DNA of 64,000 nt. Source: Candidatus Scalindua arabica. Lineage in GTDB: Bacteria > Planctomycetota > Brocadiia > Brocadiales > Scalinduaceae. Each line of letters starts with the position of its first letter. The stretch's first letter is position 1. Where the stretch lies: the NCBI GenBank assembly GCA_018263435.1, contig JAANXD010000076.1, forward strand, positions 20,123 to 84,122, given 5' to 3'. Both the position numbers and the translations under genes were made by a program. Below the pieces are notes generated by a model, which was not told where the DNA came from, made no database searches, and saw only the letters and a list, made by a program, of their open reading frames with translations. Shown in pieces: positions 1 through 64,000 of this stretch.

Positions 1-2
1 TA

Positions 3-890
3 AACAAGAAAAAACGTGATGCATTAGGATTATCAAAACATCAAACCTTGCCTGAAGCATATGTATACACACCAATTGAAAAACTTACCACAGATGAAGT
101 ATGGACATATTTATTAAGTAATAAGTGCGCCTGGGGTGGAAACAATCGAGACTTAGCAGCTATTTATCAGAATGCAGATGATGGAGAATGTCCAATGGTA
201 GTTGATAAGTCAACACCTTCCTGTGGTAATAGTCGTTTCGGATGCTGGGTTTGCACTCTTGTCGAGAAAGATACAACCATGCAAAATCTAATTGATAGTG
301 GTGAAGAGTGGATGACTCCACTTTTTGAGTTTAGAGAGATGTTAAGTGAAACCCAAACCCCATCTAAAAAACCAACTTATAGAAACCATAAACGTCGTGA
401 TGGACAGGCTGGTATAGTGAAAGATGGTACCAGACTTTCTTATGGACCATATAAATTAAAGTGGAGAAAAACATTTCTAAGGAATTTGCTGTCTGCCCAA
501 AAACAGATCCAGGATGAGAAACCCGAGATTAGATTCTCAGCCATATCAATTGATGAGCTTGAAATAATTAGACAAATCTGGCGTAAAGAAGAACATGATT
601 GGCAGGATTCGGTGCCTGCAATCTATAAGGAAGTTTACGGTGAAGATTATCCAAGAACCACTGAAGATGGAGTTGTTTTTACTAATGACGATCATCAGTT
701 GCTCGAAAAACATTGTGAGAATGAAATGCAGTTAGATCTAATAGCAAGGTTAATTGATTTAGAGAGAAGCATGGAAGGTATGACACGTCGAGCCGGCATT
801 ATCAATAAGATTAACAGAATCTTTAACGAAGAATGGCGACCAGAGAAAGAAATTCAAGAAGAGTTGAAAATCCAGGAAATAAATAAATGA
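3..890 (+). CDS. dndC: DNA phosphorothioation sulfurtransferase DndC, C-terminal part (5' end off window)
   Basis: Frame is open from base 3 (NKKKRDALGLSKHQTLPEAYVYTPIEKLTTDEVW...); PAPS-reductase-like Cys motif CGNSRFGCWVC; followed by dndD and dndE with a 4-nt overlap. Confidence 0.9.
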   Translation, partial: NKKKRDALGLSKHQTLPEAYVYTPIEKLTTDEVWTYLLSNKCAWGGNNRDLAAIYQNADDGECPMVVDKSTPSCGNSRFGCWVCTLVEKDTTMQNLIDSGEEWMTPLFEFREMLSETQTPSKKPTYRNHKRRDGQAGIVKDGTRLSYGPYKLKWRKTFLRNLLSAQKQIQDEKPEIRFSAISIDELEIIRQIWRKEEHDWQDSVPAIYKEVYGEDYPRTTEDGVVFTNDDHQLLEKHCENEMQLDLIARLIDLERSMEGMTRRAGIINKINRIFNEEWRPEKEIQEELKIQEINK

Positions 891-2902
891 TTATAAATAA
901 AATTACAATAGACAACTATGGTGTTTTCTGTGGTCGTCACGAATTTGTGCTTCATTCAGATAAGCCGACTAAAAAACATAAACCAATTATCCTATTTGGC
1001 GGGATGAATGGTGCTGGTAAGACTACTTTGTTTAATGCAATTAAATTATGTCTATATGGGGATGAGATTCCTGGCCAAAGAATGAATGGAAACTATAAAG
1101 CTTTTTTAAAAGGCAAAATCCACCAGTCAAGAAATTTACTTATACAGCCAAATTATGCGTCTGTTGAAGTAGAGTTTCAATATTCCAAGAATGGAAGACT
1201 AAACACTTTTATAGTTGAAAGGCAATGGGAGGAAAACCAGGGTAAAATCATAGAGAATCTTAATGTAAAGCAAGACGGTGAGAACCTGGATGAGGTTGAG
1301 AAAGAGAGCTGGCAGGAGTTTATAAAAGAACTTATTCCAGTAGGCCTATCTCAACTCTTCTTCTTCGACGGTGAGAAAATCCAGAAGATGATGTCTGACG
1401 ATAGTAACGAAGAGTTCAAAAAGTCAATTAAGGCCATGTTGGGACTGGATCTAGTGGAAAGATTAAAGGCTGACTTGAAAATATACAGGACTAAATATTT
1501 GAAAGAAAAGTCCTCAAAACCACTGGAACTGGAACTGGAAGAGTTAGAAAGCAAATTAAGTCTAATAAAGGCAAATAAGAGAAAATTAGAGGATCAAAAA
1601 TCAACGTTAACTAACAATGTAAAAAAAACAGAAAACATAATAATGGATTATAACGACAAGATTGCCAGCCAGGGTGGCAATTACCTGGAAAACAGAGAAG
1701 CCTTGATTTCTAAGAAGTCATCTCTTGAAAACGAGATTGAGATAGTAAAAGAAAACCTCAGAGAACTATGTTCCGGCTTATTACCTGTATCACTAGCGCC
1801 ATCGCTTGCGAAGAGATTAAGAGAACAAATAATAAAGGAAAGTGAATTTGAAGATAATAAAATAGCATCAAAACTATTATCCAAGAAAAGTCGTATGTTC
1901 TTAAAGAAAATAAATAGTAAAGGCTTTTTGGATGACGTACTGGATCTAAAGAGTGGAGATTTAAAGAAGATAAGAAAACACTTTGAAGAAGAAGTTAAAA
2001 CCCATTTTGATGAGAAAGGCAATCAGGACAAGACTAAAATACTACACGGTTTGTCTCAACAGCAAGCCTCAATTACTTCTCACAATATTGATAGTGCATT
2101 AAATGATGTTCCAAATAAAATTAAGGATTTAACCAAGGAATACGAAAGAAAGTTTCGCAAATTACAAAAAATTCAGGTTGACTTGCAGCGAGTACCTGAT
2201 GAGGAATTGCTGAGACCAATGCACGAGAAACTCAATGAGTTATATAAAGAGTCGGGTGGTTTGGAAAGTGAGATGAAAGGTCTTGATGAGAAGCTGGGCC
2301 AACTTATTAATGATCAAAATGAGATTGAAAGAAAAATAGAACAAGTAGATTCTAAACTGGAAGAAAACAGTAAAACCGATAAGAAGCTTATGCTCGTTAA
2401 GAAGACAGAAAAGGTGATTGATTCTTATTATATGGAGCTTGCCAAACTAAAAAGTCTTAACCTGACAAATGAGTTTACAAATATCTTTAACAACCTTCAT
2501 AGAAAAAAAGATATGATTCATAGGATCGAAATTAATCAAGAGACTTTTGATGTCAGTTTATACGATATAAATAATAAAGTTATTGATAAAAATAAGCTAT
2601 CTTCAGGAGAGATGGAGATTTTTGCAATGTCAATGGTTTGGGGTTTGGCAAAGATTTCAGGGCAAAACCTTCCTTTTATTATCGATACACCTCTCGGGCG
2701 TTTAGACTCACACCACAGGGACAATATTCTGAAAATCTTCTTCCCTAATGCTTCACATCAAATGTTGATCTTCTCTACTGATACGGAAGTCGATAGGAAA
2801 AACTTCGACACCCTTAAACCCTTTATTTCTACCGCATATCATCTGGAACACAGTGACAGCGATAAAAGTACCAGGGCCAAGAAAGGATATTTCTGGAACT
2901 AG
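887..2902 (+). CDS. dndD: DNA sulfur modification protein DndD (SMC/Rad50-like ATPase)
   Basis: Walker A GGMNGAGKTT, long coiled coil, LSSGEMEIFAMS signature, PFIIDTPLGRLD Walker B; between dndC and dndE. Confidence 0.92.
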   Translation: MIINKITIDNYGVFCGRHEFVLHSDKPTKKHKPIILFGGMNGAGKTTLFNAIKLCLYGDEIPGQRMNGNYKAFLKGKIHQSRNLLIQPNYASVEVEFQYSKNGRLNTFIVERQWEENQGKIIENLNVKQDGENLDEVEKESWQEFIKELIPVGLSQLFFFDGEKIQKMMSDDSNEEFKKSIKAMLGLDLVERLKADLKIYRTKYLKEKSSKPLELELEELESKLSLIKANKRKLEDQKSTLTNNVKKTENIIMDYNDKIASQGGNYLENREALISKKSSLENEIEIVKENLRELCSGLLPVSLAPSLAKRLREQIIKESEFEDNKIASKLLSKKSRMFLKKINSKGFLDDVLDLKSGDLKKIRKHFEEEVKTHFDEKGNQDKTKILHGLSQQQASITSHNIDSALNDVPNKIKDLTKEYERKFRKLQKIQVDLQRVPDEELLRPMHEKLNELYKESGGLESEMKGLDEKLGQLINDQNEIERKIEQVDSKLEENSKTDKKLMLVKKTEKVIDSYYMELAKLKSLNLTNEFTNIFNNLHRKKDMIHRIEINQETFDVSLYDINNKVIDKNKLSSGEMEIFAMSMVWGLAKISGQNLPFIIDTPLGRLDSHHRDNILKIFFPNASHQMLIFSTDTEVDRKNFDTLKPFISTAYHLEHSDSDKSTRAKKGYFWN

Positions 2903-2907
2903 GTAAT

Positions 2908-3273
2908 ATGGAATTTAAACGTATAAAACTATCTCCGGAATCAACTAACAAGCTAAGGACGTTTAAGGCAAGAACTGGTTTGACGCCTAACATATCCTGC
3001 AGGTTAGCCCTGGCTTTATCAATTAATGAACAAAACAAGCTATCATTAGAGCTATATAGTGATGATACTGGTCAGGAAATAAACTGTTATACATTTCTGG
3101 GAGATCAAGAACTGATGCTTCTATCCCTTTATACTCAATGGTGCTATGAGAACAATGTAGCAAAGAAAAACTATTACGAGTATCTGCTTGCCCACATTAA
3201 CCGGGGAGTAGAAATGTTAACAAATCGAGTAAAAGGGCTTGATGGCCTTCTTGAGCTTCTAAAGAATAATTAA
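2908..3273 (+). CDS. dndE: DNA sulfur modification protein DndE
   Basis: Small protein with MEFKRIKLSPESTNKLRTFKARTGLTPNISCRLALALS; position after dndD. Confidence 0.9.
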   Translation: MEFKRIKLSPESTNKLRTFKARTGLTPNISCRLALALSINEQNKLSLELYSDDTGQEINCYTFLGDQELMLLSLYTQWCYENNVAKKNYYEYLLAHINRGVEMLTNRVKGLDGLLELLKNN

Positions 3274-3279
3274 TCTGCC

Positions 3280-3942
3280 ATGGCCAAACCTATATACCTT
3301 GACCATAATGCTACAACTCCTTTAGACAAGAGAGTCCTAGAAAAGATGATCCCATATTTTTCTGAAGTCTATGGGAATGCCTCAAGCATTGACCATCTTC
3401 ATGGTCATCACGCCAAACAAGCTGTCCAAAAAGCACGTGAAGATATTGCGAAGATCCTGGGATGTCGAAAGAATAGTGAAATCATAATTACGAGTGGAGC
3501 CACGGAATCCAACAACCTGGCTTTGATTGGTACATTTCGTAAATATAAAGGAAAAGGTAGACATATTATTTCGTCTGCCATAGAACATCCATGTGTACTT
3601 GACACCCTGGAGTTTCTAAAAGCAGAAGGGGCAGAAGTTACATTGTTACCGGTAGACAAATATGGATTTATCAGTATTAATGATCTAGAGGATTCTATTA
3701 GAGATGATACAATTCTGATTTCAGTAATGTTTGCGAATAATGAGATCGGGATTATAGAACCAATTAAGGAAATCGGGCAAATTGCAAAATCACGAAATAT
3801 ATTATTCCGTACGGATGCCGCTCAAGCAGTCGGCCATGAGAGAGAAATGAGAACAGGCACACTAAACATTCCTGCAACTGTAGGTTTTGGCAAGTCTGCG
3901 GAAGTAACAAGAAAACAAATGGAAACTCAAAATATAAATTAA
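3280..3942 (+). pseudogene. dndA: Cysteine desulfurase (DndA/IscS-like), internally deleted and C-terminally truncated
   Basis: Typical N-terminus MAKPIYLDHNATTPLDKRV...SGATESNN...DAAQAVGH, then jumps to EREMRTGTLNIPATVGFGK and stops; PLP-lysine segment and catalytic-Cys loop are missing. Confidence 0.8.
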
Positions 3943-4910
3943 GTATTTAATAAAACATTTTTACGGTGCCACTTTAAATTTTCTCTATCAGGCCAATATT
4001 GTTGATCCATTAGTAACATCATTCTTTTACCTTTATATTTAATAATGCCATAATCACTCTCTGAATTTTCTGTAAAACAATTAGAAACGATAACCTTGTA
4101 TTCAGCATCAATGCTTATCAATCCTCGATCAAAAGCTCTATGTAGATTAGGGCATAATGAAATCCCATTTTTGATTGTATCGTCATGAGAAACACTAAAA
4201 GGAACAATGTGGCAGGCATCAATCATTGATATGTTTGCTAAAGCAGAGATGTTCAACTCTGAAATACAACACGTATAACTATAAATTCGAGGAACAACTT
4301 TTTTAAAAATATCACTTCTAATAAATATGTCTTCATCATCTAGATTTTCAAATTCCTGTTTATATCGTATAGCAGATTCTTTAAGAATTTTATTTTCTAT
4401 AGATTCGATATATCTCTTATAACCCTTTCCATAATTACTTATGAAATTAATTTTTGTTTCCGGGAAATAAGTATTTAATATTACAAATCTTAAAATATTT
4501 CTAGAATCTTCATTAGCTAGCAATTCAAACAAATCTTCATTAATTTCTGCATAATCGACTACTTGATTCAAATTTTTAAACCCTCTCATAGCGGAAGATA
4601 TATTAAGAGCATTTTCGAAGCCGACTTTTGGTTTTAGAGTCCAAAACTTATCACTTCTTAGATGATAGAATGGGAGAGCAAAACTAATATTATGGTTTGT
4701 TTTAACTAATAAGCTCCAATTTTTCTTAAAACTGGCTACAATTTCTGATGTAATGAAGACTTTATTTGAAAAAATATTTTTGTTTTCGATATTTTCAATA
4801 ATTGTCAAGAGCAAAATAGGTTTATGAGGGGCAATACCAAGTGATCTATCTACTCTTAAATTCTGAAATCTTTTAATAAACGTTTGTAGATTGTGATCCA
4901 ATGTATTCAC
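3939..4910 (-). CDS. HNH endonuclease (COG3440-like putative restriction endonuclease)
   Basis: C-terminal HNH: DACHIVPFSVSHDDTIKNGISLCPNLHRAFDRGLI; N-terminal APHKPILLL domain. Confidence 0.75.
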   Translation of the reverse strand: MNTLDHNLQTFIKRFQNLRVDRSLGIAPHKPILLLTIIENIENKNIFSNKVFITSEIVASFKKNWSLLVKTNHNISFALPFYHLRSDKFWTLKPKVGFENALNISSAMRGFKNLNQVVDYAEINEDLFELLANEDSRNILRFVILNTYFPETKINFISNYGKGYKRYIESIENKILKESAIRYKQEFENLDDEDIFIRSDIFKKVVPRIYSYTCCISELNISALANISMIDACHIVPFSVSHDDTIKNGISLCPNLHRAFDRGLISIDAEYKVIVSNCFTENSESDYGIIKYKGKRMMLLMDQQYWPDRENLKWHRKNVLLNT

Positions 4911-5055
4911 GAAACCAGGTTTACTATATTAACTGTTGTTGATACTGTAAAAACAAAGTGATGGAGCCGTTAAAAACTTCAGAATCTCTTCTGAAAATCT
5001 GGCGAATCAGTATCACAAGCCTCGTAAGAAAAGTCATACAGGCCATAATTTTTAT

Positions 5056-5376
5056 TTAATCCCAACATTTCCCTTTTTCAGGAATCACATACCTTATTCC
5101 ACCTCTTGGATCTGGAACATCATTGTGATAACGAGGAATTACATGAAAATGAAGTTGTTCTATGGTTTGTCCAGCAGCCTCTCCATCATTAATTCCGATA
5201 TTAAATCCATCAGGTTTTGATTCAAGGGTTTTTTCTAGATATTGAACTGTCCAATCAATCAACTCAATCAAATCAAATTTCTCTTGCTTTGTTAATTCAG
5301 AGAATCTGGTAACTGGACGTTTTGCAATGATAAGTATATGTCCTGGAGAAACAGGGTATTTGTCATAGACAACCAA
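5056..5376 (-). CDS. HIT family protein (N-terminus uncertain)
   Basis: VVYDKYPVSPGHILIIAKR and GQTIEQLHFHVIPRYHNDVPDPRGGIR; listed start is TTG and the frame upstream reads KKKIKTFGRIEPDQIIKEDDLF with no ATG before the stop. Confidence 0.75.
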   Translation of the reverse strand: MVVYDKYPVSPGHILIIAKRPVTRFSELTKQEKFDLIELIDWTVQYLEKTLESKPDGFNIGINDGEAAGQTIEQLHFHVIPRYHNDVPDPRGGIRYVIPEKGKCWD

Positions 5377-5814
5377 AAAAAGGTCGTCTTCTTTAATAAT
5401 TTGATCCGGTTCTATTCTTCCAAATGTTTTAATTTTCTTCTTATACTCCTTTAATCATCATCAATCAACAATTATTACAGGATTGCAAGGTGTACGGGCG
5501 ACATGCCCACAATTGCAAATGTATGTGAAAAAGCTTACTCGCATAAACAAGTAAAACTATCTTTTTGTAGATATTAAGAATGTGGTAAAAGTGATAGATT
5601 TAACCACGAAAGACACGAAAAATCACGAAAAAAACAGAAAAGGCGGGTTTCACACAAAGCCGCTAAGATCGCAGAGAAAGATTAAAAGTATGGGTAAAAA
5701 ACGAAAGGCAAAAGAAGAAAAGAGGTATTTAACCTTGATAATATTTTACAGTAGACTTATTCAATAATATATAATATATTTTAATTCGGTTAATTATTAG
5801 AAAGGAGGCTTACA

Positions 5815-6006
5815 ATGCATTCACTCAAATATGTCCATTGGCAAGATAGTGAGTTTTTTTTAGGTCACTTTGTTGATTATCCCGATTATTTAACTCAAGG
5901 CAAATCTTTAGAAGAATTAAAAAAAAATCTCGAAAGTTTGTATAATGATCTGATCAGCAAAGAAATACCTTACATAAAAAAGGTTGATGAACTCAAAATA
6001 GCTTAA
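5815..6006 (+). CDS. HicB-like antitoxin
   Basis: HFVDYPDYLTQGKSLEELKKNLESLYNDL; RBS AAAGGAGG; directly overlaps a HicA ORF. Confidence 0.65.
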   Translation: MHSLKYVHWQDSEFFLGHFVDYPDYLTQGKSLEELKKNLESLYNDLISKEIPYIKKVDELKIA

Positions 6007-6185
6007 TGAAGAGAAAAGACCTAATCAAAACTATTGAAGGTCTTGGTTGTCATTTGGTAAGGCATGGTGGTAAACATGATTGGTATACAAATTCCAAAAC
6101 AAAGACTTCTCAACCAGTGCCCAGGCACAAAGAAATCAATGAAAACTTGGCTAAGCATATAATAAAAAAGCTTAGTAATTCATGA
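6006..6185 (+). CDS. hicA: HicA-like mRNA interferase toxin, 59 aa (not in ORF track)
   Basis: MKRKDLIKTIEGLGCHLVRHGGKHDWYTNSKTKTSQPVPRHKEINENLAKHIIKKLSNS; ATG overlaps the upstream TAA. Confidence 0.8.
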   Translation: MKRKDLIKTIEGLGCHLVRHGGKHDWYTNSKTKTSQPVPRHKEINENLAKHIIKKLSNS

Positions 6186-6190
6186 AAACT

Positions 6191-6640
6191 TTATAATATA
6201 CATAATTTCACTTGCCGAAAACCTCTTTTTTTGCCTTCCATAGACTCAACCTTCTTCTGTAATGCCTTGTGAGTTAAAGTCATTTCTCTGAGTTTAGTGT
6301 AAATGTCCTCATGATCTGGATATTGGCATGGACGGCTCTTGGATAGCATGGCTACACCCTGTTCAGTAAAAGCATATGGGGGGTAGCGTAATCCCATTTT
6401 ATCAGTAGAATTGGAGGTGACAAATTGGCATCTCCAAATTCCTAACTCTTCTTTTGATAGCTAAACATGAAATCCTCTGGAAAACGATCTATATTTCTTC
6501 TTACCGCTTGGTTCAATACCCTTGTTTCAACTCCATAAAGACTGGCCAAATCTCTATCAATCATTACTTTATGTCCTCTAATCATAAAAATCTTTTGCTC
6601 GACAATTTCAATTGGAATTATTTGTTTCTTTTATTTTGAT
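6191..6640 (-). pseudogene. ORF6N-domain protein, frameshifted
   Basis: Minus strand reads [52 protein letters not shown], frameshift, [39 protein letters not shown], further frame changes, then TKLREMTLTHKALQKKVE. Confidence 0.75.
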
Positions 6641-6806
6641 CATTTGGTATTGCCCGTCCGAACGGATTCATCCGGGCGGGTGATTTATTTGGGATTTGCC
6701 ATTTGGGCCCACCCTGGTGCGGTCTGGGCCAGGGACTTGAGATTTATAAAATCTATTTATTGGTGGTTATTATAAAAAAGTGGGGTTGTTTTGCAAGACA
6801 AAAGAC
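6631..6806 (+). repeat. Dispersed intergenic composite repeat, copy 1
   Basis: TTATTTTGATCATTTGGT...GATTTATTTGGGATTTGCCATTTGGG...ATTATAAAAAAGTGGGGTTGTTTTGCAAGACAAAAGA. Confidence 0.7.
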
Positions 6807-7074
6807 ATTGGACACGAATTTCACAGATTGACACTAAAAGAGAAAAACGAAGGAGAGTTATGAAGTGCTTAAGATATTTCTGTTTTTTTTGTTAACTATC
6901 CAAACGGTCGGGGGCTATAATACCTGAAAGTTTCAAGTGGAAAGTGCCTGAAGTTAAAAATTAAACACCTTTATAATTTGCTATCATTTGTTACATAAAC
7001 ATGACCAACCTCTCTTTCAAGAGGATTCCAATTCTGATATTTTTTCAGGTAATTTTATTTAAAGGAAGCATCGT

Positions 7075-7650
7075 GTGAATTTGATCCAATTCCTAAAACA
7101 GTTTGTTTTACATACAACTAAGACGGGGGCAGTTGCGCCTAGTTCCAAAGGTCTTGCAGATTTAATCACAGATACTGCCGGTTTACATAGCGCCTCTGCT
7201 GTAATACAGTTTGGAACGGGGACAGGTGTTTTTACAGAGAAAATCATTCAAAAGATTCCTGATGAGACCAGATTTTTTGCATTAGAGATTAATCCTGATT
7301 TTGTTAAGGCTACCAGAAAAAGATGTCCGGTAGCAGTAGTTTATCATGATTCCGCAGCAAATGCGAAAAAGTACCTTGGCGAACTTGGTATCAGCGAGTG
7401 TGATTGTATAATATGCGGCCTTCCCTGGGCTGCATTCAGTGAGGAATTACAAAATGAGTTACTCGATACGATTATTGATATTCTGAGGCCGGGAGGAAAG
7501 TTCCTGACCTTTGCCTATCTGCAGGGTTTGCTTATGCCTGCCGGTATGAGATTTAAGAAAAAATTATCCACAAGATTTAACAGTGTGACAAAAACAAAAA
7601 CCGTATGGTTAAATTTCCCGCCGGCATTCGTTTACTGTGCAGAAAAGTAA
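7075..7650 (+). CDS. Methyltransferase (phospholipid N-methyltransferase / rRNA-methylase-like)
   Basis: SAM motif VIQFGTGTGVFTEKI, GLPWAAF motif, GTG start. Confidence 0.7.
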   Translation: MNLIQFLKQFVLHTTKTGAVAPSSKGLADLITDTAGLHSASAVIQFGTGTGVFTEKIIQKIPDETRFFALEINPDFVKATRKRCPVAVVYHDSAANAKKYLGELGISECDCIICGLPWAAFSEELQNELLDTIIDILRPGGKFLTFAYLQGLLMPAGMRFKKKLSTRFNSVTKTKTVWLNFPPAFVYCAEK

Positions 7651-7826
7651 AAAATAACTAAATACAACACATCGTATTGTGGTATTGATTTAAGAAACAG
7701 TTGTGTGTAAAATATTTTAAAGATATAGAATACACTTATTACTTGAATTCAAGCATTTTGCTATATTAATTGAGAACCAAATATTTAATACAATTCGATA
7801 ACGCTTTATCGATGAGGGGGTATTGA

Positions 7827-10286
7827 ATGCTGCAGAAATATATAAGATATTGTACGAAAAAGGTATTGGATGCGATTAACATCGGGACTATGGAACTGGT
7901 AAATATGAAGCGTAATGTATTTTCTTCAGAATTTATACTTCTTGGATTATTGGTACAGGATGATTCTTGCGTCTTGGCAATAATAGACCAGCTTAAGATG
8001 GATACAGAGGGGATTAAGCAGCGTCTAATGGATGGAATCTTTGCTTCCATAGACACTCAGGCTACAAACATTCCATCTACAGGTGGTATGCAACTGGTAA
8101 TATCGAGTGAGGTTGAGAAGGTCTTTGAGATAGCTCTACAGGAATCAAAAAAGATGGGTGATAAGTTCATCAGTACAGAAATACTGCTCATTGCCCTAAT
8201 CAATCCACAGGCAGGAAAGACTGCTGAGATTCTAAACGGTGCAGGACTTGAATTAGAAAGAGTCAGAACTGCCGTGAAGGAAATAAGGGGTGATAGTAAG
8301 GTTGTAAATCAGGATGACGAAAGTAAACTGGATGTATTAAAGGAATATACTGTCGATCTGTTGGAGCTTGCCAGGAAGGGGGAGCTGGACCCTGTTATTG
8401 GAAGAGAAAAAGAGATAGAAAGGGTAATACAAATACTGTCGAGACGTAAAAAGAATAATCCTGTTTTGATAGGTGAGGCGGGAGTTGGAAAGACTGTGAT
8501 TGTAGAGGGCCTTGCACAACAGATTGTTGCGGCAGATGTCCCACAATCCTTACTGTCAAAGAAGATACTTTCGCTTGATATGGCAGCCCTTATTGCAGGG
8601 GCTGGAGTGAGAGGAGAGTTTGAAGGCAGGCTTAAATCAATCAGGGATTCGATAATAGACGCCGGAGGCCGAATTATACTTTTTATAGACGAATTACATA
8701 CCGTAGTAGGTGTTGGTGGCGGAGGCGGCGCAGGTGGTATGGGAGCGCCTGACATATTAAAGCCGGCGCTGGCGAGAGGCCAGCTGCAAATGATAGGAGC
8801 TACTACTTATGATGATTATCGCAAACATATAGAGACGGATAGAGCGCTTGCACGTCGATTCCAGACTGTATCAGTAAGCGAACCGGGGATAGATGAGACA
8901 AAATGTATCCTTGAGGGGCTTAAACTCTTTTACGAAAAACATCATAATATAGATTATACTCCCGAATCATTAGATGCGGCAGCACGTCTTTCTGATCGTT
9001 ACATTACGGATAGGGCGCAGCCTGATAAGGCGATAGATCTTCTGGATGAAGCGGGATCGAAAAAACACCTGGAAATGCATTATACCCCCCCTGATATTAA
9101 AAGGTTAGAAAATGAAAAGAGGGCACATACTGCGCTGAAGATGGAGGCTTTTGAAAGGCAGGACTTTGAAGAAACAACGAAGCATCATGCAGAATTACAG
9201 GCAATTGAAGAACGCCTTGCAAGAGAAAAAGAGAAGTGGCAAAAAGAATTAAAGGAAAAAGATACCTCGGTAACACCTGAGGATATAGCCAGTATCGTAT
9301 CAAATTGGACTGGTATACCGGCATCTAAGATGCTTGAAGCTGAGGCAGAGAAATTGGCAAACATGGAGGAGAAAATACACGAACGCATTGTGGCGCAGGA
9401 GGCCGCTGTAGTGGCAATAGCAAGCGCTATCAGGAGGAACAGGGCTGGGCTGAGGGAGGATACGAGGCCAATTGGGGCATTCCTCTTTCTTGGGCCGACT
9501 GGAGTAGGAAAAACAGAATTGGCAAAGACCCTTGCGGAGTTTCTCTTTGATGATGAAACCCGTATCGTCAGGCTGGATATGTCGGAATACATGGAGCGAC
9601 ACGAAGTAGCAAAGCTTATAGGGGCTCCTCCCGGTTACATAGGTTATGGAGAAGGGGGGCAACTTACTGAAAAGATAAAACGTATGCCTTATTCTGTGGT
9701 ACTGCTTGATGAGATAGAGAAGGCCCATCCAGATGTCTTTAATATGCTTCTTCAAGTACTCGATGAAGGAAGGCTGACCGATGCTCAAGGCCACGTTATA
9801 AGCTTCAGAAATTCTATAATAATAGGAACATCAAATATAGGAAGTGAAAAGCTTGCCGAAAAACACGAGATAGGGTTTAAACCGAGTCCCGGCGTTATCG
9901 GCCATGAAGAGGCAAAGGAGATGGTATTATCCGAGGTCAAGAAATATTTTAAACCTGAGTTTTTGAACCGGCTGGATGATATGATCGTTTTTCACTCATT
10001 AACAAAGGAGCATATTTCACATATATTGGATATTCTTTTAAATAATCTTTTAGAGAGGTTGGAGGCGGAGGGTTTGTCTCTCGAAATCGGCCCTGAGATT
10101 AAAGAAAAACTGGCAACCGATGGATACGATCCAAAGTTTGGCGCACGCCCGCTAAAAAGAGCTATTGAACGTGAAATAGAAAACAGATTATCTTTGAGTA
10201 TAGTAAACAGGCAGTTTCAATCAGGAGACAAGATCAAGGCAATTCTTCAAGATGGAGAGATAGCTTTTGAAAAAATTAATACGTGA
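7827..10286 (+). CDS. clpC: ATP-dependent Clp protease ATP-binding subunit, ClpC/ClpA type
   Basis: Two AAA+ modules (GEAGVGKT, GPTGVGKT), Clp N-domain, IGF tripeptide typical of ClpP-partner unfoldases. Confidence 0.82.
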   Translation: MLQKYIRYCTKKVLDAINIGTMELVNMKRNVFSSEFILLGLLVQDDSCVLAIIDQLKMDTEGIKQRLMDGIFASIDTQATNIPSTGGMQLVISSEVEKVFEIALQESKKMGDKFISTEILLIALINPQAGKTAEILNGAGLELERVRTAVKEIRGDSKVVNQDDESKLDVLKEYTVDLLELARKGELDPVIGREKEIERVIQILSRRKKNNPVLIGEAGVGKTVIVEGLAQQIVAADVPQSLLSKKILSLDMAALIAGAGVRGEFEGRLKSIRDSIIDAGGRIILFIDELHTVVGVGGGGGAGGMGAPDILKPALARGQLQMIGATTYDDYRKHIETDRALARRFQTVSVSEPGIDETKCILEGLKLFYEKHHNIDYTPESLDAAARLSDRYITDRAQPDKAIDLLDEAGSKKHLEMHYTPPDIKRLENEKRAHTALKMEAFERQDFEETTKHHAELQAIEERLAREKEKWQKELKEKDTSVTPEDIASIVSNWTGIPASKMLEAEAEKLANMEEKIHERIVAQEAAVVAIASAIRRNRAGLREDTRPIGAFLFLGPTGVGKTELAKTLAEFLFDDETRIVRLDMSEYMERHEVAKLIGAPPGYIGYGEGGQLTEKIKRMPYSVVLLDEIEKAHPDVFNMLLQVLDEGRLTDAQGHVISFRNSIIIGTSNIGSEKLAEKHEIGFKPSPGVIGHEEAKEMVLSEVKKYFKPEFLNRLDDMIVFHSLTKEHISHILDILLNNLLERLEAEGLSLEIGPEIKEKLATDGYDPKFGARPLKRAIEREIENRLSLSIVNRQFQSGDKIKAILQDGEIAFEKINT

Positions 10287-10315
10287 CAGGTATTAATATT
10301 AAAACAGGCCAATAT

Positions 10316-10858
10316 TTAATTCTTTCTTACGAATTCGGCGCCTCGTTCTATAGCTAATTTATTAACTTCATAAAAGGGTTCTTTTCTTCCACTTAAGACG
10401 TTTTTGAGACATGAGAGAAAGAGTGGAATAGAAACGAGGTTTTTCACTTCATTGTACGCCCCAAGCATAACCATATTCGACGCAACGACATTTCCGATAT
10501 CATTTGCTATTTTTGTAGCAGGAATTCTAAAGACATCTACGTTCATTTCGTTGTCTATTTTATCAATCATGGATGAGTTTAAAAAGAGCTTACTATCCGG
10601 TTTGAGAAAATTCTTAAACTTTATATAAGAGGGCAGGTTCATCATAATAAGTGCGTCTGCTTCTTCTATTACAGGGGAGAAGATTTCTTCTTCTGAAGCA
10701 GTTAAATGGTAATAAGCGGTACCTCCCCGCACTTCAGTTCCATACGAAGGAAAAAAGGTTACATTTTTTCCCTCGAGCATAAGGGCTTGTGCTATCAATC
10801 TGCCAAGAAGCATCATCCCCTGTCCACCCAAACCGGCTAAAATAACTTTTTCTAACAT
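10316..10858 (-). CDS. 2-oxoacid:ferredoxin oxidoreductase, gamma subunit
   Basis: LAGLGGQGMMLLGRLIAQALMLEG...FFPSYGTEVRGGTAYYHL; adjacent to alpha and beta subunits. Confidence 0.88.
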   Translation of the reverse strand: MLEKVILAGLGGQGMMLLGRLIAQALMLEGKNVTFFPSYGTEVRGGTAYYHLTASEEEIFSPVIEEADALIMMNLPSYIKFKNFLKPDSKLFLNSSMIDKIDNEMNVDVFRIPATKIANDIGNVVASNMVMLGAYNEVKNLVSIPLFLSCLKNVLSGRKEPFYEVNKLAIERGAEFVRKN

Positions 10859-10872
10859 CTTAATGAACCTTT

Positions 10873-11619
10873 CTAATTCTGACTATCCCAATCTTTAAAA
10901 ATACCCAGAGGAAAGGTCTTGGACATTTGTTCATCTATGAATTTTAAAGAATCAACAGAAGTCATACGCCAATACACCGGACATGGAGAAAGAATCTCTA
11001 TCAAAGAAAACCCTTTTCCCTGTATTTGGGTCTGAAATCCTTTTTCTAATAATTGTTTTGTTTTTATTATGTTTTTTGGTGAAGTCATAGAGGTCCTTGC
11101 GACAAATCGGCTTCCTTCTATTACGGACAGGAGTTCGCAAACAGGCAGAGGATATCCATCGTTTTCTTCACTACGCCCGTGAGGTGTTGTCAATGTCTTT
11201 TGATTGGTCAAAGTAGTTGGAGCCATCTGTCCGTTTGTCATACCGTAAACTGCATTATTTACAAAGATTACGGTGATATTTTCGCCTCGATTGGCAGTAT
11301 GAATTATTTCTGCCGTACCGATTGCCGCCAGATCTCCATCCCCCTGGTAAGAGAAAACAACTTTATCCGGATGAACACGCTTGATACCTGTCGCAACCGA
11401 GGGTGTACGGCCATGAGCTGCTTCACACATATCTATATCAAGATAGTTATATGCCAGGACAGCACACCCTACAGGGGCCAACCCGATGGTATTCCCCCTG
11501 ATATCCATTTCATCAATAATCTCTGCAATTAATCTGTGGACAATACCATGCCCACATCCGGGGCAATAATGAGTTGGAGTATCAATTAATGTCTCTGGAG
11601 CCTTATATGTTGCTTCCAT
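10873..11619 (-). CDS. 2-oxoacid:ferredoxin oxidoreductase, TPP-binding beta subunit
   Basis: YCPGCGHGIVHRLIAE...GDGDLAAIGTAEIIHTANRGENITVIFVNNAVYGMTNGQMAPTT. Confidence 0.9.
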   Translation of the reverse strand: MEATYKAPETLIDTPTHYCPGCGHGIVHRLIAEIIDEMDIRGNTIGLAPVGCAVLAYNYLDIDMCEAAHGRTPSVATGIKRVHPDKVVFSYQGDGDLAAIGTAEIIHTANRGENITVIFVNNAVYGMTNGQMAPTTLTNQKTLTTPHGRSEENDGYPLPVCELLSVIEGSRFVARTSMTSPKNIIKTKQLLEKGFQTQIQGKGFSLIEILSPCPVYWRMTSVDSLKFIDEQMSKTFPLGIFKDWDSQN

Positions 11620-11676
11620 AATGTATAGAATATTTCCTGTTTATAATTAGTTAAATTTATAGATGGATGTTTTTTA

Positions 11677-12771
11677 TTATGTGGTGCAAGTTACTTTTTC
11701 TTTAACAGAAACTATTTCTGAAATTTTCTTAAGGATTTCTTTGGGCGTCGGTATGCCTCCACCGGTTCTTCCGTAAAAATGCACCGGACATCGGCCGGAA
11801 ACACTTAATCTTACGTCTTCCACCATTTGGCCTGCACTCATTTCTACTGTAAGTATAGCTTGTGCTCTTTCTGAAACTTTTTGTATAATGTCTGAAGGAA
11901 ATGGCCATAATGTAATGGGCATTATTAATCCTACTTTTACATCTGAAGGTTGGTGTTTATTTAAAAATTCTTTACATATTCTGGCACATGTACCATAGGC
12001 AATAAGAACAATATCTGCATCTTCAATATTTGTTTCTTCGTAACGTACCTCTTCAGCCTTAATCTGACGATATTTTTTCTGCAGTTTTGCATTAAACTCC
12101 TCGAGTTCTCCTTTTACTGAATAAAAAGACTTAACTATGTTCCTTTCTCTTCCATCAGCACCAGTTACCGCCCAATCCTTCTTTGATAAAACGGGCTTAT
12201 ATTCTTTATTAAATACAACAGGTTCCATCATCTGGCCTAATTGGGCATCAGCCAGAATCATTACTGGATTTCTATAACAATCGGCCAAATCAAATGCATC
12301 GAAGACAAGATCAGCCATTTCCTGTACTGAACTTGGGGCAAGCACAATTGTGTGATAATCTCCATGTCCGCCGCCCTTAACAGCTTGAAAGTAGTCAGCC
12401 TGAGAAGGTGAAATGTCTCCCAAACCAGGACCCCCTCGTTGTATATTTACTATAACACAGGGCAGTTCACTTCCGGCCAAATAAGAAATACCTTCTTGTT
12501 TTAAACTAATGCCGGGGCTTGAGGATGATGTCATTGCCCTGGCACCCGCAGCGGCGCTTCCGTATACCATGTTTATAGCGGCAAGTTCACTTTCTACCTG
12601 GATGGATGTCCCGCCAACTTGAGGCATTCTGGTAGTCATATGCGTTAATATCTCGTTTTGCGGTGTAATAGGATATCCATAATAAAATCTACAACCAGCC
12701 TGTATTGCAGCTTCTGCACACGCTTCATTGCCGGTTAAAAGATATTTTTTGTTTTTTTCAGTTAACGTCAT
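11677..12771 (-). CDS. 2-oxoacid:ferredoxin oxidoreductase, alpha subunit (VorB/KorA type)
   Basis: LLTGNEACAEAAIQAGCRFYYGYPITPQNEI...RGGPGLGDISPSQADYFQ. Confidence 0.9.
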   Translation of the reverse strand: MTLTEKNKKYLLTGNEACAEAAIQAGCRFYYGYPITPQNEILTHMTTRMPQVGGTSIQVESELAAINMVYGSAAAGARAMTSSSSPGISLKQEGISYLAGSELPCVIVNIQRGGPGLGDISPSQADYFQAVKGGGHGDYHTIVLAPSSVQEMADLVFDAFDLADCYRNPVMILADAQLGQMMEPVVFNKEYKPVLSKKDWAVTGADGRERNIVKSFYSVKGELEEFNAKLQKKYRQIKAEEVRYEETNIEDADIVLIAYGTCARICKEFLNKHQPSDVKVGLIMPITLWPFPSDIIQKVSERAQAILTVEMSAGQMVEDVRLSVSGRCPVHFYGRTGGGIPTPKEILKKISEIVSVKEKVTCTT

Positions 12772-13600
12772 AAGTGGGCTGTCCCCTCCAGTTTAATTTT
12801 TCTCGCAAGACATCATAAAAAGTCCTTGTTTGTATGTCAATTAACTGCAACTTGTTTTCGGCTTTTTCAATAACGATTCTATCTCCAACCTTAACATCAA
12901 AGTATATCTGGCCATCCACGGTTAAGCCTACTCCTTTAGATTCAGAAATCTGTTCCATTTCAATCTTTGAATCTCCAGATACCACAAGCGGGCGGTTTGA
13001 CAAAGTGTGTGGGCAAATCGGAGTTATGAGAAAAGCTTCCATATCAGGCGTAACGATAGGGCCACCGGCAGATAGAGAATGTGCGGTAGACCCTGACGGA
13101 GTGGATACGATCAGCCCGTCACTGCTGTAAGTGGTAACTGTTTTTTCATTTACATATAATTTAATTGAAATCAATCTTGATAAAGAAGTTCTGGAAATTA
13201 CGGCATCGTTTAATCCAAGAGTTTCATTAATAACCTGTTTAGAACGAATTACCTTGCAAGTTAACAACATTCTTTGCGAGATAACGTATTCGCCGGCGAA
13301 AATTTTTTCCAGGGAATCACCGATTTCTCGTGTAGTAAGATCAGCCAGAAATCCAAATTTCCCTAAATGTACGCCGATTAAGGGAATTTGCTTGCCATTT
13401 AACCTTCTACTTGCTGACAGGATTGTACCGTCTCCACCAAAAACAAAGGCAAGATCGGCAGATACTTTTTCTAGTTCGTCTTCATCAGAAATATCAATTA
13501 TTGAGAGATGCGATTTCTTGCGAAACAAGGGTTCAAGTTCTTTTATAGTTTCTCTTATTTTTTTTTTACTTTTATCACCCAGGATTATGATTTTCTTCAT
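12758..13600 (-). CDS. nadK: NAD kinase
   Basis: FVFGGDGTILSASRR...GVHLGKFGFLAD...DGLIVSTPSGSTAHSLSAGGPIV. Confidence 0.93.
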   Translation of the reverse strand: MKKIIILGDKSKKKIRETIKELEPLFRKKSHLSIIDISDEDELEKVSADLAFVFGGDGTILSASRRLNGKQIPLIGVHLGKFGFLADLTTREIGDSLEKIFAGEYVISQRMLLTCKVIRSKQVINETLGLNDAVISRTSLSRLISIKLYVNEKTVTTYSSDGLIVSTPSGSTAHSLSAGGPIVTPDMEAFLITPICPHTLSNRPLVVSGDSKIEMEQISESKGVGLTVDGQIYFDVKVGDRIVIEKAENKLQLIDIQTRTFYDVLREKLNWRGQPTYDVN

Positions 13601-15540
13601 ATCAAATTAGAGGTTTGTTTTTGCACATCCTTCTTTTTGATACTAACAGGTTCTGTCAAGTTCCAGGTGGAGATAAAGTTTTTGTATATACCTTCCGCAT
13701 CCAGGTCGAGAGTTTTTAAAATAATATCACGAGAGCCTTGTACCGTGAATCTGTCGGGGATACCCATTTTGTGTACATTCTGAGTATTAATGCCTTTTTC
13801 AACCAGCAATTCCAGAATTGCCGAACCAAATCCCCCTACCTCGGTATGGTCTTCCACAGTAAGAACTCTTTGGTGTTTTCCGATAACTTTCATTATGAGA
13901 TCCTCATCCAGTGGTTTAGCAAAACGAGCATTCACGACTGTGACATCAATACCTTTCTCGTCAAGCATATCAGCACATTCCATGGATGGATATACCATTG
14001 CACCATATGCAATGATTACCCCATCCCGTCCTTCTCTTAATATTTCACCTTTGCCTATTTCAACCGGATTACAATCATTATCCAGGCTGCCTTCCGGTAT
14101 GTTTGCCCTTGGATAGCGTATTGCTGCCGGTATATTGAGCTGTACTGCCTTATGTAACATTGCCTTTAATTCAGCTCCGTCTTTCGGCGCCATCAAGGTT
14201 ATTCCGGGTAAATGTCTCAGGTAGGCTATATCAAAGACGCCATTGTGAGTGGGACCATCATTTCCGACAATTCCAGCTCTGTCCAGCGCAAGCAGGATAC
14301 CATTTTTTTGTAAACAAACGTCATGAAACACCTGGTCATATGCACGTTGTAAAAAAGTTGAGTATATTGCGGCAACAGGTTTAAGCCCTGCAGCTGCCAT
14401 TCCATTTGCCAATCCAATGGCGTGCTGTTCACAAATTCCTACGTCAAAATATCTATCCGGAAATTCTCTGCTGAATGCATCAAGCCCGGTTCCATCAGGC
14501 ATTGCGGCTGTGATTGCCACTATATCTTTATTGGCCTCAGCGAGCTCAACAATTGTTTTGCCGAAAACTTTTGTATAACTGACCTGTTTTGGATCCTTTG
14601 GCGTTTCTTTTACTTTCCCGTTATGCATCTTAAAATTGCCGGCACTATGATAACGTTCAGGATTTGTTGATGCAGGCTCGAAACCTTTGCCCTTTTCAGT
14701 AATTACGTGCAGTAATACAGGCCCTTCTACATTCTTAATATTTTGTAAAGTTTCAGTTAGCGTCTGAATGTTATGGCCGTCAATAGGCCCAAAGTAGTCG
14801 AAACCCAGGTCAACAAAAATCTGTCCCGGAGTAATTTCCCGCTTTAATGCTTCTGTGATATGTTCCAGAGTATGTTCCATCCGTTTTCCAACAATAGGTA
14901 ATGACTGTAATACATGGTGTACCTCTTTCTTAAAATCTGCATAAAGTGGAGTGGTACGGATTTTATTTATATGCTTTGCAATTGCACCGACTGTGTTAGA
15001 GATCGCCATTTTATTATCATTAAGAATTACGATCAGATTCTTTTTTAAATGTCCTGCATGGTTGAGTGCCTCAAGTGACATTCCGGCACCCATTGCTGCA
15101 TCTCCAACGACGGCAATAATTGTTCTATCAATGTTATTTATTTTATCAGCACAAGCAATGCCAAGGGCAGCAGAGATTGCATGTCCGCTGTGGCCACAGG
15201 TAAAAGGGTCATATTCACTTTCCTTTATATCAGGAAAACCGCTTAGTCCCTTATACTGTCTTAAAGTTGGGAATACTTTTCTCCTACCTGTAAGCAATTT
15301 ATGTACGTAAGTTTGATGTCCGACATCCCAGACCAGCTTATCATTAAGAAAATCAAATGTACAATGCAAGGCGATGGTAAGTTCAACAACTCCCAGATTT
15401 GAAGATAGATGGCCGGGATTTTTAGAAACAACATCAATTATTTCTTCTCTTATTTCCTGTGCTAAAACTGCCAAATCTTCAGCGTCCAGTTGTTGCAAGT
15501 CCTTCGGGGAGTCAATTTTTTCTAATATTCTTTGTGACAA
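13597..15540 (-). CDS. dxs: 1-deoxy-D-xylulose-5-phosphate synthase
   Basis: Full-length transketolase-like protein: LSSNLGVVELTIALH, WDVGHQTYVHKLLTGR, GHSGHAISAALG, LNDNKMAIS, DRAGIVGNDGPTHNG. Confidence 0.95.
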   Translation of the reverse strand: MSQRILEKIDSPKDLQQLDAEDLAVLAQEIREEIIDVVSKNPGHLSSNLGVVELTIALHCTFDFLNDKLVWDVGHQTYVHKLLTGRRKVFPTLRQYKGLSGFPDIKESEYDPFTCGHSGHAISAALGIACADKINNIDRTIIAVVGDAAMGAGMSLEALNHAGHLKKNLIVILNDNKMAISNTVGAIAKHINKIRTTPLYADFKKEVHHVLQSLPIVGKRMEHTLEHITEALKREITPGQIFVDLGFDYFGPIDGHNIQTLTETLQNIKNVEGPVLLHVITEKGKGFEPASTNPERYHSAGNFKMHNGKVKETPKDPKQVSYTKVFGKTIVELAEANKDIVAITAAMPDGTGLDAFSREFPDRYFDVGICEQHAIGLANGMAAAGLKPVAAIYSTFLQRAYDQVFHDVCLQKNGILLALDRAGIVGNDGPTHNGVFDIAYLRHLPGITLMAPKDGAELKAMLHKAVQLNIPAAIRYPRANIPEGSLDNDCNPVEIGKGEILREGRDGVIIAYGAMVYPSMECADMLDEKGIDVTVVNARFAKPLDEDLIMKVIGKHQRVLTVEDHTEVGGFGSAILELLVEKGINTQNVHKMGIPDRFTVQGSRDIILKTLDLDAEGIYKNFISTWNLTEPVSIKKKDVQKQTSNLI

Positions 15541-15591
15541 TTTATTTTTCCTTAATTATTGCCCTGAAGACTTAACTTGTATTTCTTACTG

Positions 15592-15852
15592 TTATTTTTC
15601 ATTGGAGGAAGATTCCATATCACCGGATTTTTTCAGTTTAAATTCTTCTGTACGGATATCTCCGGTTGAATTTTTTAATAAGATATTAATCTTCTTTTCT
15701 GCTTTTTCCAGGATTTGATAGCATTGCTTATATATTTTAATACCCTTTTCGTATTTTGCAAGTGTTTCATCTAATGCCAGATCACTTGTTTCAAGCTGTT
15801 CAACTATTTCTTCAAGCTCTTTCAGGGATGTTTCAAAGTCTGGTTTCTTCAT
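15592..15852 (-). CDS. xseB: Exodeoxyribonuclease VII small subunit
   Basis: FETSLKELEEIVEQLETSDLALDETLAKYEKGIKIYKQC; adjacent to xseA. Confidence 0.9.
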   Translation of the reverse strand: MKKPDFETSLKELEEIVEQLETSDLALDETLAKYEKGIKIYKQCYQILEKAEKKINILLKNSTGDIRTEEFKLKKSGDMESSSNEK

Positions 15853-17115
15853 TTATGCCTCTGTAGAGAGGATTGTAGAGATAACTCTACCTTTAGAAAA
15901 ATTTGTTTTAATCTTGTCCCCTTTATTTAATCCTTTTGCCTCTCGAAGAGATTTATTGTCTACCAGTCTGGTGGTAATGGTATATCCTCTTTTCAAAACG
16001 TTCAAAGGGCTTAGGCTTTCCAGTTTACCTGCAATTCCTGATAATTTTTCACGTTCAGTGTTTAACGTATGTGTGATATTTATATTAAGCCTCTGGGCAA
16101 ATTCATCCAACCTTTGTTGCCATCTGCAAAGCCTGTCAAATGGTTGTTTCATAGCATAGCTATTCGCAACTCTGACAAGTCTTTCCTTTGACAGCCTTAA
16201 CTTACCGGTCAGGGATTGCAAGAGCCTTGTGTTAAGTTTTTCTAACATGTCGAGGAGTAAATCTTTTCGAGGAACAACCAGTTCCCCTGCTTCGGAAGGG
16301 GTAAGGGCTCTTTTATCAGCTACCAGGTCAGCTATTGTTAAATCAATCTCGTGTCCGACAGCAGAGATAACGGGTATCCTGGAACTATATATGCTCCTTG
16401 CAACAACTTCTTCATTAAACGCCCACAGGTCTTCCAGGCTGCCGCCCCCTCTACCTGCTATGATTACGTCTATATCGGTTAAGGCATTTAGTGCTGTTAT
16501 TGCTTCGGCAATTTCTTGTGCGGCACCTTCCCCCTGAACCTTTACCGGGTAAATGAGTATCTCGACGTTGGCAAAACGACGATCTATAATATTTAGAATG
16601 TCTTTGATCGCTGCACCGGTTGGTGACGTTACTATTCCAATCTTCTTAGGAATAAACGGGATGGGTTTTTTATGAGTTTGATCAAACAGGCCTTCCTTTT
16701 CCAGTTTTTCTTTTAATTGCTGGAAGGCAAGTTGCAGAGCACCTATCCCCTTTGGTTCTATTTTGTTAATTATTAGCTGATATTGTCCTCGTGGTTCATA
16801 AACTGTAACTGAACCAAAAGATATTACTTCCATTCCATCTTTTAACTCAAATTTTATTTTGTTTGCAATATTTTTGAAAACAACTGCCTGCAATTGAGAA
16901 CCTTTGTCTTTGAGTGTTAAATAAATATGCCCGGAGCCTGGCTTCCTTACATTAGATATTTCACCTAAGATACTCACATTAGAAAAATTGCATTCCAGGG
17001 AGGCTCTTATTTTTCTTGTGATTTGAGAAACAGTAAAAAACTTCTCGATCTTTTCTTTACTAAAAACTTCCTGTTCCTCTTGATCTGTCTTAATATCCAG
17101 GAAACTGTCAAACAT
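15853..17115 (-). CDS. xseA: Exodeoxyribonuclease VII large subunit
   Basis: VTSPTGAAIKDILNIIDRRF, AGRGGGSLEDLWAFNEE, SAVGHEIDLTIADLVADKRALTPS. Confidence 0.95.
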   Translation of the reverse strand: MFDSFLDIKTDQEEQEVFSKEKIEKFFTVSQITRKIRASLECNFSNVSILGEISNVRKPGSGHIYLTLKDKGSQLQAVVFKNIANKIKFELKDGMEVISFGSVTVYEPRGQYQLIINKIEPKGIGALQLAFQQLKEKLEKEGLFDQTHKKPIPFIPKKIGIVTSPTGAAIKDILNIIDRRFANVEILIYPVKVQGEGAAQEIAEAITALNALTDIDVIIAGRGGGSLEDLWAFNEEVVARSIYSSRIPVISAVGHEIDLTIADLVADKRALTPSEAGELVVPRKDLLLDMLEKLNTRLLQSLTGKLRLSKERLVRVANSYAMKQPFDRLCRWQQRLDEFAQRLNINITHTLNTEREKLSGIAGKLESLSPLNVLKRGYTITTRLVDNKSLREAKGLNKGDKIKTNFSKGRVISTILSTEA

Positions 17116-17165
17116 TTTATTATAGTAGTTGTTTGTATATTAGATGAATTTAAGAAATAGATAAT

Positions 17166-17963
17166 CTAGTAATTGTCATTTTCAGTAATTCTGACCCTTT
17201 TTATTCCTTCCGCTTTCCCTGTTTCCTTGTTTATGGCTATGACTACTCCTTCTATATGTAGGTCATTCTCGGCTATATCATAGCGAGTTGGTACTTGAGT
17301 TACAATTGATTTTAATACACGGTCGACGTCCCTTCCCAGGATCGACTCGTGTGGGCCTGTCATACCCAAATCTGTAATATATCCCGTTCCTTTAGGCAGG
17401 ATTTTCTCATCAGATGTCTGTATGTGTGTATGGGTACCAACAACAGCACTCACCCTGCCATCTAAATACCACCCCATTGCTATTTTCTCAGATGTTGCTT
17501 CGGCATGCATGTCTACGATTATTATGTTTGTCAGTTTTGAAAGTTCTTCTATTGCAGCATCTGCTGCTCTGAACGGGCAGTCTATCGGTTTCATGAAAAT
17601 TCGGCCCAGGAGATTGATTATGCCAATAAAATAGCCCTCTTTTGTTTTAATGGCAACAGAACCTCTGCCATGAGCTAATGGAGAATAATTTGCGGGCCTG
17701 AGTAACCTTTGGTCAGATTGCAATAAATCGTAAATTTCTTTTCTTTTCCAAACATGATCACCCATTGTAATTACATCTATGCCATAAGAGAAAAGTTTCT
17801 TTGCAATATTTACGGTTATTCCAGAGCCGCCTGCTGCATTTTCTGCGTTTGCTATGCAGAAACCTATATTTTGTTCCTTAATAAAGTTCTTAAGTTTTTT
17901 TTCTAAAATCTTCCTTCCCGGCTGCCCTACAATGTCGCCTATTGCGAGAATGTTTAATTGCAT
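17166..17963 (-). CDS. YmdB-family metallophosphoesterase
   Basis: LAIGDIVGQPGRKILEKKL...ITMGDHVWKRKEI...VDMHAEATSEKIAMGWYLDGRVSAVVGTHTHIQTSDEKILPKGTGYITDLGMTGP. Confidence 0.9.
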   Translation of the reverse strand: MQLNILAIGDIVGQPGRKILEKKLKNFIKEQNIGFCIANAENAAGGSGITVNIAKKLFSYGIDVITMGDHVWKRKEIYDLLQSDQRLLRPANYSPLAHGRGSVAIKTKEGYFIGIINLLGRIFMKPIDCPFRAADAAIEELSKLTNIIIVDMHAEATSEKIAMGWYLDGRVSAVVGTHTHIQTSDEKILPKGTGYITDLGMTGPHESILGRDVDRVLKSIVTQVPTRYDIAENDLHIEGVVIAINKETGKAEGIKRVRITENDNY

Positions 17964-18045
17964 TTAGAAATTTCTGAATAGAATTGCATAAGTTCATTTT
18001 GTGAGCAAACAATTTTTACAAGGCATTTCAAGTATACGCGCCTTT

Positions 18046-18525
18046 CTAGTTTGCAAATTTTTGTTGAAGTAGTTTCTCTACATCAGAAGGTACAAACTTA
18101 GAAATATCACCCCCTAAGCTGACGGCTTCTTTAATCAGGCTGGAATTTAAGAATGAGTATTCCTGGCTCGTCATTATGAAAACTGTTTCTATATCTGTTT
18201 TTAATACACGGTTTGTAAGTGCTCTCTGAAATTCATATTCGAAATCAGATACCGTCCTGATACCTCTAAGTATTACATTAGTTTGCATTTCCTTCATGTA
18301 GTCTGTCAACATCCCTTCAAAACTATCGACTTTAATGTTCGAAATATTTTTGGTGTTTTTTGAGATCATATCCATTCGTTCGTTGATTGTGAACAAAGGA
18401 TCCTTTAGCGGGTTGTGGCCAATGGCGACTACAAGCTCATCAAAGATCTTACTGCCACGTTTAATTACATCAAGATGACCATAAGTAACAGGATCAAATG
18501 TACCCGGATAAACTGCCCTTCTCAT
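18046..18525 (-). CDS. coaD: Phosphopantetheine adenylyltransferase
   Basis: AVYPGTFDPVTYGHLDVIKR; NVILRGIRTVSDFEYE; TSQEYSFLNSSLIKE. Confidence 0.95.
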   Translation of the reverse strand: MRRAVYPGTFDPVTYGHLDVIKRGSKIFDELVVAIGHNPLKDPLFTINERMDMISKNTKNISNIKVDSFEGMLTDYMKEMQTNVILRGIRTVSDFEYEFQRALTNRVLKTDIETVFIMTSQEYSFLNSSLIKEAVSLGGDISKFVPSDVEKLLQQKFAN

Positions 18526-18561
18526 GATATGTTTAAAAATTGATAGCTTATTTTTGCCCTA

Positions 18562-21510
18562 TTAATCATCTAACCGTTCACCTAACCGTTCACCTACAGC
18601 AGAAAAACCTCCAAACGGGTCTGCTGAACTGAAGGTGCTGTATGGTTGTATTATATCTTGTATTGCTTTTATTGCTAATATTCCACGTGGTACGACAGTA
18701 ATCGTGAATATATTATCATCTCTGAAGTCAAGTGAGCTTATGCTTACATTAGCAATCCAATCATGGAATAATCTTGAAGCACTGAAACCCGCAAATAAGG
18801 TTTCAGCTGGGTTTTCTCCGGTTCCAAGGGCATATTGCTGAGATATGCCCCAAGACCATTTATCGTTACCAATTGGTCTTGAATATGAAAAAGTAACCGG
18901 ATTTAGTATGTCGTGGGCAAATCTTTGTTGAATTGAAATGTTTCCCCATTTTGGATGGTTATGTGTAATGCCCCAGTTTATAATGTCAAAACGGTTTTCA
19001 TCTAGATTAAACTCGTTACCTGATGAATTGAAAGAGAGCCTCTCGCTGAATCTTAGACTAAAGTCCATCTCTATATAGCTATCTCTTTTTCTATTAAGGC
19101 CTGCGTTGCCTGGAAAAAAATAAGCTATGGTGTTAAAAGAAGCAATGTCTACAGAGGTTTTCTCTTCTCCCGTTTTTCCCCGTTTTGTCTGGAGTCTGCT
19201 GCGCAGACCAAAGCTGATTGAAGAATAGGTATCAAGCGCATCTGTCCCATCAAATTGATTTAAATCTTCAGGGTCCTGGGTGACTATCGGGATGGAATCA
19301 AAAGCTAATTCAGGTATTATGGTATGCCTCAGCCTGTTTATGTTCAGAAGTTTATTATAGATACTATAGGTTCGAGCAAATGACCTGGTGGTCTTAAATC
19401 CAATAGGGATCGCTACTCGTCCGCGCGGCGCACCCTCACCTTCATTGCGTCCGGTAACAGGATCCACCTTTACACTCTCGCTATAGCCGGTGAAACGGAT
19501 TCCTATGTACGGGTTAAAATATTGACCAAGGAGGCGAAATGGAGCATTGAGCCTATTGTTGGTGTCAAACCTGATAGTTTCTTCCGGCGCAAACCTTGCT
19601 GGTGCTCTGTCAAAAACCCTTTCAGCCGTCAATAGGTCTCCACGGCTCAGAAACCTTTGTTCAGCTTTCTTAGGTGAAATCCTGTCATACATCCTGTTTT
19701 GATATGCCAATTCCGTCTCAGAGGTTAGGTTTAGTATGTCATCCCACAAGGGCTCACCAATTATATTGTATTGTAATTCGGGTAGAGATTGGCCTTTTCT
19801 ACTAAGCCTTCTTGAATCAATAAGTGGATCGTAGGTCCTTAACTGATGTTCAGCCAGGAATGTAAGCCCTCTGTTATCTGAAACTTTTCTTAAATAAAGA
19901 GAAGTATCCCTGCCCTTTTCACTCTTTAATTGCGACTGAAAGAATTCTCTTAAATAAGTCCTATCGCTAACATACGATATTTCCATATCTGCTATCCAGC
20001 CATTTTTAGTGAAAATACCGGATTCGTCATCGTCAGCACCAGTTTCACCATCGTCAGTATCGAATTCATCATCAAACATCTTAGAAAGCGCCTGGGAAAG
20101 CATGAGTCTCTGCCGCCATAAAAAATGCCCTCTGGTTGTTGTATCTACCTCAGTGCCTTTAATACCAGTTTCATCATCATCTTGCTGAAAGTACGCATCC
20201 AAAAGTCCAAAGGAATTTCCTATTTCGTATTCATACTCCACCCCCCCTCCTGGACCTTTCAACTCCCTGTAATCAAGGAATAGTTTTATTTCGCCCCAGG
20301 GGTCTATTTTTTCAGGGGCAAAGCCATTTACATCCCATTCAGTAAAGATAAACTTTCCATATCTATCAGTTGTTCCGGTGTCCCATTCTGCCAGCCGTTT
20401 TTTCTTTTTTCTCATGCTAAAGTTTGAAAATGGTACGTACATTATTGGAACTTTTCCTAAGTAAAATACGTTGTTTTTTGTGGAGCCGATCAAACTTTTT
20501 GGTGCTTTTGTAATTCTGAACTTCTTGAATTTAAAGCGGTAGTGAGGGTGTCCATAACTACAGAAAGAAAAATTCCCGTTTTTTACTTCATAGCGACCCT
20601 TATCTCTCTGCTTCATTTCTTCTCCAACTACAAAAGAAGGTGCAGTCTGCTTTAGAATAGGAGGCTTAAGTACTCTGGTAACTGTACTATTAATAAAAAG
20701 CGCTTTTCTTTCCTGGACGTTATCAAAGACCTTATCTGCTATTATTAAATCTTCTCCCTGTGTCAAGGTTACATTACCTTCTGCATAAAATTCTTTATAT
20801 GACTGTTTTGACTCGCCTTTTTCGTCTTTTTCCAGATCCATATATAATATTGCGTTGTCAGCGTCCAGTGTTTCACCACTCTTCTTAATCTTAACATTTC
20901 CTATTGCAACAATTACACGCGTATCACCCTCTTCCCAGGAATCAATGTCATCTGCAGTTATATCAATGAGTTCTCCACTTGCTTCGGCATCAACACTTGC
21001 CAGTTGTTTGGTCTGATCCTGATATAGATCCTTTAATTTATGCTTGGAGGCAAACTCTTCCATTCCTTTGGCCCTGATCTCTTCTCCCCGAGTGTATATA
21101 TCCGATATCTTTTCTTCTTCAGAACTTTGTACTTTTGGTTTAAAAACAACGCCGGAAGTAGTAGTCAGTTTGAGATACACCTCTTCATATTTATCGAAGG
21201 AATCTTCCTGCATTAATGTTACATTGCCCTCACATAAAATATCCAGAGACCCTTCAGTAAATTGTGTGCTCTTGACCTCTGAAAACCAGAATATTGCGTT
21301 GTCAGCAGTGATTTGAATATCTCCCTGTTCAATCTTAGCACCTCCCACTGAAAATATTCTCATACCATCTTTCATCCAGGTAGATGCGCCGCCAGTTATG
21401 TGAATGGGATGCTGGGAGACATCTTTTTTTATGAGTGCACCCTGCGCAATGTTTTTATCGCAAAGTATTATTAAGGCTATTAAAAATGCTGTAGTTACAA
21501 ATAATCGCAT
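18562..21510 (-). CDS. lptD: LptD/OstA-like outer-membrane LPS assembly protein
   Basis: Signal peptide, OstA-like N-terminus (GGAKIEQGDIQITADNAIFWF), long C-terminal beta-barrel-like region; 982 aa. Confidence 0.75.
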   Translation of the reverse strand: MRLFVTTAFLIALIILCDKNIAQGALIKKDVSQHPIHITGGASTWMKDGMRIFSVGGAKIEQGDIQITADNAIFWFSEVKSTQFTEGSLDILCEGNVTLMQEDSFDKYEEVYLKLTTTSGVVFKPKVQSSEEEKISDIYTRGEEIRAKGMEEFASKHKLKDLYQDQTKQLASVDAEASGELIDITADDIDSWEEGDTRVIVAIGNVKIKKSGETLDADNAILYMDLEKDEKGESKQSYKEFYAEGNVTLTQGEDLIIADKVFDNVQERKALFINSTVTRVLKPPILKQTAPSFVVGEEMKQRDKGRYEVKNGNFSFCSYGHPHYRFKFKKFRITKAPKSLIGSTKNNVFYLGKVPIMYVPFSNFSMRKKKKRLAEWDTGTTDRYGKFIFTEWDVNGFAPEKIDPWGEIKLFLDYRELKGPGGGVEYEYEIGNSFGLLDAYFQQDDDETGIKGTEVDTTTRGHFLWRQRLMLSQALSKMFDDEFDTDDGETGADDDESGIFTKNGWIADMEISYVSDRTYLREFFQSQLKSEKGRDTSLYLRKVSDNRGLTFLAEHQLRTYDPLIDSRRLSRKGQSLPELQYNIIGEPLWDDILNLTSETELAYQNRMYDRISPKKAEQRFLSRGDLLTAERVFDRAPARFAPEETIRFDTNNRLNAPFRLLGQYFNPYIGIRFTGYSESVKVDPVTGRNEGEGAPRGRVAIPIGFKTTRSFARTYSIYNKLLNINRLRHTIIPELAFDSIPIVTQDPEDLNQFDGTDALDTYSSISFGLRSRLQTKRGKTGEEKTSVDIASFNTIAYFFPGNAGLNRKRDSYIEMDFSLRFSERLSFNSSGNEFNLDENRFDIINWGITHNHPKWGNISIQQRFAHDILNPVTFSYSRPIGNDKWSWGISQQYALGTGENPAETLFAGFSASRLFHDWIANVSISSLDFRDDNIFTITVVPRGILAIKAIQDIIQPYSTFSSADPFGGFSAVGERLGERLDD

Positions 21511-21604
21511 AATAGTTATATCGAGAATTTCTAGCTTTTTAATTCAGGATTTATTTGTCGATATGCCTTAAAGAGGTTTAATGTAAAAATATAAATGTAA
21601 AAAA

Positions 21605-22747
21605 CTAATTATTAGATGTGCTTAGGAAATTATTAATTGAGTTTATAACGTAGTCTTGTTCTTCTTTTGTTATTTCCGGAAAGATTGGAAGTGACACTAT
21701 TTCCTTAGCTGCATTTTCTGCTTCTGGCAGATCTCCCTCTTTGTATCCGAGATGTGCCAGGCATTTTTGTAAATGTTGGGGAACTGGATAATGTACTGCC
21801 GTGCCAATATTGTTTGCCGTTAAGTGTTCCATAAGCCTGTCCCTCTCTTTTGTCCTGATTACGTATTGGTGAAAAACATGCTTGTTGAAGCTCATGGTTT
21901 CCGGCGTTGCTAAATCCAGCTCCTTCATTTTCTGAGAATAATACGAGGCTTTTTCTCTTCGCTTTTCACACCAAAGCTCTATATGCCCGAGTTTTTTGAT
22001 AAGGACAGCTGCCTGTATGGTATCCAGCCTGCCATTGATGCCGATGATGGAATAGTAATTCTTTGGTTTGCCGCCATGAATCCTCAACATATAAATCAAT
22101 TCTTCCAGCTCATCACTGCTGCATGTAATCATCCCGCCATCTCCTAAGCCGCCAAGATTCTTACTCGGGAAAAACGAAAAACATCCCAAATCACCAATTG
22201 AACCTGATTTCTTATCCTTGTATTCAGCTCCAATGGCTTGTGCTGAATCTTCTATTACCCTGATATCATGTTTTTTCGCTATTTCCAGTATCGGATCCAT
22301 ATCGGCACATTGTCCGTATATGTGAACGGGAATAATGGCTTTTGTTTTTTTGCTTATGCATTTTTCTATCAGATCCGGCCTTATATTGAATGATTCCGGT
22401 TCAATATCCACAAAAACAGGTTTTGCGCCAGTATTACAAATAGACCCTACTGTAGCAAAGAATGTAAAGGGCGATGTAATAACTTCATCACCATCTCCAA
22501 TTCCCAATGATTTGAGCGCCAGAAGCAATGCATCGGTTCCCGAAGAGACGCCAATCGCATGTTTCGTGTTACAGTATGAGGCAAAAAGGTTTTCAAACTC
22601 TTTAACCTGAGGGCCTAAAATAAACGCCTGACTTTCCAGGACATCCTGTATAGCGGAGTCTACCTCTCCCTTTATGCTATGATATTGACGCTTTAAATCA
22701 ACTAATGGAACCCGTGTTATTGTTTTCTCACCAACAGCAGAACTCAT
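21605..22747 (-). CDS. DegT/DnrJ/EryC1/StrS family aminotransferase
   Basis: VPLVDLKRQYHSIKGEVDSAIQDVL...GVSSGTDALLLALKSLGIGDGDEVITSPFTFFAT...FFPSKNLGGLGDGGMI. Confidence 0.92.
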   Translation of the reverse strand: MSSAVGEKTITRVPLVDLKRQYHSIKGEVDSAIQDVLESQAFILGPQVKEFENLFASYCNTKHAIGVSSGTDALLLALKSLGIGDGDEVITSPFTFFATVGSICNTGAKPVFVDIEPESFNIRPDLIEKCISKKTKAIIPVHIYGQCADMDPILEIAKKHDIRVIEDSAQAIGAEYKDKKSGSIGDLGCFSFFPSKNLGGLGDGGMITCSSDELEELIYMLRIHGGKPKNYYSIIGINGRLDTIQAAVLIKKLGHIELWCEKRREKASYYSQKMKELDLATPETMSFNKHVFHQYVIRTKERDRLMEHLTANNIGTAVHYPVPQHLQKCLAHLGYKEGDLPEAENAAKEIVSLPIFPEITKEEQDYVINSINNFLSTSNN

Positions 22748-22857
22748 CCTATCTTTCCAAATAAGAACCAGTTAAGTTATAAAATTAAACCTACTGCCTG
22801 CAGCTTTTTTACCACTAAAAAAGTAAGGGCACATTGCCGACTCTCCTACTTTTTAGT

Positions 22858-22947
22858 TTATTTCTTCTTTCTTCTTGCCCGTCTTTTCAAGATGTATTTC
22901 TTCCTGTTGAGACGGTGCTTCTTCTTCCCTTCGAATCCGTTTGCCAT
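22858..22947 (-). CDS. 29-aa highly basic protein, possibly a ribosome-associated AURKAIP1/COX24-like miniprotein
   Basis: MANGFEGKKKHRLNRKKYILKRRARRKKK; strong upstream AGGAAAGGG ribosome-binding site; below track cutoff. Confidence 0.55.
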   Translation of the reverse strand: MANGFEGKKKHRLNRKKYILKRRARRKKK

Positions 22948-23157
22948 AAAACCCTTTCCTGAAAATTTAATAGATAAAATACAACAATTACTTGTTTGAA
23001 TGAATCATTATGTTATGGTAATATTTTTTGATATCATATCCTTTAAGTCGTTAGCATTATACTATTTGTAATTAATATTACAAGTGATTCTTTTCTAAAG
23101 TAGCCTTAATTCCCTTTTAATAAGAAATTACACAATTTTTGTCTATTTTAGCATAAA

Positions 23158-25809
23158 ATGACACATCGTCCTCTTGTTGGCATCACAACCTTTTTCGCAA
23201 TCGGCATATTTACAAATTATTTAATCGGAATCCCTTCTTTTATTGTTTTACCAGCCATCTTTTTAACAATAATCGTATATACATTTTTATTCATTTTTCA
23301 CTCACGCCAAAATGCTACAGGACCGGTTAAGAGCGGCGTTCTAACACTTCTTATTTTAATATTCCTGACAGGTATTTTATATCATCATTTTAGATCTAAC
23401 TCTAATGCCGGCAATAACATATCAAATATTATAAGTACTGAAAAAATTCTCATACACCTGCGGGGTGTAGTTGTCTCGCCGCCGATTGACAAATATGTGC
23501 AGGGACTTCCATTGTCTTCGGTAGTAAAGCATCGTAAGAAAATGTCGAACTTTTTACTGCGGGTAGAGGCCGTAGAATATACCCCGCAGGCCGAAACGGC
23601 CCGACACACAACTAAAAAGACAATGTACTTAGAAGATTTTGTGCACAAGACAAAGTTGCGAGAATGGAAAAATGTTTCGGGGGTAATCAAAGTAAATGTT
23701 TATCCAACAAGGGAGGAAGAAAAAACGTTGGCAGGTAAGCGGCCTTATCTTTCAGATGAGTTGAATTACGGGGACAAGGTTGAACTCTCCTGCAAAATCT
23801 CTATACCTTCAACATCCCGCAATCCGGGACAGTTTGACTATAAAAATTACCTTAAAAAGCAAAGGCCGCGTATTGACGCCGTAGCAAGTGTCTTAAGCGC
23901 TAATAATATAAAGGTCTTATCCAAAGGCAACGGAAACCATTTTTTTGCATTTGTCTATGGCCTGAAGAAACAATTAAATGCAGTTATTGAAAGACATGTA
24001 AAGGAAAAGAGTATTCCTCTCGTCAATAGCATCTTGCTCGGCGACCGTGAGAAAGTACCGGCAAATTTGATGGATGGTTTTTTGCAGACGGGAACCATCC
24101 ATTTCCTGGCAATCAGTGGTTTGCATGTTGGTATTCTGGTAATCTCTTTGCACTATTTATTAAGGCTGTTCAGAATTAACATAAGACTCCTGGCAATAAT
24201 TATCATACTGATTGTATTCTTATATGCTGCCATTACTGGAATGAAGCCCCCAATTATTCGGGCAGGCATAATGGTAGCAGTCTATTATGGCACCTTTATA
24301 GTTAACAGACGCTGGGACCTCCCAAACAGCATCGCAGCAGCAGTCTTTATCATCCTCCTGATAAATCCTTCCGACCTGTTCAACGTTGGCTTTCAGCTTT
24401 CGGTCCTTGCTGTGCTTGGGATCGTATACTGTTCAAGCAGGCTTGAAAATTTCTTCTGGAGGTCAACCCTTCTGGTAGAGAAGCTGCAGGCGAAAGAGGA
24501 GAGGAGTGAGGCATGGTTTCTTTTCAAAGTATACTGCAGAAAGACATTTTGCGTATCCCTGGGAGCCTGGATTGGAGTAATGCCGCTCATAGTGTACTAT
24601 TTTCACATTGTAACCCCTCTGGCCGTTTTTTTGAATATCCTGATATTCCCGCTGGTCTGGCTCATACTGGTTGGAGGTTTTATTGTATTAATATTGGGGC
24701 TTGTATTGCCTGTGCTGGTTACGCCTTTTGCGTGGTTTGTTTCATATTCTGAGATTGTGCTGGAAAATCTAATCCTGCTTTTTTCAACATATCTTAAGAC
24801 ATTCTTTTGTACGTCAACACCATCATGGATCTGGATAATAGTTTACTATTTGATAGTCATATTCTTCATACTAAGGGAAAAATTCAAGATCAAGATAGCT
24901 TATGTGTTAATCCTGACCTTGATTATTTCAAATATTTTTCTGTTTTCAGGTCTATTTGGCCGTACGCAGGAGTGTCTTAAGCTTACCTGTTTTGACGTGA
25001 GGCATGGAGCCTCTTTCTTTATACAGTTTCCTGACGGCAAAAACATGCTTTTTGATACGGGTACAAAGAGTAATTATGATGTTGGAAAATTTATCGTTGT
25101 TCCTTTTCTGCGGCAGGAAAGAATAAAGAAGATAGATACCGTAGTTATATCTCATGAGCACGATGATCACTGTAATGGCATACCCTCCATTGTTAAAAGG
25201 TTCAGGGTTGACAATGTCTTTGTGAATAAATTCTTCTTACAGTCCGGAAATAGAGTCGAGTTACTGAAACTTTTTAAAGAAGAAAAAACAAAGACAGGCT
25301 TGGTAGCAGATGGATTGGAAATTAAAGGTTATGAACCGGCAAAGATCATGGTACTTAATCCTCCTGACAAGGATATGTTGAGGAATGAGGGTTTCCCGAT
25401 AGAAAATTTATCCATAAACGATTCATCTAGTGTACTGCTTATTGACTATAAAGGCTACAGGATACTATTGTGTGCTGATATAGGTGAAAGGGGAATCGAA
25501 ATGCTTTTGTCCCAGCCTAACAAACCCAGCCTAAACAGACCGGCGGGCAGGCGGGGAAAGGATAGTCTTGATACAGACGTGATCCAGGTTCCGCATCATG
25601 GAGGTTATTGTGAAAAGACAGAAGATTTGCTTAAACGGGTAAAGCCCGGGTACGCAATAATAAGCGGGACAGAAAAGTATATCTCACCATCTACAATTGA
25701 GACTTGCCAAAAGCATGGAGTTAGTTTATATAAAACACATGAGGACGGCGCAGTAACATTTACGATAGATGAGGAAGGTATTAAGGTGTCGAAGTTTATT
25801 GGACTTTAA
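23158..25809 (+). CDS. comEC: ComEC/Rec2 family competence protein
   Basis: Competence domain (HFLAISGLHVGILVISL) plus metallo-beta-lactamase-like domain (VISHEHDDHCNG, VPHHGG). Confidence 0.92.
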   Translation: MTHRPLVGITTFFAIGIFTNYLIGIPSFIVLPAIFLTIIVYTFLFIFHSRQNATGPVKSGVLTLLILIFLTGILYHHFRSNSNAGNNISNIISTEKILIHLRGVVVSPPIDKYVQGLPLSSVVKHRKKMSNFLLRVEAVEYTPQAETARHTTKKTMYLEDFVHKTKLREWKNVSGVIKVNVYPTREEEKTLAGKRPYLSDELNYGDKVELSCKISIPSTSRNPGQFDYKNYLKKQRPRIDAVASVLSANNIKVLSKGNGNHFFAFVYGLKKQLNAVIERHVKEKSIPLVNSILLGDREKVPANLMDGFLQTGTIHFLAISGLHVGILVISLHYLLRLFRINIRLLAIIIILIVFLYAAITGMKPPIIRAGIMVAVYYGTFIVNRRWDLPNSIAAAVFIILLINPSDLFNVGFQLSVLAVLGIVYCSSRLENFFWRSTLLVEKLQAKEERSEAWFLFKVYCRKTFCVSLGAWIGVMPLIVYYFHIVTPLAVFLNILIFPLVWLILVGGFIVLILGLVLPVLVTPFAWFVSYSEIVLENLILLFSTYLKTFFCTSTPSWIWIIVYYLIVIFFILREKFKIKIAYVLILTLIISNIFLFSGLFGRTQECLKLTCFDVRHGASFFIQFPDGKNMLFDTGTKSNYDVGKFIVVPFLRQERIKKIDTVVISHEHDDHCNGIPSIVKRFRVDNVFVNKFFLQSGNRVELLKLFKEEKTKTGLVADGLEIKGYEPAKIMVLNPPDKDMLRNEGFPIENLSINDSSSVLLIDYKGYRILLCADIGERGIEMLLSQPNKPSLNRPAGRRGKDSLDTDVIQVPHHGGYCEKTEDLLKRVKPGYAIISGTEKYISPSTIETCQKHGVSLYKTHEDGAVTFTIDEEGIKVSKFIGL

Positions 25810-26126
25810 GCATTGATTTGGCATTGTAAATTGATAATTATTTGAAATTTGGATTTGTATCCATAGCTTTAGGCACTTTAAACTTCCCGCCCGGCCAGGC
25901 CGTTCGGACGGGTAGTTCACTTCCCGCCTAACAAACTGGTGGGCAAGTAGTCACTTGTCTCTGCCTTTTACGAACACTATATTCTGCTTTCAAGGTCTGG
26001 CCCCAGTGCTTTATTTGAAATTTGTGATTTGAGTTTTGTATATTATACAAACGGTGATTTTTATGTCGTTCCCGATTCTTAAACTCTCACCTTGTCGTCT
26101 TGTTAATACGAGCATTTGTTAACCTT

Positions 26127-26585
26127 CTAGTAATTAGTTTTTTCATCTCTCTTTTCCTTTTTTAATTCTCTTATTGGCTCTAAAGTATTGGTCTCAAATG
26201 CCACAACCAGCGATATGCACAATTCACGGATGCTATCAATACCATCTCCTGTAATTAATATATGGTCCATGATATCTGACCCTGGGGTATCCTTTGCATG
26301 AAAAGTAACTATTGTAGAAATCACTACCGTTCCGATAGGTCTAGTATGTATGTTGAGTATATTTGTTGCAATAATACCTAACTTAAAACATGGTTCAGTG
26401 TCTGTTATGTTTATATTACCCACATTACGAAGTTCTCTCTTCATGAAACTCTCGATTGATGATTTTAGAACATCATCTTTACACTTAACATTCACATGTA
26501 CATTATACCGTTCTTCTGCAAAAGATAGGGGGGTGAATACTAATAATATTGCTATCACAAGTCCGATATACCGTATATATTTCAT
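26127..26585 (-). CDS. Hypothetical secreted protein
   Basis: Clear signal peptide MKYIRYIGLVIAILLVFTPLSFAEE. Confidence 0.55.
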   Translation of the reverse strand: MKYIRYIGLVIAILLVFTPLSFAEERYNVHVNVKCKDDVLKSSIESFMKRELRNVGNINITDTEPCFKLGIIATNILNIHTRPIGTVVISTIVTFHAKDTPGSDIMDHILITGDGIDSIRELCISLVVAFETNTLEPIRELKKEKRDEKTNY

Positions 26586-26661
26586 TTTTATCCTCTCCCT
26601 CCCTTGTAATAAGACTTAACCTACCTCCCTAATTATATTCGCCAGTTTACTATTGATTATT

Positions 26662-26874
26662 CTATATTTTCGTGTTTAAGAAGTTTCTCATACAAGTCCA
26701 CGAAACCCCATATATTTTAGCCAGTGCGGTAACGTTTAATCCTTTATCTCTAAAGTCCTTTATTTCCTCCAGTTTGCCATCAAGTTTTGACTTACCCAGT
26801 GCGCCCTTAGGTCTACCTAGTTTAAAACCCTTTGACTTCTTTAAGGCTAATGCCTGTTTAGTCAATGTTCTCAT
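26662..26874 (-). pseudogene. C-terminal DNA-binding fragment of a serine recombinase
   Basis: LALKKSKGFKLGRPKGALGKSKLDGKLEEIKDFRDKGLNVTALAKIYGVSWTCMRNFL resembles the Hin/resolvase HTH tail; no catalytic domain seen upstream. Confidence 0.6.
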
Positions 26875-26957
26875 TGTTATGCCCCACTAATACATTGTCC
26901 TAGAAATAGTTAGAATCTATTCTATGTTTATTCCTATATGAAATCAACTCTTTACGA

Positions 26958-27314
26958 TTATAAAAACTCTTTTGGTTCTATCAGTAGTTTGATTCCTTCA
27001 ATAATTTGTGTTATACGATTTGGTGACAACATTCCTATCTTCTCAATCAAATCAGATTTATCAACCGTGATTAGCTGGGAGATATTTACTACACTGCTTT
27101 TTTTGAGGTTTGCTTCTCCTTTTGTCAATAGTACGTTTCCAGGTAACCTGGCACGTTTAAGATTAGATGTTAATGCGCAAACTACTACTGTATTAATTTT
27201 ACTGAGATTAAAAATGTTATTCTGTATTACAACATGAGGATGTAGAAAACCAGGCGCAGAACCTGACGGTGTTCCTAAATTAACCCAGAATATATCTCCC
27301 TGTTTAATTACCAT
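26958..27314 (-). CDS. mazF: MazF/PemK family toxin
   Basis: IKQGDIFWVNLGTPSGSAPGFLHPHVVIQNNIFN; overlaps an RHH antitoxin. Confidence 0.88.
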   Translation of the reverse strand: MVIKQGDIFWVNLGTPSGSAPGFLHPHVVIQNNIFNLSKINTVVVCALTSNLKRARLPGNVLLTKGEANLKKSSVVNISQLITVDKSDLIEKIGMLSPNRITQIIEGIKLLIEPKEFL

Positions 27315-27556
27315 TTTTCCGCCTTGAGCATTCTGGCATAATGTTTTTTATGCTTTTCTCTAAGAGCAGTTTCCTTTTCTGTTTCCTTTTCTGAATATGC
27401 TTTGTTAATCGCTTCGTAAATATTTTTGTTTTTAAGTTTTTCAATGTATTCTCTTGCCGCGCTGGCTAATATGTGGCTTCGAGAACGGTTCAGCTTCTTT
27501 GATATTTTATCAATATCCTTAAACAAATCATCCGGCATTGAAATGGCTGTTTTCAT
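27308..27556 (-). CDS. Ribbon-helix-helix antitoxin partner of MazF
   Basis: MKTAISMPDDLFKDIDKISKKLNRSRSHILASAAREYIEKL. Confidence 0.85.
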   Translation of the reverse strand: MKTAISMPDDLFKDIDKISKKLNRSRSHILASAAREYIEKLKNKNIYEAINKAYSEKETEKETALREKHKKHYARMLKAEKW

Positions 27557-27755
27557 GATATCCCTCCAGTATGATATAAAATAATAGCATTAGTATAACT
27601 ATTATTATAACCTGTGTCAATATCTATGTGAATACTATCTCCCGAATAAAATATAGAAATCGTGGACAACGACTGTGTTGATGTTAGCTTTTTAAACTCA
27701 TCTGCAGGGTAGGATCGTTTTATTGGTAGGTATTCTTTACCCGTTACTTGCTTGC

Positions 27756-28034
27756 TTACTTCCACATCTTATCATCTACTTTTTCAAAATCATCTATTTT
27801 GCTCTGAAACTCCGAATAATCCTTTTTGCTCCAGGTTCCTGCCAAATGATCCAGGTCATCGTAAGCAATAGTCCTTATTTTTTTCTCAAGACCAAGCGCC
27901 TCTCTGAGAACTCTTAACACGGTTGCATTCACACTAGCACCTTCTTTTTTAGCCTTTTCCTTTAAGGCTTTTAAAACTTTATCATCAATACCCCTAACAG
28001 TCATTACGGACATGATTATCTCCCCATTAGTCAA
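27756..28034 (-). CDS. VapB/FitA-like antitoxin
   Basis: MSVMTVRGIDDKVLKALKEKAKKEGASVNATVLRVLREALGL; adjacent to a PIN fragment. Confidence 0.75.
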   Translation of the reverse strand: MTNGEIIMSVMTVRGIDDKVLKALKEKAKKEGASVNATVLRVLREALGLEKKIRTIAYDDLDHLAGTWSKKDYSEFQSKIDDFEKVDDKMWK

Positions 28035-28036
28035 AT

Positions 28037-28255
28037 TTATGTCTTTAACAAAAGAACATTAATATTATTAAAATGTTCATCAAAAGTAAAAAGCGCTAGT
28101 CCATGCTTCATTGCAGAAGCCGCCACCCACATATCATTTGATGGAACCGGTTTTCCTTTTCTCCGTAAATCCCAATAAATCTCAGCATAAAAACCTGCTG
28201 TTTCCTCATCTATCTGGATTAGATGAACGCGTGGCGAATCCAGAAAAAGGTTCAA
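28037..28255 (-). pseudogene. VapC-like PIN toxin, N-terminally truncated
   Basis: Retains VPSNDMWVAASAMKHGLALFTFDEHF; frame upstream hits TAA after about 11 codons and lacks the LLDTN first motif. Confidence 0.65.
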
Positions 28256-28315
28256 CTCTTCTATGTTTTGCTTCTCTCTACAATTTATTTATCGAACAAT
28301 TGTCTTTAAATTTAA

Positions 28316-29218
28316 TCATACCAAATCAAACTGTTCTGTTGCATGGTATGAGCTTCGAACCAGTGGGCCTGATTCCACATGCCTGAAGCCCATCTTCTCT
28401 CCCTCATATTTCAGGTGTCTGAATTTATCGGGATGGTAGAAACGTTTTATTGGGTGGAACCCTTTGCCGGGGCAAAGGTATTGTCCGATAGTGAGTATGT
28501 CGCATCCAACGTCTCTCAGATCACTCATCACTTCTACTATCTCATCATGTTCTTCGCCCATACCGAGAATGAGGCCGGACTTGGTAGTCAGTTCAGGATC
28601 GATCTCTTTTGCTTCCTCTAATAAACTAAGCGAACATTCGTAGTCAGCACCCGGTCTTACGTTCGGATATAGTCTCGGTACCGTCTCAATATTGTGGTTG
28701 AGTATATGCGGCCTTTCATTCAGGACAATTTCAACGGCTCTCACTGAACCTTTGAAATCGGGCATTAATACTTCTATTGTGCATGCAGGATCTTGGGTGC
28801 GGATGGCTTTTATTGTCTTTGCGTAGTGGCCTGCACCACCGTCAGGGAGGTCGTCCCTGGTGACAGACGTAATAACGACATGCCGCAGGCCTATCTGTTT
28901 GACTACCCGCGCAATCTTTTCGGGTTCTCCCTCCTCAAGTGCTGATGGAACTCCTTTAGTAACTGCACAATAATTACATCTCCGTGTGCAGATATCTCCG
29001 AGTATTAGAAATGTCGCAGTGCCCTGCCCGAAGCACTCTCCAATATTCGGACAGACGGCCTCTTCACATACCGTGTGAAGGTTGGCAGTCCTTAACAGGC
29101 TTTTCATCCTATGGTATTCTTCGCCTCCCGGCAGTTTAACCCTGAGCCAGTCGGGATGTTTTGTCTGCATCTTTTGTACCTCTTCAATATTTATACTATG
29201 AAGAATATGGGAACACAA
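28316..29218 (-). CDS. lipA: Lipoyl synthase
   Basis: CEEAVCPNIGECFGQGTATFLILGDICTRRCNYCAV; NHNIETVPRLYP; GMGEEHDEI. Confidence 0.95.
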   Translation of the reverse strand: MCSHILHSINIEEVQKMQTKHPDWLRVKLPGGEEYHRMKSLLRTANLHTVCEEAVCPNIGECFGQGTATFLILGDICTRRCNYCAVTKGVPSALEEGEPEKIARVVKQIGLRHVVITSVTRDDLPDGGAGHYAKTIKAIRTQDPACTIEVLMPDFKGSVRAVEIVLNERPHILNHNIETVPRLYPNVRPGADYECSLSLLEEAKEIDPELTTKSGLILGMGEEHDEIVEVMSDLRDVGCDILTIGQYLCPGKGFHPIKRFYHPDKFRHLKYEGEKMGFRHVESGPLVRSSYHATEQFDLV

Positions 29219-29303
29219 TACTTAAATATTGAATTATAGTATGTGATTTGGTACTCTTATTCCATGGTATGTACTGACATACAGGAATATTTTTAGGTAC
29301 AGT

Positions 29304-29768
29304 TTGGTCATGGGAAAGATTGTTGCAATCTGCATAAGCGAAAAAAAGGGTGTTCAAAAAAAAGATGTAAAGCAGTGCAGATTGATTGAAAATTATGGCT
29401 TAGAGGGTGATGCTCATGCCGGTTCCTGGCATCGCCAGATTAGTCTGCTTTCAATAGAAGGCAGGTTGGTTATGGAGAATAAAGGAGTAAAACTCGATGC
29501 CGGTGACTTTGGAGAGAACGTACTGACCAAAGGCGTCGATTTTGCTAACGTCATGGTGGGGAATGAGTTGCGACTTGGAAAAGATGCCCTGGTAAGGGTT
29601 ACTCAGATAGGCAAGGAGTGTCACGACAGGTGCAATATTTATTACCAGGTGGGTGATTGTATCATGCCCAGGGAAGGTATCTTTGCCGAAGTTTTAAAGG
29701 GCGGCGATATAAAAGTTGATGACGATATTGAGTTTATAAATGATAAAGGCAGCGGTTCTAACAATTAG
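29304..29768 (+). CDS. MOSC domain-containing protein
   Basis: YGLEGDAHAGSWHRQISLLS...FGENVLTKGVDF...CHDRCNIYYQVGDCIMPREGIFAEVLKGG. Confidence 0.88.
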   Translation: MVMGKIVAICISEKKGVQKKDVKQCRLIENYGLEGDAHAGSWHRQISLLSIEGRLVMENKGVKLDAGDFGENVLTKGVDFANVMVGNELRLGKDALVRVTQIGKECHDRCNIYYQVGDCIMPREGIFAEVLKGGDIKVDDDIEFINDKGSGSNN

Positions 29769-30240
29769 CGACAAAGGCTCAAGGGGCGAAAGAGAAGACA
29801 AGAGCGGCGAGGTGATCAAGGAGAAGTTGGGTCACATTAAAGCCGAGGTTGTTGCATATGAGATAGTGCCTGATGAGCGGGAGATTATCTCCCAGACCAT
29901 CAGGAGTTTTGCAGACAGGGCGAATTTGATTTTGACCACAGGGGGCACGGGAGTAAGCCCCAGGGATGTTACGCCTGAAGCAACCAGGGACGTGATAGAG
30001 AGGGAGTTGCCCGGTTTTGCGGAAGCCATGAGAGCGGAAAGTTTCAAGGTTACCACAAGATCTATTGGATCACGAGCTGTGTCAGGGATGTATAAAGATA
30101 CGCTGATTATTAACCTTCCCGGAAGCCCTAAAGGAGTTTCAGAATGTTTAGGCGTTGTGCTGGAAGCAATTCCGCATGTTCTGGAGGTAGCAGGGGGAAA
30201 TGTTTCTGACTGCGGCAAGGATGTAAAGCCTCATAGTTGA
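29740..30240 (+). CDS. mog: Molybdenum cofactor biosynthesis protein (MogA/MoaB)
   Basis: LTISDKGSRGEREDKSG...LILTTGGTGVSPRDVTPEAT...INLPGSPKGVSECL; overlaps the MOSC gene. Confidence 0.9.
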   Translation: MIKAAVLTISDKGSRGEREDKSGEVIKEKLGHIKAEVVAYEIVPDEREIISQTIRSFADRANLILTTGGTGVSPRDVTPEATRDVIERELPGFAEAMRAESFKVTTRSIGSRAVSGMYKDTLIINLPGSPKGVSECLGVVLEAIPHVLEVAGGNVSDCGKDVKPHS

Positions 30241-30400
30241 ATTGAACAGGACGCAGATTTTCGCAGATACACTCAGATAAAAACTTTTGAAAAGAAACCA
30301 AATGTGTCAAATAATTTAAGCATTGAGGAATTCCTTAATCCCTCAATTCCTCAATATTATAATTCCGACTCGTTCGGGTCAGGATATTTGTGTCGAAAAA

Positions 30401-31255
30401 ATGACATTTCAGGAAATAATACTTAATCTCCAAAAATATTGGGCAGACGAGGGATGCGTAATAATGCAGCCGTATGATATTGAAATTGGCGCCGGCACCT
30501 TTAACCCATCAACTTTTCTAAAAGTCCTCGGAGGAAAGTCATGGAAATGTGCTTATGTTGAACCTTCGCGGAGGCCAACAGATGGGCGTTATGGCGAAAA
30601 TCCTAACAGATTACAACATTATTATCAGTTTCAGGTAATCATAAAACCATCTCCGGAAAACTCTAAGTCTTTATATCTCAATAGCTTGCGTTCACTTGGA
30701 GTTGATCTGGTTAAACATGATGTGCGTTTTGTGGAAGACGATTGGGAGTCCCCAACTCTAGGTGCTACCGGTTTGGGATGGGAAGTGTGGCTTGACGGTA
30801 TGGAGATAACCCAGTTTACGTATTTCCAACAGATTGGTGGGATTGAGCTGGATGTTATTTCACTTGAGCTGACCTACGGCCTCGAAAGAATCGCTATGTT
30901 TATCCAGGAGAAGGAGTCCGTATTCGATTTGGAGTGGGTAGATGGGTGTACTTATGGAGATGTGCACAAGTTAGATGAAGTGCAATTTTCGAGATATAAT
31001 TTTGAGGTTGCAGATATTCCCATGCTTCTCGATCAATTCGATATGTATGAAAAAGAGTGCAAGAAGCTATTAGAAGACGGGATCGTTATTCCCGCATACG
31101 ATTATGTATTAAAATGTTCGCATACATTTAATCTGTTGGATGCCAGAAAGTCAATAGGTGTTGCACAGCGTACGAGGTATATAGGGAGGGTAAGGAGCCT
31201 GGCAAAGGGTTGCGCTGAAGGCTATCTAAGGCTGATAGAAGATACGAACAATTAA
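30401..31255 (+). CDS. glyQ: Glycine--tRNA ligase alpha subunit
   Basis: [44 protein letters not shown]; start taken at 30401 rather than the track start 30323. Confidence 0.93.
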
Positions 31256-31329
31256 AAATGCCTCAATTTTTGCTTATTTCTTAAATACAGGGTATTTCAG
31301 GGTGAAGTTAAGATCGGTTTTTTTGCAGG

Positions 31330-32220
31330 TTATTTGAAGTGTGGACCGGTCAGGGAATTTAGTTTCGCAACAATACCTTCGAATTGAGCATTATTGGAAA
31401 ACTCGATTGTAATTTTCCCCTTTCCATTTCTCTCCATAATAGAGACCTTTGTTCCAACAGCCCTTCTTAGTCCGTCTTCCAGGTCCAGAATTTGTGGCGA
31501 TTTGATTAATTTAGGGGTCAGTTTAATGCCCATAGGTGATTTTGCAGGATCGGCAATGGTTTTACTGCCAGAAACGATTTGTTCTACTTCGCGAACAGAG
31601 AGATCTTCGTTTACTATCCTCTCGCTAAGGTTTACCTGTTTTTTTGAGTCTTTTAGGGATAAAAGGGAGCGTGCATGGCCCATTGAGATTGTTCCACGTG
31701 AAACAAAATTCTGGACTTCTTCCGGCAGATCCAGTAAACGGAGTGTATTTGCTATGGTAGACCTGTCCTGACCAACATTTTTTGCGATTTGTTCTTGTGT
31801 TAAACCGAAATTGTCCTTTAATTCTGAAAAAGCAGTGGCCTTTTCGATTGGGTTCAGGTCTTCTCTCTGTATATTTTCTACCAATGCAAGCTCTATAGTC
31901 TTTAGGCTGTCGGCACTTTTTACGATTGCAGGTAATTCCCTTATTCCTAACTGTTTTGACGCTCTCCAGCGTCTTTCTCCTGCTATTATTTTATACCCTT
32001 TGCTTGTAGGGCGAACTATTATTGGCTGTAAAACCCCATGTTCTCGTATAGAATTTACCAACGATTCCATTTGGGGCGCTGAAAATTTCTTGCGTGGCTG
32101 CGCTTCATTTGGTTGGATATCTGTTATGTTGATTCGCAAGATCTTTTCACTGGATTCGACGCCAATCGCCTCTCCCAGCAGAGATTCTAAGCCTCGTCCA
32201 AGTTTCTCTTTGTTTGCCAT
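31330..32220 (-). CDS. parB: ParB/Spo0J family partition protein
   Basis: LGRGLESLLGE, IIAGERRWRASKQLG, ALVENIQREDLNPIEKA, HTH GLTQEQIAKNVGQDRSTIAN. Confidence 0.93.
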   Translation of the reverse strand: MANKEKLGRGLESLLGEAIGVESSEKILRINITDIQPNEAQPRKKFSAPQMESLVNSIREHGVLQPIIVRPTSKGYKIIAGERRWRASKQLGIRELPAIVKSADSLKTIELALVENIQREDLNPIEKATAFSELKDNFGLTQEQIAKNVGQDRSTIANTLRLLDLPEEVQNFVSRGTISMGHARSLLSLKDSKKQVNLSERIVNEDLSVREVEQIVSGSKTIADPAKSPMGIKLTPKLIKSPQILDLEDGLRRAVGTKVSIMERNGKGKITIEFSNNAQFEGIVAKLNSLTGPHFK

Positions 32221-32237
32221 TTGATTATTTAGAAATT

Positions 32238-32397
32238 CTCAGCAGTGTCCGGTTAGGTTTTTGCAGGTACGGTTTTTATACCAGATTTGTCGAAAAATAC
32301 GTGGGGCGAGGCTTTAGCCTTGCGTGTATTGCACGAAAGCAAACCTAAAGGATTGCCCTACGTGTTACACGCAAAAACCTAACCGGACACTACTGAG
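32238..32397. repeat. MITE-like element with 27-bp near-perfect terminal inverted repeats
   Basis: Left CTCAGCAGTGTCCGGTTAGGTTTTTGC (32238-32264) versus reverse complement of 32371-32397 CTCAGTAGTGTCCGGTTAGGTTTTTGC; no coding capacity between. Confidence 0.75.
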
Positions 32398-32503
32398 TTT
32401 TAATAATTTTTTTTAAAAATTAATTAGGTATTACGTAGCAGATTATGTTTTAATATTCAAGAGAAATATCCAGGAAACGATGAAAAAAGTCTAATATTTT
32501 ATT

Positions 32504-33328
32504 ATGAAGATTCTTGTCCCGTTGGTTATTAACAGTTTTAAGGAAATTATCAGGCAACCGTTCTATTATGTTATTCTATTATCAGGTTGTTTGATAATGC
32601 TGATGTCATTAACCTTTACATTCTTCGCATTTGGAGAAGAGGGGAAGATGATACGTGATATGGGGATCTCTACTATAACTATTAGCGGACTCCTGACAGG
32701 GTGCCTCTCTTCCTCTGTCTTGATCGCAAATGAATTTGAGAGACAGACCGTACTGGCCGTGCTTTGTAAGCCAATAGCAAGGATACATTATATTCTAGGA
32801 AAATATTTGGGAATTATCCTGGCGGCTACCGTATTAGTACTTTTTCAGGGCCTAGTTCTGGAAATAGCACTGATAATCAATAAATATAATAAGATTTCTG
32901 GTGGTTTATCCGATGGTTCTGGCCTGATAGATTATGTTTGTTTACTGGGAATTTATTTTTCCTTGTTACAGGTCTTAATCCTTACTGCGATATCCCTGGT
33001 TTTGTCACTTTATCTTAATACGGCAGCAAATTTAACCATGTGTTTGCTCGTTTTTATTCTTTGTCATACTTTCAGTTCCATCTTACCATTTTACAGCTAT
33101 GGACAGGGTGTTGTAAGTGTTGTTGCACCAGTGTGTTACATATTGTTTCCAAACTTTCAAAATCTAAATTTGATGTCTATAAGCGGAACAGTTACCGACC
33201 CGATATTATTCTGGCAGAAGGGCACAATACTACAATACACAGTATATAATACTTTACACACTGCTATATATTGTATGGCTATTATGTGGCTGGTGGTTAC
33301 TCTCTTTAAAAGAAGGGAAATTGCCTGA
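32504..33328 (+). CDS. ABC-2 type transporter permease
   Basis: Multiple hydrophobic helices; GLLTGCLSSSVLIANEFERQTVLAVLCKPIARIHYILGKYLG. Confidence 0.75.
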   Translation: MKILVPLVINSFKEIIRQPFYYVILLSGCLIMLMSLTFTFFAFGEEGKMIRDMGISTITISGLLTGCLSSSVLIANEFERQTVLAVLCKPIARIHYILGKYLGIILAATVLVLFQGLVLEIALIINKYNKISGGLSDGSGLIDYVCLLGIYFSLLQVLILTAISLVLSLYLNTAANLTMCLLVFILCHTFSSILPFYSYGQGVVSVVAPVCYILFPNFQNLNLMSISGTVTDPILFWQKGTILQYTVYNTLHTAIYCMAIMWLVVTLFKRREIA

Positions 33329-33555
33329 TAAGTTATTTTTCCGGGAATATTTGTTCGTTAGTGTCTTAATTTGAAATATCATTGGAACATGATTTGCGTT
33401 TGTAAATAATATGCTGCATATAACAGTTTTGTTAGTAAATGCACCATAATGTAACAAAATGGCATATTTTTGTTGACAAGCAGGGGGCTTTTATGCACTA
33501 TATTACAACTTTCTACATTATTTTGTAGATGTTTTCTTTCCATCGCCAATAATAT

Positions 33556-33819
33556 ATGGCAACGTCTCTTCCTGGTGAACAGCAACTTAATGCATTTAAT
33601 AGGTTTTGCGAGCTTTTAATTGAAGGGGCAGAAAAGCACGGTATTGTTGCAGTTTTTGTTTTTCTAGTTTTTAGTTTCCTTGTCATTCTTGTAGCATATT
33701 TATTAAGAAATACTCTTAAAACAAAAGATAAAGAAATAGAAAGATTAGTTAAAGAAAGAAATAGGCTTCAAGATACGATTTTAAAAAAACGTATAAGTAC
33801 AAAGCAATCCAAAAAGTAA
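33556..33819 (+). CDS. Small single-pass membrane protein with C-terminal coiled coil
   Basis: One TM (GIVAVFVFLVFSFLVILVAYLL) then a charged tail; 1 nt before the next ORF. Confidence 0.5.
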   Translation: MATSLPGEQQLNAFNRFCELLIEGAEKHGIVAVFVFLVFSFLVILVAYLLRNTLKTKDKEIERLVKERNRLQDTILKKRISTKQSKK

Positions 33820-33820
33820 A

Positions 33821-34399
33821 ATGGTATCCGAATTACTAATTATAATCTTTATAGCATCTCCGCTTTTTGCACTTCTGATATATCTTTTGAAGGTTAACAA
33901 TAAAGTTAAGCTTGACAGCAACCGCTATATGTTCTTTAAGGTGCGTGATGACTTGATTATGCTTGTAGCGGAAGGGTATCTAAAGGAAAATGAATTCCTT
34001 TTTCAAACATATTATGGAATGACTAATCGTATCATAAATAATACCCATCATTTTACATTTAAAAGTATAGTTCAAAGTTTAACTAAAATTGATGAAATAA
34101 TGGAAAAAGATAGCGATTTTGATAGAATGGAAAAAGAATTAAAGGAAAAAGACCAAGAAGTCAAAAAAGTAATATTAGGGTTTTATGAAACTTTTTTAAT
34201 AGTACTTTATAGAAATAGTTTTATTATTAGATTTACGGCAAAATGTATTTTCCCATTTGTTGCTACTATTGTGTTGTTAAACCGTATTGCTAATGTTATA
34301 AGCAATAATTTTCATAACCGCTACATTGAAGGTACTAAGATTGCTTGGAGGTCTAGAAATAATATGAATCACATAATGACCTTAAGTCCTTCCTCTTAA
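33821..34399 (+). CDS. Hypothetical membrane-anchored protein
   Basis: N-terminal TM, central charged region, second hydrophobic segment; tightly coupled to the upstream ORF. Confidence 0.5.
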   Translation: MVSELLIIIFIASPLFALLIYLLKVNNKVKLDSNRYMFFKVRDDLIMLVAEGYLKENEFLFQTYYGMTNRIINNTHHFTFKSIVQSLTKIDEIMEKDSDFDRMEKELKEKDQEVKKVILGFYETFLIVLYRNSFIIRFTAKCIFPFVATIVLLNRIANVISNNFHNRYIEGTKIAWRSRNNMNHIMTLSPSS

Positions 34400-34600
34400 T
34401 AAAGTTCTTGTGCTTCCTTTATACTATAATATTTTCCTCCTCAACACCTATTAATTCCGCTTCAATCAATTTTTTCACTTCAAATTAGGGCAATGCCATT
34501 TGTTCGCATTAATTGACATTTATTTAGTATTTGTTTAAATATAGGATTGGTTTTTTATTTTCATTAAACAATTAAGTCCAGTACAGGAAGGTGAATCATA

Positions 34601-36511
34601 ATGACAGTAGAAAAAATGGAATTCAAGACGGAAATCAAGCAGGTTCTCGATTTAATGGTACACTCTCTTTATTCCCATAAAGAGATTTTCCTAAGAGAGG
34701 TTATTTCCAATGCCTCTGATGCTATTGACAAGGCGCATTACGAATCTTTAACAAACAAAGAAATTCTTGAAGAGGAAAAAGATTGGAAGATTAAGATTAC
34801 AGCAGACAAGGACGCCGGTGTATTGACAATCAGTGATAACGGAATCGGATTGACTAAAGATGAAGCAATTAAAGAACTCGGAACGATTGCTCATTCCGGT
34901 ACAAAGGAATTTATTGCGGCTTTGCAGAGCAAGGAGGTAAAAGACAATCCCGAACTGATTGGTCAATTTGGAGTCGGATTTTATTCAACATTTATGGTTG
35001 CAGACAAGGTTACTGTGCTTTCAAGAAAGGCAGGGGCGGGCGATAAAAAAGGCGTTAAGTGGGAGTCCGACACAGACGGTTCCTTCACCGTTGAAGATGT
35101 GGAAAAAGAGAAAAAAGGTACTGACATAATCCTGCATCTCAAGGAAGATGAAAAGAAATATCTCGATGAGTGGGAGATAAAGGGTACCGTCAAAAAGTAT
35201 TCTGATTTTATCGAGCATCCTGTCGTAATGGATATTGAACGGGAGCAGGAAAGTAAACTAGATAAAACTCAGAAGGTCAAGGTCAAGGAAGAAGAGACCC
35301 TGAATTCAAGAAAGGCTATCTGGCTTAAGAATAAATCGGACATAACCGAAACTGAGTATAATGAATTTTACAAACACGTTTCTCATGATTACACAGAGCC
35401 GGCAAAGGTGGTTCACTACAGGGCAGAGGGAGCTTCGGAGTTTACATCCCTTCTTTACATTCCCTCAATGAGGCCTGCCGATATTTACTATAAAGAGTAC
35501 AAGATCGGACCGACTCTTTATGTTAAAAGGGTAAAAATAATTGATCATTGCGAAGCGCTAATACCGCCCTACCTGCGGTTTGTAAAGGGAGTGGTGGACT
35601 CTTCAGATTTACCATTAAATGTTTCGAGAGAGATACTTCAGAACAACAAGCAGGTTGAAGTTATAAAGAACAGTATCACAAAAAAAGTGCTTGGTACTTT
35701 AAGTGATATGATGAAGAAAGAGTTTGATAAGTACGTTAGTTTTTATAATGAATTTGGCAGGGTCTTGAAAGAAGGTGTCCATATGGATTTTGATAGAAGG
35801 GAAACTATTGGAGAACTTCTTATTTTTCCTTCCACAAAAACAGAAAAAGATAAATACCGAACCATTCCGGAATACGTTGACAATATGAAGGAAGGGCAGG
35901 AAGATATATATTATATCACGGGTACATCACTGGATGAAGCATTGAAATCACCATACCTTGAAGCATTTAAAGAAAAGGATTATGAAGTCCTGATTATGCT
36001 GGAAGATATTGATGATGTTGTCATGAGCAGTTTTGAGTACAAGGGGAAGAAGTTTAAATCTGCCATTAAGGGTGATGTCACTCTGGACAAATCTGAGAAG
36101 GATGAAAAGGAGAAGGCAGGGAAAAAATACAGAAAACTCCTGGATCTCATAAATGACCGTCTTGATGACGTAAAAGAAGTCAGACTTTCGGGGAGACTGA
36201 AAGACTCTGTATGCTGTCTTGTTGGTGATGAGGGAGAGATGGACCCACAGATGGAAAAGCTCTTGAAGTCAATGGGTCAGGACGTACCTGAAAGGAAAAG
36301 AATTCTCGAAATCAATCCATCGCATCCGATCTTTGAAGCCATGAACAGGATATTTGAAGAAGACAGAAAGAGCAAGGTACTGGAAGATTATACAGATCTC
36401 CTTTATGACCAGGCACTTTTACTGGAGGGTTCCAAGCCAAAAGATTCTGCCGCCTTTGCAAAGGCGATTTCAAGACTGATGGTAGAAAACGTTCAGCATG
36501 TAAAGGTCTGA
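34601..36511 (+). CDS. htpG: Molecular chaperone HtpG (Hsp90)
   Basis: EFKTEIKQVLDLMVHSLYSHKEIFLREVISNASDAIDK; IGQFGVGFYSTFMVADKV; GVVDSSDLPLNVSREILQ. Confidence 0.96.
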   Translation: MTVEKMEFKTEIKQVLDLMVHSLYSHKEIFLREVISNASDAIDKAHYESLTNKEILEEEKDWKIKITADKDAGVLTISDNGIGLTKDEAIKELGTIAHSGTKEFIAALQSKEVKDNPELIGQFGVGFYSTFMVADKVTVLSRKAGAGDKKGVKWESDTDGSFTVEDVEKEKKGTDIILHLKEDEKKYLDEWEIKGTVKKYSDFIEHPVVMDIEREQESKLDKTQKVKVKEEETLNSRKAIWLKNKSDITETEYNEFYKHVSHDYTEPAKVVHYRAEGASEFTSLLYIPSMRPADIYYKEYKIGPTLYVKRVKIIDHCEALIPPYLRFVKGVVDSSDLPLNVSREILQNNKQVEVIKNSITKKVLGTLSDMMKKEFDKYVSFYNEFGRVLKEGVHMDFDRRETIGELLIFPSTKTEKDKYRTIPEYVDNMKEGQEDIYYITGTSLDEALKSPYLEAFKEKDYEVLIMLEDIDDVVMSSFEYKGKKFKSAIKGDVTLDKSEKDEKEKAGKKYRKLLDLINDRLDDVKEVRLSGRLKDSVCCLVGDEGEMDPQMEKLLKSMGQDVPERKRILEINPSHPIFEAMNRIFEEDRKSKVLEDYTDLLYDQALLLEGSKPKDSAAFAKAISRLMVENVQHVKV

Positions 36512-36595
36512 ACATTCAGGGGTTATGTAAAATTTGGGTAAGATTGAGCATGTAGTGGATGGCGTTTGTAGATTTTTTTGTTCCGGATGCGGCAA

Positions 36596-37012
36596 TCAAC
36601 CTTTTTTATATCTTTTAATAATATTGAAGGCCTTATTGATTTCAAGTGTAAGCTCTTTGGCTTTTTTCTGAAGTTCTTCGCTCAGGTGTGAAACCTTGTC
36701 CGGGTGGGACTTGGCCATTCTCTCCTTGTAAGCACTTTGCACCTTTCTCCATGGGGCATCAGGGCTGACATGCAACACTCTGTGTGCCTCATTAAGACCC
36801 ATCTGGCCATCAGGTTCACTCTTTATATTTGATTGTGGCCGGCTTTTTGAATAATAATTTCTCGGACGCTTTTGTCCTTTAAACTTTTGCCATATATAAA
36901 ATAAAAGCCCGGAAGCGATAAGGTCGTCAAAAATAAGTGGATGTAAATCCAGTGGGCTTACGATATATATGATTAAAATTATTATTAATATATAATATTT
37001 ATATTTTGTCAT
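36596..37012 (-). CDS. Membrane-anchored J-domain protein
   Basis: C-terminal J domain with AYKERMAKSHPDKVSHLSEELQKKAKELTLEINKAFNII; N-terminal hydrophobic segment; start taken at MTKYKYY. Confidence 0.8.
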   Translation of the reverse strand: MTKYKYYILIIILIIYIVSPLDLHPLIFDDLIASGLLFYIWQKFKGQKRPRNYYSKSRPQSNIKSEPDGQMGLNEAHRVLHVSPDAPWRKVQSAYKERMAKSHPDKVSHLSEELQKKAKELTLEINKAFNIIKRYKKG

Positions 37013-37028
37013 TGAATCTTTACATTTA

Positions 37029-37532
37029 CTACTTAATTTCCAGGTTGAAATATTTTTGAATAAGGCCATCTAAAAACTTGTTATAACCTGAACTCCGAGA
37101 GGATTTCTCATCGCAATACAATAAAGTATTATTGCCGGAATCCAGGATAATTGGTATTTCCAGGAAACCAAGTTGTTTTTTAAGTCTTACTTTGACCCAT
37201 TGTCGAGCATCATCGTCTATTGACGAAGAGATCAGAAGAGGAAAACTCGCAGTAACACAATGCATCTGTTTTGGAAAGACATTATTGTTTTTTATTGAGT
37301 AACTCAGTGTGATCCTGGAGAACGCTTCGATAAACTCCTTTGTTACTCTATCTGCAACACCCATAATTACGAAAATGTTTACCTGTGTCGTCTTGAACCA
37401 GGAAATTTTAAACTGTTGACCTGAGGCCACAATAGAGTCAAATTGATCAAATTTTTCATCTTTAAATTTGAAATCATCCTGTTTCAGCTTTTCACGAATG
37501 GCAGAAATGTATCTGTTTCTAATCAAGCCCAT
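37029..37532 (-). CDS. Hypothetical protein
   Basis: Continuous ORF ending 16 nt before the J-domain gene start. Confidence 0.5.
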   Translation of the reverse strand: MGLIRNRYISAIREKLKQDDFKFKDEKFDQFDSIVASGQQFKISWFKTTQVNIFVIMGVADRVTKEFIEAFSRITLSYSIKNNNVFPKQMHCVTASFPLLISSSIDDDARQWVKVRLKKQLGFLEIPIILDSGNNTLLYCDEKSSRSSGYNKFLDGLIQKYFNLEIK

Positions 37533-37981
37533 AGTTTATTTCCTTTCGATAAAAGCATATCTTATTTTTCATTCAAATCAAGATTTGTTTTTTGCAGCCT
37601 GATTCTTCAAAAAAACCTTCAAAGGTATTGAGCAATTCTTTTTTATTCATGTTTTTATGTTTGTCTGTAAGAAGAGAGGAAAGTTGTTTTTTCATATTTC
37701 TTAAAATAAATTCTTTCAATGAAATTTTCTACAATTGATGCTTTCATTATTTTTATTTGATGGGGAGGGAGTATGCTGAAGGCACGGTAATACTCAATAA
37801 AATGATCCAGGATTATATGAAATATATCCTTTAAGAGTAAATAATAAACTATAAATAAATTATATATTTTCCCTTGCGTTCAGAAGTAATGTTTGTTACT
37901 ATTTTGTGATATTCAGTATCAGTAATCTTTCTGTTGTATTGTAAATGACACAGACACACATGTTATATATTTAATAATAGT

Positions 37982-38017
37982 AAGGCGACAGGTGTAATAA
38001 CCTTGTTGCCTTTTTTT
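37982..38017 (+). terminator. Rho-independent terminator-like hairpin in the csp leader
   Basis: AAGGCGACAGG-TGTAATAA-CCTTGTTGCC followed by TTTTTTT. Confidence 0.6.
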
Positions 38018-38058
38018 ATAGTATTACCTATTTTTTATATGAGGGGGTGATTTTCAGT

Positions 38059-38259
38059 ATGCCGAGTGGAACGGTCAAGTGGTTTAACGACAAGAAGGGC
38101 TTTGGCTTTATTTCTCAGGATGAAGGGGACGATGTCTTTGTGCATCATACCTCTATCCAGGGTGAGGGTTTTAAAACTCTTGCGGAAGGGGAAAAAGTAG
38201 AGTTTGAACTTGTTGAAGACCAAAAGGGCTTTAAGGCCTCGAATGTTGTCAAATTATAA
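38059..38259 (+). CDS. Cold-shock protein
   Basis: [66 protein letters not shown] (RNP motifs). Confidence 0.95.
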
Positions 38260-38369
38260 ATATATATTATAAAGTACGCTTATATATTTTACGGTAGAAG
38301 TTGTCGAGAGATGGTTGCATATAAAAATATAGGGTAATTGTAAGATATTATTATAATGAAGACGTAAAA

Positions 38370-38409
38370 GCCTCCAATATCATTTTATAGATATTGGAGG
38401 CTTTTTTTA
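38370..38409. terminator. Strong bidirectional intrinsic terminator between csp and the convergent radical SAM gene
   Basis: GCCTCCAATATC-ATTTTATA-GATATTGGAGGC then T7; A-tract on the other side. Confidence 0.85.
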
Positions 38410-38415
38410 TATCCT

Positions 38416-40176
38416 TTACTTTTGCTGGTGCTTGAATTGAAGTAGCGGAAGTTTATTGGTTCCATAACGGGCTACATACAGGAAGACATATTCCCGAATA
38501 TAAATCCTTAAATCCCATCCCTCATAATGGCTTTGTTCGAATTCTGCAAGTACCCGCTCAGCATCCTCAATACCAAGTCCCTCCTTAACGGTAAAATAAT
38601 AATCGAGAGCCAAATCCCATTCAGGATTTCTGTTGTAAGTTACACCAAACTTTCTGGCATTTTTCAGGACAGGGGAATATTTACTAAGGTCGAAAGTTCC
38701 GAAACCGATGGAATGCACGTGTTCTTTATTGTCTTCTAAAAATTGTACAGTAATCTTCGCATCTTCAAATGTTTCACCCGGAAAACCGAAAAACCCCATC
38801 ACATGGTTCCATACACCATGCCTGGATGAAGCCTCCAGGCTTCGCTGAATTACTTCTGTAGTAGTTGCTTTACCCATCAATTTCAGGACCCGTTCACTCC
38901 CGGATTCAAATCCCATATGCAGGAATTTACACCCGGACTTTTCGGCATCCTCCCACACCTTATCGTCCAGTAAACTCTCTTCAAACCGCAAATGTGTTGA
39001 CCATGCAATCTGCAAGTCAGCCTCAATTAATCTGTGGGTCAATTTTTTGAACAACGCCGGTGGATAGGATTCATCAGGGAAATGAAAATGGGAAACCTGA
39101 TACTTATCCCTCAGGTGTCGAATCTCCTCAATAATCTGACTAATATTTTTGGCCCTATACCCGGCGGTATAACCTTCGCCATGATCACAAAACTCACACC
39201 TTCCCCAATAACACCCACGGGTGGAAAGGTAAGGAAGAATTCTATCGGGAACAAAATATTTTTCAAGAGGGAGGCCATCAAAATCAGGTGGAGGCAAAGT
39301 TGACACATCTTCCGCGGAAGTAATCGTAGATGTATGAATTCCGTTAGAATCTCTGAATATGAGATTGGGAATCGTGGAAAAGTCCCGGTCAGTACCTATG
39401 GCATTTACCAACTGTAAAAATGCCGTTTCCCCCTCATACATTATGGCTGTATCAAAAAGAGAAAACAGGTTGCGGGCTTGTGGTAGTACATCACGAAGTC
39501 GAGTTACCGTATTTCCGCCTATGGTAATATGAATACCCGGAAACTGTTCTTTTATCATAGCGCAGAAGGTTATAGAGGAAAAGAGCTGCTGCTTCAAGAC
39601 AATGGAGATTCCGATAACGTCAGGATCTTCTGCCTCAATAGCAGGTTTAAGTATGTGATTGAACACATCCCGGTACACATTTACCCGGGAATCTTCGACA
39701 GCTTCAAGAATTTCTGAAGAGATAAACAGTTTATAATTTAAGTCGGTTTCCATAGGAGGCATGCAGATTTTTGCAGGGGCGTAAGCAAGAGATATGGTAT
39801 CGGTCACTTCACGAAAAACATTCATGGCCCATTCCAGTTTGTCCACATCATAGAATTCCTGTGACCGTACAATAGTCCTGGCAGACTCTGCTTTTTCGGT
39901 AAGTTCGGTAATATTGAAATGGGTGTGTTGGCGCGGAATCCTTCCAAGTATCGGGTTAAGACCCTCCTCGCTGAAGAACCAGTCATACATTTCAAGGTTC
40001 ATGTCCTTCTGGATAACACGATGTCCGGATCCCCTTAAAAAAGCAGTCAGAGTTGGCAGACTCAAATAAGGTTCGGATGGATACCAGTCAGGAGGAAATA
40101 TCAGCATTACCTTCTTTGACTGACCTGATTGTTGGGGATAGGGGTGCTTTTGTGGTTGGGCTTTTTGTGGGAACAT
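38416..40176 (-). CDS. B12-binding domain radical SAM protein
   Basis: B12-type N-terminus and radical SAM CYWGRCEFC motif; GFFGFPGETFEDA. Confidence 0.88.
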   Translation of the reverse strand: MFPQKAQPQKHPYPQQSGQSKKVMLIFPPDWYPSEPYLSLPTLTAFLRGSGHRVIQKDMNLEMYDWFFSEEGLNPILGRIPRQHTHFNITELTEKAESARTIVRSQEFYDVDKLEWAMNVFREVTDTISLAYAPAKICMPPMETDLNYKLFISSEILEAVEDSRVNVYRDVFNHILKPAIEAEDPDVIGISIVLKQQLFSSITFCAMIKEQFPGIHITIGGNTVTRLRDVLPQARNLFSLFDTAIMYEGETAFLQLVNAIGTDRDFSTIPNLIFRDSNGIHTSTITSAEDVSTLPPPDFDGLPLEKYFVPDRILPYLSTRGCYWGRCEFCDHGEGYTAGYRAKNISQIIEEIRHLRDKYQVSHFHFPDESYPPALFKKLTHRLIEADLQIAWSTHLRFEESLLDDKVWEDAEKSGCKFLHMGFESGSERVLKLMGKATTTEVIQRSLEASSRHGVWNHVMGFFGFPGETFEDAKITVQFLEDNKEHVHSIGFGTFDLSKYSPVLKNARKFGVTYNRNPEWDLALDYYFTVKEGLGIEDAERVLAEFEQSHYEGWDLRIYIREYVFLYVARYGTNKLPLLQFKHQQK

Positions 40177-40250
40177 TTTTGAGACTATAAAGCCGGGATA
40201 ATCTTATATTATGTACATGAATCCGGCTACACACATTAAACGCAGACATT

Positions 40251-40652
40251 TTATTCATTCATGAATTCATACTCTTCATAGAGGGATGCTTCTTCGTTGC
40301 CTATTCTTTTGCTAAGGGCAGTGACAAGTTTTTCAAAATCTTCCGAGAGTTCCTCACCTGAAAATTCTTCAGAGTATTTATCAAAAAATTCTCGTACAAT
40401 TGTTGAGACATTTTCCATATCCATTTCAAATAGATCTAATGTATTTTTTAAATCTTTACTATGTTCTGCTTCTTTGCGGAGTGCCGGATAAAGTTGGTCA
40501 TCCTCCATTTCAAGATGTGCAAGCAAACTCGTTTGTACAGACATGAGTTTGTTTTGTCCTTCCTTTGAAAGAATACCAAGTTTTTTGACTTCGTTGAGAG
40601 CAGCAACGATTTCTGAGTGTTCTTTCTTAAGTTCTTCAATCAGTATAGTCAT
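40251..40652 (-). CDS. Hemerythrin domain-containing protein
   Basis: MTILIEELKKEHSEIVAALNEV...LLAHLEMEDDQLYPALRKEA...NEEASLYEEYEFM. Confidence 0.75.
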   Translation of the reverse strand: MTILIEELKKEHSEIVAALNEVKKLGILSKEGQNKLMSVQTSLLAHLEMEDDQLYPALRKEAEHSKDLKNTLDLFEMDMENVSTIVREFFDKYSEEFSGEELSEDFEKLVTALSKRIGNEEASLYEEYEFMNE

Positions 40653-40787
40653 TTTCCCCTCATTTCCATATTGATATTTATTAAGAACATAACTTACTGT
40701 TACAAACGACTGCTCCCGTACTGGTGCAAGCGCAATGTTTCTCAAATAAAAGGATAACCACTAATCTATTTTAAAGCAAGGGTTGAT

Positions 40788-41468
40788 TTATATTTTAAAA
40801 AGGTTTGTGGTGCTGAGGAAGGTTAAACGATTATTATCCGTCGGATGGGTGATAATCAACTTTTGAGCATGCAGTAATAATCGATCAGCTAATGCAAATG
40901 CGACTTCATGGCCGTAAAGCTCATCGCCGAGAATAGGGTGGCCCAGTGCCTGCATATGTACGCGTAGCTGATGGGTGCGTCCCGTAACAGGGATCAACCC
41001 AAGGCTGCAGCTGTTTTCATGCCGCTCAAGAATTCGCCAGAAAGTTTGAGCTGCTTTACCATATTGGTGATCGATAATCTGCAGTGGACGCCGTTCCAGA
41101 TCGCAGCGTAACGGTACATTCACCTCACCGGATTCTTCATCCGGGTGGCCGTACACTTTTGCGATATAGGTCTTTTCAATTTTACGATCCTGAAACTGGC
41201 GGCTTAGCTCACGGTGTGATTCCGGGTTTCGTGCAATAACCATGAGTCCCGAAGTAGAAAAGTCCAGGCGGTGCACGATAAGTGCTTCTGTGAAACGCTG
41301 CTGAACACGGTGAATTAGACAATCCTGTTTTTCCGGTGTCTTGCCAGGTACTGACAACATATTTGCTGGTTTATCAACTATGATGATCTGATCATCGTAA
41401 TAGACGTACTCAACGTCGCCCAATGGGGGCGGTAACTGCTTATGTATTATATGAGACAAAGAAGGCAT
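40788..41468 (-). CDS. RluA-family pseudouridine synthase
   Basis: VHRLDFSTSGLMVIARN and LIPVTGRTHQLRVHMQALGHPILGDELYG. Confidence 0.92.
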   Translation of the reverse strand: MPSLSHIIHKQLPPPLGDVEYVYYDDQIIIVDKPANMLSVPGKTPEKQDCLIHRVQQRFTEALIVHRLDFSTSGLMVIARNPESHRELSRQFQDRKIEKTYIAKVYGHPDEESGEVNVPLRCDLERRPLQIIDHQYGKAAQTFWRILERHENSCSLGLIPVTGRTHQLRVHMQALGHPILGDELYGHEVAFALADRLLLHAQKLIITHPTDNNRLTFLSTTNLFKI

Positions 41469-41620
41469 TGTTATTCTTAAGACGAAGTAATAGAAAACAG
41501 TTATATTAAACTGTCGGCTTAAAAATAACAAATGATATTTCAATACCTGTCTTGATGAAAGTATAGAGGGAATGATGCTGTAACGTTGAATGGGTTGATA
41601 TGACGGCGGTGTGAAGACTT

Positions 41621-41732
41621 CACCGGTACGATTTATCTACGTTGAGCGATTTTCATAGCCGCAGGCTTGAGAGGCTACGAAGAAATAATAGATAGAATCG
41701 CTCAACATAGGTTTTAGATAAACATACTGGTG
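41621..41732. repeat. Imperfect large palindrome / MITE-like stem-loop
   Basis: Left CACCGGTACGATTTATCTACGTTGAGCGATT matches the reverse complement of the right arm CACCAGTATGTTTATCTAAAACCTATGTTGAGCGATT; inner TAGCC...GGCTA hairpin. Confidence 0.6.
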
Positions 41733-41820
41733 CTACACAACAAAATATTGTTACTCAGGAGCCGGGTGTAAATATCCGGCGATCTTTCGGGTGTGAGCTT
41801 TTTACCTCTGACTTTTAGTT

Positions 41821-41898
41821 TTACAGGCCTGTCAAACTATATACAACTATAGCAACCCAAACAACAAAGAATGCAGCTTTCAAATAAAATATACTCAT
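41821..41898 (-). CDS. 25-aa single-TM miniprotein
   Basis: MSIFYLKAAFFVVWVAIVVYSLTGL; preceded by a strong GAGGGGGG ribosome-binding site; below track cutoff. Confidence 0.5.
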   Translation of the reverse strand: MSIFYLKAAFFVVWVAIVVYSLTGL

Positions 41899-42252
41899 AA
41901 TACGCCCCCCTCAATTAAATAAAAATTCCCAATAAAATTATTCTTATCATGAAAATAATAATATATAAAGTTTACGGTAATTTCATTTAACAAACACAAC
42001 CGGCGCATTATCTTGTTTTTGCCTTTTTTTGTCTATTGGGAGGAGACACTATTTACAATTTTTTTTGCCCTATTACAAAAAATAAATTGCCTTATATTGT
42101 GTGTGGATAAGGGTTTATAATTACCATTTTATAACCCTGTTTAATCTTTTGTATACTTTTTACATGTGCGGCGACCAAAGTTTTATAAATTGGAAAAGAC
42201 CAGGCTCTTTTGTTATAAATAAGAGAAAGCTATTAATAGGGCGAAGAAGCAG

Positions 42253-43965
42253 ATGCAAAATCAAAATGAACTGGTTCAGGCTTTATCAAAAATGGATGGG
42301 AAGCCATACCCTGCTTATAAGGCTATAAAGGGCAGTTACCAATATCAGGATTTTGAGCTTTCTATTGACCACGTTCAGGGCGACCCGTTTGCCATACCCA
42401 GTAAGATAAGAGCCATAATCCCCATAAACACAGCCGGTTTTCCAGAGGATACATATCATAATGACTGTAGGAGTGTTGCCTTGTGTGACTTCCTGGCAAG
42501 ACGGTTTTATCATTCCATTAAAAAGCACAATACACAAAGGGAGGGTTCGGGGAAGAGCGGTGTTATAGAAATAGACCGTCCGGGACAGGAAGTGCTCAAA
42601 ACCTCTTCGATGGTTATAAAAAATGGTTGCATAGAGGCGCGTTTCCTGGTTGGTCTCCCGGCTTTCGGGCGCAGGATTGCCGGCAGGATAGCCGCTAACA
42701 TATTTTCAGAAGTTATTCCTCACGTTGTAAACGACTCATTATATTTCCGGGCACTTCCTGAAGACAAATTGTACCGTCATATTGAGACTGTTGAGGATGC
42801 TGAATTTATCAGGGAAAAATTATCTGAATTAGATCTGATTGCATTCGTAGCGGACAATGCCGTACTGCCCAGGGCCAGTGGTGTTGATCCCCGGCCGCTC
42901 AGATCAGAACGATTGGTACCTTTTGAAAGCTGTCAATCTATGAGAGTCAGCATAGAATTACCCAACCGTGGCTCAATGACCGGGATGGGTATTCGCAAAG
43001 GTGTGACATTGATTGTGGGTGGAGGATATCATGGGAAATCTACTCTATTGAACGCATTGGAACACGGAGTATATAACCATATTCCTGATGATGGTCGTGA
43101 GTTTGTAGTAACCAATCCCGATGCCGTCAAGATAAGGGCGGAGGACGGACGCAGTATTCAGAATCTGAATATAGACCCCTTTATCTCTAATCTGCCGTTT
43201 GATCAGGCTACCACTACATTTTCTACTGCTAATGCCAGTGGAAGTACCTCTCAGGCAGCCAATATCCTGGAGGCATTGGAGGTCGGGGCACAGACTCTTT
43301 TGCTGGATGAGGATACGCTGGCAACAAATTTCATGATCAGTGATCCGCGGATGAAGGCCTTGATCGCAAAAGAGAAGGAACCCATTACTCCATTTGTGGA
43401 ACACGTTCGCAGTCTCTATGAAGAAAAGGGTATATCAACCGTAATCGTAATGGGAGGGAGCGGTGACTATTTCAGCCTGGCAGATGTGGTTATCGGTATG
43501 ATTGAATATGTTCCACATGATTTAACTGCCGAGGCACATCAGATAGTTAAGGATAATCCTTCTCTTCAGGACTTTGATATTGTGTCTCCTTCAAAGATTC
43601 AGCGTATTCCCGCATCAGGTGTATTGAGTGCTTCAAAGGGGAAACGGCCTATTGATATCAAGATAGAGGATCTTTTGTATATGCGCTTTGGAGTACATAA
43701 GGTGCAGGTCAGTGCGGTGGAACAGCTCGTGCATCCCAGTCAGCTGAGGGCGATAGGATATGCCATCCATTATGCGGACCGATATATAGACGGACGAAGA
43801 AGCATAATGGAGATATGTCGGCAGGTATTAGCAGATATCAGAGAAAAAGGGCTGGATTGTTTGAGTGATAGAGAGGCAAGAGGTGACTTTGCTGAATTCA
43901 GGATCTACGAAATGGCAGCAACACTGAACCGGTTTCGGGCGTTAAGGGTAGAGCAGCGGAGTTGA
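42253..43965 (+). CDS. ABC-class ATPase domain protein (COG3044-like)
   Basis: GVTLIVGGGYHGKSTLLNALEHGVYNHIPDDGREFVVT; LLLDEDTLATNFMI; SASKGKRPIDIKI. Confidence 0.85.
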   Translation: MQNQNELVQALSKMDGKPYPAYKAIKGSYQYQDFELSIDHVQGDPFAIPSKIRAIIPINTAGFPEDTYHNDCRSVALCDFLARRFYHSIKKHNTQREGSGKSGVIEIDRPGQEVLKTSSMVIKNGCIEARFLVGLPAFGRRIAGRIAANIFSEVIPHVVNDSLYFRALPEDKLYRHIETVEDAEFIREKLSELDLIAFVADNAVLPRASGVDPRPLRSERLVPFESCQSMRVSIELPNRGSMTGMGIRKGVTLIVGGGYHGKSTLLNALEHGVYNHIPDDGREFVVTNPDAVKIRAEDGRSIQNLNIDPFISNLPFDQATTTFSTANASGSTSQAANILEALEVGAQTLLLDEDTLATNFMISDPRMKALIAKEKEPITPFVEHVRSLYEEKGISTVIVMGGSGDYFSLADVVIGMIEYVPHDLTAEAHQIVKDNPSLQDFDIVSPSKIQRIPASGVLSASKGKRPIDIKIEDLLYMRFGVHKVQVSAVEQLVHPSQLRAIGYAIHYADRYIDGRRSIMEICRQVLADIREKGLDCLSDREARGDFAEFRIYEMAATLNRFRALRVEQRS

Positions 43966-44012
43966 GGTTTTACCCTTACTCAAGGAGAAGTGAAACCTGT
44001 CTGCGGGGAGAA

Positions 44013-44348
44013 TTAGCCTGTTAAAGATATAGTTTTAATTTCCTGAATTTCCTTTCCCAGTGTTTCCTTCTCTTTATCCATGTCATATTGCGCTTGAAGC
44101 CTGATAAAATAACCTTCTGACATGCCAAAATATTTTGCCAGTCTAAGTCCGGTATTTGCTGAGATTCTGCGCTTGCCTCTAAGTATTTCACTAATCCTCA
44201 TTGGGGTTACGCCAATATCTTTGGCCAGTCGGTAGGCAGTGATATTTGAGGGTTTCAAAAATTCTTCTTCTAAAAATATCCCCGGATGTTCCAAAGGAAT
44301 TGATTCATTTTTCTTAGGCATAAATAGTCTCCGTTTTGAAAGCTTCAA
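44013..44348 (-). CDS. higA: HigA-type antitoxin
   Basis: EHPGIFLEEEFLKPSNITAYRLAKDIGVTPMRISEILRGKRRISANTGLRLAKYFGMSEGYFIRLQ. Confidence 0.9.
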   Translation of the reverse strand: MKLSKRRLFMPKKNESIPLEHPGIFLEEEFLKPSNITAYRLAKDIGVTPMRISEILRGKRRISANTGLRLAKYFGMSEGYFIRLQAQYDMDKEKETLGKEIQEIKTISLTG

Positions 44349-44626
44349 TGATAATCTACTATTTCAACATTATACGCACTATTCTTTTTCCATTCAAAGC
44401 ATATTCTCCATTGATTATTAATTCTTATACTGTATTGTCCTTTACGGTTTCCTTTAAGCTTTTCTAAATAGTTCGATGGTGGATTTCTTAAATCCTGAAT
44501 GGTATTTGAAATAGAAATAGCAATTAACTTTCGTCTTGCAACAGCTTGAATATCTCTTGGAAATTTTTTTGAAAACTGCAGATTCCATATTTTTCGAGTC
44601 TCTTTACATTTGAAAGATTCAAGCAT
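44345..44626 (-). CDS. higB: HigB-type toxin (RelE/ParE superfamily)
   Basis: LIAISISNTIQDLRNPPSNYLEKLKGNRKGQYSIRINNQWRICFEW; overlaps higA. Confidence 0.9.
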   Translation of the reverse strand: MLESFKCKETRKIWNLQFSKKFPRDIQAVARRKLIAISISNTIQDLRNPPSNYLEKLKGNRKGQYSIRINNQWRICFEWKKNSAYNVEIVDYH

Positions 44627-44850
44627 GTCACAGGATATAAAGCATATATCTATAATTAATTATATTATCATGTTACAATAATATTGCAAGGCGATAATAA
44701 AATATTTAAATTGTGTAAAAAACAGTCAGGATAAATTCTTAAACTAGACAGTTTTATTATTGGGAAAGTGTTTATCCGTGTCCAAATTTGTCATTAGTTA
44801 TTCGTAAATCGTAATTCCTTAATGCTTCAATCCCTCAATCATAAATCTCT

Positions 44851-47800
44851 TCAGCATATCGACTCATACTCACACCACCTGCATTTCTCATTGGCCAATC
44901 TCTTAAACTCTCCATCCCTATGTGCCGTGAAGAAGTTGTCCAGGGTTAAGTCTAATTCTTTGCAGGCCTCTTCAGTTGTATCAACTACTACCGGCTTATC
45001 TGGCACAAGGAAGTAGAGTATGGTTCCATCAACCTCCGTGCTATAAATAGTTTCCAGTGCCCGGGCATAGAGCTGCATCTGAAGTTTATAGTACTGGACT
45101 TTTTCCGGTATTTCATCGGTGGTAATATCATTCGCCTTGTAGTCAATAATTTTTAACAAACCTTCATTGTTAAAATAGAAAAGATCTATCTGTCCTCTTA
45201 TAAGATTGTGTCTGTAATTAAATATAAATGATGTTTCCCGTTTCTGCTGTTTACCTGAAATTACTTCCTTGCCAATATCACTTTTGTAGAAAGAGTTTAC
45301 CCAGTTTGCAACAAGGTCAATACTCTTCCGGTTTGTATCCAACCCAAAGACGCTCAGCTCTTTTTTAATATATTCCTTAAGTTTGTCATCAGAAAGATGG
45401 TAGTTTTTAAAGACCCTGTGCACAATATTTCCCAGCTCGTGTCCCGGCAGCTCATCGTCTTTCAAATTGCTTCCATCTTCACCTTCGGCATAATCCGGCT
45501 CAGTCCAACATCTTTCGTTTATACCCTGCAGACCCAGAATAGAATTAAAATAATATAACTGTGGACAAAAGTGAAATTTGAGTATCTCTGTGACGGAGTA
45601 TACATAGTGACTGTTATCAACATCTACTGTGTGCGTGATTGTTGACAATATATTCTTGCCTGTATCAGCTATCTCTTTCGAGGGTGAAGGCGCCTTAATC
45701 TTATTACATGCTGCTATCTCTTTTTTGTATTGAGTCAGCAGTTTAATCTTTTTGCCCTCTTTTGGCCCGCCTGTACCAGTTCGGGCAGGCGGTTTGTTTT
45801 CATCTTTTATGCGAGTATGTCTTATCTCGACCGTTTGTAATGAATTCTGCCCTTGCTTATTGTCATCGAGTTTTATGATTTCCGGGTTATCTTTGGGGTC
45901 AGGGTTCAGGCCGAGAGTTGAAGAGACATAACCGTACCAATTACCACTGTCTTTATCTCCTTTGGTTCTGTTCTTGTTTATGCCTCCGGAAATTATCAGG
46001 TGTTCCTGTGCCCTCGTCATTGCTACAAAGAGCAAGCGCCTTGATTCCCGTAACTCCTTCTCTTTTGATTCATCACTGATTCGTTCATAACTCAGGGGTC
46101 TTTCCTCTTCATTAGTCGATGGGTTGAGTATCTTAAAGCTGATTCCATGGTTTCTTGAATACACAAAATAATCTGAAGGCCTTGTGTTGTCTCTGTCAAC
46201 GTCGGCAACAATAACAACCGGAAACTCTAACCCTTTAGCAGAATGTGTCGTAATCAATTTAACAACATCATCTTCCTCGGATTCTACCGGTGCTTCGGAT
46301 TCCCTGATCTCCCTGAACTTATAACCTTCTACAATCTCAATAAAATCTTTCAATGTCAGGGGTTCGAAGTCTTCCTGGTTTTTACACAGTTCGACAAGCT
46401 TCAGGAGGTTTGCATACCTTTTCTTCCCATTGGAGAAAAGAAGCATCTTTGATTGAAATTCTGTTTTCTTGAGGATGAAAGAGATCAGGTTCCATAATGA
46501 GGTTCTGGGCTTGATGCCTTGTACCTCATTCAGGAATTGTCTGAATTGAATAATCCTGTCCCGTGATTGTGTTTCTATTTCTTTTATGGAGCCAACTTCA
46601 TCCAGGGCCTGATAGAGAAGTCTGTTTTCATTGTTGTTATGGGCATAATCTGCCAGCCGGAAAAGGGCATCATCATTTATTCCGACAAACGGAGACTTTA
46701 AGACGGAGGCCAGGTTTATCTCATCTAGTGGTGATTCTATGACCTTCAGGAGATTTATTAGGTCAGTAATCTCCGTGGTATTAAAGAATCCCCTTCCGCT
46801 TACTACATAGTAAGGGACATCAAGATGTGACAGACTGTGTTCGTATAGTTTTATGTCTGTTGTACTCCGAAACAGGATGGCAATGTCTCTGTAAGATATA
46901 TTTCGTTCCCGTTCTCTTTTGTTTGTTATCCTGATCTCACCTTTATCTATAATCTCCTTTATTCTTTTTGCTATCTCCATTGATTCCCATTTCCTGGCCT
47001 CGGTCTTATCATTACCCTCCGCCACGATTATCTCAATTGAGGGAACCGGCTTGTCTGAGAATTCCGCACCTGCCTTTAACTGTTGAGTATTGTCTATGAA
47101 CGAACTAGAGACCTCCCCTCTTTCCCCTCCTTGGGAAGGAGGGGATGAAGGGGTGGTAGAATCAATGTGATTATTCTCCCGGTCGGCCGAGGTGTCTGAC
47201 CACAATCTGTCAAATATATGGTTGACTAAGTCGAGTACCTGCGGACGGCTCCTGAAGTTTTCATTCAGGCTTATTAAAGATTCCCGGTCGGAATCTTTCT
47301 GTATATCCTGAAATATCTCAACCTCTGCATCCCTGAAACCATAAATTGATTGCTTCTCATCACCCACAATGAATAAATTATCCTTTCTTCTTATGAGGTC
47401 TATTATGGTCTTTTGCAGTCTGCTTATATCCTGAAATTCATCTACCAGAATGTACCGGAACTTTTGTTTTATTTCTTTTGCTATCTGCTTGTTTTTCTTC
47501 AGCAATTCTATTGTTTTGACCTCAAGGTCTGTAAAGTCGATGAGGCTCTCTGCCCTTTTCCATTCCGAGTAGGCAATATCAAAATTCGCGAGAAAATCTC
47601 TTAACACCATCTTGATACCTGTCGAGTAATCCTCTGCGAGTAATCCAATAAGTGTTTTGAGTTCTTCGCGCAAGTTACTCAAAGTTTCTTTTGCATCCTT
47701 TGATACGGACAGGTTTATTACAGAGTGAATACCTTTGACTCTGTTTAATAATGCAAGGGTGTGGTTATCTGCAGTTGAATTTTTAGTTGTTTTTACCTCC

Positions 47801-48591
47801 CCTATTTCCCCTCCTTGCGAAGGAGGGGATGAGGGGTGGTGTTTTTCTTTGTACAGTTTGTTTATATCATTCTGCAGGTTTGAACCATTCCAACGTTCTA
47901 AAACGTAATTTACTTTGTCTCTGGTTTTCTCAGTTAATTTCTTTTCTGAGCAGATTTCTCTAATTTTGTTTATCAGTTTCTCAGCCTCGTTATAAGAACT
48001 AATGATTTCCTGAGACAGATCATCGGTGTTAACGGTTGCTGAGATAGGCACGCATGAGTTCCTGATCTTTTCGTAGAGCATAATGAGGTTTTCCTTGAAT
48101 GACTTTAACCTGCTTTTCTTTGAGTCGGTCTGTTTCCAGAATATGTCGTTCAGGAATGTATCCAGGCCTTTTGCCTCTGCCCATTTTTTGAGTGTGCTTT
48201 CTAATGTCAGTTCTTTGACCCTGCCGGCTTCGAGTTCGTCCATGACGCGGAACTGTGGGTCCAGCACCGCCTCTATTGCGTTTTCTCTGAGTAATCTGGA
48301 ACAAAAACTGTGGATGGTGGATAGATAAGCAAACTCTATCTCCTGACGCTCCTTCTCCATTCCCTTATCCTCGAAGGTCTTGGCGGCTCTTATCTTCATC
48401 TCGTTTGCCGCCTTCTCAGTGAAAGTCAGGGTGAGGATCTCATTGATTGGTATGTTGTGTTCGGTTACAAGATTCGCAAATCGTTCCACAAGTACGCGTG
48501 TCTTCCCTGAACCTGGCCCGGCGACAACACAGAGATCCCTGTCCGTAATCGTGACACCCTTTATTTGAGAATCTGTAAGTTTATTAGTCAT
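44851..48591 (-). CDS. UvrD/AddA-like helicase-nuclease
   Basis: VVAGPGSGKTRVLVERF; FRYILVDEFQDISRLQ; TTHSAKGLEFPVVIVADVD; C-terminal RGQIDLFYFNNEGLLKIIDYKAN (PD-(D/E)XK). Confidence 0.88.
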   Translation of the reverse strand: MTNKLTDSQIKGVTITDRDLCVVAGPGSGKTRVLVERFANLVTEHNIPINEILTLTFTEKAANEMKIRAAKTFEDKGMEKERQEIEFAYLSTIHSFCSRLLRENAIEAVLDPQFRVMDELEAGRVKELTLESTLKKWAEAKGLDTFLNDIFWKQTDSKKSRLKSFKENLIMLYEKIRNSCVPISATVNTDDLSQEIISSYNEAEKLINKIREICSEKKLTEKTRDKVNYVLERWNGSNLQNDINKLYKEKHHPSSPPSQGGEIGEVKTTKNSTADNHTLALLNRVKGIHSVINLSVSKDAKETLSNLREELKTLIGLLAEDYSTGIKMVLRDFLANFDIAYSEWKRAESLIDFTDLEVKTIELLKKNKQIAKEIKQKFRYILVDEFQDISRLQKTIIDLIRRKDNLFIVGDEKQSIYGFRDAEVEIFQDIQKDSDRESLISLNENFRSRPQVLDLVNHIFDRLWSDTSADRENNHIDSTTPSSPPSQGGERGEVSSSFIDNTQQLKAGAEFSDKPVPSIEIIVAEGNDKTEARKWESMEIAKRIKEIIDKGEIRITNKRERERNISYRDIAILFRSTTDIKLYEHSLSHLDVPYYVVSGRGFFNTTEITDLINLLKVIESPLDEINLASVLKSPFVGINDDALFRLADYAHNNNENRLLYQALDEVGSIKEIETQSRDRIIQFRQFLNEVQGIKPRTSLWNLISFILKKTEFQSKMLLFSNGKKRYANLLKLVELCKNQEDFEPLTLKDFIEIVEGYKFREIRESEAPVESEEDDVVKLITTHSAKGLEFPVVIVADVDRDNTRPSDYFVYSRNHGISFKILNPSTNEEERPLSYERISDESKEKELRESRRLLFVAMTRAQEHLIISGGINKNRTKGDKDSGNWYGYVSSTLGLNPDPKDNPEIIKLDDNKQGQNSLQTVEIRHTRIKDENKPPARTGTGGPKEGKKIKLLTQYKKEIAACNKIKAPSPSKEIADTGKNILSTITHTVDVDNSHYVYSVTEILKFHFCPQLYYFNSILGLQGINERCWTEPDYAEGEDGSNLKDDELPGHELGNIVHRVFKNYHLSDDKLKEYIKKELSVFGLDTNRKSIDLVANWVNSFYKSDIGKEVISGKQQKRETSFIFNYRHNLIRGQIDLFYFNNEGLLKIIDYKANDITTDEIPEKVQYYKLQMQLYARALETIYSTEVDGTILYFLVPDKPVVVDTTEEACKELDLTLDNFFTAHRDGEFKRLANEKCRWCEYESIC
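47111..47157. repeat. Palindromic repeat in frame inside the AddA-like ORF, copy 2
   Basis: acctcccctctttcccctccttgggaaggaggggatgaaggggtggt; encodes TPSSPPSQGGERGEV. Confidence 0.8.
47795..47840. repeat. Palindromic repeat in frame inside the AddA-like ORF, copy 1
   Basis: acctcccctatttcccctccttgcgaaggaggggatgaggggtggt; encodes HPSSPPSQGGEIGEV. Confidence 0.8.
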
Positions 48592-48670
48592 TGGTAATTA
48601 GTTTTTTGTCATTCGTAACCCCTGCCTACCGGCAGGCAGGCGTAACTCGCAACCCGCAACTCATCAATCC

Positions 48671-51600
48671 TTACCTGAGTCTCCATTTATCAATTCGGCA
48701 GACGTTTGCGAAATCGCAGTTTCCCTCACCACAGAAATCAATATTTGCCGGAGCAAGTTCAATCCTTCCTTTGCGGATTTCCCTTGAGAATTCGAGAATA
48801 TGGTTCTCCGCATCTTTCAGCCGTTTATTGAATTCTTTGTCATCAACGGCAAGTGATTTCCTTGCCGGTTTTATATTGAGCTTGAATTTGTCGATTAGTT
48901 CCTCATTATATATTCCCGTTTTTCTAGAGGTTTTCAGTGCGTAGAATTCAGCGGCGACAGGGACAACTCCAAACAGATCTCTCAGGGCAAGTATGTAGAT
49001 GGGCAGTTGCAGGTCGAGGCCCTCTTCAAGTTCTGTTAACCTGAATTCTGTTTGCCCGTATTTGTAGTCAATAATTATGCCGACTTTTTTTCCATCAACT
49101 TCTGAAACGTCAACTCTGTCAATCTTACCGGAAATCTCAATACCATCTTTATCCACATTACTGATTTTCAAGGTTTCACACTCTTCATTCCCAAATTCTT
49201 CTTCAAACATGGAGGGTTTGAATGTTGGCAGATTGGATTCCTTTTCCATGGCTTCAAATGCCAGTAGCGTATTAAGCATCTCATTTCTGGCCTTCAATTC
49301 ATCAAAGCCTGTAACCATTCCTCTGGTCTTCTGTTTGAAAACGTCATCAAATATCCCGGTTATATCTTTAGACTCTCCGGTATCTCTGAAATACTCCTCA
49401 AGTACCTTGTGAATGATAGTTCCCTGCATTAACAGATCCATGGATCTGGGAATGGCCTGCCTGAGTTTGAGTGTTGATCTGCCAAAATATTTGTAAGGGC
49501 ACTGGGCATAGTCTTTCAGCCTTGTGGGCGAAAACCTTGTACTTGTTTCACTGATCTTCTTTACTATCTTTTTATCAGAAAGTTTAAGCTTCAGGTTATT
49601 GTAGGAATCTATCAGTGTCGTTAATGTGGAGAGCTCTTTCCTGAGAGAAGCCTTATTGTTTTCTGCGATGTTATTATATAACCAGAGTGCGATTGCCTTT
49701 TCGTACCGCTCCCTTTCTGACACATAGGGGGTATTAAGGTGGTAATAGACAAAGTTCTTTGAATCGGTCGAAGTGATGATCTCTTCAGGTTCGGGAATTA
49801 TTTTTGAAAGGTTTCTCTGAATTGTGATTTTCTGACGTATCTTTTCCGGGAATAACTTCTGTGTGTCAGAGAGGAAAAAAGACGGCAGTGTTGGATTGCC
49901 ATCGCTGTTCGCTGACGGGTAAGACAAATAAAGCCTCTCCTTTGCACGCGTAACGGCGATATAGAACAGGTATCTCTCTTCGTCCATCTGCTCGCTTGCT
50001 TCTCTCAGGGCAATCTTTCCTGTGGCATTCAGTTTCTGTCTGTGAAAATCTTTCAGAAACAGATCTTCCCGTACCTGTCTGGGAAATTCTTTTTCGAGCA
50101 GGCCTCCCACAAAGATGACGGGCATTTCCCACTGTCTGGCTTCCAGGACATTGATAACGTTAACCACCTCTTTTCTCCTGTCTGTTTCCCTGTATGACGA
50201 TAAGGCCACCTGTGATTCAAGGATATGGTTGAATTTCCTGAATGTAAGGTTTCCTGTATTACCGGAAAGATCACCAAGGGTGGTGGTGTTAAGGATTGCC
50301 ATGAATTCCTTCAGGGCGCCTGCATCTGATTTCATCAACCCTGAGATTGCCTGATGATAATGATGGTTTACTTCATCAATAGATTTCACAGGCGGCGTAA
50401 ACGTCGGTTTGTAAAACAGGTTTACGATGTCAATATAGTATTTGCAATAATAGCTGAATGTATGCCTGCCTTCCAGGTTGGTGAAAATCTTCTTCAGTTC
50501 CTTCAGAAATTTGTTAACAGGTTTTAATTCGCTGGTAAGTTTCAGCCATTTATTGTAATCGTTAACAGTGCCTCTTTTCAGGTATTCCTGTACCAGTCTG
50601 TTTATAAGGTTTCCGTCTATGCCTGTGTTAGATTTTAAAACCTTCCAGACCGCTTCATCCTGCCACTTATCTGTAAAGATATGTGTTGTATTCATTATGG
50701 CCTTAATCAGGGGATTGTCTTTTAATGGTTTTCTGCCATATATTCTTACCGGGATGCTAAACCTGGTGAAAGTGTCTTCAACGATATCCCGATACTTTTC
50801 TATATTTCTGAATATTACGGCAATTTGACTGAAGGTATAACCATCTCGGTAAGTCAGCTTTCTTATCATGCGGGCAATCTGTTCAACCTCATCCTGCATG
50901 TTAGCAGCAGCCGTAATCCGCAATGACGTGCCGGAGCTATCAGGTTCCGGTATAACAATGTTTTCAGGTTGAGAGAATATGTTTGCTTCGATATGCCCTA
51001 ACATCCGGCTGGTCGTTCTTCTATTCTCATCAAGCCGCAATTCCCGGAGATTCAATTCCGAGAGTCTGGAATATGTTTTATGCGAGACCCGAAATGCGGG
51101 TGGTACAGGATCAGCAATTTGATATGGCAGGGTGACGTAGACGTTCGGTATAAGAGAAGCTAATTCTTTAATAAATTTCAGTTCGAGTTGTGTGTAATCA
51201 TGGAAACCGTCTATTAATAACAGTTCAACTTTGGAGAAAATATCCTTGTCCATTTGTGATAAGGCTTGTGACAGGAAATCTTCCCTGTCCATCAGGTTAT
51301 TTTTGTTAAGAGCTTTTTGATAGCGCTCGTAAAGCTTTACCAGTTCGTTACACTTCAGGTTAAGGGGTGAATAGTCATTGCTTGTTTGAATCCCTTTGAG
51401 TACGTCTTTAAAGGGAAGTGGGCCGAGTGAATTCTCTTTAATCTCTCTTACGAAATTCAGGAAAGCGGTTTTAAATCCTGCATAACCTGAGACCCCTGAA
51501 AAGTAACCTTTATAGGTGTCTTTAAGGATGTCTGAAAGGACCAGGTCCTTCTCACCTTCATTGATCAGTTTCTTGAGTGACGTGGTATCAACACTCTCCA

Positions 51601-51838
51601 GTATCTTATTTGCCAGTCCGGAGAATGTGACGAGTCCCGTGTCAAGATAACCCTTAAACTTTGAGCCCTGAACTTGTTTCAGGGTCAGTCCTCTGAGATG
51701 TTCGACCTGACTGTGGGTTGGCAGGATGAAGATTACACTGTCTTCTTTGTGTTCTTCAACGAAACGGGAATATTTCTGAAGGACAAGGTGTGTCTTACCG
51801 CTACCGGCCTTTCCTGAGACTAAAAACCTTTCTTGCAT
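48671..51838 (-). CDS. AddB/RexB-like helicase-nuclease subunit
   Basis: LVSGKAGSGKTHLVLQKYSRF; C-terminal ISGKIDRVDVSEVDGKKVGIIIDYKYG (PD-(D/E)XK) and CGEGNCDFANVC; directly upstream of the AddA-like gene. Confidence 0.82.
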   Translation of the reverse strand: MQERFLVSGKAGSGKTHLVLQKYSRFVEEHKEDSVIFILPTHSQVEHLRGLTLKQVQGSKFKGYLDTGLVTFSGLANKILESVDTTSLKKLINEGEKDLVLSDILKDTYKGYFSGVSGYAGFKTAFLNFVREIKENSLGPLPFKDVLKGIQTSNDYSPLNLKCNELVKLYERYQKALNKNNLMDREDFLSQALSQMDKDIFSKVELLLIDGFHDYTQLELKFIKELASLIPNVYVTLPYQIADPVPPAFRVSHKTYSRLSELNLRELRLDENRRTTSRMLGHIEANIFSQPENIVIPEPDSSGTSLRITAAANMQDEVEQIARMIRKLTYRDGYTFSQIAVIFRNIEKYRDIVEDTFTRFSIPVRIYGRKPLKDNPLIKAIMNTTHIFTDKWQDEAVWKVLKSNTGIDGNLINRLVQEYLKRGTVNDYNKWLKLTSELKPVNKFLKELKKIFTNLEGRHTFSYYCKYYIDIVNLFYKPTFTPPVKSIDEVNHHYHQAISGLMKSDAGALKEFMAILNTTTLGDLSGNTGNLTFRKFNHILESQVALSSYRETDRRKEVVNVINVLEARQWEMPVIFVGGLLEKEFPRQVREDLFLKDFHRQKLNATGKIALREASEQMDEERYLFYIAVTRAKERLYLSYPSANSDGNPTLPSFFLSDTQKLFPEKIRQKITIQRNLSKIIPEPEEIITSTDSKNFVYYHLNTPYVSERERYEKAIALWLYNNIAENNKASLRKELSTLTTLIDSYNNLKLKLSDKKIVKKISETSTRFSPTRLKDYAQCPYKYFGRSTLKLRQAIPRSMDLLMQGTIIHKVLEEYFRDTGESKDITGIFDDVFKQKTRGMVTGFDELKARNEMLNTLLAFEAMEKESNLPTFKPSMFEEEFGNEECETLKISNVDKDGIEISGKIDRVDVSEVDGKKVGIIIDYKYGQTEFRLTELEEGLDLQLPIYILALRDLFGVVPVAAEFYALKTSRKTGIYNEELIDKFKLNIKPARKSLAVDDKEFNKRLKDAENHILEFSREIRKGRIELAPANIDFCGEGNCDFANVCRIDKWRLR

Positions 51839-51990
51839 ATAGCTTTCTAATTTTTTACTAGCATCTACGAATATAAATGTATGTGAATAATTTTACTGCA
51901 CAAGTGTATTATCCAGAACCCCTCCCCCAAAAGATGTCCTACTGATAATTTTTGTAACCAAAAATAATATATTAATCAGGTTTTTGATTC

Positions 51991-52170
51991 TTTATTTTGG
52001 TCATTTGGTGTTATGATTTATTTGGGATTTGCTATTTAGGACTTGAATTTACAAAATCTATTTGTTGATCGTTATTATAAAAGAGTGGGGTTGTTTTGCA
52101 ATATAAAAGATTCTAGTGGCGGGTTTCACACAAAGCAACGAAGAACACAAAGAGAAAAACTATTGTCTTT
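51991..52170 (+). repeat. Dispersed intergenic composite repeat, copy 2
   Basis: Same order of blocks as 6631-6806, ending GGGTTTCACACAAAGCAACGAAGAACACAAAGAGAAAAAC. Confidence 0.7.
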
Positions 52171-52234
52171 TGTTTTATTTTTTTAAATTTTGTTTTCCTA
52201 GCGAACTCTGTGTCTTAGTGTGATTACTTATTTT

Positions 52235-52606
52235 TTATGCATTTCGAAATATCCCACATTCTTTCCATATATTGCATTCCCTTTTTTGATCTGGTCCTTT
52301 GGTAATATCAAAATGGTTTTGATTAAGCGGTAACTTGTTTAAAATAAGATATTCATTTATTTTGCAATGGTCCCAATCTAAAATAGGAAAAAGCTGGCAT
52401 ATGCATTTATTATATTGAACAAAATTTGTGGTTTTTCTCTCTTCTGTTTCATGACTCATGACTCCTCCAAGCCATGCTTTAACTTTTAACTCTTTAAATC
52501 CTCTATTCAGGGGTTCATGTTTTATAATAGATACAACCTTATTGAAATAATCTGAATCCATATCACTCCAATTTGGATATTTCTCTTCAATGTTCATTAT
52601 TGGCAT
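52235..52606 (-). pseudogene. Possible PAPS-reductase-like (CysH) C-terminal fragment
   Basis: KAWLGGVMSHETEERKTTNF...PILDWDHCKINEYLILNKLPLNQNHFDITKGPDQKRECNIWKECGIF; no PP-loop motif in the ORF. Confidence 0.4.
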
Positions 52607-53183
52607 AAAAACAAATAATTAAAAAAACAACGGTAGAAATAATCTTAATCCTTAGTTCAATAAGGAAATGTATATTTCCGAGAATAAATAAGTTTTTTCT
52701 TTAACGGCAAACTTAAATTATATATTTTTTTGTCTATTAATTCAAATAGTGATTTTAAGGTACTGCCAAAAAATTACCGACGGAGAACGACGGATCAAGT
52801 CTTCAAATGACAATTAAGAGAAATTTAACCACGGAAATCCCCGGACAAAAGACGCAGAGGACATAGCACGGAAAATCACAGAGGATAGAGACAAGTCCAG
52901 ACATATGACCAGTCTTGAGTATTATTATTGACACTACTCTGAGATTAATGTAACATGCATGTTTCTGTATTTGAATTTTGTGTGCATAAATCAGTAGTAG
53001 TATTACTCTCTCGCATCCATTAAGTACGTACGGCAAACTGACTCACGCTTTCCGGAACTCTTTGGAGCAGGTAGTTTATCCGGAAAGGACATTTCGTCTC
53101 TCCTTCTCCTCTGTATGCATACCACATTAGTACAATTGATTCCATAATCATCAGGAACATTTTATTACAAGTTACACAATATC

Positions 53184-54740
53184 ATGTTTAATTTTTTTAT
53201 CCAAAGACGTGCAAATATAAAGGATGACGTACTGTCCGGTCTCACTGTTGCACTGGCATTAATACCTGAAGCCGTTGCATTTTCCTTTGTCGCAGGTGTA
53301 GAGCCCCTGGTTGGTTTGTATGCGGCCTTTATTGTGGGGCTTATTACTGCGGTGGGCGGTGGCAGGCCGGGAATGATTTCGGGTGCCACAGGAGCACTGG
53401 CGGTAGTGATGATCGAGCTCGTCGCACAGCACGGTGTGGAGTACCTGTTTGCCGCGGTTGTACTGATGGGCATTATCCAGATAACGGCAGGACTTTTGCG
53501 TCTGGGCAAATATATCAGCCTGGTACCTCATCCTGTAATGCTGGGATTTGTTAACGGCCTTGCAATCGTAATCTTCCTCTCCCAGTTGCAGCATTTTAAA
53601 CTGCCGGGAGTAATGGGAGTATTGGCCTGGATGAACGGAACTACCTTATGGATTATGATAGCACTGGTTGCCTCAACAATGCTGATCATTTTCTTTGTGC
53701 CACGCTTAACGCGTGCAGTCCCCGCTCCACTGATCGCAATAATAGTGATCTCGGCAGTAGTAATAGGATTCAACATAAACACTCTGCAGGTAAAAGACAT
53801 GGCATCTGTTGCCGGAGGACTGCCACAGTTCCACCTGCCGATAGTTCCGCTGGACTGGCATACACTCAGCATTATCTGGCCATACTCCCTTATACTTGCC
53901 GCCGTCGGCCTCCTGGAGTCTCTGATGACATTATCTCTGGTAGATGAGATCACTGAAACCCGCGGTCAGAGCAACAGGGAATGCCTTGGACAGGGAGTCG
54001 CAAACGTAGTCGCAGGTTTCTTCGGAACAATGGGAGGGTGTGCCATGATAGGCCAGAGTATGATAAATGTTAATTCCGGAGGACGCAGACGTTTATCCGG
54101 TATTTCAGCCGCTATCTTCCTGCTCCTGTGTATTCTGTTTGGTTCCAGGTACATAGAGATGGTCCCTCTTGCCGCACTTGTAGGTGTTATGTTTATGGTG
54201 GTAGTGAGTACTTTTGAGTGGTCAAGCATCCGTATCATGCACAAGATGTCACGGTCTGATGCATTCGTGCTGGTCCTCGTATCCGGAGTGACGGTGTTTA
54301 CCGACCTTGCCATTGCAGTTCTGGCCGGAGTAATCGTATCTGCCCTTGTCTTTGCGTGGAAGAGCGGTAAGAATATACAGCTGAACTCACTCGTAAGCAC
54401 ACCAAGATTATCCGTCTATGGGCTGACAGGCCCATTGTTCTTCGGGTCTGTAAGAAAGTTCCTGAATTTTTTTGATCCGCATAAAGACCCGGACCATGTA
54501 GTCATAGACTTTAAACACTCCAAGGTGTGTGATCAGTCAGGCCTTGAGGCTATCAAATCCCTTTCCGAACGCTATTTTAATATCGGTAAACGCCTGCACC
54601 TGAAACATCTCAGCACGGACTGCCAACGCTTCTTGAAAAGCATGGAGGTCTTTGTAGACGTAAATGTTATCGTGAAACCGAAGTTCCGTATGGTGCCCAG
54701 CCACGAGCACCTGAAATTGGCACTCCCACCGGAAACTTAA
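53184..54740 (+). CDS. SulP family anion transporter with STAS domain
   Basis: DDVLSGLTVALALIPEAVAFSFVAGVEPLVGLYAAF; FFGTMGGCAMIGQSMINVNSGGRRRLSG; C-terminal STAS (HVVIDFKHSKVCDQSGLEAI). Confidence 0.93.
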   Translation: MFNFFIQRRANIKDDVLSGLTVALALIPEAVAFSFVAGVEPLVGLYAAFIVGLITAVGGGRPGMISGATGALAVVMIELVAQHGVEYLFAAVVLMGIIQITAGLLRLGKYISLVPHPVMLGFVNGLAIVIFLSQLQHFKLPGVMGVLAWMNGTTLWIMIALVASTMLIIFFVPRLTRAVPAPLIAIIVISAVVIGFNINTLQVKDMASVAGGLPQFHLPIVPLDWHTLSIIWPYSLILAAVGLLESLMTLSLVDEITETRGQSNRECLGQGVANVVAGFFGTMGGCAMIGQSMINVNSGGRRRLSGISAAIFLLLCILFGSRYIEMVPLAALVGVMFMVVVSTFEWSSIRIMHKMSRSDAFVLVLVSGVTVFTDLAIAVLAGVIVSALVFAWKSGKNIQLNSLVSTPRLSVYGLTGPLFFGSVRKFLNFFDPHKDPDHVVIDFKHSKVCDQSGLEAIKSLSERYFNIGKRLHLKHLSTDCQRFLKSMEVFVDVNVIVKPKFRMVPSHEHLKLALPPET

Positions 54741-54779
54741 AACACGGATGATTTAGAAGGAATACTAAAAGGAATACTA

Positions 54780-55816
54780 GGGTCAGACCTTCATAATTCA
54801 GTTGACAGGTTATGGAGAATAGATAGAATGTAAAATATGGCAAGACCTTTACGATTAGAGTTTGAAGGGGCTTATTATCACATAACATCAAGAGGGGATC
54901 AAAGAGGTAAAATCTTTTTTGATGTTAGAGACAGGGAAAGATTTCTGGAGATATTGAAAAGGACAAAAGAAAGATATGGATATCTGCTCCATGCTTATGC
55001 CTTAATGGATAATCATTATCACCTTTTTATTGAGACACCGAAGGCAAATCTCTCTCAGATAATGCAAAATATCAATACGAGCTATACGGTTTATGTAAAT
55101 AAGAGGCATAAAAGATATGGTCATCTGTTTCAGGGAAGGTTTAAGGGTATAATCGTTGATAAAGATACCTATTTGATGGTCTTAACCAGATATATTCATT
55201 TGAACCCGGTACGGGCAGGAATAGTGAAAAGGCCTGAAGATTATAGATGGACAAGCTATATGGAATATATCGGCGCTGGTAAGGAGAAAGAGCTATTAGT
55301 GGATATCACAGAAACTCTTTCATGCTTTTCAAAGACGAAGGGAACGGCGATGAAGGCGTATAGAGAATTTATAAATGATGGTATTGGCGAAGAGGATAAC
55401 CCATTGGAAGACGTAGAGGCGGGGATAGTTGTGGGTAGCAACAGATTTAAGGATTTGATAAGAAAATTATTACAAAAGCGAAAACCTGATGAGGAGATTC
55501 CTCAGCTAAAAAGGTTAAGAGAAAAAATCCCTATAGACAGAATTATAAAGGTTTGTTGTGATTATTATGGCAAGAACAGAGAGGAATTACTCACAAGTGG
55601 CAAAGCTAAAAATGAAAGAAGGACAGTGATATACCTATCCAAAATATTGAGCAATGTAAAGAACATAGAAATTGGTCGGTATTTTGGGATAAAAGGATCA
55701 ACGGTGAGCGAGTCTTTAAAGGGAGTAGAAGACAGGATGAAAAGAGATGAGAAGCTTCGGAAAGAGATTGAAGTGTTAAAAGGACAGCTTGTTATTGAAT
55801 AATGAAGGTCTGACCC
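54780..55816 (+). mobile_element. RAYT element bounded by 21-bp terminal inverted repeats
   Basis: Left GGGTCAGACCTTCATAATTCA (54780-54800) versus reverse complement of 55796-55816 GGGTCAGACCTTCATTATTCA, one mismatch. Confidence 0.85.
54837..55802 (+). CDS. REP-associated tyrosine transposase (Y1_Tnp/RAYT)
   Basis: MARPLRLEFEGAYYHITSRGDQRGKIFFD...HAYALMDNHYHLFIETP...YGHLFQGRFKGIIVDKDTYLMVLTRYIHLNPVRAGIV. Confidence 0.93.
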   Translation: MARPLRLEFEGAYYHITSRGDQRGKIFFDVRDRERFLEILKRTKERYGYLLHAYALMDNHYHLFIETPKANLSQIMQNINTSYTVYVNKRHKRYGHLFQGRFKGIIVDKDTYLMVLTRYIHLNPVRAGIVKRPEDYRWTSYMEYIGAGKEKELLVDITETLSCFSKTKGTAMKAYREFINDGIGEEDNPLEDVEAGIVVGSNRFKDLIRKLLQKRKPDEEIPQLKRLREKIPIDRIIKVCCDYYGKNREELLTSGKAKNERRTVIYLSKILSNVKNIEIGRYFGIKGSTVSESLKGVEDRMKRDEKLRKEIEVLKGQLVIE

Positions 55817-56101
55817 TTGTGTTCAAAAAACACTTGAACTTTGTTATTTATTTTGCTACTTGTACGAAATCTTATAAAAGCAATTTCCTATCATCTCATC
55901 TATAAATGGCATGTTGATTCTCCATGGTCCTGATAATTTTGATAATAATATAGCCTGCGATGCAGGGGATTGCATTTTGAAATTGGCTCTGTTATTAAAA
56001 ACTCTACAGGACCGATAGAATATCATTATATCTTGTGATATAATTCAGTTGTTGGAGTTGAGAATGAATCTTAATTCAGCTATAAAAAGAAGGAATAAAC
56101 A

Positions 56102-57271
56102 ATGAAGATGCAATCTGCGAAGAAGCCTGCGAAGGGGCAGGTCATTGCCGTACAATCGAAATCTGACCGTCCCGGTTTGTTTAAGCTTCTGCTGCCGGTG
56201 ATCGTCTTCAGTCTTATTGTCTTGTTTTTTGTTACTGCGGTTTACTGGTACAATTTCATGCCTCGGGCGACAGGGCGCAGTTATCTTGAATTTCACGAGA
56301 TTTCATCGAAGCGGCGTGCGATAATTCGGGAGTTGGCGGTTGATCTCGGCGCACCGGTAAAGGCTGGACAGTTGCTGGTGAAGCTGGATGAAAATGAGCT
56401 TTTGGCTCGGAGGAAACGACTTCAGCAGGCCGTAACGGTTGCCAGTGAAGCAATTGTGGCGAAGAAGAATGAGCTTGAATTGAAACAGCAGGAGTTACGA
56501 CTGAAGCTTGATGATCAGCATATATTCCGGACGGTGGAGGTGGAAGCGGCGCGTGTTGCGATGAGCGAGGATGCGGCTCGGCTGCAGAGCGCGATTGCGC
56601 GTTTGCAGGGGTCTCAGATCGAGCTTGACCGGGTCAGGAAGCTGGCGAAAAGCGGAGCGATGTCGCAGTCCAGGCTGGATCAGCAGCAGACCCTGTATAA
56701 TGCGATCGACCGCGAAGTAAAAGGCTATGACAAGGTTGTGGCGGCGGGCGGCGAACGCTTAAGGCAGGCGATGCGGCGGCTGTCGGACTATGAAAAAGGC
56801 AAAGCGATAAATGTGCCGGTTGCTGAGATACTGCGTCCGGTCAAGGCGTATGTCGCGGAAGTTGAAGTGCAGATCACGGAGATTGATGCTCTTTTGGAGA
56901 ACTCCCGTCTGACATCACCGATTGATGGAGAGGTCGGTTCGATTCAGCAGCGTGCGGGTGCCGTGGTTGATGCAGGAGAACCGATACTTACGGTTGTCCA
57001 TTCGCGCCCGCATTTGGTGGAGTCATATATTCGGGAGAAGTGGATGGGCTCGGTGCAGGAGGGCGATACGGTTTATCTGCGGCCTTTATCGTCGGGTAAT
57101 GGCGGTAAATTGAAGGCCAGGGTGGTGGAGCGCGGCAAATCTGTCACCCGGGTACCGCGCGATTTCCTGCCTGAATATGATGAATCACGGGTGATGGGGT
57201 TACGATTTGTCATGGAATTGGAAAAAGAATGGGACGGTCCGCTCGGTGCCGCTTTCAGTATAAGTTTCTGA
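56102..57271 (+). CDS. HlyD-family membrane fusion / periplasmic adaptor protein
   Basis: Single N-terminal TM, VKAGQLLVKLDENELLARR, coiled coil, LTSPIDGEVGSIQQRAGAVVDAGEPILTVV. Confidence 0.85.
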   Translation: MKMQSAKKPAKGQVIAVQSKSDRPGLFKLLLPVIVFSLIVLFFVTAVYWYNFMPRATGRSYLEFHEISSKRRAIIRELAVDLGAPVKAGQLLVKLDENELLARRKRLQQAVTVASEAIVAKKNELELKQQELRLKLDDQHIFRTVEVEAARVAMSEDAARLQSAIARLQGSQIELDRVRKLAKSGAMSQSRLDQQQTLYNAIDREVKGYDKVVAAGGERLRQAMRRLSDYEKGKAINVPVAEILRPVKAYVAEVEVQITEIDALLENSRLTSPIDGEVGSIQQRAGAVVDAGEPILTVVHSRPHLVESYIREKWMGSVQEGDTVYLRPLSSGNGGKLKARVVERGKSVTRVPRDFLPEYDESRVMGLRFVMELEKEWDGPLGAAFSISF

Positions 57272-57338
57272 AGACCATTCCGAAGATTTCATGAAAGCTT
57301 GAAAATATTAGGACGATAAATAATCAGGAGGAAAGAGG

Positions 57339-58466
57339 ATGAGAAATGTTGATCAGGCATACGAGGCATACGCGGTGCCGATACTGAAGCATTTAGCGGC
57401 GAAGGCGGCGGATGAATCGCTGCGTCCGGTTCCGGATCCGGCATCCCCGATAGCATATTCATACCCGGAACTGAAATCTATTCTGGGAGAAAGGGCATAT
57501 CTTGACTCTGTTATTCTCGGCCGACTCGAAAAAGAGCAATACGTTTTTGCCGACTTCAATGACCGAATCCTACTCTGCCCTTACTGCCTGGCGTACAACG
57601 TCTGCTTCCGGGATATCTGTCCGGAATGCGGTTCTGCCGACTTGACAGCGCTTGAGATGCTGCATCATTTTCGCTGCGGCTACATAGGGGCGGAAGAGGA
57701 ATTTCACAAGGACGGCAAGCTGGTTTGCCCGAAATGTTCGGTCGAACTGCTGCATGTCGGCAAGGATTACGAGAGGCCGTCAGAGGTTTATACCTGCGGG
57801 CAGTGTGAGTGGACTGGTTCGGAGCCGGTCACGAGCGGTCATTGTGTTGTCTGCGACAAGGAAGTCCGGCCGGAGAAGTGCCTGATTCGCGATATCAAAT
57901 CGTACCGTATTGCGTCTGCGGGCAGGGCTTCGGCGGAAAGTGGTGAACTGCAGCCATCTGATATCCGTACAGTGGGAGACATGGATCCGGCAAGTCTGGA
58001 AATCGGGGCGGACAGTTTCAGCGAGATTGGTCCTCTGCTGACTTTGACGAATGAGCTTGGCCGGCTCAGCACAAAGCACGAGATACCGCTTTCAGCCATG
58101 GTCATCATGCCTGATGCACTGGCTGATGAAGAATCCGCTCCCGGGCCGAAAATCGCTTCGGGTTTTATGCGCAGTCTGGAGGAGAAAGTCCGGGATCTGC
58201 TGCCGGATACTGCTTACCTGGCGGTTGCCGATGAACGGCATATGCTGGTGGTACTGCCTTATTCCGACCCGGCCCGGACTGGTGAACTGGCGAGGAAGGT
58301 GATCAGTGAATTACGCGATACAAGCTTCAGCGGTGAGATTGGCGGGACAACATTGAGTGTCGGCGTGGCAAGTTGGGAGGCCGGCGCGGCGCGTCTGCTC
58401 GAAGATACCCGCAAAGCCTGTCAGTTGTCGGCTGATAATGGTGGTGACCGCTGTGAAACCACGTGA
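57339..58466 (+). CDS. TackOD1-like zinc-ribbon protein with degenerate GGDEF domain
   Basis: Multiple CxxC pairs (LCPYCLAYNVCFRDICPECGSADLTALEMLHHFRCGYIGAEEEF, LVCPKC, YTCGQC, GHCVVC); C-terminus GGDEF-like (MLVVLPYSDP...TLSVGVASW...ACQLSADNGGDR) without the GGDEF signature. Confidence 0.72.
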   Translation: MRNVDQAYEAYAVPILKHLAAKAADESLRPVPDPASPIAYSYPELKSILGERAYLDSVILGRLEKEQYVFADFNDRILLCPYCLAYNVCFRDICPECGSADLTALEMLHHFRCGYIGAEEEFHKDGKLVCPKCSVELLHVGKDYERPSEVYTCGQCEWTGSEPVTSGHCVVCDKEVRPEKCLIRDIKSYRIASAGRASAESGELQPSDIRTVGDMDPASLEIGADSFSEIGPLLTLTNELGRLSTKHEIPLSAMVIMPDALADEESAPGPKIASGFMRSLEEKVRDLLPDTAYLAVADERHMLVVLPYSDPARTGELARKVISELRDTSFSGEIGGTTLSVGVASWEAGAARLLEDTRKACQLSADNGGDRCETT

Positions 58467-58524
58467 ATCCGTGGCATCAGTAAGCTTTATTCTTGAGATT
58501 TTAAATTTGCTTAGGTGAAATCCT

Positions 58525-59841
58525 ATGGAATGGTTGATCAACAATATTTTTTCCTATCTGGACTGGAGTGTTTACGAGGTCCACCGGATGGATCTCTGGG
58601 CATTGCTTGGTGTTTATGCTTCATTTCTGATGATTGACGGGCCGCGCTATATCCTGACCAAGATCATCATGCTTTTTCATGATGTTGCGGTGGAACTTGG
58701 CGGTAAGCTGGACTGTGAGAAGCAGGAGGCGCTGGCCTATCAGCCCCGCGTTTCGATTATCTGCCCGGGCAAGGATGAACGTGAGCACATAACCGGGACG
58801 ATCGAGTCGCTTCTGGCGCAGGACTACCCGGATTTTGAGATCATCGTGATTGATGACGGATCTTCGGACGATACCTGGGGAGTGCTTGAGCCGTATATCG
58901 AGCATCCGCAGGTGAAATTGTTCCGGCGGCAAATTGCCGGAGGAAAGAGTTCTGCCGCTAATATGGGCTTGAAACTGGCTGATCCGAAGAGCGAAGTAAT
59001 TGTCATTGTTGACTCTGATTCATCGTATCATAAGAACGCTATTTCTGAGATTATTGCCCCCTTTAAGGATCCGAAAGTTGGAGGAGTGTCCGGCAATATC
59101 CGGGCGAAGAACTGGGACGAGAACCTGATTACCCGTTTTCAGGCGGCGGATTACCTGCATTCCGTTTCGCTGGGGCGTCGTTTCACTTCCTGGGCCGGTA
59201 CGCTGGCGATTTGTTCCGGGGCTTTCGGAGCTTTCCGCAAATCGTTGGTGGAGGCGGTCGGCGGCTGGGATGTCGGCCCCGGTGAGGATGGTGATTTGAC
59301 GATAAAAATGCGCAAAATCGGCTACGATATTCGTTTTGCGCCGCACGCCACCTGTTTTACCGATGTGCCGAACAGCTGGCGCGGCTGGTGGAAGCAGCGT
59401 CGTCGTTGGAACCGCGGCCTGATTCGTTACAAGATGCGGAAACATTTCGACATGGCGATTCCCGGCTCCGACTCGTATTCTTTCACGAACATGCTGGTGA
59501 TTCTGGATGTCTTTTTCCTCCGGATTTTCCTGAATTACAGCTTCTTTTTCTATTTTACCACGGCGATTCTTTTTGCCCCGGCGTATTCACCACTGATTCT
59601 TTCACTGACATTCATGGGCTATTTCTTTTCTAACTGTCTGCAGATGGCGATTCAGCTTTACTACTCGGAAGAACCGCTGGAGGATTTGAAAATTCTCTCG
59701 GCCAGTCTGATTATGTACCCGTATCGGCTCGGGCAGCGGATTATTCGGTTGATTTCGGTGACGGAAGAGATTTTCGCCCGCCGCTCATACCGCGATCCGT
59801 ATGTCCCATCACGAGTTGGCGAAGCAACGATCCACTGGTGA
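58525..59841 (+). CDS. Processive family 2 glycosyltransferase (cellulose/hyaluronan synthase-like)
   Basis: VIDDGSSDDTW, VDSDSSY, GEDGDLTIKM, QRRRWNRG; N- and C-terminal TM segments. Confidence 0.9.
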   Translation: MEWLINNIFSYLDWSVYEVHRMDLWALLGVYASFLMIDGPRYILTKIIMLFHDVAVELGGKLDCEKQEALAYQPRVSIICPGKDEREHITGTIESLLAQDYPDFEIIVIDDGSSDDTWGVLEPYIEHPQVKLFRRQIAGGKSSAANMGLKLADPKSEVIVIVDSDSSYHKNAISEIIAPFKDPKVGGVSGNIRAKNWDENLITRFQAADYLHSVSLGRRFTSWAGTLAICSGAFGAFRKSLVEAVGGWDVGPGEDGDLTIKMRKIGYDIRFAPHATCFTDVPNSWRGWWKQRRRWNRGLIRYKMRKHFDMAIPGSDSYSFTNMLVILDVFFLRIFLNYSFFFYFTTAILFAPAYSPLILSLTFMGYFFSNCLQMAIQLYYSEEPLEDLKILSASLIMYPYRLGQRIIRLISVTEEIFARRSYRDPYVPSRVGEATIHW

Positions 59842-60194
59842 TTATGCGGGTTGCCGAAGGAGTGGGCATATGATTCAATCCCGGGTGAAACATTCTGGCT
59901 AAGTGAGTAAGCTTGATTGCGTCTTTGCTTTGTCAGGTTTATTATTTGATATGGGAATTGCAGAGCATTCAGGGACTTTGATTCAGGGTCGGAGACGTCG
60001 TTGGTGGCGATGGTGTCTGCTGGCGGTTGCGGTTATTATTCTGCTGTTAATACATACTCCTGTTTATTGCGGGAACAGGATTCTTAATTATTTATATCGA
60101 CTTGCGAGAAGAAATTTAACCACGGAAAGACACGGAAGTTAAAGGCGAAAGACGGGTTTCACACAAAGACACAAAGAATGCAGAGAAAAGATCA

Positions 60195-60470
60195 TTAAGA
60201 TAGTGGTTGCATACTTAAGAGATGGCAGACTTCTATACCATCATCCAGGTCGTCCCAGTAAATCGCAAAACCACCGGACTCGAGAGACCAGTTTGCCCGT
60301 TGTTCAGGTGTTGCTTTTGACAGCCAATCCAGCCAATCCAGCCAATCGATTCTGTCAAATGGCAGGCAGATTTCTCTGCGATCATTTAATGAAACGTATA
60401 GCATATTTTTATCAAAACGAACTCCGGTTGCAAAAACTGTTTGAACCTTGCTATTTGTTAAAGTGGGCAT
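60195..60470 (-). CDS. DUF2442 domain-containing protein
   Basis: VRFDKNMLYVSLNDRREICLPFDRIDWLDWLDWLSKATPEQRANWSLESGGFAIYWDDLDDGIEVCHLL. Confidence 0.85.
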   Translation of the reverse strand: MPTLTNSKVQTVFATGVRFDKNMLYVSLNDRREICLPFDRIDWLDWLDWLSKATPEQRANWSLESGGFAIYWDDLDDGIEVCHLLSMQPLS

Positions 60471-60556
60471 ACCACACCTCCAATAATTACTGCTGATTCT
60501 GCCTGGTCAGAAGAATAGAATCTGAACTTGTAACCACCAATCTCTATAGTAGGCAT
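60458..60556 (-). pseudogene. DUF4160-like N-terminal remnant
   Basis: MPTIEIGGYKFRFYSSDQAESAVIIGGVVCPL then stop, overlapping the DUF2442 start. Confidence 0.5.
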
Positions 60557-61018
60557 TTATCACTTTTTATTTTAACCTGACTTTTTATACCGCCTTTTTC
60601 AAGTAGATAAAGTTCTTTAAAAAAATGCTAACATAATATAACACATTTAACAAGTCTTTGTTGAGGCATTTTGTCCCAATGTGTAACCGGATGCGTAATG
60701 AAAAACATCGGGGTTTGTGAAAGTCTGAAACAGGAAAACAGTAGTGAAGGATTTTAGAGGTGGGAAGTACGATTTACGAATGACTAATGACATCTAACAT
60801 ATTCAGCCAAATGACAAAATATATTGAAGGATAAAACAGGTGCTGCTCCTGATTACCCTATATTGGCTTGCAAAAAGGATTTGATTGAAACTGTTTGGCT
60901 GCTGGTTAAATATTGACACTGATCAGGATATTAAAGCAGGATGGCCACCCGAACGAACGACACAACCGGGCAGGTTGTGCACCAATTTCCTACCTATTCT
61001 TTGCTTTTAACTTTTTTG

Positions 61019-61258
61019 TTATGATGTTTCATAAGCCTTTAGAAAATTGCTTCGTGAAATACCTGACTGAGTACAAATTGTCCTCAATGTTGAGCTTTTG
61101 ATTTTATTATGATTTGGCATTGTGAGGGGAGTTCTTGAATTATCTGGATTTATTCGAACCATAGAAATATGTTCTTGTTCACGAACCAATTGAAAGCCGA
61201 GATTTTTAAAAGTCTTAATTACTTTAGACTTTGGGGCGTCAACTGGGAATTTAGGCAT
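61019..61258 (-). CDS. hicA: HicA toxin
   Basis: VIKTFKNLGFQLVREQEHISMVRINPDNSRTPLTMPNHNKIKSSTLRTICTQSGISRSNFL. Confidence 0.85.
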   Translation of the reverse strand: MPKFPVDAPKSKVIKTFKNLGFQLVREQEHISMVRINPDNSRTPLTMPNHNKIKSSTLRTICTQSGISRSNFLKAYETS

Positions 61259-61491
61259 CAGATTGATACTCCTGTCTCAGTAACGAATGCTTCCAAGACA
61301 GATTCATCTTCTTCAAAGACTTCTTTGCCGAATGTTTCAATATGGAATTTAATTGCAGATTTCACATTATTCAGTGCTTCGTCATGCGAATCACCATCAC
61401 CAACTACAACTCCTTTTAACCCAAGCGGATATGCAACGTAACCGTCCGGATGTTTTTCCACTACAACCTTAAATTGCTGTTCCATTATCAC
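61258..61491 (-). CDS. hicB: HicB antitoxin
   Basis: FKVVVEKHPDGYVAYPLGLKGVVVGDGDSHDEALNNVKSAIKFHIETFG. Confidence 0.85.
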   Translation of the reverse strand: MIMEQQFKVVVEKHPDGYVAYPLGLKGVVVGDGDSHDEALNNVKSAIKFHIETFGKEVFEEDESVLEAFVTETGVSI

Positions 61492-61794
61492 ACTCCCAAT
61501 TATTTTTGCTGATTCTGCCTGATTAGTTTCAAAAGGATGCTAACATAATATAACACATACAACAAGTCTTTGTTGAGATACCTGGTCCGAATGTTGTTGA
61601 TGATACGATCAGGATAAAGAAACTGATTTGTAAGAAGCGCCACAACAACTGGTATAATCGAAAATTCATCTATGTTCTCCACTTATTGTAATAGTTCATT
61701 TTTTTTGACAGGCGGTTACGTCCGCCTTAGGCGCGAATTCATAAAGATTCCTATTATAAACATCACTGTTTCTACAATCTACTAAATTGTCATT

Positions 61795-61945
61795 CGCCTT
61801 TCGTCTTTTCACCTACATTTTAATTTCTCTTTTCTTCTTTTTCTTTGTCTTTTACCTACATTATATCTTTTCTCCGTGTTCTCTGCGGGCTCTGCGTTAA
61901 ATAACTCTTTTGTCTTGCAAAACACCCCCACTCTTTTATAATATC
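61795..61945 (-). repeat. Dispersed intergenic composite repeat, inverted copy
   Basis: cctacattatatcttttctccgtgttctctgcgggctctgcg...tcttttgtcttgcaaaacacccccactcttttataat. Confidence 0.7.
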
Positions 61946-62040
61946 CATGAACAAGAAGTAGTCACATTTCACTTTAATTATTATAATGTTCAGTCGGGGC
62001 AAGGTTTAATTCCTTTCACTTTCTCAAGGAGCTTAACAAT

Positions 62041-62344
62041 GTTTAGTTTAGCAGACTATATACCAAAAGAAAAGATTGCTGAATACTGCCGGAAAAACCA
62101 TATTGTTAAACTCGCTCTCTTCGGTTCTGCTCTACGAGACGAGTTAAAATCCGACAGTGATATTGATATTCTGGTTGAGTTTGAGAAGGGTCATGTACCA
62201 GGACTTATAACATTTGCCGGGATGGAAATCGAACTTACAGACATGATTGGCCGTAAGGTTGATTTGCGTACGGCCGGAGACTTAAGTCGTTACTTCAGAG
62301 ATGATGTGGTTAATAGCGCTGAGGTGCAATATGCCGTTGGATGA
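62041..62344 (+). CDS. mntA: MntA-like nucleotidyltransferase antitoxin
   Basis: [18 protein letters not shown] matches GSX10DXD; start moved to 62041 from track start 61910. Confidence 0.85.
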
Positions 62345-62669
62345 CACAGGCAGATTAAGGCATATGCTTGATGCGGCCCTTGAGGCTCAAACATTTATGA
62401 AAGATATTACACAGGAATCTTTACGGGAAGACAGAAAAACTGCACAGGCAGTTGTCAGGTCCATAGAAGTTATTGGAGAAGCAGCAGTAAATGTTTCAAA
62501 GGAATTTAAAGAGATGCATCCTGATATTCCATGGAAAAAAATTGCTGGTATGCGCAATTGGCTGATTCATGCATATTTTGATGTAGACTATAATCATATC
62601 TGGAGTACTGTTCAAAAAGATTTGCCGGTTCTTGTTCCACAACTGAAGAAACTTCTAAACGAAGGTTAA
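62331..62669 (+). CDS. hepT: HepT-like toxin
   Basis: RNWLIHAY matches RX4HXY; overlaps mntA; start at 62331. Confidence 0.88.
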
Positions 62670-62721
62670 GTATGTCTATTCTGGAGAATGCAGTTCCTCT
62701 TTCTGCCAGGAGATAAATTAA

Positions 62722-62967
62722 ATGATTGAGTTAGAGTATTCATTGGTTATAGAAGCAACGGAAGAACCAGATTATTTTGGGTTTTATTCAACAGATTTAG
62801 AAGGTTTTAGCGGAATAGGCCACTCAATTGAGGATTGCATTTACAAGGCAAAATGGGGAATGAAAGAGCACATAAAGTTGCTGAAAAAGGAGGGTCTTCC
62901 AATCCCGTCAAAAAGCAAAAAACCCAAAATAGTTATACAGAACGAAGATAAAATGGTTGTTGCTTAA
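62722..62967 (+). CDS. HicB-like antitoxin without an evident partner
   Basis: YSLVIEATEEPDYFGFYSTDLEGFSGIGHSIEDCIYKAKWGMKEHIKLLKKEGLPIP. Confidence 0.75.
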   Translation: MIELEYSLVIEATEEPDYFGFYSTDLEGFSGIGHSIEDCIYKAKWGMKEHIKLLKKEGLPIPSKSKKPKIVIQNEDKMVVA

Positions 62968-63019
62968 ATTATAGCAGACAGTATTTGAGATAGTTTATAT
63001 TTATCTGACAGCCACACTT

Positions 63020-63360
63020 CCTCCTGCCTTTCGTCTTTTCACCTACATTTTAGTTTTTCTCTTTTAGTGTTAATTTGTGCCTTTTACTCGCCCTCGCTTG
63101 TCCTCGTCCTGTCCTCCCCGCCCGAACGTACCGTTTCGGTACGGGCGGGGGCGCTTTCCAGTCCGGGGAGCGCTGTTTGTCCCCCCCCCTACTCCAAACT
63201 CCCAACTTTTCCACTCCGAACTAATACGGCAGGCTTTATCCTGCGTATTTGTCTTTTGCCTTTCATCTTTTAACCTACATTATATCTTTTCTCCGTGTTC
63301 TCTGTGTCTTTGTGTGAGTAACGTCTTTTGTCTTGCAAAACACCTCCACTCTTTTATAAT
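63020..63360 (-). repeat. Dispersed intergenic composite repeat, inverted copy
   Basis: cctacattatatcttttctccgtgttctctgtgtctttgtgtgagtaacgtcttttgtcttgcaaaacacctccactcttttataat. Confidence 0.7.
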
Positions 63361-63529
63361 GACTGGCAATAAGCAGTTGTTGCAATTCGTTTTACTACAT
63401 TTAAAATATCTACAAAAAGATGGTTTTACTTGTTCACACAAGTAAGGTTTTCATATACATATATATTCGTGGGCTTAAAGTAGGCCCGAAAAGGGATATG
63501 TCCTTTTTAAATTTATCAAAACAATTACG

Positions 63530-64000
63530 ATGAAATCACTCAAACAGCTTTGTACACCACAGAAATTTGAAACAGACACAGATGTACTAGATATCATCGA
63601 CCTTGCTGAAGATCGTATTGACCCAGCTCTGTTTTTTGAAACCAATTATAAGACTCAGGGAATGGCAGTGCTGTTAAAAACGGCATTTGAAAGATTTAAG
63701 AAAAAGAGTCAGCAAAAACTCATAAAGTTAACACAAAGTATGGGCGGTGGTAAAACACACAATATGATTTCTTTAGGGCTGGTAGCAAAACATCCAGAAT
63801 ACCGCAAAGAAATAATTGGTAACGATCACAATGATGAAGGATTAGGAGAAGTAAAAGTACTCGCATTTTCAGGCCGGGAAAGCAATACGCCAAATGGCAT
63901 GTGGGGATTAATGGCCAAGCAGTTGGGAAAAGAATCTGAATTTAGATTGTTATGGGAAGGTGGTTTAAGGGCTCCAGGGGAAAGTGAAAGATCGGAAGAG
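63530..64000 (+). CDS. DUF499-type P-loop ATPase, N-terminal part (truncated at window end; not in ORF track)
   Basis: MKSLKQLCTPQKFETDTDVLDIIDLAEDRIDPALFFETNYKTQGMAVLLKTAFERFKKKSQQKLIKLTQSMGGGKTHNMISLGLVAKHPEYR; open for 157 codons to the edge. Confidence 0.75.
   Translation, partial: MKSLKQLCTPQKFETDTDVLDIIDLAEDRIDPALFFETNYKTQGMAVLLKTAFERFKKKSQQKLIKLTQSMGGGKTHNMISLGLVAKHPEYRKEIIGNDHNDEGLGEVKVLAFSGRESNTPNGMWGLMAKQLGKESEFRLLWEGGLRAPGESERSEE

Follow-up and report, generated by a model that had tools for sequence, protein, structure and literature searches.

One of the known systems closest to the locus described here is DndCDEA-PbeABCD of Haloterrigena jeotgali; in this archaeal Pbe system, loss of phosphorothioate (PT) is tolerated (PMC6459918). 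S. lividans cannot dispense with dndA, and housekeeping desulfurases are no substitute for it (PMC2653506), and in E. coli IscS can stand in for DndA, the gene for which is absent from 19 of 31 clusters (PMC3519819). PT-marked DNA is the target of a group of PT-dependent type IV restriction endonucleases, the SBD-HNH enzymes (ScoMcrA, SprMcrA, EcoWI; NF045808). Characterised members cut PT DNA (PMC6224610, PMC7461809) and stop the entry of dnd+ plasmids in vivo, and coexistence with a matching working dnd system is not expected (PMC7461809). PT-DNA nucleases were found beside PT-making genes at a frequency below 3.6% in one survey, which named a mutated dnd cluster as just one possible reason (PMC7461809); another survey counts modification-reading HNH nucleases among the partners of dnd loci (PMC10853773).

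We analyzed a 64,000-nucleotide stretch (the window) from the anammox-type bacterium Candidatus Scalindua arabica (contig JAANXD010000076.1, here C77, positions 20123-84122) that begins inside a dnd cluster. The 3' part of dndC lies at positions 1-890 of the forward strand (its start is upstream of the window; full reading frame 461 aa; TIGR03183, E = 1.2e-85; PADLOC DndC, 8e-106), followed on the same strand by intact dndD (887-2902; 671 aa; TIGR03185, 512 bits, over the cut-off) and intact dndE (2908-3273; 121 aa; TIGR03184, over the cut-off; PF08870). Together with dndB, directly upstream of the window (L078:18523-19617; TIGR03233, 506 bits), these genes make a complete PT writer core on open frames.

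The next gene, dndA (3280-3942), reads ...FRTDAAQAVGH|EREMRTGTLNIPATVGFGKSAEVTRKQMETQNIN-stop in the window DNA and encodes 220 aa, of which mainly residues 1 to ~186 are matched by Pfam Aminotran_5 and NCBIfam desulfurase models. In this N-terminal class-V fold portion, and in its place after dndE, it resembles DndA and the IscS-family cysteine desulfurases (TIGR03235; PDB 3vax, 1p3w); unlike them, it has neither the PLP-lysine segment nor the catalytic cysteine and ends in a foreign tail of 34 residues. Aligned to the intact 385-aa dndA of the same-genus genome G007 (L094:2941-4098), the window gene is missing 49 residues (187-235) in frame at the junction and all sequence past about residue 270. 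The PLP-binding lysine motif (SxHKxxGPKG; SAHK205FYGPKG in G007) falls within the first gap, and the frame ends ~60 residues short of the catalytic cysteine loop (GSAC; GSAC330TT in G007). The first-pass annotation had reported the loss of both segments and had estimated the gap at 45-50 residues, and the alignment agrees on both counts. Judged from its sequence, the gene is a chimeric remnant that cannot act as a desulfurase. Recoding or programmed bypass was ruled out because the PLP-lysine and cysteine residues are absent at the DNA level. A second copy of the lost segment was also rejected: a genome search with the C-terminal 199 aa of the G007 protein found no piece with dndA-like identity, and the best matches were housekeeping desulfurases, 33-40% identical.

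The native 5' part of dndA (codons 1-186; 3280-3837, forward strand) is 88% identical in amino acids and 85% in nucleotides to its G007 counterpart. Its dN/dS of 0.086 in this comparison is like those of dndD (0.10) and dndE (0.09), so dndA evolved as a functional gene through most of the interval after the lineages of the window and G007 diverged. By this measure, the truncation is recent relative to that divergence.

G007 was the only one of 13 genomes of the genus with a close DndD (84% identical) and thus provided our single same-genus comparator locus. Its dnd cluster is 85% identical to that of the window, and its contig C203 (L094) carries, in order, dndC (incomplete at the edge of the contig), dndD, dndE, dndA, a set of convergent effector genes and the remnant of a HIT-family gene. 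The convergent genes match DUF262/Orf5 (HEC-06), a PbeC-like ATPase (2e-96) and PbeA (7e-208), so that PbeA and PbeC homologues lie beside the dnd genes in this Pbe-type module; genes of 133 aa and 789 aa received no assignment. The plan of G007 resembles that of DndCDEA-PbeABCD in that convergent PbeA- and PbeC-like genes come after its dnd genes and dndA, whereas the window has lost the Pbe part and the 3' end of dndA and has an SBD-HNH gene in their place. Beyond a weak generic helicase match, no PbeA homologue was found in the genome of the window. A widespread short dndA architecture was rejected because the G007 gene is intact.

BLASTN collinearity with G007, at 85% identity, stops at position 3836 (the VGH|E junction) and restarts at 5055 inside the HIT-family gene (5056-5376, reverse strand; PF01230), which flanks the dnd island here and, as a remnant, in G007. 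At this right-hand point, identity of 82% resumes over 5055-5219 (C77:25177-25341 against G007:C203:13301-13462). The interval between the two points measures 9.8 kb in G007, where it holds the rest of dndA and the Pbe-type module, and 1.2 kb in the window, where it holds 34 codons of another desulfurase and the SBD-HNH gene. Farther along, the window contains dispersed repeats of ~80-120 bp (5517-5636 and 6732-6851; ~90% identical, with many copies in the genome of the window and in others of the genus) and a small HicB/HicA toxin-antitoxin-like gene pair (5815-6185), assigned from sequence, the DNA of which is 86% identical in genome G003.

The junction itself reads GGCCATGA (3832-3839, forward strand), and the corresponding G007 sites, GGTCAC and GGTCATGA, share the microhomology GGYCA. 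The tail beyond it (3838-3942, forward strand), which stops before the catalytic cysteine, has 55.9% nucleotide identity to the matching G007 stretch as against 85% just upstream (binomial P ~1e-12); its 34 codons are thus not the native continuation of dndA and come from a different cysteine desulfurase. A single deletion within the gene, by recombination between VGH and a downstream GGGHE-type segment, had been proposed in the first-pass annotation. We reject a simple in-gene deletion because the tail is foreign, and read the junction instead as the left-hand boundary of a replaced segment.

Within the order, the best match to the tail was a desulfurase of genome G030 (53% identity, E = 3e-9; next best 8e-7), which is convergent with G030's own SBD-HNH gene 4 kb away. 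The G030 desulfurase (L142:15316-16218) is also truncated, at about residue 290 and before the cysteine loop, and has an IS-type transposase nearby. A common origin of tail and nuclease is not supported by the SBD-HNH tree, which pairs the window gene with a Methylococcaceae sequence and not with G030. This closest sequence on the tree (L014:370-2014) adjoins a HIT-family gene, too.

The SBD-HNH gene (3939-4910, reverse strand; 323 aa; NF045808, HNH_2, PDB 8h0l) is convergent with dndA, and the stop codons of the two genes overlap. Its GC content is 28%, compared with 36-39% in the dnd genes. It scores against NF045808 with E = 1.6e-31 and 109.5 bits, under the curated cut-off of 180 bits, and is accordingly classed as a relative of that family with the same domain architecture and not as a member of the NCBI model. 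The SBD fold was recovered by profile (PDB 8h0l, E = 1.4e-22) and by an AlphaFold model (TM 0.89 of target against 8h0l), with further matches to 7ccd and 5zmo. Residues H29, K30 and P80, invariant in our alignment, align with the sulfur-pocket residues H116, R117 and P165 of ScoMcrA (PMC6224610), and the HNH motif (H234, N248, H257 region; HNH_2, 44 bits) is likewise invariant, its residues being kept across 60 relatives. The enzyme is thus predicted to bind PT DNA through the SBD and to cut it through the HNH domain. With ScoMcrA, SprMcrA and EcoWI it shares the SBD with the H/K/P pocket and the C-terminal HNH domain; it differs from them in sitting inside a dnd locus, in falling under the NF045808 cut-off and in that its PT activity is predicted, and from ScoMcrA also in having no SRA domain. 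No close SBD-HNH was found in a phage collection, and viral contigs yielded weak dndA relatives only. The first-pass annotation had missed this neighbor, and the presence of an adjacent nuclease predicted to recognize PT changes the meaning of the loss of dndA.

We favor, with modest confidence, the reading that an exchange of effector modules broke dndA, brought in a PT-attacking nuclease and probably left PT writing off. The locus would have started as dndBCDE-dndA with a Pbe-type module, much as in G007, and would have passed from intact to broken. The comparison shows a short segment, with a scrap of another desulfurase and the SBD-HNH gene, at the place where G007 has the Pbe module and the 3' part of dndA; an illegitimate join at the common GGYCA motif would have made this exchange. 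Such an event would have shifted the locus from writing PT and defending PT-marked self to a nuclease directed against PT-marked DNA. With dndA lost, the writer would have no sulfur donor of its own. PT writing has most probably ceased or fallen to a low level, and the nuclease would for that reason be tolerated. Because PT loss is tolerated in the archaeal Pbe system, the loss of dndA need not have been lethal. Set against this reading, dndBCDE are open and conserved, with no visible decay of the writer core.

An alternative that we consider unlikely, though the strongest of those weighed, is that a housekeeping desulfurase feeds DndBCDE, that dndA is debris, and that the SBD-HNH enzyme reads another PT motif or is silent. 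The most likely donor would be C56, the one canonical group-I desulfurase of the genome, which keeps both the PLP lysine (GHKLHAPKG) and the cysteine (SSGSACTTG). A SufS-type gene (C16) is also present. The many dnd clusters without dndA, the service of IscS to such clusters in E. coli (PMC3519819) and the intact dndBCDE of the window all agree with a live writer, as does a Chlorohelix plasmid (L216:13556-14900) with complete dndBCDE, a second dndB copy and an SBD-HNH relative (29%) but without a neighboring dndA. This relative is convergent with dndBCDE, with overlapping stop codons, it cuts pbeC to 112 aa, and its pocket histidine is replaced by tyrosine (APYK). The plasmid parallels the window and shows that a writer core and an SBD-HNH relative can sit together. 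IscS-DndBCDE-DndI (PMC11662687) is also alike in having dndBCDE without a desulfurase of its own and a single-gene effector, but DndI spares PT-marked DNA, whereas SBD-HNH enzymes attack it. Against a borrowed donor stand the failure of housekeeping desulfurases to replace DndA in S. lividans (PMC2653506), the retention of a dedicated dndA by this lineage until recently, and the state of two other NifS/IscS-like genes, C47 (L081:3324-4496) and C76 (L082:2386-3591). Both keep the catalytic cysteine and have lost the PLP lysine, the HK of the motif being replaced by NQ in C47 (SNQFYGPPG) and by HT in C76 (SHTFYGPKG). PT writing is probably off; less probably, it would depend on a housekeeping desulfurase and use a different motif. 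The first-pass annotation had posed the choice as a borrowed desulfurase or decay: a working system would indeed need to borrow, while decay is only partly right, given intact dndBCDE and the dN/dS of 0.086.

We also evaluated the surroundings of SBD-HNH genes in other genomes. A genome scan with a few peptide patterns, which for that reason sampled only the clade of the window nuclease, returned 62 relatives. Nine of these adjoin dndC, making 11 genomes with two more Brocadiales loci (L142, L144); L024, one of the nine, is the same locus as L143. None of the 11 genomes had a full-length DndD anywhere, and since several are isolates, this absence is not only a matter of binning loss. Damage took several forms: dndC was cut in L022, L023 and L024 and had an internal stop in L043, half of dndD was present in L052, L053 and L142, dndD was missing from L016, L045 and L067, and both dndC and the HNH gene were broken in L144. 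As a control, a DndC query in 301 genomes of one family found 10 loci; full DndD (677-721 aa) occurred in all eight without SBD-HNH and in neither of the two with it (Fisher P 0.02 for this family and 1.3e-5 pooled, both uncorrected for shared ancestry). Mapped onto the SBD-HNH tree, linkage to dnd takes seven changes, at least four of them forced by well-supported branches. SBD-HNH genes of this clade that adjoin dndC thus tend, by gene content, to sit in loci with an incomplete PT writer, a pattern that agrees with the reading favored for the window. More tentatively, the clade may repeatedly invade dnd loci in several phyla, each time disabling the writer at dndA, dndC or dndD, so that a reader replaces the writer and a PT-writing locus becomes a PT-attacking one. 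We observed that truncated dndC or dndD frames directly 5' of SBD-HNH end in -[LI]AA and a stop in L022 (3900-3918; MELAA), L024 (7960-7977; NQLAA), L053 (1700-1715; LIAA) and L142 (10210-10230; DQLAA), with the DNA GCWGCWTAR. These ends resemble that of the ssrA/ClpXP degron and may reflect a shared cassette end or chance.

Plain neutral decay, with a chance loss of dndA beside an unrelated nuclease, has in its favor that defense islands turn over rapidly and that a single comparator cannot show selection. We nevertheless find it improbable, since one replaced segment holds both the nuclease and the dndA break and the clade of the nuclease recurs in broken dnd loci, at the ancestry-uncorrected probabilities given above. 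An assembly or binning chimera of the dndA genes of two strains is very improbable: the genome is a draft (2.69 Mb, 102 contigs) and two homologous genes meet at a short common word, but that stretch is a few bases, far below an assembler word, and both flanks keep the order and orientation of G007 with the HIT gene on the far side, which argues against a random join.

A broken dndA taken alone is ordinary turnover. That the break shares a segment with a nuclease predicted to seek PT, and that similar loci recur, makes the case moderately more interesting. It bears on the question of how PT-attacking nucleases can adjoin PT-making genes: a fresh writer lesion in the nuclease's own replaced segment, together with the tally of loci, makes the broken-writer answer directly testable. 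It is also a warning that an annotated dndBCDE does not mean that there are phosphorothioates in the genome.
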